Shown in pieces: positions 1-64,000 of a stretch of DNA of 64,000 bases. The notes beneath the pieces are model-generated. The model searched no databases and was not told where the DNA came from. It worked only from the letters and a program-made list of their open reading frames with translations. Both the position numbers and the translations under genes were made by a program. The DNA lies in the NCBI GenBank assembly GCA_030272585.1, contig BSYQ01000003.1:1550001-1614000 (forward strand). The letters run 5' to 3'. Source of the stretch: Bryopsis sp. KO-2023. Taxonomy: Eukaryota; Chlorophyta; Ulvophyceae; Bryopsidales; Bryopsidaceae. The number at the start of each line of letters is the position of its first letter. Position 1 is the first letter of the stretch.

Positions 1-161
1 GCGAGCCACAAAAAAACTGATCTTGTTGCACTCACATTCTGCCAATTGTTTCTCCATCCAACCAGTTATGTTTTACAAACAATTTTGGAAATCTTCGAAC
101 CAAGCCCCTGGATGTAATCTGGTTGTTCTTTTTCATTACCATCTTTTTTTCCCAAACGAAG

Positions 162-772
162 GTCATGGCCTTGCTAGGAATGGAGAAACTTGTCAGCCTG
201 CATCCCGATGACATTCGTGACGAAAAACTCAGAGTGCTCCGATCCATACCCCCGATCGTACCAGAGGAAACGGTTCTCGGTCAAGACGTTTCTGCAATGG
301 ATGAGCCTGTATCTGGACGACGAAACCGTTCCAAAGGGGTCGAAAACCCCGACCTTTGCTTCCTGCGTTATGTACGTGAAAAACGACAGATGGGACGGAG
401 TTCCATTCATCCTGAAAGATGGAAAAGCTTTGAACGAAAGAAAAGCAGAGGTGGGTGTGTCTGTTTGACTTTGTTCACCCCCATTTTGATGTGTTTTTTC
501 CCCAATGGTTTGTGTCAATGATTTTGTGCGCTTCTCCTTTCCATCAAACAGGCATCACAGAATTTGTCCTTGCAATTTCCCCCTGCAAGTATTGGTTTAG
601 TCAATCTACGGCTTGGATGCATGACCGAGTGAGGGGTTGTGTCTGTTGGATCCCAGGTTCGAATCCAGTTGAAACCCTCCCCTGCTCCTCTGTATGCAGC
701 CGAAGGCATGAGGAACGGATTCGTCATGAGGCTCCAACCAGGAGAGGCAATCTACATGAAGATGGTGGTCAG
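162..772 (+). CDS. G6PD: Glucose-6-phosphate dehydrogenase, C-terminal half, partial and frameshifted
   Basis: Enzyme of the oxidative pentose phosphate pathway that oxidises glucose 6-phosphate and yields NADPH. Two exons are visible. Exon 162-450 follows an acceptor at 160-161 and encodes [20 protein letters not shown] and then [38 protein letters not shown] and RKAE, all strongly diagnostic of the G6PD C-terminal domain. Exon 657-772 encodes [20 protein letters not shown] and ends in [10 protein letters not shown], joined in phase 0. The 5' part of the gene lies left of the window. Two oddities: the reading frame shifts by one base between about 285 and 309, so exon 162-450 is 289 bases, one more than a multiple of three; and no exon for the last 100 or so residues (the segment starting KKPG...NPEE in other G6PDs) could be found downstream. 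It may be a pseudogene, a gene with a sequence error, or one with a distant last exon. Confidence 0.85.
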
Positions 773-1989
773 GTGAGAATCGATTGAGCTGGAAAAAAAA
801 GTGTGATAAAAATGTTGAGGCAGTGTAGCCAAAAAACCTGGAAACTCAAACAAGGATGGCAAACATGTGTCTGGAATGAGTTCTGAGGAGGCTGGCTGAT
901 GCATTGTATAGTTAGGGCATGAGGGGGTTTGTTTTTTTCTTCTTGTACAAAAAGAATTGTGGTATTTGAACTCCTGTAGTCAAGAATTGAAAGTCGGGGT
1001 GTGTGGCCATCAGAGCTGCATTTTGCTATTTCAAAGTAACAAAAAAGTGAATTGGTTTCAACATCCCAACAGTCTTCCCAGGGTGAGCCAATATTCAGGG
1101 GTCTTAAGCACCAGAATTTTTTTAAAGAAGCAATGCAAGAACCGGGGTTACCATGAATGAAAGCACAGATAATGGCTGAACGGATGGTTGCTATGGATGG
1201 GGTTCAGGCCGGTTGGATGAACTGAAGAGTGCTGAAGTTATAGGCACATGAGTCTTGAAAAGGCAGATGGCATTCAATTTTTGGAGGGGGTCATCCATGG
1301 TTGCAGTGAAAAAAGAGACAAGGATACTTTTCGTGAGGTGTACAAACCAAAAAAAAACAATGATAATGCAAAAAAAGAAAAGTTGTGTGGTCAGAAAGTT
1401 GGGTTCGATTCCCATCCTGCTTTTATTCATCATTGTTTCTTGCACTTGGAACTTCAGCAAAATTAGAAGCGCAAGCTCCCCTTTTCCTGTTTTTTCAAAT
1501 CTTGTTTTCTCCTTCTTGTTAAGTCCATCTCAGCATTGTTTATTTCTTCACTGCCAAGTGCAGAATTGTCTATATATATTATATATATTTACACGTTCAT
1601 CACCTCTCAATCTTCACTGATCGGGGGGGGGGGGGGGGGGGGGGGTTAGAGTTCAGGCTTTCAATACCTTGTGCGAGCGTCGGAGTAAATACTAGCCAAC
1701 ATGTGATCCTGGGTGAGTTTGTTTTTCGAACGCATTCAGGCAAGTTTCGAGGAGAAAATACCGAGGCAGGGACTCGATGTTTCAAGGAGGAAGGCACAAC
1801 GGAAAAAAAGCCGTAAGTGCAAGGTCAAACCCCCCTTTCTTTTCTTTTTAACCAGAAAGGCTGTGGATGGGAAACTGCCCCTTCGTCCGAATACTAAAGC
1901 AAAAAACAAAAGCTGAATACCCCCCCCCTTCCTTTCTTTTTGGACAGAAGGATGCAGCTTCCTGTGCGGAGGAGCCAGCGATGCTGAAG
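773..1989. other. Spacer or intron downstream of G6PD exons
   Basis: No exon could be recognised here. The stretch is T- and A-rich and contains an uninterrupted run of 23 G at 1623-1645. A short open segment at 1740-1812 lies between an acceptor-like CAG and a good donor (GCC|GTAAGT), but all its translations are low-complexity and none matches a family I know. Confidence 0.4.
1623..1645 (+). repeat. Run of 23 G
   Basis: Longest homopolymer G tract in the window, in non-coding sequence after the G6PD exons. Confidence 0.9.
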
Positions 1990-3009
1990 TCCAAACGAGC
2001 AAGGAAGGAGAAAAGAGAATGTGGAGGATATGGAAGAGGATTCAGATGGCGATCAGGCCAAAGTGGAAGTGAGGGTTCTTTGCTTCTTGTTATCTTTGTT
2101 TATTGTTATGTTTGTATGTTGTTTTTTGTTGTTTTCTGTGGTTGTGGTGCTAGCGGTGTGCAGATTCTGAAAAGAGGCCCAAACTGAGTCTGGTAGGAGG
2201 AAGGTTTCGCCCGGACACCTTGCTGCTGACACCAGGGGGGAGACTGCCTTGCGCTTTGCCGCCCGATTTGGGCACTTTTCTGCCATGGAGCAACTTCTGG
2301 CTTGCGATGAAAACTTGCATGGGGCGCAATATACGGAACGCTGATCGACCTCCCGAAACAAATTTTTTTGGGGGGGTGCCAGGTGGCAATAGATTGCTTA
2401 AGCTCTCCTGCATCGATTGAATTTTAATTGTTGTCTGCGAACACTGAAATCTCCAAATAACCCCACCATTTTCAGGAAAGGTTTTGTTAAAAAGCTGCAG
2501 TAGATATTGGAATTGATTTGTCCGATTTCTGAATGTGTGTGAGTGTCTTCTTCTCAATCCTTGCTGTGATTCTGAACAGGGGAGTTCAACCCAGGCATGT
2601 CGTCTGTGATCAACGGACTTGTCGGGGATGACTAAAGGAGTCGGGCACCCAGAACGGACCAGGCACGTTGGCAGGAGCAGAGCAGCAGTCCAGGCGTCCA
2701 CACATGGTAGACATCTGTGGCTTGTTTTGTGGCGCTGGTTGCAATTATCCATATTTTGATGTTATTCCAGTGCTTTGTTGTATTTGTGTCTTAATTCTGT
2801 TGTCGCTGGTAGTCTCATGGAGCCAAGTGTTTTATTTCCTCAGATAAGGAGCGACAGAATAAAGAGTGGAAATTTGTCCAATTTCTTAAATTTCTGTTTG
2901 TTGATCTTTGATGTGCATTAACTGCAGTGGCTGGAAGAACCATCGAGTGTTGAGGGGGAACGAGAAGAATTCTGGTGGAATTCTTACAGCATTCCACCTG
3001 CGGATAAAG
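1990..3009 (+). CDS. Possible split gene of unknown product
   Basis: Weak gene model built only from splice signals and composition. An acidic segment ending at 2068 (NVEDMEEDSDGDQAKVE) can be spliced in phase to an exon starting at 2154 that reads RCADSEKRPKLSLVGGRFRP followed by DTLLLTPGGRLPCALPPDLG. Another exon-like block at 2928-3009 lies between a CAG acceptor and a GT donor and reads WLEEPSSVEGEREEFWWNSY. A further block near 2582-2636 ends in a stop in its best frame. I do not recognise any of these peptides. It could also be part of the gene whose G6PD-like exons lie upstream, or chance open frames. Confidence 0.22.
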
Positions 3010-3113
3010 GTCTGTTTGTTTGTTCGTTTCTTTGTTGTTGTTTTTTGTTGTTTTTTGTTGCTGTCTTTTTTTGTGTGTTTGTGTGTGTAACCCGGGTTAG
3101 GTGTGAATCCGCC

Positions 3114-3410
3114 AAAGGAGGAGGAAAAAAAAGCAGCCAGAAAAAAAAAAACAACGAAAAAAAAGGCCAGAAAGAAATGGCCAGAAAAAAAGGAACCAGA
3201 AAAAAAAGGAAAGGGGAAAGCAAAAAAAGGAAAGGAGAGGGGGAGGTAGAGGAAGGTAGAGGACAGAGGAAAAAAAGGGAAGGTAGAGGGGGTGAAAAAG
3301 AAAGGGAAGGTAGAGGAAGGAAGGGGGAGGTAGGGGGAGGTAAAGGAAGGGGAGGAAGGGGGAGGTAGAGGAAGGGGAGGAAGGAAGGGGGAGGGAAGGG
3401 GGGGAAATCC
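3114..3410 (+). repeat. Polypurine (G/A) tract of about 300 bases
   Basis: Almost pure A and G on the plus strand, made of loosely repeated GGAGGTAGAGGAAGG and AAAAAAGGCCAGAA units. Every long open frame across it is low-complexity (Lys/Arg/Gly-rich or Pro/Phe/Ser-rich), so they are not genes. Such mirror-like purine tracts can form triplexes in vitro. Confidence 0.85.
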
Positions 3411-3438
3411 ATCCATCCATCAAGCAAGCAAGCAAAGA
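3411..3438 (+). repeat. Short tetranucleotide repeats
   Basis: Directly after the purine tract, about four copies of ATCC are followed by about four copies of AAGC. Ordinary microsatellite sequence. Confidence 0.7.
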
Positions 3439-3640
3439 AAAAAAAAATAGACCAAAATCTCGGTCTCTCAATCAAACGGTCACCGGGCTTGGGGGTTCGA
3501 ATCCTCCAACCGTTTCTCCACTAACTCCCAACAATCCTCTAATCAAATCCAATCCTTTAGTGAAGTCCAATTCAATCAATCTAACTCCTCCACATTACAC
3601 AAGTCATACCGTCCGTCGGCCACTCAACCAACCCACCCCT

Positions 3641-3875
3641 GTAAAAATATCCGAGTCCTTTAGGGGGGGGGGGGGAATCACAGAAATCTGTCCACTTCAG
3701 CCCTCAATATCTCCCCACACAATGCATCAACGCATGTGCAACTCTGGAAGGATAAAGCCTATGTTAATATCCAAACGGTGACCAAATTTAAAAGAAAACT
3801 ATTCATTACGTGATATGTTATCAGCCCTCGAAAACGCTGATTTCCCGAATGAAAAGAGCTCATAACTCTGAGCTC
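3641..3875 (+). repeat. Degenerate dispersed repeat, copy 1
   Basis: About 235 bases that match 4511-4742 in the same orientation with many substitutions and small indels. Shared blocks, in the same order, include AGTCCTTTAGGG, CAGAAATCT.TCCACTTCAG, GGTGACCAAA / TGTGACCAAA, ATTACGT and GATTTCC.CGAATGAAAA. A 12-base G run interrupts this copy. No open frame is conserved between copies. Confidence 0.7.
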
Positions 3876-4510
3876 AATGATCCAATCACCATGAACTTTT
3901 TGGAGGAGCTTCATATATGTGTCTTTCAATCACCATCAAAATTTCAAAGCAATCCCAAGAGATATGAAGGATCTGGAGTTTCAGCCCCCGATTATACCCC
4001 GACTAACATGCAGAAAATCCCGTACGAACCAATCTAAATGACTTCAGATGAATCTGAAATTTTACATGGCATGTTGCATGACCACAAAGAACATTCCTGT
4101 AAGATTTCAGCTTCATCCGATTACGTAATACCAGAACTGAACAGATTAACTGGCGTAAAGCCTAATGTCCGTCTAAAGACCCCAACAACCCTCTCCGAAC
4201 GAAACGTCTCCTTGATCGGATCAAAATGTGATCTGATTGATCTAAAATTTTGTGAGCATGTGTATGACATGTGTGTGATGTTTTCTGCCAAGTTTCAATG
4301 AACTCCAATGTTATTTAGTCATCATGAGGTAAGGAAAACCGATTTCTGTAGTGGTTTTCTAAATATAGCTCATCTATGACTAACTATTTTTCTGTGAAAG
4401 TTCGGTGAAAGATGCAAAATGTGTTTATCTGTCCACAAAAAAAAACTGGGGTGAAAAACATGGAGTATGGGCTGAGTTATGGCCCTTTTTCTGAGGCAGC
4501 CCCTATTTGA

Positions 4511-4742
4511 GTCAAAATATTCTAAGTCCTTTAGGGAGGTGGGAATAACAGAAATCTATCCACTTCAGCCCCCTATATCTTATCACCCAAAGCATGGATG
4601 ATTGTGAAACTTTGAAAGGATGAATTCTATACTAACATCTCCATTGTGACCAAAGGGCAAAAACCCATATGTATTACGTAATATATTATGGCCTCTGGAA
4701 AACAGGGATTTCCACGAATGAAAACTCCCCATAACGCATAAC
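4511..4742 (+). repeat. Degenerate dispersed repeat, copy 2
   Basis: Second copy of the element at 3641-3875, offset by about 870 bases. It lacks the G run of copy 1. The similarity is old enough to include indels, which suggests a decayed interspersed or long-period tandem element. Confidence 0.7.
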
Positions 4743-4797
4743 ATACATTTACGTTGGATCTAAAATTTTATCAGGACCTATATACAAAAGTGGTCCA

Positions 4798-5012
4798 TAC
4801 ACATGCAAAAGGTTAGATCCATCTGAGCACATTTAGGTCATTTCAGTTTAGCATAATGGAATTTAATTCCATTTTATAGAGGATTTCCCTCTCTAAATCC
4901 TTAATAACTTTTCAGTGAATTCATGAATGGATTGTGAGATTGTGATTAGCATGTGTATAATGTAGTTGTCCAGACACATGCAAACGTTTAGGTCCATCTG
5001 AGCACATCCAAA
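4798..5012 (+). repeat. Second degenerate repeat pair
   Basis: The string ACACATGCAAA.GTT.AG.TCCATCTGAGCACAT occurs at about 4798-4833 and again at about 4975-5010, roughly 177 bases apart. Flanking phrases such as CATAACTCA and TGAAAGTTT recur across 4040-5300, so the whole stretch seems built from a decayed repeat family. No gene is visible here. Confidence 0.6.
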
Positions 5013-5528
5013 CCTGGTTTGGGTAGAATGTGCGAGAAAAAGTGGTGAAAATAATTAAGATTTTGCTAGAAACCCACAGCCCGTTTGACAAGAACTCACT
5101 AAATCATCAATAACTCATCAGTTACTGGGTGTAATATCCTGAAAGTTTAACACAGTGTAGCCAGTACATATATCCAGGTTGTGTCAAAATTGTAAGGTCA
5201 TCAGATAATGTTTAGATACTGTCAAAGCCTGTTTAGTGGAGGCCTGTTTTTAGGGTTGTAGGAGCTGGAAGTCAAGGTACTACTGTGACTTCAGTGGCTT
5301 GTGTAGGGGCCATAACTCAATGAAATAACTTTAATTTTTTACAGACTGTTTCTTTTGGTGTTTTGAACAGTCGCAACGTTGCGCAAAGATCGATGTTCTG
5401 TAGAAGTCGTTCGAGGTGCGCAGGCGAATCCAGCGCGCGTGGATGTTGGGTTTGTTGCGGGATCAACAGTGGGGCGCGGGTGTGATACTGGTCCGACGAC
5501 GGGGCATGACACACAGGTCGAGAGACGG

Positions 5529-5579
5529 ACTGAGATTTAGGGGTTTTTGGGGACGTTTTTAGGGGTTTTTGGGGATATT
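5529..5579 (+). repeat. Telomere-like direct repeat
   Basis: TTTAGGGGTTTTTGGGGA occurs twice in tandem with a 25-base period. The units resemble the TTTAGGG / TTTTAGGG telomere repeats of plants and green algae, but only two copies exist and the G runs are longer. It may be a coincidence of G/T richness. Confidence 0.35.
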
Positions 5580-5857
5580 GCCGCTGGCCAGCCAACAACC
5601 CTGCAAGACACGCAGTCCTGTTCTTCGCTGAGTTGTAATTCTCAGTGCCTTTCACTCACAATTCAGTGCTTTTTGGATTGAGGCTTCCAATCACCTGCCC
5701 CCAGGTACGCCACGTGCCACAAACCAGTACAGAGATGTACGAGCCGGATCCAATAAATACCCGACAGACTCCCGACCCTTAACCTGGCTTTTTTTCCTGC
5801 CTAGTTTCTCACCAACAAGCAAACCTCAGATTTTTGACTATCGTCTGGAAAGCAAAG

Positions 5858-6650
5858 ATGATTGGAGGTACCGAGCACAACTTCCACAAGTCCAAGAAGG
5901 CCGAGGAGCACAAGAAGAACCTGAAGGCCAAAACCAACCGCTTGGACAGACGCTCTGGTAACACTTCATTCTTCGTGTTGATCACGGAAAACCTGGCTCC
6001 TCACTTGTCTACGATTCGTGACAGTCTGACTCTATTTTTTGGCTGCTTCATCTGTTGGCTGAGGGGAAAGCTTCTTGGTTCTGACTACAGGAACGGGTAG
6101 GCCTCGCAACGAGTCTCCCAAGAAGAATGGCAGCGGCAGCAAGACTGTGTGGGGAAGGTAGGCTCTTGTTTCGACACGTGGATATTGTATTCGTTTCGGC
6201 TCATCGAGTATTGCTACATGCGGTCGCTTGGAGGTAGCTAACGCGTACCGACCTGAAACGAAAACCTTGTTTTTCTCCTCTTTGATCACCAGTGTGGTTT
6301 GTACTTGGGATCCTCGTCACGTGGGGATCAGGTTGCACGTGGAAACGTTTCTGTCCTCGTCAGCTGGTTTCGATGAATAACGTAATATTGACAATAACAT
6401 AATACTATATGGCGTAACATTCAACTGATTATTATGGATTTTCTGATCATTATTTGATTTCATCCTTTCCTTTTTTTTTCATATGGTGTCTGCCTTGCTT
6501 CTTTGTCACACTTTTTTCAATTTAAGTAGAATTCGAGGACAGTTTTGGACAGCAGAAAATTGCAAGATGAACAGAAAGAATTGAGTATAATTTTGTTTTT
6601 TGTTTTTTTCCAGCTTCCACGATGACATCACCGACTACATGGACTACTAG
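5858..6650 (+). CDS. Small SERBP1/Stm1-like ribosome- or RNA-binding protein (67 residues)
   Basis: Three exons: 5858-5957, 6091-6157 and 6614-6650, ending in TAG. All introns are GT-AG and the phases fit. The product starts MIGGTEHNFHKSKKAEEHKK, has a basic middle, then RLDRRSGTGRPRNESPKK and NGSGSKTVWGSFHDDITDYM, ending DY. The DRRSGTGR...K..GSG...WG pattern is the conserved core of the hyaluronan/mRNA-binding (HABP4/SERBP1) family; the yeast relative Stm1 binds inactive ribosomes. Here almost nothing but that core remains, followed by an acidic tail, much shorter than animal SERBP1 (about 400 residues). The ATG at 5858 was chosen because it is the only one upstream in frame before the core. 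Family placement is by motif only. Confidence 0.75.
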
Positions 6651-7664
6651 ATCGCTGCGAAGGGATGGGGAACCTCATCACTGGAAAGAGTGATGAGCGT
6701 TCACCCAATGATGGATGAGCAGCGGCTAGAGCTGAATCGTCCAAAGAAAAAAAAAGGAAGCAATCGAAAAAGGAAAAAAAAATATAGGCGACTGATATGA
6801 ATTTTTTTTGGCAAATTGGAACAAAGAAAAAAAGTTTCTTCATGCAGAGAAATCGATCGTGGTTTGTAGGTTCCGGCCTTCGAAACTCGAGCTCTTTTTC
6901 TTTGTGGAAAAAGTGTAATGAAGAAAAAAATATATACAGACAGGTTGAAAAGCTGTTGGATAACCTGATCGGAGAGAGGAATTTTCAAAAAAAAACCTGA
7001 AAAAATCATAAAAAAAGATGAAATATAGGAAACATATTCCAGAGGGGATTTCGCTGATTACGAGGAAATGTGCTGCTGAAGCTTAGAGTTTGGAAGTATT
7101 CTTTTTTGCGGGGTGTATTATTATACGATCTTTTGATGAAGGGATTCTTTGAAGGGGAATTCCTTTCCCAGGAATGAGATGGTAATTTTGAATCGATATG
7201 TTTTTTGCGGGCAGTATGTCCATCCGAAACTGGGAAAACTTGTACTCTTTGCTTAATATTGCTTTGTAATTGATGACCCTCTGTATTTGTTGGATGAATG
7301 AGATGGAGTCTGTTATCATCGATGTTTCTCAAAACTAAATCAAAATTATAAAATACTGCAATTTTTGGCAGGTAGCCAAATAAATAGGTGTATGAGTCAG
7401 GAAAAAGAGTGGGACATCAATCAATCGATCAATCAATCAAGCCCCCCTCTTTTTTGCAACTCCTGGGAGGGGGAAAAAATATCGAATTGGTTAATGCGAT
7501 GAAACGACGATGCGCCAAAACTGCGGGGAACGTGTTTTTTTTTCTTCCGAAACTGACGTTTGACGCTCGCGCTGTCATTCGGTAGTAATTCTTGCATCTC
7601 GTCGTCACTCACGGTTGCTAGGGCGCGGTCTGCTTCCCCAAATCCAAACGCCCCCGTCCGAGAA
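6651..7664. other. Spacer between the SERBP1-like gene and PGM3-like gene
   Basis: About 1 kb with no supported gene. It holds A- and T-rich 3'-flanking sequence, then an AATC/ATCAATCG microsatellite near 7417-7440 and a more GC-rich stretch from about 7500 that probably contains the promoter and 5' UTR of the downstream mutase. Confidence 0.6.
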
Positions 7665-10435
7665 ATGCAGTCTTCCTCTTTCTTCGATTACGGTCGCGCG
7701 AGCGATTATCTAGCCAAGTACCCCTTGCCTCCGAACTTCTCTCCTTCCTATGGAACCGCAGGCTTTCGGGCGGAAGCGTCACTCCTGCCTGGGGTGGTGT
7801 TCCGATGCGGTATTCTGACAGCGCTTCGTGTGATGGTCACGGGGAAAACCTGCGGCCTGGTCATCACGGCATCGCACAATCCAGTGCAGGACAACGGCGT
7901 GAAAATCGTCGATTACAACGGGGAGGTGTTGGACCAGGGATGGGAAGAGCACGCGACGGTTCTGGCCAACGCGACGACCTTGGAAGATATAGTGTCGTTT
8001 TGCGCTAGAATTCGAGATCTCGAGGGATTCACGCCTTTAAAATCTACTTCGGAGGTTATCGTGGGGTATGATAGTCGCCCAACGTCGAAAGAGCTGGCGC
8101 AAGGGGCCAAGGATGGCATCGAGCTGATGGGCATCAAGGTCGTGGAGGGAAGCGGACCTCAAACCACCCCGCAGGTGAGCACCGCCGGTTGCGTCAAATC
8201 TTCTCCGCTCCGTTCATTTCCGCATCTCCCTCCCCCCACCCCTTGACGCGAATCTCTGACGTCGAACCGTTGTTTTGTTTTCTGACTTTTCCAGGTTCAC
8301 TTTCGAGTGTGGAGGAGGTACCACGGGCATTCTTACGAAGAATTCCAGTGGTTTAAATATCTGGCTGGGGGCTACATGAGGATGGCCAGGGGCACAGATT
8401 CCAATCATCTGGGTTCTCTAAGTGTGGACTGTGCTAATGGCATTGGGGCTCCCAAAATGGAGCACTTGGCCAATCATTGCCCAGGAGCAGTACCTCAAGG
8501 TTTCAGTTTCGACCTCCGGAATTGTGGGGAAGGCACCCTCAATCATTTATGCGGAGCTGATTTCGTCCAGAAAGACCCTGGAATGCCAGTTGGATTCGAG
8601 AACATCGAAGACGGTCAAAGGTGAGGGAGGGGGGGTTGATCTCTGGACCTGTAGAGTCGATGCGATTTATGATTTTGGCGTTGAGATGGTGGAGGAGGGA
8701 GAAGGGGGAATTGACATGTTGATTGTGGATGGGCAGGTGTGCGAGTTTGGATGGCGATGCTGACCGCATCGTCTTTTTCACGAGGGAAAATGGAAAAAAG
8801 GTGTTAATTGATGGGGACAAGATTTCCGCTCTTGCTGCGATACACGTCAAGGAGCTCATGAAATTGAATCCAAAATTTGATGATGCTTTTACGGTAAAGG
8901 AAACATCCTTTCACGAAGATGCATTCATGAGTCTGAACAGAGAGTTTTGTTTTGTCCATTGGGTTTTTTTATATTAGTATCTGACCTGGGTGAAACAAAA
9001 TCTATTTTTATACGCCCTTTTCTGGATTTTCCATGCTTCCTTTTGCTTTTCTCAAGTTCAACACCTTTCATTTTCACTCCAAAATGATAATTACAAATCC
9101 CCAGCTTTTCTGGAAACAGTAACAAAGGCCCAAGTCTCAATCTGGGATAGACCTGTGCCAAACAAATGTCCTTTTCCTTTTTTCATCTGTTTTTCGAATA
9201 TCATACATCAAGGTTGACTCCCCCCCCCCCCAGCCATTCCTGTGTGCAAATAACTCATATTTTTTCCCTCATTCTATCGATAAGAAACCTAGTTTCCTTG
9301 GTTAATTTGACGTTCGATGCTTGATTTTGTTTCTATTTTTTTTGCTGTGGAATTGAAGGTAGGAGTGGTTCAGACTGCTTATGCCAATGGGGCGTCCACA
9401 AGATTCATCAGAGAAGTGTTGAACATGCCTGTGTCTTTCACGCCGACAGGAGTGAAATACTTGCATGCAGCTGCGAAAAGATATGATATTGGAATTTATT
9501 TCGAGGCAAACGGACATGGAACCGTCCTTGTCAAAGATGAATACATTACACGATTTAGAGAGGTACTTTAATATCCTGAGAATATTTAACTTGGCAAAAA
9601 TTTTGCCTTTTTTAATGGGGGAAATTGGAGAGCTCTGGTGTGTTTAATGTGATTTTTGTTTTTATTTTTTGTCCACATTGAAGACACAAATCATGCGGCC
9701 ATTGTGTTTTGGATGTTTTGATCGATTGATTAGCTGGTGAGGAATGAATGCTTGTTTGCAAATGAAACCAGTTGGAAGATATCGAAGAGGGGGCATTCGA
9801 ATTCTTGGCGCTGTCTGAGACGATGAATCAGGCAGTTGGAGATGGAATCGCCACGATTTTGATGGTAGAGGCCATTTTAAGGTAAAATCGTTACGTGCAT
9901 GTGAATGACACCACAACACTCTCTTGAATGTGGACTGCAGGATCAGGTTGGTGTATCTGGTCCATTCATTGTTTCACAGTTGAAACCTTTTGATGTTGGA
10001 GTATCCCTTGACCATCCTTTTCTGCACAGGCGAAAAAAATGGTCCATCAAGGATTGGGCAAAAATTTACGACGATATCCCCAGCATTCAGTCCAAGGTCG
10101 TCGTGGCGGACCGATCCGTAATAACCACGACGGACGCCGAACGGCGGTGCGTCACTCCCGCGGGTTTGCAGGATGAAATCGACAAGGTCGTCGAAAAATA
10201 CGAACTCGGTCGATCCTTCGTGAGGCCGTCGGGAACGGAGGACATCGTGAGAGTATACGCGGAGGCCAAGACGGAAGCCGACGTCCAGAGTTTGGCGAAA
10301 GACGTCGAGAGGCTAGTGCACAAGATGGCAGGCGGTGTTGGCCCTTCCCCCTGGTACGATGAACGATTTGGTTTCAACTGGAACCATGGATTTACAAAAA
10401 AAAAATTGAATGATTTTGAAAGGAAGGCAATATAG
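7665..10435 (+). CDS. PGM3: Phosphoacetylglucosamine mutase
   Basis: Interconverts GlcNAc-6-phosphate and GlcNAc-1-phosphate, the step before UDP-GlcNAc synthesis, in the cytosol. Six exons: 7665-8174, 8295-8620, 8737-8893, 9359-9562, 9772-9881, 10030-10435; 570 residues (human about 542). The four signature loops of the alpha-D-phosphohexomutase family are all intact: TASHNP with the phosphorylated Ser at residue 70, metal-binding DGDADR at 284-289, sugar-binding EANGHG at 380-385 and phosphate-binding RPSGTED at 501-507. Other family blocks are YGTAGFR near the N-terminus, SWEEHA-like GWEEHATVLANA, and VVQTAYANG. The N-terminal ATG at 7665 precedes the SSFFDYG segment; earlier in-frame sequence has no ATG. 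The C-terminus runs about 30 residues past the usual GG.G end (PSPWYDERFGFNWNHGF...), possibly lineage-specific. The exon 3/4 junction (T331|V332) is the least certain. Confidence 0.95.
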
Positions 10436-11992
10436 CCCCATGAAATAATCAGAATCATACGTTTCAGAAGGTGCAATGTTGGTGTTTTGTTTTTGTGTTA
10501 ATTCCAAAACTGGGGGAAAGATTCCCTCAGAGGTAACAATCTTAGAACCATAATATTATTATTATAACCTGATGAAAAAACAGGAGGAAGGGATGGCGAT
10601 CCTTTCAAAACAACTCGACAATAGAAATAATGTGTTTCCGATGGAACAGCGGTTATGGGATTATGTCAATATGTGTCTAATCTTGTCGTGTTTTTCTTCT
10701 TGCAGATCGCAACCTTGTTTCAACAGCCCATGGTTTTCACAAGTTGAAATGGCGCAGTCAGTCGTTTTGTGATGGGGGCAGCAATCAAGAAGACCTGTTG
10801 GTCGTTTCTATTTCCCCAGGGATATTTGACAGTTTTTTTCTTCTGGGAGGGGGGGGGGGGGGGGGGGCTATAATGGGCGGGGTGTTTATTTATGGCGAGT
10901 CTCGTGAGAAAGGAAGACGTTTTATGTCGTTCGTAAATCAGCGCACGTAGCACAATGTGTTTTAATATTTTAATATATTCATATATATATCCCTAAAAGA
11001 AAAAGAAACAAAAAAAGGAAATTGCTTTCAACAAATGTGTCCGACAGAAAAAAACACTTTGAAAAAAAGAAGTGAACCATTGATTCAACCATCGACCATT
11101 GGTTAATGGTTGATAGACAAAAATGATGGGATTTCTTGGGCCCTAGTTTTTTTCCCCAAAGAATCCTGCAACTTCACTGCCTTAGTAACATTCACAAAGA
11201 GCCATGGCGGGCGGGTGGGGTGGGGGGGATGGAAAGCTCAGGGTGGAAGAGTCCACATTTCTGCTGTTTGCGAGTGGGGGAGAGTGTGTAGATTCTAAAC
11301 AGCGATTGTAAGAATGATAGACTATGTTGGAACTGGTCGTTCACTGGTGTTTGAAAGAGAGGGGGGGGTTAGATTTTTGGAAAGTATGTCTCCGTTGATG
11401 GATCGACTTGGAAAGTGTGGGTGTGTTTTTTTCCCCAAAAATATTTGGTGTGGTAGGGAATTGTTTTGCAACCAGGACAGAAAGTTCTTGCATCCTCTAC
11501 CTTAAATCCATCTGTTCCACCAACTCCCATAATTTCCAAAATCTTGTGCTGTCGCTATTTGTGGGGTTTTCAACAGTGTTGAGAAACAAGACATGAACAT
11601 GAAGTCAGACCCCAACCTGCAACCCTCCTTGTAATTCCAGATGTTTTCGATAGATTTTGTTTCCTGTTTTCCATTCTTTGCAAGTCCTGTTCAACAAAAC
11701 CGCATTCCGTACCAAAGGCGGCGGTTCGCCAGTGTACAACGCATGTGATGGCTGCCGTATGCCCTGGCAGTTACAATTTCTGAATCGTTCCACAGCGTAT
11801 GTACTGCGTTGATTTGTTGAAATGCTGGCGCACCCAACATCAGCGTCACTGATGGGGACGCCAGCGTACGCGAACACGTACATCACCATACATCACTCGA
11901 CGGCTTTTTTCCCAGCGAACTGAGGAAAGGGAAACAAACACGAGTTCAACTCGGTTTTTCGATAAACTCGACTCTTATCGTGTGTTCGAACG
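10436..11992. other. Spacer between PGM3-like and first D-LDH gene
   Basis: No supported coding region. It contains a run of 19 G at 10849-10867, A-rich 3' flanks, and from about 11690 a more GC-balanced region likely to hold the D-LDH promoter and 5' leader. Confidence 0.6.
10849..10867 (+). repeat. Run of 19 G
   Basis: Homopolymer G tract in the spacer downstream of the phosphoacetylglucosamine mutase gene. Confidence 0.9.
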
Positions 11993-14871
11993 ATGCTTTC
12001 TCAGAGATTGAATTCAAGTTGGCGGGCGGAAGCTCTGCCCTCCGAAACACCAGCTCCTCGAAACGGACGAGTCTCGTCGTTCCTGTCTCGACGAACCAGA
12101 TCGCTACCCCATCCTTTTCGACGGATCTATCCGTCGAACCACGGTCGTGCTTTGCAAACAGTCCTGAGCGTTTCGGGGAAAGACGTCGCTGTCAATGGCA
12201 ATGGTCGTCTGACCACCATGCCCCTCGAAAAGTGCAAAGTTGTGGTGTTCTCTTCTCAGTCGTATATGATGCCGTACTTCGAGCCCAAGTTCCGCGAAGC
12301 CTGCCCAGACTCTAAGTTCATCGCGGTGAGGACCACCGAGCGAGCACAAAAACGTCAGATTCTTGACGAGCTCCGATCTGTTGCTTTTGGATCTATACCC
12401 GACGCTTCTCCCATGTTCGGGAGAGAGTAAACGGAGACAGTTTGTTTTTTCGTATCATCTCCCATTGAGGCGCAACGGGACGTTTTCGAAGCCAAGCGAA
12501 GATGTATGTGGATTATTTGAATTGAAGTGTGCGTTTCCGTCCCTTCAGGCCCAACTCGACAAGAACACCGCCCCCCTGGCGAATGGGTATGACGTCGCTT
12601 GCATATTCGTGAACGACTATTGTGACAGAGAGGTAAAGAGAGGCCAGCCCGCGTTTGATTTTCAGCGCAACCAATCTTCTCGCAGATATATATTTGCAGG
12701 TCTTTCTCATCACCCAGTTCTGCATCCACCAACTCGAAAAATCCCGCAGAACAATCACTGCCAATGGTTCCCCAGTGGATGGATGACTAATATATCAAAA
12801 TCCTGATGGAAATTTCATCTTTGAAAGAATCCTCATGATGGATGGAGGGTTATGGCCCTCTCTTTTGCTGTGGAATTATGTGCAATTATTGATTGATTGA
12901 TTGGTTGGTTGAAAACCACAATTCCCCCCCATCTCTCCTAAGAAACTACATTTGGGTGCATGTGCAGGTGCTGGAAATTTTGGCTGAGGGGGGGATCAAG
13001 ATGGTTGCATTGCGCTGTGCTGGGTATGATGGAGTGGATGTCCATGCGGCCAATGAGCTGGGAATTAGAGTGACGACTGTTTTGAATTACTCCCCCACCT
13101 CTCTTGCTGAGCATGCCGTTGCTCTGACCACCACTCTGATCAGGTAACATATTTTTGATACTAAAAGAAGAGGAGGGGGGTGGGCTTTCATGGAAATATA
13201 TATATATGTTTTCGTTCCCATCAGGACTGTTTTTTCTTATTTTACTTATTTATTTGTAATTATTTATTTATTTTTGTTCCCGTCAGGGTAAAAAGTCTCC
13301 TGGCGTACACAGTGAGAATTATAATTGAGTGGCCCAGATCTTTGATTTTCACAGTGGACGGCTGCATGCAGCTTTCAGCCTATTTACATTTTGGAAAAAA
13401 AACAAAAAACTTGAATGGTCACATTCAATCTGCATGAAATAAACACCTATATTTCAGCAGATTCTTTTCAGATTGCTTTAAAAAAAAATAAAAAAACTTT
13501 TGGCCCATTGACAAAGGCACATGAATTTTGTTTCTTTTCCAGAATTTTCTCTGTTACTGCATTGTTTGTCTCTGATGTCTGCAGCTGTAGACTCCTATTG
13601 AAAAAGAAGTGGACACCATAATTTTAAATGCGAGCTATTTTTTTTGGGGGGGTTCAGGAACATTCATCTGGCTTACAATCGAGTGTGGCAAGGCAATTAC
13701 ACTCTGTCCGGGCTGGAGGGGATGGAAATCCATGGAAAAACCGTCGGAGTTATCGGAACGGGCCCTGTCGGTGCTAGCTTCTGTGCAATCATGAAGGTCA
13801 GCAGCCCCTCTCGGAAAAAAAAACTGTTGCAAGTACCTTTCAATGCAGTAGATTTCTATTTTTGTTTTTCATTAATTTTTGGACGTCTGCTGTGTTCCTC
13901 TTACATGACATTGCTTTATTGAACCCAACCCCACCGTCAATCGAGATTGCTTCCACTCAGTTGATTTTCCAACTTTTTTTTCTATTTTTTTGGTGTGTGG
14001 GGTAGGGATTTGGATGTACGGTGCTGGCGAATGCACTGGAGCCCAACCCTAAATGCGTTAAAATGGGTGTGGAGTATGTTTCGCTGGATGATTTGCTGGA
14101 GAAGGCTGATATCGTGTCCTTGCATTGCCCCCTAAACCCAACCACATTCCACATCATCAACAGGGAACGGTGAGGGTCAGATGCTTCAGTTCATATCTAT
14201 TTTTCAAAGAAATTTTTAATGCAGAAGCGGACGTTTCAACTGAAAAAAGATTGACAAGGTTGCTTTAATTTTGATTTGTGAATGCTGCAGGTTGATAAAG
14301 ATGAAACCTACTGCTCTTTTGATCAACGTGAGTCGGGGTGGTCTGGTGGATACGGATGCCCTCTTGGATGCGCTGGAAGCTGGGGATGTCGGAGGCTGTG
14401 GAATGGATGTCTACGAAAAGGAAGGTCAGTCGGGGGGAATATACCGTCTGACACAATATCCTTCTCCCAAACAGCAAAAACGATTTCAGTTTTCCATGAG
14501 AAAAAAAGTAGCTATTGTTTTGATCGAGTACTGTAGTGTTCTTATTTTTATTTTTGCCCTGGTCATTTGGACGATTTTTTTTTCTTTGAATTTGCTCTTA
14601 AGGGTGCATTTTTTCTGTTTTAATTTTTTAATTTCTCTCTTTTTGAACAGGGAACCTCTTCTTCCAGGATTTCACGACAAATCCTGCGACCAAGAGGTTT
14701 GATTTTTGGGATCGACGTTTCGCTGCTCTGAAAGTATACCCCAATGTTTTGATCACCCCCCATTCCGCTTTCTTGACCAGCGAAGCCATGGAAAATATCG
14801 CCTCCATGACTGTCAAGAACATCGAAAACTTTTGCAAAGGTGCCGAAATTCAGGACGAAATCAAGGCCTAA
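11993..14871 (+). CDS. D-lactate dehydrogenase, LdhA type, copy 1, with N-terminal extension
   Basis: NAD-dependent reduction of pyruvate to D-lactate, the fermentative route that regenerates NAD. Seven exons: 11993-12325, 12549-12632, 12968-13143, 13658-13796, 14006-14169, 14291-14424, 14651-14871; 416 residues. After about 75 N-terminal residues rich in Ser/Arg with few acidic residues, a likely organelle-targeting peptide, the sequence follows bacterial Ldh[57 protein letters not shown]-binding GTGPVG (G231, G233, G236), catalytic Arg314 (NVSRGG), Glu343 (DVYEKE) and His381 (TPHSAF). LdhA's FFEDFT region is also present (FFQDFT). The next gene downstream is a paralogue with the same exon structure. 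Whether the target is plastid or mitochondrion cannot be told from sequence alone. Confidence 0.93.
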
Positions 14872-16176
14872 TGAGCACCAACCTCAAATTCCAAACCAGA
14901 TGCAGCACCATTCTTTCCTTGTCACTGTGGGATTGAGTGATTTCTTTTCTTTTTCGGAGGATATAAAAAAGGGGGGGGGGGGTTCATCATTGGATTGTAA
15001 TGAGGTCTCAACGTTTTTAGGACGGGGTGGTTTTTTCAATTTTTGGATTTAATTTTGGTTATAAACCGTAATGAGCCTTTCAGGTTTTTGAACGAACGAA
15101 GAAGATACTTGTGGGAAACGCCATGGGAAGACCCCTCTTTCGGGTTTTTTTCCAGTGTCACTGTATAAGGGTGTATACATATAAAACATAAACGGGATAA
15201 ATTTTGTTACTTTGTGTGAATGTTTTTGGAGAAGAAAAACTAGCTTTTCCTTTTTCTCTTTTTTTTGGTTTTTCCTTCGCCCTCACTGGGTGGTGGCTTT
15301 TTTATTTTTTCGATAGATATTGTAATCCATTTTCGCAAGGTGGTATTTGATGAGGGGGACATTTATTGTGACACTGTGAATTGTAAAAAATGTGCATGAT
15401 AGGCCAGGATCGGGCCTTTGGGGAAATGTGGGCCTCAAGTCATAGACCAGTAGCGGTCAAAAACCAATATCTGGAATTCCAGAGGGGTGGGGGGGGGATG
15501 TTTTGTATTGTTTTCTTTTTGCATTTGCACAAACCTAAGCTCGCGACATATTCATGCATTCTTTTCGGGGTGTTGTTTGGGTGTTTTTTCTTGGCCCCAG
15601 TGCAATTGTGGCGAGAATTTTTTTTCGATCGTTGGCCATGCATGACCCACAAACAACACACCACATTTTTTTGATCCATTAATTTCACTGCCAGCCCCCA
15701 AAGTGTACCAGTTTTTTTTTTGGGGGGGGGGAAGAACCTTCAGATGTGTGCCCGGGTCCGTACTGATGTAACAAAATAAGATCAAACAATGAAGCTTACA
15801 CCAATGTGTTCCGAGTAAACCAGTGCTGGGCTCATCATAACATTCCCCACCAAGTCCGAACTACAAATCGTCCCAACAAGATGCTCAATCTTTCAGTTAA
15901 TGAACCTCTTTTCCCGCTGTCGTACTTGAACTGGCCCCACCTAGGCAGTGGAGGCCTCGTCCCAAGGTTGCCAACCAGACGCCCTGGCAATATCTACTAC
16001 GCATCGAATATGCGGGGGCGGACTCATTCTTTGACACAAGACCGGGTGCTGTCAACGGCCAGACAAGCAAACGATTACTACCCTCGTTTGTGTTGGTACT
16101 TGGGATACTTGTCGGGAAGCTCAACAGTCGAAAGAAACGTCCATCGCATTTGCTCAGCTTCTGTTACATACCTGCA
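14872..16176. other. Spacer between the two D-LDH genes
   Basis: About 1.3 kb, no supported gene. It contains G runs near 14971-14981, 15489-15497 and 15721-15730 and much T-rich sequence. From about 15800 the composition becomes balanced and probably contains the promoter and leader of copy 2. I see no long similarity to the region upstream of copy 1, so the duplication did not keep a shared promoter or it has diverged. Confidence 0.6.
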
Positions 16177-18726
16177 ATGATGATCACCAGCAGGTTGTCC
16201 GCTCGAGACACCGTCCCGTTCAATCAGCACCGCCCAGCGACGCTACGACCCGTGTCGTTGCCGCCCCAGATCGGATTCTGTCAACGGATCGCCTCCACGC
16301 GATCGAAACTCTCGCGCGGTTTTCAAACCGTACAAGCAACCTCGATGAAAGACGTCGCGGCGGATCTCGACAGCACCCCAGCGGACGTGCCAGTGACGAC
16401 GTCTAAGGTCGCTGTGTTTTCCACCAAACCCTACATGGGACCGTTTTTCGAGCCCACCATCCTTGGAGACTATCCAGAATCGAAGTTCATAACGGTGAGG
16501 CAGTCGTCGGTCTGCGATCGATTCCCGTACATATATGCGTGTGATCGGATCCCTTCTTCCGTTGACGAGACGAGGGGATTCGGTATAGGCTCGAGGAGCA
16601 AAGCGAAGGCTTTGGGGGGGAAGAGTGGGGTTGCTCTGTTTTTTAGAACGTGGAGTCCACGGACAACTGTGGAACAGTTTCGTTCACTACTGGAACATCC
16701 GTACAGAAACCACTCTCTCTCTCTCTCTCTCTCTTCCTGAGGTTCCGTTCTGTTGCGGATTGTACAGGCAAAGTTAGACGAGGATACCGCTACTCTGGCG
16801 AAAGGCCATGACGTGGTTTGCTTGTTCGTGAACGACGTCTGCAACAAAGAGGTGCGAGCAACGAGTAATTATCTGACACCATCGAATTTCGATTCCGAAA
16901 CCACCTGAAATGGCCTCTGCCATCATGATCCAATTCCAAGGCCTCCACCCACTGCAATGCTGGATACTAGAATTTCTATAGAATATATGTTATGTTTTGC
17001 GAGTAACCTCCTCACCTCCACCTCCAAAAAAGTGGAAGGAGGGCTGGATCGATAGATGGAACAAACACCTCCCCTGCTCACCATCATGGTGTTTGTTTGG
17101 TTAGGTTTTGAAGATCCTTGCTGATGGTGGTGTCAAACTGGTTGCGATGCGGTGTGCTGGATACGATCGAGTGGATGTGACAGCTGCCAATGAGCTGGGA
17201 ATCAGGGTGGTCAGAGTCCCCACTTATTCGCCGACGTCTGTGGCTGAGCATGCGGTTGCCCTTGCAATGGCTTTAACCAGGTGGAAGATATATCCTCATT
17301 AGTGAAATCATGTCGATGGGCAAAGCTGCAACTGGTTCTGTATTTTCTGCGTTGTTTTTGGAGGTTTCTGACAGGTTGTGGTGTTTTTTTTTGGGGGGTT
17401 CAGGAACATTCATCTGGCTTACAATCGAGTGTGGCAAGGGAATTACACTTTGTCCGGGCTGGAGGGGATGGAAATCCACGGAAAAACCGTTGGAGTTATC
17501 GGAACAGGGGCAATCGGAGTATGCTTCTGTGCAATCATGAAGGTGTGTGTCCAGTTGGCCTCCGCTGAAAAAAAAAATGAAAAAATCGGCTGTGCAAATT
17601 TGCTTTTTAGAACTGCGATGGGGCTGGATATCTAGCCCCGGTACAAAAATGACTGATATGGGCCGGATTTTGGAAAGCAAGTCGTCATGTGGTGGTTTTA
17701 GGGGTTTGGATGCAGGGTTTTGGCCTCGGATGTGTGGCAGAATCCTAAATGCCTTGAAATGGGTGTGGAGTATGTGGAGCTGGATGAGCTGCTGGACGAG
17801 TCTGACATCGTGTCGCTGCATTGTCCGCTCTTGCCCTCCACTTTCCACATCATCAACAAAGAGAGGTAATTTCTCGATTCAGTCTGTTCATCCCCCAGGT
17901 TCATTGTTTTGGCATTTTTTTTCAACGACAAAAAAATTGCACAAGCCATGATTCACGAATCTAACCTGAAAACCTGGATGCACTTCTTTCGCTTTTTTCT
18001 CTCTCTTTCTTACGTTTTTTTTCCTTTTTGTCCGCACATAATTGAGTGACTTTTGTTCTTTCTCTCACTTTTTTTCCATTGCTTATTTTGTCTTTTTTTC
18101 CACAAAATTTTTAAAACAGGTTGATAAGAATGAAGCCGAGCGCTCTTTTGATCAACGTGAGTCGAGGTGGGCTAGTGGATACGGATGCCCTGTTGGATGC
18201 CCTGGAAGCTGGGGATATCGGAGGCTGTGGAATGGATGTCTACGAAAACGAAGGTCAGTCGGGGAAATCCCCCCAACTGTTTGCTCTACATTGGTGTTGG
18301 TTATTTCCTCGGTTTATACAGGATTCATAGCATCGTTTATATTTGAAAAAAGAAGAAGGGCGGGAGGGGGCTTTCCTACTTTGCTCCTAGGTCAAAATAG
18401 AACAGGAATAGGAAAAATTCCCTGACAATCATCGAATGAACTCAGTTCTCGGTCGAAAAAGATGCCAATTTTTTTTTGGTATTTTTCACTCCACAGGCAA
18501 CCTGTTTTTCGAAGATTTCACGACCAACACTTCCAACGCCCGGCTGAAACATTGGGATCGACGTTTCGCTTCTCTGAAAGTGTACCCCAATGTTTTGATC
18601 ACCCCCCACTCCGCTTTCCTGACAAACGAGGCCCTCCAGAGCATCGCCTCCACCACGATGTCCAATATCAAACAGTATTGTGCCGGGGAAGAACTCGAAA
18701 ACGAGGTGAAACCACAGCCCAAATGA
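16177..18726 (+). CDS. D-lactate dehydrogenase, LdhA type, copy 2, with N-terminal extension
   Basis: Tandem paralogue of the gene at 11993-14871, same reaction. Seven exons: 16177-16494, 16768-16851, 17105-17280, 17404-17542, 17702-17865, 18120-18253, 18497-18726; 414 residues. Internal exons have exactly the lengths of copy 1 (84, 176, 139, 164, 134). Active-site residues are kept: GTGAIG (226-231), Arg309, Glu338 (DVYENE), His376 (TPHSAF). The N-terminal extension ([20 protein letters not shown]...) is different in sequence from copy 1 but again rich in Arg/Ser/Thr, so the two products may go to different compartments or the extension simply evolves fast. A double ATG begins the frame; the first was taken. 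Intron 1 holds a CT microsatellite. Confidence 0.93.
16711..16735 (+). repeat. CT dinucleotide microsatellite
   Basis: About twelve CT units in intron 1 of the second D-LDH gene, a few tens of bases before the acceptor of exon 2, where it could serve as an extended polypyrimidine tract. Confidence 0.85.
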
Positions 18727-20992
18727 CTACCTTTTTTTATTCATTCAACCAGTTTGGGGGGGGGGGGGGCTGATATCGTGTTCGGAAATTTGATTTGGGG
18801 GCTAAGTTTCAGGATTGAGAAGGGGGGGGGGGATATTATACATCCAAATAAAACAAACGTTTCATATGAAGTTTGAATATATTTGATGATAAGGTGGTGG
18901 AGCAGAAAATCGTCAATAGTTTCAGGCAAAAGCAATGAGAATAGAATTGTAGGTGTTTTTTTTGGTACGAGAATATTTGATAATGTATGTGTGAAATATG
19001 TGCACACACATATATGTATACGATAATGGATTGAACAGAAGAGATATACAATGGGATGAAAAAGAAAAAAACTTGAAGAAAAAAACAACAATGAATGTTT
19101 CTTTGAAAAGGAGGGGGGGTGGAAAAAAAAAACGAATGTTCCTTTGAATGGGGGGTGAAGCTTCGAAGGAGTATGTTCACGAGGTTTGGGTGGGGCTGCG
19201 AAAATACGAAAAATACGAAATATGGTGTCGATTTTTTTGTTTGTAGAAGGAGAGGTTAGTTCGGTGGGGTTTCTTTGTCAGTATTTCATCGGTCCCTTAC
19301 ATTGTGCATGTATTCTTTTGTGGCGATTTTTTTTCTTTTGTTTTGTTCCCTTTGTGGTAGGCTTGTTTTTGTGGCAGACAGAATTTTATTCGATGTGTAG
19401 GAATTTGAATTTGAGGTTGTAATATATATCTCTTTATACTTTTATAAAGTATAAAATAGATCGAGAAATGTGGGGTTGTGCCCAATCAACGTGTTTGTTA
19501 GGGTTGCAGTTTCCTGTTCGGTTGTCTGTATGGTTTGATTTTCGTTTGCTGCTGGCGCTTGTATCAATCTGGCTAATTGTACAGCCAATGTTTTTCCGTT
19601 CATGTATATAGTGCCATCAGGCAAAAATGTTGAAAAGCATGCAAAAAACGAATTCAAAGTGGCGGTCTACACAGGAAGCACTTATTCTTAGACATGCATA
19701 ATTAATCTAAAAAGAAAAAATCCGTTATATTTTCATTATTTGTGGTTTTATGGAGAATTCATTGGAATAGTGTTGATGTATCAATAGACGATCCGTATAC
19801 ATATATACAGTTAAACAAATGTCAATTTCTTTTAATCTTTTAAAGGCATGTTTCTTGCAATTATCCCCCCAAGAGAATATTGTTATTCTGCAGTGAACCC
19901 TCGAAGTGGGATGTATACTTTATCATGATTTATTAAGTTTTCAAGAAAGAAAGAAAGAAAGAAACGGTGGCAGTGAATGTAACAATGAGAATTGAACAGG
20001 TGCAGCACGATGACTGTTTTGTTTTATTCTATTATCCGAGTGTGTGAAATGATTCTTGGTCAAAAATAGGTGACTGAAAACGCTTGAATTGGGAGAGCAA
20101 AACCTGAATATGGGAGGAGGGATAATTGACAACTGAACGAAACGGCAAGGTTTATTCCACACGTACCCCTATTCTCCTTTTCGAATCACCCAACTGTTTG
20201 TCCAGCCAAATAAAAAAGCAAAGATAAATTTCTGATTGGTGTATTATTTGACTGATGGATTGAATTCCAGCTGGACAGATCATTTTGCCACTTTTCGCAA
20301 CACGAACGATGTTCAATGCCGAATATTTTTCTAATTGCACCATCAAAATTTTTGATTCAAAAATATCTCAAAACAAAGGGACACTCGAAGATTTTAGAAC
20401 TATTACCGACACCCACCTAACTTTGAATTTTTTTATTATAGGTGATCATCAATAAACAATACAACTGAAGAAGCATATCAAAACGAGGCAAGCAGCTTTT
20501 TATACAGAAAAAAAAGCAACCTCGTTCACTTATCCAACCCATTTTTTTCGAGAGTCGATCTGTTCCAGTTCAATTGACTCTCTTTTCATTCCTTTTTTTT
20601 TCTTTGAAAAGAAAACCGAATTCAAATTCAAATCCGGTGTACAAGTTCTGTTCAAACCATTCCTGAGGACGACAAGTTATTTAGTCATGGGTGTAATTTG
20701 ATATGTCTAAAAGAGTCATCCATGTGCTTGCTGGTCGAACAATTACACACCATCAAAAAAATTCCACAATTTTTTTCTTCCTTCCCAATTTACATTTCCC
20801 CCATTCTTTTCAAAAAATCCATCCGCTATTCTCACTGAACTATATTTGAAACACATCTATTCGATATCGCCCCGCCTGCAACGACTCCTATTTTATTCCA
20901 TCAGAGCATCCCCCCCCCCCCTCCCTCAATCGACGCCATGAAATTCTCAACCTGGAAATTTCACCCAATATTTCTCTTTCTTCTTCTTCTTT
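18727..20992. other. Spacer between D-LDH copy 2 and XPD (tail to tail)
   Basis: 2.3 kb between two converging genes; no exon recognised on either strand. It holds G runs at about 18757-18769 and 18821-18832, a GAAA tetranucleotide repeat near 19944-19964 and AT-rich sequence with several AATAAA-like strings that could serve as polyadenylation signals for both genes. Confidence 0.6.
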
Positions 20993-23900
20993 TCACCTGG
21001 GCACACCGTTGAGGTCAGATTCGGACAGCAAACTTTTCCCCACTTGTGCGATATCGTATGGTTGAGCCATGTTTCGCATGAATGCCCGGGCGACATGCAT
21101 CAACATGTCGGTGGAGAGATTCAAGTGGGAATCCCTAAGATGGGCCGTGATCCAGCCAGGCAATTTTGCCCTCTTGTCGTGCCGTTGATATCGCTTGTCC
21201 GCAAACACCATCATTCCTGCAGCAAAAAATAAATCAGCAAATGGAAAAAATCGAAAAATTGAAGCATAGAACTGTCATTTTCTTTTCCACCTGCAAAATA
21301 CATAATCAGAAAAGAAAAAAAACATGTTTAGGTTGCACAATTCTTTTTTTCTCAATAAAAAAGTGACATTTCATAAAAAGAAAATGACACATTTCCAGGA
21401 ACGGGATGCACTCGGCCATTTGGCCATGTGCAAAACAATTTCAATGCAGTTCAATTTTTACACACATAAAATGATAATGCAACGACATTATTTTTTGGCT
21501 GTCAGACATCCATAAACGTGAGCCACATTTGTCATACACCCCACCATAATCTTTTTTCGATCGAATGACCCTCCCCACACATTGGGCCGATTGCCGGATC
21601 GCATCAAAATCCAGATATGTACTTTCTTGGATTTGGAACGTTTCCCTCAAATACTCCAGTCTGGCTCTCAAAATCCGCGAAAGAGTGTATTGGTAAGGAA
21701 TTCCGAACACCACCACACATCTGCCATAATGTCGATCGAAATCTATCCCTTCCGCAACTTTTCCCCTTGCGACGCTGAAGAAAACAGCCCCTCTCCCACA
21801 ATCGCAAGCTCTACGGTAGTTATCCAATGCCAATGTGGATTCGACCACGTCCTGGACCAAACAGTTTTCACAAATTTCATGGAAAAAATAAATTCAAAGA
21901 AACAATGCAGTGCTGCAATCTGTTATGTGTGTGTGTTTTTTTTGACGGAAAAAAAATAATAGCATCGGAGGAAAAAAATTCAAAAAAAGATGCAAGATGC
22001 CTTTGCATCCCACCAACTCAGGCCATCATGAAATTGATTACACGCAGTCCATCAAAACCAACCGCACATGAACACAGGGAAAATGCATGCATGTCTGACT
22101 GTCTCGATAAAATTCCAAAATATCCACAGACAGACCTGAGTTTCGATGAACACCAATTTGTGTTGGGTGAGCTCTTTGAGCAGTCCGAGGTTGTTCCATT
22201 TGGTGATGATCGAATCCATGTATTGGTAGCTCACGAAAAAACACACTATTCCATCCGGCACCACTTTCGACAGCTCCACCAACATCCTTCCATAATTTCT
22301 CAACACCCCCATGTCTTGTCGCATGTCAAATTTCGTGCTGACCTGATTTTTTTCCCAAAGAGGAAAATATTCGTAAATATTCGTAAATATTCATAAATTT
22401 GAAAAATTTACGAATTAGGATTTCCAAAAGAAAAGAAAAATCACATATTCTTCGATAGGAGAATTGTGGGGTTTCTTTTATCAAAACTGTATTGAATGCA
22501 AAATGCAAAAGAACAAAATCAAAATGCAAAAGAAAAAAATTGCAAGTTAAAACATTGCCAAAATAAACGGACACGTGTGGATTTCAAAACTGAACATTAG
22601 AAAGCCCCTGATGACCCACCCCCCCTTTCCCAATTCAAAACTTCACACCAGGAAACTCTTTTCTCAAACTTCTTTTTTCAAAATCATAAGTCATAAAGAC
22701 TCCTCTCTGGATCAACCCACCGGCATTTGGTCGGCACCTCGAGTAACCACCACCGGACACAAGCAGTCCCTCGTGAGCGTCATGTGCAAGCTCTGAGCAA
22801 CCACCGGGTGGAAATCCAGAATCTTTGGATACAAATCCATGGGGCTCAACGTCCCCGAGGTGATCACCACTGACTGAAACTTTGCAAAAATAGGCTTCAT
22901 GGCCAAAGAGGCATCCAAACACGCCAGCTGAATCACAGGATCTGGGACGTTGGGCATCCTCTCGTCGAAAGGTTCGATGATTATTTGAAAACCCTTGGCA
23001 TAAGTCCCCACCAGCGTCCCGAAATCGGCGACCAGCTGGATCGGCAAGAATTCGTTCATGTCGCTTATTTCCAGAGTTCGCATCAAGGATTGCAGCCGAT
23101 CGTAACAGAATCTGTAACAGAAACATATGCATGAACATATCCATAGGGCACCCCCCAAAAAAACACCCAAAAAACCATCCAAAATCAGGGCCTCGCAACA
23201 CAATAGCAGCATATCGATAGAATCGATTTTTTTTTCTTTCCCCACATCACTCCAGGATTTCAAACTCTAAATACTGTGCAATTGGCTCAACACAAGAAAT
23301 CGAAATAATTCACGGTGAATAGGTGGTTACAACACCCTAACCCCACCTCAACGTCTTTCCCTCGATTGCCACAATGGATTGCAAATGAGTCAAAAACGAG
23401 GTCGGGCCTTGGACCTCCACTTGCTGGATGTCCATTCTCGTTTTCAAGTACTCCAGAAACCTTCGCAGAAACGCCACGAAATGCTCAGCCCGGCGGATGT
23501 TGCCCGGAACAGCTTCTTGCAAAATGTCTTTGGGCAGGGCAGGATTGGAAAGCCATTGGTCCCCGGAATTTCTAGCTCCCAGAACGCCTTGCACCGCCAG
23601 GCCCTGGACAAGCCGCTTGTATTCCTCCTCCAATCGTTGAGCATCCGTAGCTTTACATTGTTCGATTTTCTGTACTTTGGGGAAAGCAACAATTAACAAA
23701 AAATAAGATTACCTACATGCAAAACCCCAGAAAAGGATCAAAGAAACCCCCCTGGTCCCCGCCCCCCCTCAATACATTTTTTCCCTTCTTTGAGAAAATG
23801 CTAGGAGAAGTTTTCTTCTTTTTTGCTCTTGTTAAAGCCAACATTAAAAAGACACCCCCTCTCAAAAGCATGCACTTTTCAAAACACTTTGTTTCGCCGG

Positions 23901-26346
23901 AAAAGGCCAGACAGACACGTTGGGGTTCTTTTCCTCCCCAACACCTTGCTTTTCTTTTCTCAACATACCTGGCTCAACCGAGTGATATTTCTCGCCGCTG
24001 AATCCAGCGTCCTCTGTCTCAAATTCACGCTGAGCGATTCTATGCAAACGTTATCTATGTTGTGTGCTTCGTCAAACACTACGATGCATTCCTTTTCCAG
24101 TTCTTTGGACACCATGGCAGACACTTTTGGATCGATCATGTATTGATAGTTGTATACCACCACGTTGGCGAAAGCCATCATGTGTCTGGCCAAGAAATAA
24201 GGGCACCAGCCTTTTTTCCGTCCGAACATGCGGAGATCATGCAATGTGTAAGCACCTGAGGGGGACGACAGACCGTGAGTTGAGAAAAAAAAAATCGCTC
24301 CGAAAATACACACAAAAAAAAGAGAATGATTACTAACTGGGCTGATTATCTGTTTGTGTTTTTCTGGAAATGAAATCCACCGATTAATGAACAAGGCTTG
24401 GAAAAAAAAAGTTGTTTATTCATACATTTTTTTCTTTTTTCTTTTTTTTGGGGGGGGGTCTTTTTGAAATTTAGATTGATAGATTCAATCTCCTTAACTA
24501 GATATTGAAAAGTATACATCAAATTGGATTGATTGATTGATTTTTGACAATTTCGCTAAAAAGCAAATTGTAGTTGCTTTTTTTCTTGACCTGGGGGCAT
24601 CAAGGCTTCGGCCCCTGCTTTGTCATGCTCTTCGAAAAAACTGCAAACAGGGACGTCTTCATTAACGCTGTGCTTTTCTCTAACCCAACTTGCCGTGAGC
24701 TCCCGACACTTGGCATCCACACCCTCCCTGGATGCCCCCTCTGCAAAAATCTTGTTACATAAATATGCAACATATTTGAACGCAGTCGCAGTGTTTTTTT
24801 TTCAATTTTTGACTTGTGGGAGGAAGCAGGCTGAATTCATTTTGTTCGGCAACAAGTTTTCGATTTGTTTTTTGGGGGGGGTGGAGGCTAGCACCCCATG
24901 GACAAATCCTGACTAATAAACAGCATTGAGATGCTTTAGCGATTGTTTATTAATTAGTTATGGTCAGATTTCCCAGAGGACTAATCAAGTGACAAAAACC
25001 ACACTCCTGAGCACCAGCACTGTTCATCCCCTCGAAAAAAAAAAGAATTGCCCCCAGAAAAATACAGGTTTTTCACATATTTTGATTGTTCGAGTAGATT
25101 TAGGCCGTGCCTGACACTTCTGGATGTATGCACAAATTTTTTCGTGAGCTCAATCCGAGTGCTAGAATTTCTGGCGGCTTCGATCCAAGGTATTTATCCC
25201 GATATGCTATTAACTCTCTCAATTCAGCCAGCACCTGTAATTTCCAAAACAGCAAGAAAAGCAAGAAAAAAAAAATGAAGCCCAATAAAACAAAAAAGAA
25301 AAACACATGCTTCCATTACTACTCCATGCCAAGCACTAAAGCCCTTCGATTTTTCTTTCGCAATGAACATATTTTTTTCTGATAAAAAATTGGTGGTGGA
25401 TTTTCGGCTTTCCTGAAACACAATGTTTTTGATTGATCCTGAAAACAGATGCAATCATGAAGAAAAGGCATGGAGTAGCTGTGGTCTTTTTTTTCAAAAC
25501 CTACTGCAAAAACACATCTCATTTTCCAAGAGAGATGTACAAATCTGTGTGCTTCACAACGGATCCACGGTGATTTAAAAAAAAGAAAAGGAAATACCTT
25601 TTCCATTTCTGGGACTGTGCGACTGCAGTAGATCAGTTTTCCGACTTCAGGATGTGCCAATTGATAGGACGTAATTAAACTGAGCAACGTGATTGTTTTG
25701 CCAGTTCCAGTAGGCATCTAAATAGAGCACACACACACATTCACATTGTTTTCTATTAGTTTCATTGACTCTTCTACATGCTCATTCTTTTTGCCAACAA
25801 AAATAAAAATACAATTCTTTTTGCTTCTGGCTGAAATTGAATTATTCACAACGACTAGAGAAGCTTGAAGGATCTTTTTCTTCTGACTTGGATGAAAGAT
25901 TAAAAAAATATATATATATAAAAAAAAGATCAGTCAGCGTTCCTGAATCAACGAAAGAAACTACCAAAACTAAAGCATGAAATTTTGCATGACTAAAAAC
26001 TGACACATTTCTAGATGTAAAAAAGGCTGGATTGGAAAGAGAACAAGAAAGATTCGAAAAGCGAAATAACCGTCAAAAGTCGTCAGTTAAAAAAACTTGA
26101 CAGTCCACCCTTCAGCGACAACGCGACGCACCGACACTCTTTGAACGTTTCGACTTTCGAATTCTATTCTCTTCTCTATTCGCCAGCGTCGTATCCGGAT
26201 CGGGTTGATCCCCAGCTACCCACCTCCAACAGGCAATGCCCCTTGGCGTCCAGCGACTGCTTGAGCGACACCATGTATTTATATTGCTCGGGATAGATAA
26301 ACTCATAAGGGAAATACACGGGCAAGTCATCCAGTAAGAACTTCAT
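20993..26346 (-). CDS. XPD: TFIIH helicase subunit XPD/ERCC2
   Basis: 5'-3' DNA helicase with an iron-sulfur cluster; part of TFIIH in nucleotide excision repair and transcription initiation. Ten exons, in order: 26346-26224, 25717-25598, 25234-25118, 24738-24591, 24255-23969, 23669-23347, 23111-22721, 22342-22136, 21851-21545, 21216-20993; 748 residues (human 760). It starts [20 protein letters not shown], very close to other XPDs. Walker A is PTGTGKT at 43-49; the four cluster cysteines are C116, C131, C152 and C187 (human 116, 134, 155, 190); DEAH is at 231-234. Helicase domain 2 keeps [13 protein letters not shown] and the QCVGRVIR motif VI. All exon phases fit. The exon 9 donor was placed after TAT-G because this gives [11 protein letters not shown] without an extra residue. 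It shares a 238-base promoter interval with NOG1. Confidence 0.97.
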
Positions 26347-26584
26347 TTCGTTTGCTGTTGGGGTGGCGACTTTCAACGAGATGTGTTTTCCGCCCCACTG
26401 TTTTAAAAAAAGAACTCGTACGACATTCAGAATCGTACACTGCGCCGCAGTGAGCGTCATAAAAAACGTTTCCTGCACTTTTTGGACCTCTTTTACTCTA
26501 CTGGGTGGCGCGACTGGCGGCGAAGCAAAGCAGGGAACGAAGGAGTCGTTGGAAAACTAGAGAGGGAATCGGCCTGCCGCCAAA
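26347..26584. promoter_or_regulatory. Short bidirectional promoter interval between XPD and NOG1
   Basis: Only 238 bases separate the two divergent start codons, so both 5' UTRs and both promoters must fit here. The interval is GC-balanced compared with the AT-rich introns, with no TATA box near either start. Housekeeping genes arranged head to head are often co-expressed; co-regulation here is inference. Confidence 0.6.
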
Positions 26585-29500
26585 ATGTCGCTCTACAATT
26601 TCAAACAGATCAGGGTGGTGCCCCCTGCCCAAGAGTTCATAGACGCTGTTCTTTCGCGAACTCAGCGACAGACCCCCACGGTTTGCCACAAGCGATGGAA
26701 AGTAACGAGAATTCGCCAGTTCTACATGCGCAAAGTGAAGCACACCCAGACCACGTGGCACGAAGCTCTGTCGAAAATTTTGGAGGATTTCCCAAAAGTC
26801 GACGATATACACCCCTTCTATGCGGACCTGTTGAACGTGCTGTACGACAGGGATCACTACAAGCTCGCTCTGGGGCAGCTCAACGTCGCAAGAAACCTCA
26901 TCGATAGGATTGGCCAAGGTCAGTATATATGACTGCGAAGTGCTGCAAAAACAATCACCTTGTTTTATCTTCTTTTTTATTTTCACAGCATTTTTTTCTT
27001 CTTTTTCTTGCTTTTTTTGTTTTTGGAAGAGGAGTGTAAATGGTGGGAAATGATCGAACAGAAATTGACAAAAAAAAATAGGACAGGAAAAAAAACACTG
27101 TACTGACTGTGGCTTCTGCAATGTCAGATTACGTTCGTTTGCTGAAGTATGGAGATTCACAGTACCGGTGCAAGCAATTGAAAAGGGCTGCGCTGGTGAG
27201 GGCAGATTTTTTTTCAATCAGTAGAGCTGTCTCCCATTTACAAGATCTCTGATCTCTACATCAAGATTGTTGTTGAGATTCACACATTAAGGAAAATGAA
27301 CTTGTCTTTTTTCCAATCTTCTGGTCGGAAGATCTTCACATTTTCCTTCAACAACAGTTTTGGAAAAAAAAGAGAATGAGTGAGTGTAACCCACGAGATT
27401 TTTTTTTTGTTTGGTTCGAATCTTCTGTTGAATAGAGTACTTTGTGGTTGATTGCCTCTTTTTTTTTCCTTTCAACTTTTTCTTTCCTATATTTCTTTTT
27501 CTTATTTACTTTTTGAATCAAATTTGCCAATTCCTTTCGGGGACTAGACTATTTCGTTGTGGAAAATTTTTTCGTGGGCATATCTGTTGAAACAGGATTG
27601 GAGTGGGTGTAGGGTCGAATGGCAACCATTATGAGGAAGCAAGGTCCAAGCACCAAATACTTGGAGCAGGTCCGCCAGCACATGTCTCGATTGCCTTCCA
27701 TCGACCCCAACACCAGAACTCTGCTGATGTGTGGATACCCCAACGTCGGCAAAAGCAGTTTCATGAACACAGTCACCAGGGCAGACGTCGAGGTGGAGCC
27801 CTACGCTTTCACCACCAAATCGCTCTATGTCGGTCATATGGACTACAAGTATTTGAGGTGGCAAGTGATCGACACGCCCGGATTGCTGGACAGACCCCTG
27901 GAAGATCGAAACACCATCGAAATGCAGGTAAGCCTTTCTGAAAATGAAATCCGGCAAATCTAGTATCGATTACCTGCTTCCTTTTCTGAAAGTTTCATAT
28001 ACGCATCACCAAAGGATCTCTCTTGTGAGTTATCTGGTTTTGGCGTTTTGGTTGATGTGAAGACGATTGCTTTGAAATCAACCAGATGTTGCTTTTTTTT
28101 ATGTATCTTTTGGCTCTTATGAACGGTTCACCATTCATAAAAATGCTTCGGGGCTTTGCATATTTTCTGAACGATGCTCCAGATTTGTTTGCTGTTCTCC
28201 TACCGATATTTTTGAAATGCTTAGTCATCAGGTTCGATTCTACAACCCCATGCTGGTCCATGTTGATCATTTGCACCATCAATAAGACTACAAATCTCGA
28301 TGGAGTGCGTTTGAAAAATAAATTTCGAGGGTGTTAGCGTGTTTCTTATGTTTCCTGACAGAGCATCACAGCCCTGGCTCATTTGAGGGCGGCTGTGCTG
28401 TACATCGTGGATATTTCGGAGCAATGCGGGCATACGATTGCGGAGCAAGCAGCCCTGTTCAAATCTGTGAAGCCCCTGTTTGCAAACAAGCCGGTGATGA
28501 TTGTGTGCAACAAAACCGATGCCAGAAAAATGGAGGACCTCAGTCCCGATGAAATGGAGATTCTAAAAAAATTGGAAAATGAGGCGATGGAGCTGGGATC
28601 TGGAGGTATGAGATGGCTAGACTTTTCCTTTTTTGTTCTCGATTATTTTTTGTTATTATTATATTTTTATTTTGTTTGTTGGGGGGGATATCAAAAGCAC
28701 CGCAGAGAAAAGAAGTGGCCGTAGGATTGTTTTCTGTTGATTTCTGCACACAACAAAAAATGGTTTTCTTCAAAACCTGCAACGGAGGCCGTCCCTTCAT
28801 CCAGGACCCCCCAGGATGAATGATTTAGGCCTTGTGAAAAAAGATCAAGTTGTACGGATCATGTGGGTGGCTTGTATGTGAAAGGAAAATAATCTCTGAA
28901 TTATGTGGGCAGAAATGATAACAGCTTTTGCTTGGCTGATTTCCCTGATGAGCTGATTTCCTCTTATCTCGCACAACTGATTGGGATCTAAACCTGTGGT
29001 GGCCTCGCCAAGGATCAGCACAGCAGGGTCCATTCTTATATTTTTATTCTTGATTTCTCACTTTGGGGCTTTTTCCCTTTTTGGGGGGGAAATTCTTGTG
29101 GTGACAGGCATTTATGCAGAAGATAATGCAAAGGATTTGGAGTGCCTGTTCACCATGAGCACCTTGACGGAAGACAACGTGATGCCGGTCAGAAACACCG
29201 CGTGCGAAAGGCTGTTGAACGTCCGAGTGGAAACCAAAATGCAGGGAAAACGAATCAACAACATCCTGAACAGGATCCACGTGGCCATGCCAAAGAATGC
29301 AAACCCTGAAAGGAAACCCTGCATCCCAGAAGGGGTCGCTGAGGCAAGGGCCAAGCGAGATGCCGGTGAAAAAATGGAAACCGAGAAGGATTTGGAGGAG
29401 AAATTCGGCGGGGCGGGGGTGTACTCGTCCGATGAGAGGAAAACGTATCTGCTGGACGATGAGACGTGGAAGTATGATATCATGCCAGAAATCTGGGATG

Positions 29501-31083
29501 GCCACAATGTCATGGATTTCATCGATCCAGATATCAACGCCAAATTGGCGGAGCTGGAGCTGGAGGAGGAGGAACTGGAGGTGGGCTCAACGGAAAGAGA
29601 GTTGACCGAGTTATATACATCTTGGGCATCTCGTATTACCACCAGCATCGATGCTTCCAAATTTAGTGAAACGGTTTACCGTTTCCTGACACAAACGAAA
29701 TCTTTTTCCAATCACTTTCGAGCGTTGAGCCAATGATTTCCTTCCCCCCTCCCTCTGCCTCTGAATATATGAAATATTTATATTAGGGGGCGACACTGTT
29801 TTGAGTTTAGTTTTCAGACAAGGGTTGACCCCCCCCCCCCCACTTTTTCCCGGATCAAGAGGTCACAGAGAGGACTACAGCTCGAAAGCATTGCCCCTTT
29901 ATTATTATTTTCATATATTTTTTTTAAATGAGATCCCAGCAAACAAGTCATCCTAAGCCTCCCGATGTTTTTTATATGTTTAGTTTTGCGCATCTCATCA
30001 CCACAGCACAAAATCACCAGGGAGATTCTCATAAGGTTGAATTGCTCGTCCTCTTTGATTGATTTTTTCCCTGTTCGCTACACAGGCAAAGGCAGAGGCC
30101 GCCGGTTTGGACATGCTGGAAGAGGAGGAGGAGGAGCTCACCCCTGAAGAGAGGTTGCTTCTCAGCGACATCAGAAAGAGGAAAAAATTGGTCATCAATA
30201 GGCATCAGAGAGAAAAGGACGTCCGGTCCAACTACCCCACCGTTGCGCGCGGGCGAAACCTGGATGGCTCCGTCAATCTTACCAACATGCAGGAACAGCT
30301 GGAGAGATTGGGGATGGATCCTTCCAAAGCACTGGACAGAATCAAGGCTGAATCGAGAGGGAGGTCAAGGTCCAGAAAGAAGAGAACGGCAGATGCCATG
30401 GAGGTACTGAGGAGTTGTGCTTTTTGGGGGGCTGGACGATTTCACATAGAACCCGCGAAAACTTCACCGTCTGTTTTTTTCGCTAGACTATTTCACATTC
30501 AACGCGCAAAAAACTTGCTGTGCAGATTGGTCTGCTCGAAAAAGCAGATCACAACAGCTTTTGAAAAAAGTGAACTTGGGTGGTTGGATTACCCGGAAAA
30601 TTTTACATACTTGGGTATGGCAGAAGCCACCATTATTCTTAATTTTTTTTCTCTCAAAAACAAGCCCTGAATGTGCTGATAAATGCCACATTTTGACACG
30701 GGTTGATTAGTAAAATATGGTGTGCTAATTATTTGATGGAAACTTCTGGAGCCAAAAAACCTTGGGAAGATTTTGCTTCATTGCATTACTGGACTGTATT
30801 GCAGGTCGACGATGGAGAGGACCAGCCCCCTAAGAAGAGAATTCATAGCTCCAGGAGTCGGTCGATGTCCCGTGGGCGGTCTCTGTCTTTGGCCAAGCCA
30901 AAGGCTGGTTCTGGTGTGAAGGATTCAGCTCAATTGAACAAGGCTGTCAAAATGGGAGATGTTGCACAGCAGCTCAGAAACAAGGATGCCAAGAAGGGAG
31001 AAGCTGATAGGCACATACCCAATTTCAAGCCGAAGCATTTGTTTACAGGGAAAAGGGGGATCGGAAAGACTCAGAGGCGGTAG
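26585..31083 (+). CDS. NOG1: Nucleolar GTP-binding protein 1 (60S ribosome assembly GTPase)
   Basis: OBG-family GTPase required for maturation of pre-60S ribosomal particles in the nucleolus. Seven exons: 26585-26918, 27128-27195, 27613-27927, 28362-28605, 29108-29580, 30086-30403, 30805-31083; 676 residues, close to other NOG1s. The N-terminal domain starts [21 protein letters not shown] motifs: G1 GYPNVGKS (175-182), G3 DTPG (221-224), G4 NKTD (289-292). Downstream blocks are [17 protein letters not shown], an acidic stretch ending exon 5, a basic RSRSRKKR segment and the conserved end [20 protein letters not shown]. It is divergent from XPD. Intron 4 (28606-29107) contains an antisense remnant of an ABC transporter gene. 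Exon 6 and 7 carry Ser/Arg-rich repeats like those of animal NOG1. Confidence 0.97.
28884..29033 (-). pseudogene. Remnant of a bacterial-type ABC transporter ATPase (Walker B to H-loop)
   Basis: On the minus strand inside NOG1 intron 4 a 50-codon open segment reads [20 protein letters not shown] followed by [20 protein letters not shown] and SAHI. This matches the Walker B / D-loop / H-loop part of ABC ATPases; the DPNQL.EIR...LI.EI wording is like bacterial GldA-type subunits. Walker B is damaged (DEP has become GEA) and an extra GNQ sits in the following helix. The D-loop (GLDP) and H-loop His remain. No Walker A or signature motif is found nearby and the flanks are non-coding, so it is a fragment. 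It may be an old transfer or the leftover of a former gene. Confidence 0.65.
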
Positions 31084-31490
31084 TCAGATTTTTTTCTGTG
31101 GGGGTGTGTGGGGTGCGTCCGTCTGTGTACACTTGGGGCTGGGTTTATTGGATGTTTGTAATTGATGAGGGAGATACGTGGATTGTCAACTGTTCGTGCC
31201 TGGCCCCCTCCGCCTCCTTCCGCTCTGCTTAATAATATTAAGAAGCCCTGGGTCAGACAACAAACCCAGCGCCCGAAATTACCAGTCTACCACCCTAACA
31301 CCCACCAGCATCAACAAGGCTGCGAAATGTGCAGGAGGTTCTTTTTGACCTCGTCAAACCATCGGCCAACTGAACAGCCCACGTGACGGCTCGTTGTTGG
31401 GAGGTGGTGTGGATTGTGTTAGTAATGAGGCAGCCCCCCCAGCCCGCCAAGATGGGTGCACTGATACCAAGTACTGACTCTATGTGAGCT
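31084..31490. other. Spacer between NOG1 and LRR-cyclase gene
   Basis: About 400 bases with GC-balanced sequence and no supported exon. It must contain the NOG1 3' UTR and the promoter of the receptor gene. No TATA box stands out near 31491. Confidence 0.5.
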
Positions 31491-34400
31491 ATGATGAAAG
31501 TCGCATGGGTCCTGGTTGCATTCTCAGTCGGTGCGTTTTTCGTCACTCTTGGGCAAGCGGCGCTCACGTTTGACCCGACCAATGGAAAGCAGTTCAACAA
31601 CAGCGGAGATGGATTCACTGGACCGCAGAGAGATTGCGACTTACAATGTCAGCGCGACCAGAGACTCGCGCTGGCGAGGCTGTTCGAAGCTACGAATGGA
31701 CAACATTGGCAATACAATCAGGGGTGGGTGGACGGAGACGTCACTTCCCATTGCGGCTGGTATGGAGTGCATTGCTGCACGGATGAAAACACGATTGTCA
31801 TCAAATACATCACGGTGGAAGGCTGGACGGTGACGTATGGAAACAGCGCGGAGAGCTTCGGGCAATACTGTCCCGTTACTCGGGGAGTGGCGGCGTTGAC
31901 GCTTTCGCTCAATAACCTCACGGGGACATTGCCCTACGACGTTTTCACCTACTTCACGGAGAGTCTCCAGTATTTGGATTTCCATGGAAATGGTATCAGA
32001 GGGGAGATTCCCTACTCGATTGGGGGGCTCACAGCCTTGAAGGAGCTATCGCTGAACAGCAACATGTTTCATGGGTCCATTCCGCCTTCGATTGGGCAGC
32101 TTCACGAGCTGATAGCGTTGAACCTGGCCGTGAACCAGTTGTCGGGAATACTGCCAGTGTCGCTGGGGGAGCTGAAGGATGTGCGTTGGATGATTCTCAA
32201 CGACAATTTTCTGACGGGCCCGGTTCCATTCTTCGTGTTTGGAGTGAGGTCGCTCAAGGTCATAAATCTCACCAACAACAAACTCTCTGGGAACATAACG
32301 GACGTTCGGTTGGCGTTTGTGGACATCGAAATCCCATATTTGCTGAGTGGGTTCAACATCGAGGAGTTGAAAATGCGGAACAATGAGATAGAGGGCACCA
32401 TACCCTCCACAATCACATCGCTGCCACTGACGGTCATGGATTTGGGGGGCAACAAGTTCTCAGGGCAAATTCCTTTAACTATTGCGAGGTCGCCATTTCT
32501 TCGAACGCTGCTGCTGGACAACAATCGACTCTCAGGGCCGATTCCAGACTATATTTCAAAATGGAATCTGGAAAACCTCGATGTCAGCAACAATTATCTA
32601 ACGGGAACCGTGCCAGATGGGTTGGCCATCAGAACGTTGAGAAGCTTGAATCTAGCGAACAACAGTCTGTCTGGGCCGCTACCCGATGCTTTTCAGAGCA
32701 TGGACAGGTTGTATTCTCTGGACATCAGTTCAAACGGGGACATGATGCACAAGACGTTGAACTCACGGGAAGAACGACTGCCAGAGTACTTGGAATTCAA
32801 CAAACTGGGACAGTTTCCACAAGTCGACAGTTACGGTCGTTCACGAAAAATGAACTGCCCACAGCCAATGGGGAATCAATACTTTTTCTCATCTACCCAA
32901 GACGAATCGTTCCAAAAGGTCGAGATCAGTCCAGAATACTATGGATTTCAAGGGTGCGACTGCGCTGATCAGAAGGTTTTTAAGCGGGTGGAGGTGGTCG
33001 AGGACGGCGTGACAGTGAGCTTGACTTGCATCAGAAAGAATGAAGAGGGGGATGCAACACCATGGAGTCTGATCATTACTCCGATTGTGCTGATTGGCAT
33101 CATGACGCCTCTGGCGTTGTGGACGTGGTTCAGATACAGAGTTACTCTGGCGAGGATACAGATGACTCTGATCAAGAGAAAAGGGCCTCCAGGAACAGAT
33201 CGTGAAGTTACGCTCGTTCTCACGGATGTGGAGGGCTCAACAGAGCTCTGGGAATGGGATACAGAGATTATGGCGGAGGCCATTGATACGCATGATAGAG
33301 TGATGCGCTCCCAGCTGGCGAAGTTTTTTGGATATGAGATCACGACGGAAGGGGATGCTTTTCTGGTTGCTTTCCATGAGCCAACGGATGCTTTGGCGTG
33401 GTGCCTCTCGTTGCAATACACGCTCCTTGGGGCGCCCTGGCCTGTGGAACTCATGAAACACAAGAAAGCAGCCATCGAAACCCGACAAACATTGGAGAGT
33501 GCATTTCTACACAAATACGAGAGCGGGGGGATTAAGGCATACGACCCTGATGATCATCGACCTCCTTTTCCTCTCACTGCGAATGAGTCGGCACTTCTGG
33601 CAAAGCTGGAGCAATCAGCAGAAGACCATCAAACGTTGATCGCTGGCCTGAGAGGTCTGGGTGTTTATTTCCGGGGCCTGAGGGTTCGAATGGGTATTGC
33701 CACTGGGGTGCCTGAGAGCATGCGGATTCACAAAATGACGATGAGGTCTGAGTATTTTGGGGATGTCGTTCGGAGAGCGCAGGCGGTGTCTGACACCCCC
33801 CATGGAGGACAAGTGCTGATGGATCAGGAAACCTTTGCAATTGTGAACAGCAGGCTGGATGAATTGGGGGCGATGGTGAACGAGGCAATCTTGAGCAGTA
33901 AGGGACTCGCTGAACGGAAAAGGAAGAGTTGGTTGCGGCGGCTGTTCGGAACAAGGGATAAATCGAAGGTTGCGTGTGACGTCATACCAGACGAATCTGA
34001 AGTTGGGATGGACGACACTGGGGAGGGGTACGGTACACAAGGGCTGGAAGCTGAGGGGAGTGGCACAAGTCGATTCGGCACCCAAGGAACCAACAAGGAT
34101 ACCGCGATCGAGTCGAAGGAAAATGATTCATCTTCTGGCTCGAAGAGCAAGAAAAGGAACAAAGGATGGAGGCGGATGTCCACTGCGTCGGCCGTAACGG
34201 TCATCGATATGGGGGTGCACAAGTTGAAAGGAATAACACAACCCAACAATTTGATACAAGTGGTCATACCTGGCTTGGAAGAGAGGGCGAGGTTCTTTCC
34301 ACCATTGGATTCTGAAACCCAAATGTCACCTGGATATTTCGACGCGCCAGCAACCAAACTGACGCCGCTGGACGGTTCCAGGCCGAGCGGAAACCTTGGG

Positions 34401-35840
34401 ATTCCCACTGTAACGCTGGTGTTTTGTACGATGGAGCGTTTCACGGACATGCAAGCCACTGATAAGCTCGCTGCCGAGGAGGCGCTCACAATCTACAACG
34501 ACTGTATTCGTAGAACGCTGCTGGGAGCCGGGGGATATGAATGTCAAGAGCAAGAAGGAAGCTACATGATCAGTTTCATGACGGCAACTGCCGCTGTGGA
34601 ATGGTGCTTGCTGGTGCAGGAGGTTCTTATGGAGATCGACTGGACAGGGGATGTTATGAAATTACCTGGCACCGCAGAGGAGTACAATAGCAATGGGCTG
34701 CCCGCTTTCCGAGGCCCCAGGGTAAAAATGGGGATCTATGAAGGCGTGCCTACCCGAGCGGTTCCTCACAGCACCACCGGGAGAGCCGACTACTTTGGGC
34801 AATTTGTGAACAGGGCTGCTCGTTTCTGCCACGCAGCAGCTCGAGGTGGTCAAGTTATCGCTTCTCGCCAGGTGATGGAGAAAATCGTTTCCAGCTGGCG
34901 GGGTGTGGATACGACCGGTCTTTGTGAGAAGACGCCCATCCAGTGCACCATCATGATTGACAACAAGGGATTTCAAAGGGCAGCATTAACTTGGAAAGCG
35001 GGGAACATAGGTGGAAAATCAGCGTCCGTATTTCCCAAGGTGACGGTGGTGCCTTTTGACGATTCCAACATCGTTCAAAGGGATCCTGTCTCCAGACCGG
35101 CGCCACTGGGGGAGGGCCAAGAGATCGAGGGGGTCAGAGAGATGGAAATCAGCGAGTCGCAACCGTTTGCATCTATCAAGAGTGGGCTGAAAAAGCTAAA
35201 AACCCCGCTCAACGAGAGCCCAGGCACTGAGAGAGGGGCGAGCGATGAAAGCGTGAGCCAAGCATTCACAGACTCATTCACCACCACAGGTGTGGAAGAG
35301 CCCAAGTACATGAGCAGCTTCAGCGTTTCCTCGAGATTGAAGACCAGATGGTGGTCGTGGGTTGAAAGGTTGGAGGTGGAGGATTTAGGGAGCTATCGGT
35401 TCAAGGGGGTATCGGGATTGCACAGAATCGTTTCAATAAAGAGTCAAAGGTTGATCGGCAGACAGTTCGCTGGGGGGATTCGGCAGGGGAAGGGGGAAAA
35501 AGTCGATCCTGGGACGGGCGTCGTATATTCCATACGCATCATGGACCATATTTCCGCCACGCCTGGTGTGGAGGGTGCTGGGGACACACATTCGAGGGAG
35601 GTAGCCGAAGGATCTCCGGAGGAGGAAAAGTTAAGTACCAGAGTGGGTAAAAAGAATCTACTCCCTTTGAAGCACAACAAGACAAGGAGAAAATCTGCTC
35701 TCGTGGATGAGGGCCAGCGGGTTCTGCTCCATTCGTACGACACCACTGGGGGGTTGCCTGGCTCTGTGTCAAGGTCGGGGTCGCCCACACCGGCCGAGTT
35801 GCTACCTCAGTCCGGGTTAATTCCGGGACCTCGAAATTGA
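31491..35840 (+). CDS. Membrane receptor with leucine-rich repeats and two class III nucleotide cyclase domains
   Basis: Single uninterrupted frame of 1,449 residues. Order: signal peptide (about 1-22, MMKVAWVLVAFSVGAFFVTL); Cys-rich cap (DCDLQCQRDQR, W...HCGWYGVHCC); about ten plant-type leucine-rich repeats (L..L.L..N.L.G.IP) to about residue 420; Cys-containing juxtamembrane part; one membrane segment about 525-549; cytoplasmic cyclase domain 1 (from about 570) and domain 2 (from about 970), each ending in a KG..G/RFKGVSG-type strand. Domain 1 has both metal Asp (D579 in TDVEGST, D622 in EGDAF) but lacks the transition-state Asn/Arg (R761, A765). Domain 2 lacks the metal Asp (T980, S1024) but has D1100, N1107 and R1111. 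The specificity Lys position is T618 / E1020. The natural reading is one shared site making cAMP or cGMP under control of an external ligand. Being intronless among intron-rich neighbours is notable. Confidence 0.9.
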   Translation: MMKVAWVLVAFSVGAFFVTLGQAALTFDPTNGKQFNNSGDGFTGPQRDCDLQCQRDQRLALARLFEATNGQHWQYNQGWVDGDVTSHCGWYGVHCCTDENTIVIKYITVEGWTVTYGNSAESFGQYCPVTRGVAALTLSLNNLTGTLPYDVFTYFTESLQYLDFHGNGIRGEIPYSIGGLTALKELSLNSNMFHGSIPPSIGQLHELIALNLAVNQLSGILPVSLGELKDVRWMILNDNFLTGPVPFFVFGVRSLKVINLTNNKLSGNITDVRLAFVDIEIPYLLSGFNIEELKMRNNEIEGTIPSTITSLPLTVMDLGGNKFSGQIPLTIARSPFLRTLLLDNNRLSGPIPDYISKWNLENLDVSNNYLTGTVPDGLAIRTLRSLNLANNSLSGPLPDAFQSMDRLYSLDISSNGDMMHKTLNSREERLPEYLEFNKLGQFPQVDSYGRSRKMNCPQPMGNQYFFSSTQDESFQKVEISPEYYGFQGCDCADQKVFKRVEVVEDGVTVSLTCIRKNEEGDATPWSLIITPIVLIGIMTPLALWTWFRYRVTLARIQMTLIKRKGPPGTDREVTLVLTDVEGSTELWEWDTEIMAEAIDTHDRVMRSQLAKFFGYEITTEGDAFLVAFHEPTDALAWCLSLQYTLLGAPWPVELMKHKKAAIETRQTLESAFLHKYESGGIKAYDPDDHRPPFPLTANESALLAKLEQSAEDHQTLIAGLRGLGVYFRGLRVRMGIATGVPESMRIHKMTMRSEYFGDVVRRAQAVSDTPHGGQVLMDQETFAIVNSRLDELGAMVNEAILSSKGLAERKRKSWLRRLFGTRDKSKVACDVIPDESEVGMDDTGEGYGTQGLEAEGSGTSRFGTQGTNKDTAIESKENDSSSGSKSKKRNKGWRRMSTASAVTVIDMGVHKLKGITQPNNLIQVVIPGLEERARFFPPLDSETQMSPGYFDAPATKLTPLDGSRPSGNLGIPTVTLVFCTMERFTDMQATDKLAAEEALTIYNDCIRRTLLGAGGYECQEQEGSYMISFMTATAAVEWCLLVQEVLMEIDWTGDVMKLPGTAEEYNSNGLPAFRGPRVKMGIYEGVPTRAVPHSTTGRADYFGQFVNRAARFCHAAARGGQVIASRQVMEKIVSSWRGVDTTGLCEKTPIQCTIMIDNKGFQRAALTWKAGNIGGKSASVFPKVTVVPFDDSNIVQRDPVSRPAPLGEGQEIEGVREMEISESQPFASIKSGLKKLKTPLNESPGTERGASDESVSQAFTDSFTTTGVEEPKYMSSFSVSSRLKTRWWSWVERLEVEDLGSYRFKGVSGLHRIVSIKSQRLIGRQFAGGIRQGKGEKVDPGTGVVYSIRIMDHISATPGVEGAGDTHSREVAEGSPEEEKLSTRVGKKNLLPLKHNKTRRKSALVDEGQRVLLHSYDTTGGLPGSVSRSGSPTPAELLPQSGLIPGPRN

Positions 35841-36158
35841 CGAGGGTAGAAAAAGCTTGAATGGGGAGCAGGAGGGAATTTTTTTGGATTGATTGTGTAT
35901 AAGGGGATGTTGATGAACGATTATGGGAACTGAGTGTTTATTTTTGGCCTTCCTCCCCCATTTTCTACTTCAATGCTTTGATGGGTTGGAAGGGTTTTTC
36001 TGTGGGGAGTCCTGTGGGTTTCTTTTGAACAGACATGTATTTTGTAGAGAGCTAAGTTGCCGATCAGCCAATGGCCCAAAACTAGGGCACAACAGCCCTC
36101 GATCACTTGAAAATTTTTCCTCACCTCCACACTGATTCCCCCTGAAACAATATTGAAA
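35841..36158. other. Short spacer between converging genes
   Basis: About 320 bases that hold the 3' ends of the LRR-cyclase gene (plus) and the tRNA methyltransferase gene (minus). Nothing else is visible. Confidence 0.6.
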
Positions 36159-39100
36159 CTACAAGCCCTTTTTGTTTCGCATCTGTCGAGAGTACTCATA
36201 CACCGCCACCGCCCCACTCACATGCACGTTCAGTGATCGGACAATCCCCAGCTGGGGTATTTCCAGCGTGGAATCCAAAACTTGGAGAAGCTCAGCAGGA
36301 ATTCCCTCTTTTTCACGACCGAGCACCACCACACAATCTCGAGGAAAATCGTAGTCCGGCAAAACAACCGACTCGGAGGTCTGTTCCAGCCCAAGCAGAG
36401 CGTAGCCTTGACTTCTCTTCACTTGCAGCCACGGTAACAAAGCTGCTGGGGGTACCTCCTCCATGGGCATCCATTGCTCAGCTGTCGTGCTGATCGCCGT
36501 GAATTGCTTGTCTTTCAGCACTCTCAAATCTGCCATCACCAGCAATTGAGCCCTGAAAACCTCACAAGTCCTTGCCAAACCGGCCAGATTCGGCACCTTG
36601 TCAATCAGCGATGCAACCATGATCACTCCTTGTCTTTTTTGAGTTTGATGGCGGCCAGCGGAGCACACCAGGTCTTCAAAATCCACAAACCCATTGCTGC
36701 CAAAGGGCTCAAACATGCTGATAGATGATAAAGTCCCTGGTTGCATGAACTCGCTCACCCCCTCCCCTCCTTGAATGGCGATCGCCTTGTCCAATGGTGT
36801 GATTTTCCTCTGGAAATCCCCAACAAACCCATCGATTTTCTCAACTGGAGTGGAGCCCCCTCTGTGACCGACCAGCTGCGATCCCGCTTCTTTTGCCATG
36901 ATTTGTTCCTGATTCGAGATTCGAATTTTCGCTCTAGCCTTGGTCAAAAAATCCCTCAACTTCTGGATCAGGGAATCTGGAGCCCCCTCGAACGCAATCT
37001 GGTCTTCCTCCAACCCCGCCAAACTCGGTCCAGAAACGAAAACCGATTTTGGCGTGGCGATTTCCTTTCTGTAAAACTCATTCAGCCCTCCCCCGAGAGT
37101 GCCTCTCTGTTTTTCCATGTCAGGATTTCGGTCAAAAAATTCCATGAGCTTCGTACGCAGTCCATCCATCGATGACTGTTCTTGGTCAGTTTCCAGGTCC
37201 CTGATCCTGACAAGGAGGGTTTGTACAGCAAGTTGAGCGAAAACTCTGGTGGCATGGTGGTGCGAGAGGCTCCAGGGCAAAATGGCATTCAGAAAACGTC
37301 CAAGCTGCTCGACATTTCCGCAAGCCAGGGCCACCTTCGGAGAATTAAGAAACACATGCATCAAAGAAATCTGAAATCTGTAGTTCTCTTAAACTACGGT
37401 GGAACAACAAAACAGAACAGCTTGACTGGAGGAAAGCAAATTCAGTGGAAAAAAACGAAAGGGGGCAAAAACGAAAAGTGTGTGAGTGTTTATGTGCGGG
37501 GGCTGGATCAAATGCTCTTAATGCAAATCAACATTTCGAATGCAAAATATACCTGGAGACCAACCAGCATATATGATGGCAGAGCCTCCTGCCTTTCCGT
37601 GAAATCCTCAACGATCGGCAACAGCTTTTCCCACATAAAATCTGGCTCCACTATGAACAGCTTTGTCAGGGTGGCCTCCATGAACATTCTGATCGACGCC
37701 ACATTGCCTCGCTGCAACAAAACCCCTAGCTTCTCGACAGCTTCCAGAATTTCTTCGCGTTCCACCAAACAATTGCTGGCCACACACAACGCTTGCCACA
37801 GCCGAGTTTTCACTCGATGGGTGGAGGACCCGGTTTTGTATTGTGTGAGGGTTTGCTGTGGATCAGTCAAAGCGATGTCCAACAGGTGAGCCCACAGCTT
37901 CCTACCAGCTTCCCCTGTGCCGACCACCAAACATCAAAATCCACCTCTCTCTCAGCAACAGAGGAGCCAAAACAAAAAGCAAAAGGCAATATCATTGCAA
38001 ACGACCCATGCAATCTGACCTGCTTGCATACGGATTTCTTGACTTTCCCCTCCGCTTGCAAGTTTGGACAATTCATATATGAAGCAAACAATGGCCACCC
38101 TTGGGGCAACTCTGGCAGTCATGTAAGCATCCACAAGATCGGGGTCCGATCCTTTGGAAATCTTTGAGAGCTCTTCCTCAAGTTCAGGGTTGCTGATTCC
38201 CTGTGGATCAGCCTAGCAACAAAAAAAAAGTATAACTCTTGGGATGCTCCACTGAAAATACCATATCGCCCCCAGAAAAAGTGAATAAGAAAACGAAATG
38301 ACCCTCAGCTCACCGCATCAACTTCAATACTTTTTTTTGGAAGTTATTATTATTATTCTTGTGCCGGTGAACCGATTCCTATCTGTAGGAGTCATGGTGA
38401 AATTTACGTAAGAGCCTAACGGCGAAAACAAGAAAATTACCCGATGATCTGTGGAGCCTTTGTCGTTGGTTCCATAGAGGATGATCGATGTAATGTGTGG
38501 TGTGTAGAGTTGCACCAGACATGGCCATCGAATCAAGGAACTGCTCAATTTCATGGTGGTCAATAGCATAACTCTCGGGGATCGTTCTCCCAACCCCACC
38601 AGTCGCTCAATCAACCAGAACATCGGCCCGTCGCTTTCATGCAGGCTCCATCGATCATCCATCTCGCTCTTCGTACAGTAAAAAAGAAAAAGAAAATTAA
38701 AACTTTTATTCATTGTTTCATTTTTTTGATTTATTTAACAGGGATAAAAAAGGGAAAAAACGTGACCTTTGGCAATCGAAAACATGAGACGATAAAAAAA
38801 CCCTGAAATGAAAAATGATTAGGTTTGTGGAGTGTTAAAATGTGGTTGAGCAACTGTGTTACTAAAAATAGATGAGAATCGCTATTTTCTAGATTGAAAC
38901 CAGGATCGAGAAAAGCAAAATGAAATCGAGATTATCTTCGATTTCAGACAGCACAGACGCTCGCATATCTATATCTATCTATATTTGTATTATATTATAT
39001 TTATCCAATCTATGGTTGAACATATCCATGTTTACATATAAAAAAACATATCTGCACTTCAACCAAGCATCAAAATGAAATCGTGTCAAGAGCTGCTGTC

Positions 39101-42100
39101 GGAGATCGACCTAAAAGCTGATAGTGTATTCACCTGACATGCAAACACTTCGTCCAGAAATGCCAAATTCACAAAGATGGCTGCCATCAATGCATGCTTC
39201 CTGGAATCCAGAAAAGCTGCCCAAATAGACTGGACGATTTGCCACATCATTTTGTCCACCCCATGGTCTTCAGTCGAGCCATTTTGCATGGCTGACATCA
39301 AGGCTGAGTCAGACAGCAGTTCTTTCAGCAGGGGCCGGAGGCATCTCAGAATGAGCAAAAGCACAGAATCCGGGGCATGCTCCACGGAATTCAATGCACT
39401 TCTTAGAACTGCAGCCTGTGTGCAAAACAAATTTTCCCATAAAAAAATCGAAAAAGAACAGGAAGAAACGCGGACACAGCTTCAGGCATGCTCTGAAGTT
39501 TCTTTCTCAATGATGATTTTTCAATTTTCATTTTTTGCAAATCCTTTAATTGAAGTGATGGAGCGAAACGGCACCTTGGTCTGAGTTGCAACTTTGTTCA
39601 TCGAGTACAGCCCCGAGTCGACCATTTTGAATGCAGAATCCAGGCATTGCCATTCCGCCAAGTGCAGCATTTGGGAAGACACGGTGCCTATCGGTGATCG
39701 CTGTACGATGTGGGGAAAAAAAAAGTCAAAGAAAAGTAATCAGACGAGCATTTCCATATGAAAGCACCATTAAAAAATACCCTTGACGAAAAAAATAACA
39801 AATTTTAAAGAGGTTTTTGAATTCTACAACGTTCAAATTAAATTATTATGGAATGCATTTGGAAAAAGAAAGGGCCAATTAGAAAAAAAAAAAACCAGGA
39901 AAGGACGGCGACAAGAAATATTTTGAAAACCGGAAACAAATCAAATTGAAAATTGTACACATATTTATGTTTTCTTAATTATTTTTATTTTGTTTTATGA
40001 AGTGTCGTGGGCTGTAAGCAGGAAACCCTAATCAGGGACGAAAATACAGAAATGCCATTACCTTCGACGGCTGAAGTATGTTGCTGATTTTCAAGCAAAA
40101 GTCCATGACTGACTCCAGATCTGGGCCATCTGTCCAAGCATCAATAATAACGCTTTTTTCTCCAGCTTCCTTCAAACAGGATGCCAGCCCTCCACATATT
40201 CTGCCAACGACTGTCAGAAAAACGCTCAGAACTTCGACTCGGCCATCGCAGATTTCCCCACTGTCCTAAAACAAAACGCCAGGAAAACCAAAACAAAACA
40301 AAATAAGCCTCGAGTGAACATAAGGATATCCAACAGGAACGAGAGGAGGAAAAAAAAAAACTCTTGAAAAAAAATCTAGCAGAGTAGCTGTACGTTGCAG
40401 GCTTGTAAATTGATTTTTCTGTGTTGGTGTTCGACACATTGGCCCAGTTCAAATGTCGGGAAACTTATGAGCAAATCATCGCAAATTCTTGCATGATTCC
40501 TCTTTTTTATGTTTTCGACTCTTCGTGTCAGACCTGTATTGTTCCTTAAATCTTTATGTTACGCTTTCATACACCCACTTTTGATACAAAAACTACGAAG
40601 GGGGTTCGAACGAAACGCATGCCCAACAAACTAACCTGTATCACGTTCAGTTTATCCAAAACAGCCCATAGAATTCTCTTTGCAGTTTCGACGAGAGTCT
40701 GTTTTGCTTTTTCCCCAGCTTGACTCGATTTCTCGATCAATACCAGGCAATCCATTAAGCAATGAATTCCAAGCGTCAATTTCTGACACGATCCCCATTG
40801 TTTCGGGGAAAGATACGTTCTGAACCCCTCGATTTCCAGAAGATTTGAGCCCATGGTTTCGGTGGGTGCAAGTGACTGACTGCAAGCCTCCACGAACGCT
40901 GCCAAGTATTGGCTTGATTTGATGGCAATGCCTGCTAAATTTTCACCGAGTTCGCTGATCACTGTGGGTCGAAGAGCCGCCTAACACACAAAACTGCGAT
41001 GTAAATTAAAGCTGATTTCCGCCCAACACACAAGGAGTGAAAATCCATCCATCAACACATGAGAATTTTAACATCAGATTGATCGATGATTTCAGTTTCG
41101 AACCTTCATCTGCTGAACATAGAATTGAAGCTTCTACAGCTGGTGGAAGGTCAATGAGATTGATCGGATGCAATCAAGGACACAAATAATTTTAATTTTT
41201 CTTAAAAGAAAAATGTCCCTGAAAAAAAGGTCAAATTTGAAATGTGGCGTGATAAACCTTGAGAAGGCCTTGGAGGAGTAACAGCGTTTTTGCTGCTGTT
41301 CCGTGTGGTAGATATGGCCGGGAATGCATTGCTTGCAGATTCTGGCCCAATATGTTCAAAACATTGTCAGTCTGACATCCAGCCGAGCTCCCCAGGCACA
41401 GCATCATCACCAAAGAATCTGCTCCGTGCTTCCATGACTGGCAAAGAAAAGCAATTCTATTCAACGCACAGCTTTTTTAAATAAAAATAAATAAATTCCA
41501 AATTCCAAGTGCATTTTATTTTACTTTTTATTTATTCACTTTATCTTTTATCTTCTTTTTTTTATGTATTTTTCTTTGGTTTTAAATCAGACCAATGCTG
41601 ATAATGCACACTCCAAAACTGAAATAAAAAAAAACAATTTAAATTAAATTAAATCACTCCTCCGTGTTGAACACTGCTGATGGCACCCCTCACATTCATG
41701 TCTGAGAAAACTGCTTCAGATTCTTCTTGGCATCCATCCACAGCAAAAAACCTCTCAATTTCAAACTTCATTGCCCCGCTTAACCGATTTCTGTGCTCAT
41801 CTGTCTTGCCCAGCCAGTCAGTCAAATCATTGTGCAAGTAGCCCTCAGGCAGAATCAAGTGATCCGGAAGCTTCCCCAGAAAACGACCGAGCAGAGCAAA
41901 TTCCATGTCCCAGGGATTCATGATGGCTGCTGTCGCTCGGAGCACAGTGCTGTACAGATCGAGTTTGAATGTCGTGCCGTGGTAGGACTGGATGTTTGTG
42001 AAAATGGGCAGAATTGAGTCGACGGTTTTGTCTGGTAAAAAGGGACGGACACACGCTTGTTCAGCGAATAACATATTCCGATGGTTCAACCAGGATTGTG

Positions 42101-44348
42101 AGTTCTTACCCCCCCCCCCCCAAAAAAAAACAAATAATACAAAAAAAAAAATCCTGTTATTTTTTTTTTTTGGGGGGGGGGGGGAGAAATGGATTTTAAA
42201 ATTGATTTATTTTTCTACATCACGGACTTACTATCCTATTGATGGCTTGGCTGGTGCTTGCTAACACAAAAGTAACTTTAAAAAAAAAAAAAAAAAAAAC
42301 GTTGAAGGGGCCTGAAATTTTTTGAAAAACCCATGCATGTGGGAAACATCGGACTGACAAAACAGATTCATGCAGACAGGGAAAAAAAAAACACTTCTGC
42401 AACTAAATCTTCTTCGTTTACGTTTTCCAGTCAGGGCTTTTTTTTTCTATTTTTATTTCTACTTGAGATGTCGATCAGTCCAATACCATAATGAGATGCA
42501 GCGATGGCGCTCGGACCCACAGTTTTTGCAACAGATTCAAAACAAGCAATCCAGCATTGAATTGCCGATCGGGGAATATCTGAGTGCAATCCCCGGAGCA
42601 ATCCTCGCAAAAACGAGCTTTTTTCCTCCTCCACCAATGCTTTTGCATAGAATTCCAAAAACCTTTGCATGTCCACCTAACACAGTTTCACATACACACA
42701 AATTACATGAAATTTTGGATGGTTGAAACGAAAATTGTCAAGGATTTAATTTCTGGGCGCAGTCGATCAGCACAGACAAATTCTTGGATGGCTGATAAAT
42801 GCTGATATAAAAGAACAGGCAAAAATCTCGAAATAAAAAAGACACATCGAACTAATAATAATAATATTATAATCATAATAACAATTTATTTTTTTTCAGA
42901 TAATAATATTTTTTTCATAGGGGCTCCTACTTTTCTTCACACCCCTTGTGTAAGAAATATCAAAAGAAGCAAAAATATAAATATACACCATAAATGTATC
43001 TCAACATTTCTTGTAACTGGCATCTCCATTTCCCACATTTTTTGTCTCACCTTTAGAATAGCATTGCCCCCTTACATAATAAAAATGGGTCGAAGCGTTT
43101 TTTTAAACTGATTTTCAAGCATACTTCTATTTTTGAAACGAGGTTTCAACTATTTTATAGATTGCGTCTGATGATCAATTATTGCTCAAAAGTATACATA
43201 CTTGAAGGTCAAATTTGGATGTTTCTCCATGCAAAGTCGGCAAAGAAAGAACTGGCATCAAAATATCCACCACGAAATCCACCCCCAGTTTCCTCACAAA
43301 ACTTTCGCTCCAATTTTTTTCCAAAAATGATCGCACTGCAAGTCGCTGAATCTGAACAATCACACCAACAGTTAAAATTAAGAATTAAATTGAAAAAATC
43401 AAATCAATACATCAAAGCATGAACAAGGCATAATTTTGACTACCTGATGATTTCGATGTGAAAATGCTTTCTGCCACAGAATTCGAACCCATGCGATCTT
43501 ACAGCCGCCGGGCTCCGACCCGTCAGGATCAATCAAGTCTTGGTCAAAATCGAAGTCAGTCATCTACACATCACACAAATATCACTCTTTATGAATTGAA
43601 AAGACAAAACACCACAAAAAACCAACAGGAAATGCTTTGCTCAGTTTATTTTTTTATTGTTTATTTTTTTCAACAAAATTTCAAAGCTCCTATAATGACA
43701 AACAGTTAATCCATCCGGGAAAAAAAACAGCAAAAAAAGAGCAAGAAAAAACACTGATCGAAATGTCAACAAAAAATTAAGACCATGCATTTCCTCACCA
43801 AATGCCAATTAGGTTGTACGAAATACAAAGCGAATTCGTCCAGCAAATCGTATATAGCCAAGAAGTGTGACCTCCACCCCTTCAATTCTCCATCCTTTTC
43901 CCAGCCCGATTTGACGATAAATCTAGCACGTTTCTGGGTGAGTGTGTCGGGATCGACCTGCTCTGATCGATGCAAGAAAAGCCTTTTTGTAAATATCGTC
44001 CAGATCCAAATAAGAAAAGAAATAAGAAAAAAAAAAACAATAAATAAATAATTTGTGAGTATTACTGCTGCATTTTCAATTTATTTTTTTTTCTTGGTTT
44101 GGTTTGGTTTAGGGCGGGGTGAGGTTCCAAAAGATCGATCAAAAACTCGGTTCAAACAATGAGTGGGGGAAAAAAAATTAAAATAAAAAAATTGCCATCA
44201 GAATATCAATCCAGGTCAATCCAGAAATACCATGTAGTTTCCCAACTAACATACCAATCAAAATTGGGGTGTTTTGCTGTGTGTTTTTTTTCTAATCTAA
44301 ACTTTCCTACTTATTCTTTCCCATTTTGAACTTTTCCAACGTCTAACC

Positions 44349-44380
<32 letters not shown>

Positions 44381-46783
44381 AAAACTTGAAGTGGTTGGGT
44401 AAAATTGCTTGTATGTCCTCACCAGTGCAGATCTCAATTCCTCCCAAAACTCAGGCTCGGCTGTCACATCTATGATTGAACCCACCCCTGATATTCCCAA
44501 TTGGTCAACGAATCGAATGATGAGGCCCAATGCCGCACAGGCCATCGACCCCTTCAGTTTGAGCATTGCTCTGCAGGATGCCCAAGTCGATTCCACATAG
44601 GCCGTCAGATGCACAGGGCCTGCAAAATATCCGTTCATTGTTTAAGAAAAAATCATCGAGAAAAGAACAGTTTTTTTCTTTTTTTCTTTTATTCGCTTTA
44701 ACAATAGAAACCTCATAAGCTCCTTTCACACCAAAACTGAAACAAAACACAAGAGAATTTTTATTCGATTAAGGATTTTTTTTTCATTTTTTTTTGGGAT
44801 GTAACTCATCCACAGTGCATCAGAAAAAAATATGTATTTTTTGTTTTTGTTTTTTTTTCCTACGTCTATATATCAGCCAAACCAAGCACTACCAATTCCC
44901 CCAAGCCAAAAAAAAAAAGAACAAAAATACGCCAAAATATTATGTTTTTCTTCTAATAATTATTTCACTATTTTTTTCTCAATGAACATTTTTTCCGCAG
45001 CAAATTTATTTATTTTATGTTTTTTTCTTACCCATCACGATGGCCGGGGTCATCAGGGAGGGTAACAATCCTTGAACGGCGATCTGCTGTATTGATTTGT
45101 TTTCAGACAATATAAGGCTCTGCACTACCGGAACCAGCCCAAGCACTTGGGTTTCGCAAATTTTCTTTGCCTCCTCTACCCACAAAAAAAACATAAACCT
45201 TTTAATAGAGAAAAAAACTAAGGTTTTTTGCACAGGAACAAAGGTTGAAAGCAACTGGATGTGACCATTTAATAGTTTTTCAGGTTTTTTCACACCTGAT
45301 TTAATGCTGGCTTCACTGATGGCCGAAATTAGGCGTGGAAAGAGTGACGTCACCACAGAAAAGCTCCAGACCCTCTGGAGGGCATCGTTGGTCTTTGGCT
45401 GAGAGTCTGACACGGTGGGTGCTTCATCCAGCACTCTATGCACGTGTCGAAAGATCGACGAAACCACCGCCCAATTCCCTCCTTTTCCCAGGCATTCGCT
45501 CAAGAGACGGGAAACCTTGGCACAAAAAAAAAAAGAAAATATGCAAAAAGAAATTGATGGTGCATTTCGTAGAATGTTTCATTTCCTTTTCTGTGCATGA
45601 CGTAAAAAAAACAGCTTTTCAGTGACATTCTAATTTTTCTCAGGATGTAGACAAAGGCAAAAAAAAATAAAAATACGAAACGTAAGTGGATAGAAAATAC
45701 CTCAAATAAAATTTCTGGAGTATCGCAAAAGCAATTTTCTCTTCCGGTTTTGTTTTTCCCTATTTGTTTCATTTTTTCGAAGTATTCTTTTAACTATTGA
45801 CTAATTGTTCTTCACAGGGGATCGTTGATGCTCCCATCCGATTTCACAACATTTTCTGATGCATTTTCTTGGTGTATGGTTTCTTCCATTGAATTTTCTT
45901 CCCTTAAATCTTGCTTCAAAAACGAAAACGGAGGGAAAAAGAATGGAAATTTGGAATAAGGGTCAGACCTCTGGTCGATATTGTCTGAGTTCATCCTCTT
46001 GTAGAACTGGCAAAACGATGGTTTCAATGGCAGAAAGAACGTCCACTGAATAAATCACACACACACACACAAAAAAAATCATCAGCACTATCCTCGATTC
46101 AAACACAGAAATTCAACACATCAAAAGTATTCCCGACTAAAACATGCGCAAAAGATATGCAAACATGGATAATTTCGGGCAGCATCCAGGCCGCTTTACC
46201 ATTGGAGTGCTGACATCTGGGAATCGCTTGAAGTACTGCGATGAAAATCGCAGCCCTGGTAACCAACCCATCTCCAGCAGGCGATTGAGTTAAGCCATCA
46301 GCCCCAATGCCCTGCATATTGCGGGGCTCATGCATTTCAGTACGTTTTGACATCAGGAAACGATGTCATTGAGTAAAAACCACTATTTCTGTTGATGGGG
46401 TCTGACAGCCTCATGACAGCGGGATTCATCATAGGTTCTGGACCCACTTTTCGAGCCGCCTTCGTTTCAGCAAACGCTTTACTTACCTCTTCGTCCGAAC
46501 CGCGTCCGTTTTCGCGGGGCGCTATGGACGTCAAAACCTCCTCGTAGTCAGGGGATCCACGCGTCGAGAACCAGCCCAGCGCCGCCGACACCACCCGCAC
46601 TCTCGTTTCGAACGGGAGCTCGCCGATCGAATTCTCGACGCCGGAAACCCATTCTTTCGTTCCGCTCGACATCGATTCCCTGGGAGAAAGCGTTCCCACG
46701 TAAGGACCAGACGCATTTTCATTCAAACCCAAAAAGCGCACCAAAGGGCGTGCGCCCGTCCGACATGGGAAAGATTTGGTCAT
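36159..46783 (-). CDS. TARBP1: tRNA (guanosine-18-2'-O)-methyltransferase, TARBP1/Trm3 type
   Basis: SPOUT-fold enzyme that 2'-O-methylates G18 in the tRNA D-loop using SAM. Twenty exons, about 1,720 residues (human 1,621): 46783-46487, 46311-46200, 46045-45969, 45515-45296, 45175-45032, 44619-44423, about 43960-43799, 43563-43444, 43351-43202, 42676 to about 42470, about 42104-41694, 41437-41258, 40980-40636, 40265-40062, 39700-39575, 39415-39134, 38668-38441, 38212-38020, 37914-37553, 37334-36159. The long N-terminal part is helical and Leu-rich, as in the family. The C-terminal catalytic domain (last 391 codons in one exon) has VASLIDKVPNLAGLARTCEV (motif 1), VVVLGREKEGIPAELL (motif 2) and IPQLGIVRSLNVHVSGAVAV (motif 3). 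Phases fit throughout except exon 10/11, where the donor is unclear. It is divergent from the bZIP gene. Confidence 0.93.
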
Positions 46784-47386
46784 GACACGGCCGTGAAAAT
46801 TCCTTTTCGCTCAACTGGCCAAATAGCGACCGAAAGAAACTGTAGATCTGCTTTGCCAGCAGGATTGGTTGGACAGTGTGGAGGCTTTCCCGACGTAGTG
46901 ACGTGTTTCGAGGGTTGTTGGCTTTTTTTTTTCTTTCTTTTTGTCGCGGGGCCGTACCGCTCGTCGGCTTGCGACGTCACGGACAGGGAGTGGGGTCCAC
47001 GGCGTTTTTGGCCAGAGGATCTGGGTGGGTGTGGCGTTGAGCGATCGTCGGAGCGTGGAAAATGCAGGTTCGGTTGACGACTTGTCGTTTGCGCATGATG
47101 CTTTGGAAACGTGCGTGCGGTTTTGGTTTCGTTGCTGATTCGGGCGTGTGGCAGGCTGCGTCTGCGGACGTTAGGCAGGGGGTGCTGTACGGAGAAGCTG
47201 GGTTGACGTGCACTAGTCGTGAAGTCGCGGAGCTCTGGCAAACGCAGAATCAGGTGGCGATTATTTATAAACATCCAGTCTTCTGTGTAAGATTCGATGA
47301 CCCTGCTGAAACACTGCAGAGAGTGTGGGGAGGGGGTTAGGAAATCGACCCACTGTGGAACTCTAATTCTGTCGTTCCCGACACAG
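46784..47386. promoter_or_regulatory. Divergent promoter region of tRNA methyltransferase and bZIP genes
   Basis: The most GC-rich stretch of the neighbourhood, with many CG dinucleotides. It must hold the methyltransferase promoter and the promoter and first exon of the bZIP gene. Open frames from 47062 and from 47297 could each supply the bZIP start; I could not decide between them. Confidence 0.5.
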
Positions 47387-50180
47387 CTCCAGACGGCCTC
47401 GGGCGTACCCGCGAACGACTTTATCCCTCTGCCAGGAATCGAGGGTGCGCATGACGGACATATGCAAATGGCGGAGGTCCACAGGGCTGCTGGCCACGCC
47501 CGTGACTTGCAGCCCTTGCAGCAGTCCGTGGGTCTGCAAGCGGCGTTGCTCAGCGGAGCGCTGCAGCAGCAGCAGCACGCCAGCGATGCCAGGGCTATGA
47601 TTCCTGAAGCGCTGAAGCCCGAACCCGGTTTGACCTCGGCCGAGCTTGGGATCGGGGTGGCTGGGTTAGCAACCCTATCAGGTACTGGGCGGATGGTTAG
47701 TAAACTCTGAAAACTCCGAAATTCTGCACTGGCTGGTCTTTCCCCAGTTCCATCTTCAGATATTACTCATATTACTCTGTCTTAGGCGTTGAGTTTCACT
47801 AGTTCACTCCTCACTAGGAACTGTCCAGGGATTCAGGTGGTGTAGGGTTTGGAATTAGGGAAGGGGAGCCATTTTGTGGATTTTAAAAACCCTGGTTGAA
47901 ACCCTTGATTTTTTTTAATTATTTTTTTAATTATTATTATTTATTTATTTTTGTGCGCCGTCGATTTCTGGATAAAACAGGGATAACTGAGTTTGGTGAA
48001 AATTTTTTCGGATAGGAAATAGTGGTCTGGAGCATCAGATCAATGTAAGTTGTGAAGGTGCAGGGGATCAAGGAAGGCTGGGATATCCCCTGGCTAGTGC
48101 CCAGAACTTGTCTCAATTGACCCCGGAGTACTGGCAGCAAGCAATGGCTCTGGCAGCCGTGCATCAGGCAGCCGTTGCTGGCCAGGTAAATACACAATTA
48201 GTAAACTGATTGGATTTTTTGGAATTTTTTTGAACTTACTCGAGAAAAAATTCTTGAATTCCTAGCTGGGAAATGAAATTGTGGTGTAAGAATTCCTGTT
48301 GACAAATTGATGATTATTCTCGACAGTGTGGGACAGCATTATGATGTCTGTCTATGTAATTCTATGTTTGATGCTGAAATGGTTTACACTGAAATGTGCC
48401 CATAGACTCATAGCACTTTTTTTTTTAAATAAAAGTTTTTTGTTACATATAATATTTTTCATGAATAGATTTTTTTTTATATTTATTTCCTATGTTTTGT
48501 CTTGTAAGTGTAAGATATTGAGGGTGAAAGCCCCATGTAGCCCGTCCATTATTTATTTATTGTTTTTCTTTATATATTTTTTCAATCGTTTTTCTTTTTT
48601 TCCGGTGTATTAATTTTTAATGTAAGACAGAAATCCCAATGCAGCACTTTATTTACTTATATTTAATTACTAATATTTTATATTTCTTTTCAAATGTATC
48701 AAGCCATCTATCCATGCCAATTTCTTACGCATCTGTAAAAGAATGAAAAGGATTACATGTTTCATTTAAATTTTATCTCAATGTATATTGGCTTCCGTTG
48801 CGGAATTGGATTTCAAAAAGCAGAGTGCTTGAAAAGTAGGTTGGTGATCAGGTGGGTGGGAGTTTTCCATTGATGGTCCCCCCTCCCAACTTGACTGTGC
48901 TCCCTCCCGGTACACAGCCAATGCCCACAGCTGCCCTGGCCGACGAGAAAGAACTGAAGAAGCAAAGGAGAAAGCTGTCCAATCGGTACGAAATTATATA
49001 TCTATACATATATATATATTTCTTTCCCTATCTCAAGCCTTTCTGGACCAATACCTGTAAGGAGGGGGGGGGGGATTTCTAAAAAAAGGAGGGGGAGGGG
49101 GGGGGGGGGGGGGGGGAATCTACACTGCTCTCGGTTTGTGTGGGGTTTTCTGTTTTGTTTGTTTCATGGATTGAGGAATTTTTTTATTATTTTTTGGTAG
49201 GGAAAGTGCTCGTCGCAGTCGTTTACGGAAGCAGGCTGAAGTGAATGACATGATTCAACATGTGCAAGACTTTACCATAACGAATGCACATTTGAAACTG
49301 GAGATTAGGCATCTGCAGCAATGCATGCGGCGACTGAGGGATCAGAATCAAGCTATGGAGGTATTTGGTGATCTGTCACCAAATCGTTTCTCCACAGAAT
49401 AACTCCCCCGTAGATACGTATGCAAATATATCCCTTTGTAGTGTATATAATTTTTGTACATGTGTAATATGGAAAGAGGGAGAGATAAAGATGAATGCCC
49501 TCAGCTTTTGTAGTTAATAGAACTATAGTTACAAGCTCTCGAAAAATGTTATCAACCAATTATTTTTTTTAATTTTTTTTTGGGGGGGGAAAGTGTTGTG
49601 ATTTGTGAAGAGGAAGGCTTGCTAGAAGACTTGCCAGTGTTTTGAAACCGTGCCAGTGGGGTGGGGGAAAACAATGCACTCAACAAAAGAGAGGAAAAAA
49701 TCATGATAAAAACATATTAGAGAAATGTAGAGATCGTTAAAAAAAAAAAAAAAGTCTGTCTCGAAACATGACACTTTTTTGTTGTGTTTCTTGGATGATT
49801 TCTTTTATCGTGATGGGGAGAGGCGACGCTGAATTGATGCTCCCCATCTTGTAGGATAAGGGTCTCGGCTAGGCACCACACCTTCCCCCCAATTGAACGA
49901 ACGCCCACACACACAACAACACACCCTCCCACATACCCAAAAGTCTTGTATGACATGAGATGCTGCGAATTGTTCCGGCCAGGGTTTGATCAGCAGTAAC
50001 GGAGGTGGCGATGCTGATTTGTTCCCCAGTCCCGTCAGTTCGGATCCCCAAGGCCAAGACTTGCTTGACGAGAATTTCACGGAGGACCCCACCAAGCAAA
50101 ACCAGCAGACGTGTTCCGGTGCCGTCACTGGAATGCTGAGAGGCGATCGAGTTTCTGAAGTAAATCAATCGGTGGTGTAG
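47387..50180 (+). CDS. bZIP transcription factor, plant GBF-like basic region (5' end unresolved)
   Basis: DNA-binding regulator, nuclear. Exons: 47387-47681 (start uncertain; the frame is open back to an ATG at 47297), 48016-48044, 48105-48185, 48852-48985, 49201-49360, 49983-50180; at least 298 residues. The basic region spans the exon 4/5 junction: KELKKQRRKLSNR|ESARRSRLRKQAE, with the invariant N...SA..SR..K pattern. Its wording is almost that of plant G-box binding factors. It is followed by a leucine zipper (about V.DMIQHVQDF, L.LEIRHLQQCMRRL) where some leucines are replaced by Val, Ile or Met. The N-terminal part is Ala/Gln/Pro-rich (LQQQQHASD), typical of activation regions. The second exon is only 29 bases, and it is joined by good signals (TAG| and |GTAAGT). 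Divergent from the tRNA methyltransferase gene. Confidence 0.85.
49097..49116 (+). repeat. Run of about 20 G
   Basis: Uninterrupted G tract within the intron that splits the bZIP basic region; one of at least ten such tracts in the window. Confidence 0.85.
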
Positions 50181-53100
50181 TAAGGATCAGAGATATGGTC
50201 CGGACGCATCTATCCTTTTTTTTTGGCAGAGGTGTTTTTGTTGTTTTTTTTTCCCCGGCGGTTTTTGGGGGTGGGGGGGTGGGGGAGAGGAAAAAAGAAG
50301 ATGGGGTTCTGTGCTGCAGGCAACGGCATTGATAGGGTTGTAGTGTGGATTTATATATATTTATATGTGTTGTGTTTGATCGGGTAGAGCTGAGGAACCC
50401 CAGCTTTTTAGGGAAATGACGAGAAGGGACACTGATTTTTTTCGGGCTTTTTGTTTTGTGGAAAAAGAAAAAAGAAGAAAAGGGGGGTTTGGGGGAGGGA
50501 GGGGGGGGGGGGGGGGTGAGCCTTCCTTGTTCCGCGTTCGATTGTAGAATTCCCTCTCCCCTCTTTTCTCCCTTTCCTTCCCCCCCCCTCTTTTCCCTCA
50601 AAAAGAAAAAAAGAAAAGAAAAGAAAGAAAGAGCAGGAAAAGTATGAAGAGAAAATGAGATACGTAGTGCTTAATTCTTAGAAGAAATAGAAGCAACAAG
50701 AAAATAGGGAAGATTGAGGTTAAGGTGGAGCCCGGTGCCGTGTGTTTTTTTTTTGTTGGGTTTTGTTTCTTCTATTTGTAAGATAACATGTTAGGGATCT
50801 GAGCTAGAGCGTTTTTGGTGGTGGTGCTGTTGATGGATGGGACTTTTGGGAAATTGTTGAGTTTTCTTTGGTGCGTTGCGTTTTGTTCGAGCACCTTTTT
50901 ATTTCCCCCAGATTTGTTTTTTCTTTGGAAAGGAGAGGTTTTACTTTGGGGGGAAAAAAGAGGCAGTTTCTTTCTTAGACAACCTGAACTGAAAGAGAGG
51001 AGAGGGGGTCAATGGATGTAGAATGGGGCAGGGAGGGAGGGGGGGGAGGGGGGGGGGGGTTGGGCTTAAAAGTGGATAGCAAAATCTGTGAGAGGATCGA
51101 TTTATGTCATAAAAAAAAAAAGAGCAGCAAACGAAATGCTGGATTTTACTTTGCACTATTGGACGACTTGTGAGAAGTTTTGACTTTTGCCTCCTTTTCT
51201 TTTCTGTCTTATTTTGCATTTTGCCGGTGGATGGTGGTGATTTTTTTTTTCTGATCAAGGGGACTTCGTGTGTGCTTTTTTTATTTTTTTTTCGTTGTTG
51301 TCTTCTTGATGGTTAAAAAAAAAAAAATCAGGCAGAGATGGGGGTGCAAAAAAAAAAGAAAAAAAAAAAAGAGAAAGAGTGACTTTAGATATTAGCGAAT
51401 TGCCAGGTAACATCGAGAAGACTTTTTCTATATTTCTGTTTTTGGTGTGTTTTTCTTTTGGCTTTGACAATTGTACAGTGGTTGGGAAGGGATATTCCCT
51501 TGTTCTTTTGCTGTAAAAGAGAGTTTTGTTGGGAATGAAAAAGAAATTGAGAAACTTTTTTCCCATGTGTTTGATATTGATGCATTCAGACAGGAGTTAA
51601 TGGAGCTGCATGCCAATTTTGGGTTTTTGCGTCAAATGGTTCCGAAGACTCGATTCTGGATGAAAATAAAATTGACAAAAAAACTCTGGAATTCCCATAC
51701 ATGCTATTCTCGTTGCATGCTCCAGCTGATCCTCATCATGTTTAGTTGTTTTGAACTTTCATTTTTCTTATTTCTATCGGCTTCAAATGAATTCCACACT
51801 GCAAATCCCACATCTCTTTTTTGCATTGCCATGACCCCCCCCCCTTGCTGTGGTGTGATTGCATCCTTTTAACGGTGAAAGAGGGGATTGTTTTTTTCTT
51901 CTTCTCGACTCTTTTTTTGCTTGCAGTTGTTTGGGGTTTTTTTCACAGGATCGATAGATCATGTTGTGTGACAACACAAGATTGGACCATTGTAAGGAAA
52001 TGGGTGATACTTTTTCTTCGATAATATCTTGGTAAAACTGTTTTTCAAGATTTTTTTTCTCGGATTGTTGGACCCAGGAAACGCGAAGCCTTGCAGGTCA
52101 GACATGGGAAAGGACAAGCTCAAATTGGATGGGACGTGGTGGGTTGACATGAGACAGTTCATTAAGACTAATCAAGTGCAGGGAGTGAATGTGGGAGTGA
52201 GTTGATCTGTTCGAGGTATGAGAGATTGCAGATGTCTTGAGTAATGGACATTGAGGATAGGGAGGAAAAACAGCCTTGCTGGAGAATTATGGTGTGTCCT
52301 TTGGCTGCGAAGAGTGTTTCTGAAAACTTTGTCACAACAAGATGCATTGGGGGTTTTATTTTCAAGACAGGATCCCTGGAATTTTCTTAAAGGAAATAAT
52401 ATGATTAGAAATTGGGGTTGGGTAAAATGCTCTCTTTTGATGGATAAAAAAAGAGTCTGCTCTGAGGATTTCCATTACGTTTCGGCCCACCAGCAGTCAC
52501 CCATTTCCCAGCTAAACAGATCCGGTTCTTTCACCTCTTTCAGTAGGTTAATCCTCTGTAACGATTTTTTTGGGGGGGAAAGTCTGTCCACGCTAGAAAT
52601 AGCCTGGAGGGCACCTGAATTGTTGATGGAAAGGAGAAAAAAAAAGGCGCAAGCTGTACGAGTATTCCATGACAGGGGCTGTATTTCTTGTCAGACCCAT
52701 ACGATCAGAAAGCCACCCCAAATAAGATTGACAAAAGAAAAGTCGACAACAACAACGACGATCAAACCACCGAATCTTGATAATTTAAAGCCCACTTCAA
52801 ATTATAAGTCGTACTTTCACGACGTCTCGTTAACATTTTTGAAAGATTTTTCTGCAGAATAAATTGTGCGTAGATATAGAGCAAAAATTAACAGCAATTG
52901 AACTTTGGCAACGTCACTGTGAACGGGCCAAGCAGTCTCGGATTCTGATCGAAAACGTGGGGCTCACTCAACTGTTTCTACTACATCTCTTTCTAGTGTT
53001 CCATAAAATCTGAGATTTCAAGCGGAGTTTTTTTTTCCATATTTTATTATCTTTTTTTTTTTGAAAGGTATTCCTGTTTTTGCATTTGTTATTTATTTAT

Positions 53101-53529
53101 TTATTTTTATTTTTTTTTGGGGGGGGGTAACAAAATTTGTTCTGATTGACCAAAGGAGATCCAGCAGTCAGGAAAAAAAGGGGTACTTTGGAAAGGGCTA
53201 ATTCGGTTTGGAAGTTGCTGTGCAGTTTGTACAGTTAGGACTCCAGGTTTTGGTATTTGAAGGGACTTTGGTTGGAAAAGGGGTCGTACTTTTTACTGTA
53301 AAAATGTGAATTCAACAGTACCAAGACATCAAACACACACTACCATAAACTTCTACAGCTGGATGAAAGAAAAGTATAAAGACGGGCTTAGAAAGCACGT
53401 CCTCCTGCACACGAAACGCACGCTTTCACACACTCGTTCTCCGAAGCGTTTCTGGATCAGCCCAGAATCGGACCGCTAACATCAGCCCTGCCAACCACCA
53501 AACAAGAGAGACCGACCGCCAGTCTTTTC
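50181..53529. other. 3.3 kb spacer between bZIP and kinase-fold genes
   Basis: No gene can be supported. It is full of homopolymers (for example G runs at about 50500-50516 and 51049-51058, and A/T runs throughout). Open frames of 133 and 203 codons at 51471-51872 and 52251-52862 have no recognisable content; the peptide at 51530-51650 (NEKEIEKLFSHVFDIDAF) looks protein-like but has no clear splice partners. The last 150 bases are GC-balanced and look like a promoter and 5' leader. Confidence 0.5.
53375..53380 (+). promoter_or_regulatory. Candidate TATA box of the kinase-fold gene
   Basis: TATAAA in AAGTATAAAGACGG, 150 bases before the proposed ATG at 53530, followed by a C-rich leader-like stretch. 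Position and sequence fit a TATA element; there is no direct evidence of a start site. Confidence 0.3.
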
Positions 53530-56500
53530 ATGTCAGCTGAAATTGGTCAAAAAAGAATCACGAAACAGTGGATGGTTGCTCTTTTCCGTTTGCTGAGGTG
53601 ATCGTGGGGGGATCCCCCGTTTCCAGTCGACAACACGCCTGGATTCACGATCATGCGTTCGAAAGGGCGGTGGACATTTCGGCGGGGATCGTACACGTAC
53701 AGGCGGCTGGTTCCATGCTCCGCCATCTTCATTCTGATCATCTGGGCGATATCTTTTATATATCTTGTATGTCTTCTAGATTGCAAAATTTCGGCCTTCC
53801 TTAACCTTTCCACATAGAATGTTTTTAAAAACATGTCTGCCTGCATCGAGTTTTCTGGCTGATTTTTTCTTTTCAAGTCCTGTTTTTTGGGGGAAGGGGG
53901 GGATATGCGAGTATAAAGAAAATTTTTAAAGCAACACCAGCATTTCCCCTGAATTGAGTTTCTTTTTGTGAAGGAGCCTGGTTTTGAGGATGGGTTTCCC
54001 AATGGATCATTGCATAGTGATAGCTTCAGCCCAGATTTCAGTTCAACAGATTTGATGTCTATACCTCACGTGGATGAATGCAAAACTTGCAGACATTGCC
54101 TGGTAGCAGTTAACCCAGAACAGAAAACTGAACTTAAAGATGCATCATGCGCACCAGGTACAGAAATGTCAAACGCAATTTTGTATATACAGGAACTCCA
54201 CTCTTTCAATTTCAAAACCCAGTTTTTTTTTGTATCAGGAGTGTAATTTTTTTGCCCGGCAGGCGCTAACTTAATATTCTTGCTCCCTGATCGATAAATT
54301 AGTTATATAAATTTTTTACAATATATTGCATCGAATTCTGACAGCCCCATGTACCCCGTCAAATTAAAATAAAACATTTGCAAATTTTTGCAGTTTTTTT
54401 TCTTATTTTTTGGGGGTGAGGTGTTGCTTCAGATCCACCAGGAAATTTGGGTTCGAATATCCAGTGGGATCTTTCTGGAAGGCACAGCATTTCCAGAGAA
54501 AAAATGCCTTCCTGTGATATCTGCAAGGGCTGCCAATACAATTTGACCCAAATCGATGCTGAAAAGAGAGTTTTCAACACAACTTTTAAACCTCGAGGGG
54601 GCTTCTCAAGTGCATGGATATACAGGATCAATAATGTGTGTCAACAAAGCGGAGGTGAAAAAATTCCTTTTTTTTTCCAGCCGAAACATTTTCTTGCCGG
54701 CATTAAATTTTCCCAATCGAGACCAAATTCGACCAAACTTTAATTTGGCCAGAAATCATTTTAACGCTTTCGAGAGGGGGAGGGGGCCGAAAAATTAATG
54801 CCAGCTCAAGATATGTTCCTTTACAGTGCCCTGTTTGATTGAAGCTTTACCTGTGTGTAATTTACATTTCTTGTATTCTTTTCCCCAAGCCCCTTACAAA
54901 AAAGAATAATCTTATATGTGCATACCTAGAAGGGATGCTCAACACTCGAGAGTTTTTTATTTGTTCTAGGGGCATCCAGTTCAGTAGAGAAACCAATGCT
55001 GGGCATTATTGTCAAGATATGGTGTGCTCCGTTCACGAGAGTGAACGCAAACAACCAGCTGTGGGCCATGACTCTCCGTAAATGGAGGGGCAAAGAGGCG
55101 CTGCCAAAGCCCACCATAAAGAGGGACTCTTCCAAAAAGAAATTTTGCGATCCTGAGAAAGCAAGCAATGCCGTGAAAATGGAGCTCGCTGTTGGCCGTA
55201 TCGCGGAGGCTTGTGGCCTACAGCATCTGTTGCCAAAGGTAACCAAGCAGAACCACCTCCCCCTCCAAAAAAAAAAAAAAAAATACACCAAAAAAAACAC
55301 TTTATAATCTTAAAAAAACAAGGAGATGCAATTCTCTCCATGCCGGTTCTTCATGTTTTTCTTTTTTTTTTTGTTATTTGGTGAGGAATGTGTCGGTGTC
55401 CAAAAGTATTTGTCTTTTTTTTTTTTTTTCCGGAGGGAAATAGGGTCGGCCTGGTATTTTTTGGTTTCGTCCATCGAAACCCCTCCAGATTTTTGCTGTT
55501 TTGGTCGATTTTTGATTGGCTTCTTTTCTGTTTTTGTTTCGGGTGGGGTTGTTCAGGTTAGTGTCGCCTCCGTGAAAGGGGTGATGCCAGAAACTGGCCA
55601 CCCTGTGGATTGGGATGGTCTGTTCATGACCGAAGCCCCCGGAATTTCTGTTTATTCAGCCGCCTATTGGGATGTGAAACCCAGCATCATCGAGGAGGTG
55701 CTGATGCGGAGGGTAAACAGTTCACAGGTGGGGAAATGGAGCGGCAATTATCCAAAAACAGAAAAGAAAAGGTGTGTTATGGTTGGAGCAATTTCTGGGT
55801 TATCAGGAAAGTGTGGGGGAAGTCAAAAATCTGTTCGAAATCTTGGAACTGAAACGTTGATGGGGACATTTTCTTTTTCGTCTTTGCTTTTTCTTTTCGT
55901 TGCTCACAGCCCAGGTCTAGGCACTTGTTTTTTTCTTGCTGAATTAAAAAAAAAATCCGGTGTGGTGCACACATTTTAGGTGGTGGAGGCTGCCATTTTC
56001 GACTTGCTGACATCCCAATGCGACCGGCATTCCAACAACATATTCATCGATGAACAGGGGGGTTTGACTTTGATAGACAATGGGGATGCTTTGGGGCACC
56101 AAGACATGTGTCCGGAGGGCTTCTCCCTGAATTCTTTGTTCCTGCCATCCACTCCCGAACACACTTACAAAGCCGTCGGCAAGAAATTTGCTCAAACAGG
56201 GTCATAAACAGGTGACAGAAATTTGCTCAAACAGGTGACCCCCTCACCTTTACCTCACATTGTAATGGATTACCGCTGCCACGCTCTGAATTCCAGAATC
56301 GGTGGAAATTACCCCCCGAACGTGAAGCAATGCCTGCACAGGATCAGCGGTGGCACGGAGCAAGAGATCCAGCTTGATTTTGGGCTGCTGAATGGTGACA
56401 TGGCAAGGGTGCTGAAACAAAGAGCGACCGACATGACTGAGAAGGGGTTTGAGTGGACATTGTACAATGGGGAGCCACGAAACCCCACCAAACATAGATA

Positions 56501-56624
56501 TTTGCCGCAACCCACTTGCTGCAAAATGCATCAAGCTCCGCCTGAGGATCTTGTATGGGGTTTGCCATGGATGTTCTATTGTGACGACGGGTGGCTGCCC
56601 AACATCGACCTCCATGGGATGTAG
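53530..56624 (+). CDS. Kinase-fold protein with two cysteine clusters (FAM20/PI-kinase-like), unknown substrate
   Basis: Eight exons proposed: 53530-53597, 53627-53696, 53974-54157, 54433-54654, 54970-55238, 55557-55712, 55980-56200, 56219-56624; 531 residues, all phases fitting. Exons 3 and 4 carry CKTCRHC and CDICKGC. Exon 5 has PFTRVNANNQLWAMTLRKWR and GRIAEACGLQHLLPK. Exon 7 has VVEAAIFDLLTSQCDRHSNN and IFIDEQGGLTLIDNGDALGH, the catalytic-loop D..SNN and metal-binding DNG of a divergent kinase fold, followed by HIVMDYRCHALN. I know similar unnamed proteins from algae and other protists but no defined function; phosphoinositide or secretory FAM20-type kinase are both possible. Exons 1 and 2 rest on phase and signals only. 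A 35-bp duplication at 56183-56235 leaves either a TAA at 56205-56207 or an 18-base intron at 56201-56218. Confidence 0.7.
56183..56235 (+). repeat. 18-base direct duplication at an exon boundary, 35-base period
   Basis: GAAATTTGCTCAAACAGG occurs at 56183-56200 and again at 56218-56235. The first copy is in one reading frame (KFAQTG) and the second in another relative frame (NLLKQ), because 35 is not a multiple of three. Confidence 0.9.
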
Positions 56625-57344
56625 CATTCAATCAAGAGTTGATGAATAGAATAAGCCAAGAGTGTTTGGCCAAAAATATGCCCTGAAATGATTGTAAAGC
56701 CAACATTCTTCCATGTATCTTGCAAAATAAATGGTTGAGTTGCTGAATACACCGACTGTCTTTGGAAAGAAAGAAACAGGAAAAAGGTGCAGATGTGGTG
56801 GCACCACTGTTGAACTGACGCTTCCTACTGGACACAGACACAGACCCAGGCCGAAGAAATTCTCACAGTTCCACCAAACCACACTGTGGTGATTTTGCAC
56901 TGCCACCCAATCCATCTGATGATTACAAAATGGCTGATTAAGAATTCGAAGAATTCCTTGTGGAGACGGTTGGCAATTTTCCCTCTCCACATGCATGAAC
57001 AGACACCTAGTAACCACCAGAAGAAATGCCCCTCCGAAGTTTCAAGTTCGTCGAGAACGGTCGGTAGGTGGGGGTGGATCAAATCAATCCATGGTTTAAT
57101 GGTGGATCAATTAGAATTAAATTTTCTAAATTTGTAATTGAGGATAGTATATTTTCGTTTCGTTTTCCAAGCTTTCCAAGTAAAGGAGGGAGTGGCGGCG
57201 TGCTCGGCGTTCGGCGGGTAGGAATTTCTGGTTGTATCTCGCGGACCAGTTTCTATTGGGTTTTTTTTCTCTTTCCTTTGTCTCTTAGTTGGGACGTTTG
57301 TCTTGTTGCTAAGTAACCAAACGCTTTTCTTTTTTCGAAATCAG
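56625..57344. other. Spacer after the kinase-fold gene
   Basis: About 720 bases. AATAAA at about 56725 can serve as the poly(A) signal of the kinase-fold gene. No exon recognised; the first exon of the following array gene might lie here but could not be found. Confidence 0.5.
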
Positions 57345-58080
57345 GGTGAAGCGGGAGTCGACGATCTTCCCGCTCGCCGCGGAGAAGCAGGGGGAAGCTA
57401 ATGCCTCGGTAAGTTTCGGCAAGTTCAATCGCTATCAAAAATATGGGGCTGAAAGCGTCCTTCGAACGCACGTTTCCATTTTCAGTTCGACAGATGTGAA
57501 GTGGTCTAAATTAACTAACAGTTTCGTTTCTTTGTTTTTCCAACTTCCAGAATAGAATATATGAGAGGCGGCAGCGGCCTCCCGAAATATCCGCTCAGCA
57601 AGCCATCGTCGAGCAAGCGGGGAGAGTCCATCCCGCGCGAGGGAGGCAGGGGGATACACATGCCTCGGTAAGGAAACCATTTCTTTGTATCTATTTTCCG
57701 AAGCAAGTCCCTAAAGTCCCTGAAAACTCTCGACAAATGCAATGGGGTGAAAATTGGAATTGTAATCCACTGTTCTTCTTAAAGCTTCGCTGGTTGTTTG
57801 TGAGTTGAGGCTTTGTTGTGTTTGAAATTCCAGGCAATATACATAGAGGCATGCCCCCTGTGGGTACCGATGAAAGTTGATGCTGGGCTGAAGGTGAGAT
57901 ATTCTAACTTGATTTCTTTTGTGAGTGTTGATGGAAAAACTTTGCTATTTCTTGTTTTTTCTGTTCCTTATTCTAATCCGGGGACCAATTTTTATTTTTT
58001 TATTTTCCAAACAGGCAGATGCGGGGAGTGATTTTTCCCTGCCGCCTCCAGTGGAGAAGCCGGAGGGAGCTCAAGTCTCG
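57345..58080 (+). CDS. Array of short in-phase exons, unknown product (partial model)
   Basis: Four open blocks, each with an AG acceptor and a GT donor and each a whole number of codons: 57346-57408 (VKRESTIFPLAAEKQGEANA S), 57551-57667 (NRIYERRQRPPEISAQQAIV to QGDTHAS), 57834-57893 (AIYIEACPLWVPMKVDAGLK) and 58015-58080 (ADAGSDFSLPPPVEKPEGAQ VS). Three of the four end in the same wording at DNA level (GGGGAAGCTAATGCCTCG|GTAAG, GGGGGATACACATGCCTCG|GTAAG, GGAGGGAGCTCAAGTCTCG|GTGAG), so the exons look duplicated. A further block at about 58261-58310 resembles part of the second exon. Start, end and function are unknown. Exon-like signals could also come from a decayed gene. Confidence 0.4.
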
Positions 58081-58942
58081 GTGAGTCATTATAAAAAGTC
58101 CAACACTTAGGAAAAGATCTGTTGGGTAGCCCCACATCCACAATCTCGTTGTTTAGTTCTTTTTCCATTGTTGCAGCAGGTTTCGTTGAATTCTTGCTCT
58201 TTGCAAATGGGTGGCTGATAATTCTTCATCCATTTGACAATCTTTATTGATTCTTCTCAGGGCATATAGATCGAGGCGGAGGGGCCCCTCCTGAAATATC
58301 CACACCGTAATCCCGGTGTCGGCAAGTGTTAAGATAAACCCCTGTTTTTTGTGCTTGTTGGGGTTGTCCATTTCGCAAAGTAGTGCCAGTCTGCTGCATT
58401 TTCTTACGGTACACACAGAACTGTGAATTGTTACTTCAGGAGATCCATGTGGACCTGTCATTCATAGTGGTAGAGGAAAGGTGGAGAAGCAGCTGTCTCG
58501 TTGGACAGAGAAAAATCCGGAAACCTGCTTAAAGTGTGCCTCTGGGTTTTTGGGAGCGAGAGAGGGGCTGTAGGACAATCCCTGAAGGCAGCAGTACAAG
58601 ATCATGGATGGGACTTGAGAAAAACAGCTCTGAAAGGCTTGTTGGTATATCGTGTTGGTTGGCTGGGTATTGGAAAGTAGGGCCTGCCGAAGGCACTTTC
58701 CAGGGCGATGTCGAGCTCTGTCGCCTGCATTTGAGAGCCAAGGACATTGCAGTACTGGATATTGCCACCACTGCTTTGTAGAATCCAGACCTTGCCTTTG
58801 GAGAAGGAATATGGGAGAGGGCTGTTGTCAAACAGACATGTGATTCCAGAACCCCCTGGAGTTTTTAGTTATGTTGGATGTCAGGGGTGATTATGCTAGC
58901 TGGACAAGATGAAAAATGAGGGTAGGGGGGTCGTGATTATGC
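58081..58942. other. Region without a supported gene downstream of the exon array
   Basis: It contains the degenerate block at 58261-58310 that resembles 57558-57600 (GAGGCGG...GGCC.C..GAAATATCC). Minus-strand frames of about 100 codons at 58153-58461 and 58529-58831 exist but match nothing I know and lack clear splice partners. Confidence 0.45.
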
Positions 58943-59085
58943 TTGCTGTACATTATTACTGTACCCTATTCTTGTACAGTACTGTACAGACTTGTACATT
59001 ATTACTGTACACTATACTTGTACATTATTACTGTACACTATACTTGTACATTATTACTGTACACTATACTTGTACATTCTTCTGT
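58943..59085 (+). repeat. 26-bp minisatellite rich in TGTAC palindromes
   Basis: TTGTACATTATTACTGTACA plus CTATAC repeats with a 26-base period from 58992, 59018 and 59044, with a partial fourth unit from 59070 and a degenerate unit before 58992. Each unit has two TGTAC(A) palindromes in opposite helical positions, so single strands could form short hairpins. Confidence 0.9.
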
Positions 59086-59504
59086 ATTTTTATTGTCGGA
59101 ATTGTGAAGGGATTCAGGGATCGAAAAAACACATTTTAGAAGCAAGAAAAATGGAAAATGGAAATGCAGCGATTGAATAGATGTGGATACTTGCTGGCAT
59201 AGCATCAGTTTATGCATAGTTTGATGGAAATTGCTTTTGGAGGGGGGTTTAAAGGGAAACAGAAAGCAGGATAGGACTGGAGCTTGCTACTTGGATGGAC
59301 ATGTATTGGGACTATTCTTCCTTTCTTTTTTTTTTTTTTTGGGGGGGGGGGGGGTGCTGCCTGGCAAAGTGTGAGAAGGCAAGACTTAATACGATTGAAA
59401 GAATGTCTCTCTCAAATTCTTTTCCCAAAATCAAAGTTCCATGAGAATGGAAGGTGGGAGGGGAGAAACTTCCTATTATTTACTTTTTTTTCCTGTTGTG
59501 CACA

Positions 59505-59670
59505 ACATGTGTGGGTTGGCACAGAGGGCTTTAGTGTGACTGTTGGCAAGGAAGGGTAGGAGGTGTTTTTCATTTGGAGTATATGGGCAATCTGGACTAG
59601 ATGGTCAGTGCCTTTGTATGAAAAAAAGAGGGCTTCTGTGGTTGGGATGAAAAGGGGGTCATATCTGAGT
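59505..59670 (+). repeat. Diverged direct repeat, copy 1
   Basis: Matches 60976-61115 in the same orientation. Shared blocks in order: TGTGTGGGTTGG, TGACTGTTGGCAAGG.AGGGTAGG, GGCAATCT, GGATGGTCAGT.CCTTTGTAT and GGGGGTCAT.TCTGAG. On the minus strand both give related peptides containing YKGTDH, but no intact gene is seen. Confidence 0.75.
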
Positions 59671-60377
59671 TTAGCTATCCTTTTGGGAGGTTTCCAGTGA
59701 ATTTTGAAGAAAAGGCACTGTCCCTCTGGATTTTGATGTTTTTCTGATAGTGGTGGAGCTAAGTTATTCTGAAATGAAAAAGTGACAGCTGAAAAACACA
59801 AGGAAGGCTCCCTTCTATGATTCTCGCATACGGGGCGAATCTTTTTTTTTTTTTTTTTTTTTTCTGCGGTGACTGCTTGTTTGATTCAGAGTTGCAACTT
59901 TAGTTGCAGAGGACGATGCAACTCGTTTTGCTGCTTTTTGCTTTTTAAATTGTGTCCAGTTTTATATCTAAGTTTTGCCTTGTTTGCTGTAAATAGAAGT
60001 TGATAGTGTTTTTTTTCTTGTGAAACATTTGTGCTCTTTCAGTCTTGACTTGGCTAATTTTAGTGGTGGCCATTTTGCTCCACAACTACTAGTGTAGTAC
60101 ACCATCTTTCAAGTTTGGCCTAAGCATTCACAACCTATCACTGCTGCTATATAGCAATATATTGCTTCCTGCAGTAAATTCCATATATGTAGTGTAGTCC
60201 CAAGCAATAGATATCGACAAGGATCTTTAAATATTTATCTTTTTCTGCTCCTACTGCCCAGTCAAAGCAAAGCAGGAGCCGACTGAAATAAAGGAAAAGG
60301 CCAAAAAAAGGAAAAAAAGCACACCGTACAAGCACGTAGAGAACCAAATAAGAAAGAATCTGACATAGCACACGTAC

Positions 60378-60583
60378 CTATCGTCACAAAGATTCCGAAG
60401 ATGCATTGATTCCAGGAACCCATCAACGAATCGACCCTGTGGGTCTGACATGGAAGCTCGAGACGTTCCCGCGAATGTGCGAAAAGCGCAGCACACCAAA
60501 GTTTCACGGAAATAAAGAACCCCTTGATTTTTCCTTAAATTCACCGACGAAAGAAAGAAGTCCTTTCTGACGTCCGGCGACAT
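60378..60583 (-). CDS. First exon of an unrecognised minus-strand gene
   Basis: From the ATG at 60583 an open frame of 68 codons runs to a good donor (GATAG|GTACGTG) at 60378. It reads MSPDVRKDFFLSSVNLRKNQ, then GVLYFRETLVCCAFRTFAGT, SRASMSDPQGRFVDGFLESM and HLRNLCDDR. It is GC-balanced, unlike its surroundings, and the sequence just upstream (60600-60760) is CG-rich like a promoter. I do not recognise the family, and no convincing second exon was found further down on the minus strand, so this may be a short gene with distant exons. Confidence 0.4.
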
Positions 60584-60975
60584 TTTGTCGTCGTTAGGCG
60601 GGAGCCCCGACAAGGTCGAGACTGGGCGGCTATACACCGCCGCCCGGATACACCGAAGTCCATAGGGGAGATCAACGAGGGACGCCCTTGTCCATCGTCT
60701 CTTTTTACCGAGACGGTGTCAAAAAAAAACGCGGGTCCTCCACATTCAAGAATCCCTCTCTTTTCTTTTTCAATTTTTTTCCAAACTTGTTCAATATGAT
60801 CTAATGTTTTGATCTAGATTTTTAATCCTTCAGATTCATGGTTGTTGATATTGGAGTTCCCATCGTCTTTGTTTTTTTTTTTCAAAGTTTTGTTTTGTGA
60901 TTAAGAAGAGGTCATAGAGAAGGTTTTCTCTTAAAAGGAAAGGAAAAGCCTGTATACTTTTTTATCCGTTGCGCA
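60584..60975. other. Probable promoter of the minus-strand gene, then AT-rich spacer
   Basis: 60600-60760 is CG-rich and lies directly upstream of the ATG at 60583. The rest is T-rich with no supported coding region. Confidence 0.35.
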
Positions 60976-61115
60976 GAATATGTGTGGGTTGGACAGTTGA
61001 CTGTTGGCAAGGGAGGGTAGGTGGGTTTTCATTGGCAAAAAAATGGCAATCTCAACTGGATGGTCAGTACCTTTGTATAAAGGAAAGAAAAAAAAAGGGG
61101 GGGGGGTCATTTCTG
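60976..61115 (+). repeat. Diverged direct repeat, copy 2
   Basis: Partner of 59505-59670, about 1.47 kb away in the same orientation. The two copies differ by many substitutions and several indels, so this is an old dispersed element rather than a recent duplication. Confidence 0.75.
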
Positions 61116-61905
61116 AGAACTCCTTGTACATTCAAATGATCTATCCAACAGCATTTCATCCTGTCTTTGTTCAGTCCAGGACATAATCCATCAAACGATT
61201 ATCATTTCAATGTGAATGGAATTTTAATGCAGTTTTAATATTGGGAGGGAAATGTTTGGGCCCACGGTCAAGCCCACTGTTAAGATTTTGTGGATGTCGA
61301 AACTCCCATAGCAGTGGCGGGAAAATAAATCAGAAAATATGAATGCCAAACAGCACATCAGAAAGAACAGACAGTCAGTGCCTTACACACATATCATCGC
61401 TCTTCTCCCCCCCTCTCAAATCCATAATTTAATTTATTCCATCACAGGACCAGATTGTTTCGATCAAACTCAAAAAACAGATCCATCAACAAAAGAAAAG
61501 AAAAAAAAAAGTTCCAACACCCCACGGAGTTCGATTTCGGTCGATCTTTACATCGATTGAAAAAAAAAATCCATAGATTTAAAAAAACACATAAACAAAA
61601 AAGAACAGTGGGAAGCAAAATCCCCCCAAAACCTCAAAACCTCTTTTTTTTTGTTTTGTTGTCAATTTCGCTTTTTTTTTCCCCATTTTGTTTTCTATCT
61701 GGCCATTTCTCACATTTTTTTTTTCTCTTCCCTACACCCCCCCTCCCCTTCACAGTCCAACAATCCATGACCCAGCCGTTGCAATTGGTATATGTTTTTT
61801 TGCTTTTTTTTTTCTGGGGTGTACATCTGTGTGCGTGTGTCTGTGATTTCTACTTGGATATTGTGCATGATGCTGTGTGTGATTTTTGATTCTCCCCCCC
61901 CCCCT
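61116..61905. other. Spacer 3' of the ubiquitin-conjugating enzyme gene
   Basis: AT-rich with T, A and C homopolymers; no gene seen. It includes the 3' UTR of the minus-strand UBE2K-like gene. Confidence 0.55.
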
Positions 61906-63877
<1,972 letters not shown>

Positions 63878-64000
63878 CTTCGAGAAAGAAAAAAAATCTT
63901 TCATTAAGAAACCACACAAACGGATTTGAAAAAAAAAATACCCAAATTATAAACACCCTGTCAGAAATTTCTATCGAATCAACACAATCTATGCTATGTT

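Follow-up and report, generated by a model that had tools for sequence, protein, structure and literature searches.

Gene structure and domain architecture

Within the window, which denotes the whole stretch of 64,000 nucleotides of Bryopsis sp. KO-2023 DNA analyzed, a gene consisting of one open frame with an ATG start (31491..35840) encodes a protein of 1449 amino acids. This gene and all features described below are located on the plus strand. Pfam matches in the deduced protein comprise LRR_1, LRR_8 and LRR_4 as well as two stretches assigned to PF00211 (70.4 bits vs. a cut-off of 21.9), and neither a PP2C nor a protein kinase domain was matched at E-values up to 1. At its N-terminus, the protein features a putative signal segment (31491..31565; hydrophobic residues 7–25), deduced from hydropathy. 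Plant-type leucine-rich repeats (LRR; residues ~134–420, 31890..32750), identified by Pfam and delimited by eye from the repeats, are followed by a juxtamembrane cysteine motif CP..YY..CxC..C (residues 456–513, 32856..33029) and a membrane segment predicted by hydropathy (residues 527–545, 33069..33125). The cysteine motif is present in 17 of the 38 proteins listed as possessing at least two LRR matches or the motif itself. Since the LRR matches and a single membrane segment besides the signal segment were found, the initial annotation as a single-pass receptor with plant-type LRRs outside is supported; best PDB matches for the whole protein were likewise the ectodomains of plant LRR receptor kinases. 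The neighboring gene has its best hits in metagenome contigs, followed by Trebouxia, Volvox and land plants.

Cyclase domain C1 (residues ~572–930, 33204..34280) represents the putative metal side of a composite site. It carries the first and second metal-binding Asp, D579 (33225..33227) and D622 (33354..33356), and the beta-4 Arg R733 (33687..33689), for which a role in triphosphate binding is assumed by analogy (PMC2576301). The positions of the lost Asn and Arg are occupied by R761 and A765, respectively (33771..33785). A linker (34281..34406) containing a motif like PGLExRARxFPPL...PGYFDAP, which is kept in the homologues as deduced from their alignment consensus, leads to cyclase domain C2 (residues ~973–1319, 34407..35447), the putative base, ribose and transition-state side. 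Here, the first metal Asp is replaced by T980 (34428..34430), and the stretch 34545..34562 encodes Q1019 (likely base reader), E1020 (alternative reader) and, in place of the second metal Asp, S1024. Furthermore, C2 harbors D1100 (base), N1107 (ribose) and R1111 (transition state; together 34788..34823) and, within the motif YRFKGV at residue 1302, K1305 (35403..35405), a phosphate-binding Lys by analogy (PMC2576301). All residues that had been named for the two domains at the outset, both retained and replaced, were verified in place, and a full class III set (D579, D622, D1100, N1107, R1111) is spread across the domain pair. As had been proposed, the division corresponds to that of the mammalian C1/C2 domains, in which C1 carries the metal-binding Asp residues and C2 the Asn and Arg.

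Conservation of the complementary split in homologues

An exact split was defined as a C1 domain with both Asp residues and without Asn and Arg, followed in the same chain by a C2 domain with Asn and Arg and without the Asp residues. The homologue sample consisted of 134 retrieved proteins in each of which exactly two cyclase domains could be read; these proteins are related and partly redundant, with Mesostigma viride contributing 43 of the 134 entries and 26 of the 88 exact splits. In total, 88 of 134 proteins (the Bryopsis protein and 87 others) showed the exact split, and such a frequency of complementary loss indicates a pattern beyond chance. The split was also observed in 62 of 91 proteins after exclusion of Mesostigma and in 20 of the 30 LRR-bearing two-domain proteins. 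A complete site in one domain, specified beforehand as the finding that would speak against the division, was detected in none of these 30 LRR proteins and in four of the 134 proteins overall (P0077, P0101, P0171, P0172). Non-exact splits account for 46 of the 134 proteins. Readable Asn and Arg were missing from both domains in seven of 134, including LRR proteins of Trebouxia and Myrmecia. In the case of P0009 and P0104, the loss of Asn/Arg reflects a truncated match.

Among the 88 exact splits, the beta-4 Arg resides in C1 of 73 proteins and in C2 of nine, and the Lys motif, searched with one pattern over equal spans, follows C2 in 58 and C1 in three. An earlier count of the Lys motif (71 vs. 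3 of 88) was dropped, since its search pattern was more permissive and the region scanned behind C2 was longer. Based on these counts, the putative triphosphate-binding Arg and Lys are also partitioned between C1 and C2. Moreover, a membrane helix was found for 72 of the 88 exact-split proteins, and in 70 of these its distance to C1 amounts to 20–44 residues. At the sequence level, the domains, their residues, the partition of these residues and its conservation could be demonstrated, and the claim that each domain supplies one half of a shared class III site is supported by these data; there is good support for a single composite site in each C1:C2 pair. C1 of the Bryopsis protein retains a Lys motif that the composite-site model says it should not need.

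Domain pairing and base recognition

AlphaFold models were computed for residues 560–1330 of the Bryopsis protein (alignment with 47 other rows) and for the compact homologue P0049 (alignment with 40 other rows). The single domains fold well in both models, C1 and C2 each adopting a class III fold, and low-confidence inserts are predicted at residues ~825–898 of C1 and ~1194–1277 of C2. In Foldseek comparisons with two-domain chains of sAC and AC9, no superposition was obtained for either the Bryopsis model (TM by target 0.22–0.29, rmsd 20–25) or the P0049 model (0.27–0.33, rmsd 19–21), and comparison of the latter with whole AC9 (6r3q) yielded a TM by target of 0.17 at an rmsd of 29.6. In VIA, only single-domain rows appeared among the best 50 for the Bryopsis model, and the rows spanning both domains among the best 50 for the P0049 model represent OaPAC (rmsd 13.6); sAC and AC9 were outside the best 50 rows of either model, an absence which excludes nothing. 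Head-to-tail pairing in cis is not read from these models, and its geometry is not claimed.

The mismatch of the modeled cis pairs with sAC and AC9 would be compatible with pairing in trans, in which C1 of one chain contacts C2 of the other in a receptor dimer, and ligand-driven dimerization or twisting would create two composite sites per dimer. The nearest solved relatives, the trypanosome receptor cyclases, have likewise been proposed to be homodimers (PMC6027212). However, the high pTM of 0.77 for the Bryopsis model suggests, as an estimate not drawn from an error matrix, that both domains of one chain are placed firmly together. C1 and C2 also share a chain in 88 of 88 exact splits, a weak counterargument since one chain was required for selection. 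Pairing in trans is considered a possible, albeit less likely, arrangement.

Base-reading residues of the C2 domains fall into two groups, Q-D and E-A/S/T. The Bryopsis protein belongs to the Q-D group, to which 19 of the 20 LRR proteins with an exact split are also assigned, and the same genome encodes one gene of each group, the E-A gene being located in contig C6:1050001-1058000. As judged from these residues, the Q-D group, including the Bryopsis protein, probably reads ATP and the E-A/S/T group probably GTP. Within 111 C2 domains, Gln at Y+3 is paired with Asp in 50 of 51 cases, and in 49 of 53 domains with Glu at this position the partner is Ala, Thr or Ser. Covariation as statistical proof of this base code was rejected: on a tree of 85 C2 domains (of 112, near-copies removed) and five outgroup rows, Asp/non-Asp changes twice, leaving one to two independent pairs, and the base column is tied more closely to Y+5 than to Y+3 (mutual information 1.199 vs. 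0.943 bits). The base position of the Bryopsis C2 is occupied by Gln, as opposed to the Lys of known ATP-specific cyclases.

Since the loop is one residue longer and Gln occupies the base position, E1020 instead of Q1019 may read the base, in which case cGMP would be the product or both ATP and GTP would be used. E1020 is located four residues back from the lost Asp, as is the case for Glu523/Asp527 of a C. reinhardtii cyclase (PMC2576301), and the stronger association of Y+5 with the base column also favors this reading. It is nevertheless regarded as unlikely, because D1100 is an adenine-type residue, the pairing at Y+3 follows the two groups and Glu at Y+4 occurs in 94 of 111 C2 domains, in both groups alike, and hence does not track the base column.

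Proposed function, kinship and origin of the split-site receptor

Based on the sequence data, we propose with reasonable confidence that the product of this green algal gene is a receptor-type nucleotidyl cyclase with a single membrane pass, whose C1 would assemble with the C2 of either its own or a second chain into a heterodimer that possesses one working site and probably converts ATP to cAMP. The extracellular LRRs would bind a ligand or partner, and a change outside could reach the cyclase core since the single membrane helix is separated from C1 by ~28 residues. Within the class III heterodimer, whose pairing we infer, C1 would contribute D579 and D622 for metal binding together with R733 for the triphosphate; C2 would provide Q1019 and D1100 for reading the base, N1107 for the ribose, R1111 for the transition state and K1305 for the phosphate. 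The mirror image of this site would be dead. With ATP as the probable substrate, cAMP is the likely product of a presumably active and ligand-controlled enzyme. Counted against the composite-site model were the mismatch of the models with sAC/AC9, the Gln at the base position, the Lys motif of C1 and the non-exact splits. That the cyclase pair is an inactive binding or scaffold module appears very improbable: relatives with a degraded C2 exist (the seven proteins lacking readable Asn/Arg in either domain), but every working-site residue role is retained in the proper half of the Bryopsis protein and most relatives.

Trypanosome receptor adenylate cyclases (GRESAG 4.1 and 4.3; PDB 1fx2, 1fx4) are the closest solved relatives of C1 in sequence and fold and also the closest solved match to the C2 profile, whereas no mammalian C1/C2 or sAC chain was present among the 18 PDB sequences retrieved with this profile at E-values up to 10. 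They share a large ectodomain, one membrane helix and an internal cyclase with the Bryopsis protein (PMC6027212). However, they possess one complete domain acting as obligate homodimer and a Venus-flytrap ectodomain, in contrast to two incomplete complementary domains and LRRs. Mammalian transmembrane adenylyl cyclases contain twelve membrane helices in two sets as opposed to the single helix found here. Like the Bryopsis protein, they and sAC combine two unlike domains with one working and one non-functional site (PMC2576301), although the modeled pairs do not superpose on sAC/AC9. Fungal adenylate cyclases of the CYR1 type also combine LRRs with a class III cyclase in a single polypeptide but feature PP2C and only one cyclase domain, and no membrane helix is predicted for them (PMC2939053); their PP2C lies between LRR and cyclase. 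The Bryopsis protein, in contrast, has a membrane helix, two cyclase domains and no PP2C match. Plant LRR receptor kinases resemble it in ectodomain type and single membrane helix and carry a kinase in place of the cyclase pair. Algal solute-binding/ANF-type receptor cyclases (Mesostigma and others, including a gene on contig C6 of the same genome) share the split C1-C2 module and one membrane segment but differ in their ectodomains, and their C2 base pair is often E-A, E-S or E-T rather than Q-D. The split-site design, in which two half-equipped domains most likely combine into one cyclase, is shared with other algal receptors.

The assumption that the division arose on this receptor was not supported, since non-LRR proteins of Mesostigma, diatoms and one dinoflagellate exhibit the same split; it seems to be older than the LRR fusion. 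Based on this sharing and on sequence searches placing both halves nearest to trypanosome receptor cyclases, the split probably arose independently of the mammalian one. In a tree of 174 rows without mammalian sequences, SH-aLRT values were 88 for C1-type rows and 94 for complete domains, each with few stray rows, and 56 for the C2 side; the C1 label needs seven changes and the C2 label ten, and the tree does not demonstrate a single origin of C2. As a plausible but tentative scenario, core green algae, in which LRR receptor kinases are reported to be almost missing, may instead have joined plant-type LRR ectodomains to cyclic nucleotides via a split-site module. This module would descend from a homodimer of the trypanosome type, with an origin separate from that in animals, and would place a whole cyclase on each chain. 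It would have given rise to an ATP-reading (Q-D) and a GTP-reading (E-A/S/T) line and been combined with LRR, solute-binding and natriuretic-receptor-like ectodomains.

In plants, LRR receptors are coupled to kinases. According to a survey of 101 eukaryotes published in 2010, chlorophytes are devoid of LRR kinase receptors apart from one Chlorella with two of them, and LRR-cyclase proteins are unique to fungi (PMC2939053). The Bryopsis gene and its relatives show that LRRs are indeed coupled to cyclases in chlorophytes, and would constitute a second lineage of cyclases with complementary sites, in which the base is read by a distinct set of residues. RNI-like domains belong to an LRR-type superfamily. 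LRR-type cyclase partners have partly been noted before in Chlamydomonas, for which more than 100 cyclases with partners including 'RNI-like' and periplasmic-binding domains were described (PMC5632652). No account of the split site was found in the open-licence literature, and one may be in print elsewhere; LRR and cyclase terms in PMC12223298 refer to other proteins. Involvement of cAMP in Chlamydomonas mating is cited in PMC8115329 and PMC5632652, and members of the split-cyclase family are candidate sources of this cAMP.

Architecture and active-site residues of the receptor cyclase

The gene at 31491..35840 (+) represents an open frame of 1449 codons within a genome of 91,088,769 bases in 28 contigs. 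Its product comprises a signal segment (residues 7-25), leucine-rich repeats (LRRs; residues about 134-420), a juxtamembrane cysteine motif (residues 456-513), one membrane segment (residues 527-545) and two PF00211 cyclase domains, C1 and C2, with plant receptor kinase ectodomains as top PDB matches. The single-pass receptor with plant-type LRRs described in the initial annotation was thus located part by part, and all catalytic residues named there were confirmed on the protein sequence (metal-binding D579 and D622 in C1; D1100, N1107 and R1111 in C2), as were the replaced positions (R761 and A765 in C1; T980 and S1024 in C2). Furthermore, R733 in C1, with K1079 at the equivalent place in C2, and K1305 in C2 were added to the site residues; their putative roles were assigned by analogy to the C. 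reinhardtii cyclase structure, for which they are given in excerpts of PMC2576301. The Lys motif (K913) is also retained by C1, which should not need one. A C1:C2 pair would be expected to hold a single composite site, and an extracellular ligand may control the cyclase.

Class III cyclases with a complementary site are already known. As far as searches of open-licence literature show, the joining of such a cyclase to a single-pass LRR receptor is new, as is an algal cyclase family with two base codes. In the excerpted text of PMC2939053, LRR-cyclase genes are stated to be unique to fungi, and excerpts of PMC5632652 describe Chlamydomonas cyclases with RNI-like and periplasmic-binding partners.

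Conservation of the split among homologues

Two homologue searches returned 262 and 324 matches, the best 120 of each being examined, and a pooled set of 211 proteins including the Bryopsis receptor was compiled from the matches listed. Cyclase halves were located by a two-part profile. Exactly two full domains were found in 134 of the 211 proteins; the remaining 77 were left out of the split count (65 with another domain number, 12 with one half missing). The proposed complementary losses are kept in homologues: among the matches listed, 88/134 two-domain proteins possess the exact split, i.e., both Asp without Asn and Arg in C1, and the reverse in C2 of the same chain. The others showed one C1 metal residue missing or unread (11), one metal residue still present in C2 (9), Asn/Arg unreadable in both domains (7), two complete domains (2), a complete first domain (2 further proteins) or other mixed kinds (15). 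These cases are not independent, Mesostigma viride contributing 50 of the 211 proteins (some of them isoforms), 43 of those with two full domains and 26 of the exact splits; excluding its entries, the exact split amounts to 62/91. Within the 30 two-domain proteins featuring at least two LRR matches, 20 have the exact split and none has a complete cyclase domain; homologues with complete domains, named beforehand as evidence against the shared site, number four of the 134 overall.

In the exact-split proteins, the beta-4 Arg occurs in C1 in 73/88 (15 not found by pattern) and in C2 in 9/88 (20 not found by pattern), and the Lys motif, searched by one pattern in equal stretches, follows C2 in 58/88 and C1 in 3/88. 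The partition therefore extends past the residues first noted. Moreover, the membrane-to-C1 distance is 20-44 residues in 70 of the 72 exact-split proteins with a membrane helix found; none was found in the other 16 of 88.

Five LRR proteins from Trebouxia and Myrmecia (P0022, P0024, P0032, P0033, P0034) keep the C1 metal residues and lack Asn, or Asn and Arg, in C2, and are candidate pseudo-cyclase receptors by sequence. In P0022, the C1 first-strand motif VLTDVEGST appears four times consecutively (residues 418-482, spacing about 23 residues), either as a repeat or as a gene-model artefact. P0011 and P0012 each carry five consecutive cyclase domains, four complete and one degenerate.

Origin of the split module and base reading

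The suggestion that the division arose on this LRR receptor was not borne out, the exact split also being present in proteins without LRRs, among them entries from Mesostigma and Haematococcus, from the diatoms Cyclotella atomus and Thalassiosira exigua and from the dinoflagellate Effrenium voratum. N-terminal parts in the wider set include Peripla_BP_4, PBP_like_2, ANF_receptor and p25-alpha, and in one protein the exact split is combined with a class I phosphodiesterase. The exact split is lacking in Pyramimonas P0064, which has Bmp plus ephrin-receptor-like repeats, and in P0192, which has a solute-binding part. Of the 50 M. viride entries (P0053, P0056, P0057, P0061, P0062, P0121 and 44 of P0122-P0167), many have a Peripla_BP_4 ectodomain; judged from these matches, the species harbours a large receptor-cyclase expansion.

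Among solved structures, both the cytoplasmic part and a nine-sequence C2 profile lie nearest to T. brucei receptor cyclases, then to mycobacterial Ma1120. The 18 PDB sequences matched by the C2 profile (E up to 10) include no mammalian C1/C2 or sAC chain. In a 174-row domain tree with catalytic columns removed, few columns and mammalian sequences left out, a C1-type group (SH-aLRT 88) was separate from the complete domains (94), and C2 grouping was weak (56). Duplication of a trypanosome-type domain, then complementary loss, with LRRs attached later, appears likeliest, as does convergence of the algal with the mammalian split.

For base reading, the residue three positions after the conserved Tyr of C2 (Y+3; Q1019) was paired with the base column (D1100) in 111 C2 domains having Asn and Arg and lacking the first Asp. 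Codes were Q-D (50, including the Bryopsis receptor), E-A (40), E-T (5), E-S (4) and 12 others, among them E-E (2), E-D (1) and Q-E (1). The 56 complete domains in the 211 proteins read K-D (55) and R-D (1). According to excerpts of PMC7384201, ATP is read by Lys with Asp or Thr and GTP by Glu with Cys or Ser. The base loop is one residue longer in 103/111 C2 domains and short in 103/111 C1 and 56/56 complete domains; E1020 (Y+4) could read the base because the C2 loop holds this extra residue. Judged by association with the base column, Q1019 is preferred to E1020 as the reader, but Y+5 is associated more strongly than Y+3, and no more than one or two switches are permitted by the tree. ATP would be the substrate of the Bryopsis receptor.

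Related genes in the Bryopsis genome

Searching the genome with the cytoplasmic part (E up to 0.01) retrieved the receptor itself, a contig C6 gene matching in four stretches (lowest E 9.8e-17) and a single stretch on contig C7. The former, L029 (C6:1050001-1058000 (-)), is a second split receptor cyclase, its parts read as separate stretches with exons unjoined. A solute-binding stretch (PF01547, 7.5e-10) lies upstream of the cyclase domains in the same orientation, and a hydrophobic segment is present. The first cyclase domain of L029 keeps both Asp and misses Asn/Arg, and the second combines Asn and Arg with Glu and Ala at the base positions; L029 is possibly a guanylyl cyclase. At the latter, L036 (C7:1383001-1388000 (-)), a hydrophobic segment is followed by a third C1-like stretch, which is fragmentary and includes ITDLEGST and GYEINTEGDAF.

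The next-best LRR matches (E up to 1e-10) were three LRR proteins on contig C1 (L041, L042, L043) with a late hydrophobic segment (by eye), a short tail and no kinase or cyclase match; these receptor-like proteins might be partners. Class I phosphodiesterase and cNMP-binding domains matched 17 and 39 stretches, respectively. At L037 (contig C1, 5358001-5368000 (-)), domain matches place two or more cNMP-binding domains in tandem close to where a protein kinase begins, an arrangement resembling that of a PKG-type reader.

The gene flanking the receptor cyclase (window 36159-37364) encodes a SpoU/TARBP1-type methyltransferase. Its homologues, like those of the receptor, suggest a green algal source. 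The closest relatives of the cyclase (P0002, P0003) and of this neighbour (P0214, P0213) come from metagenome contigs of equal size (20044 for P0002/P0214; 14925 for P0003/P0213), so both gene pairs are probably adjacent there as well.
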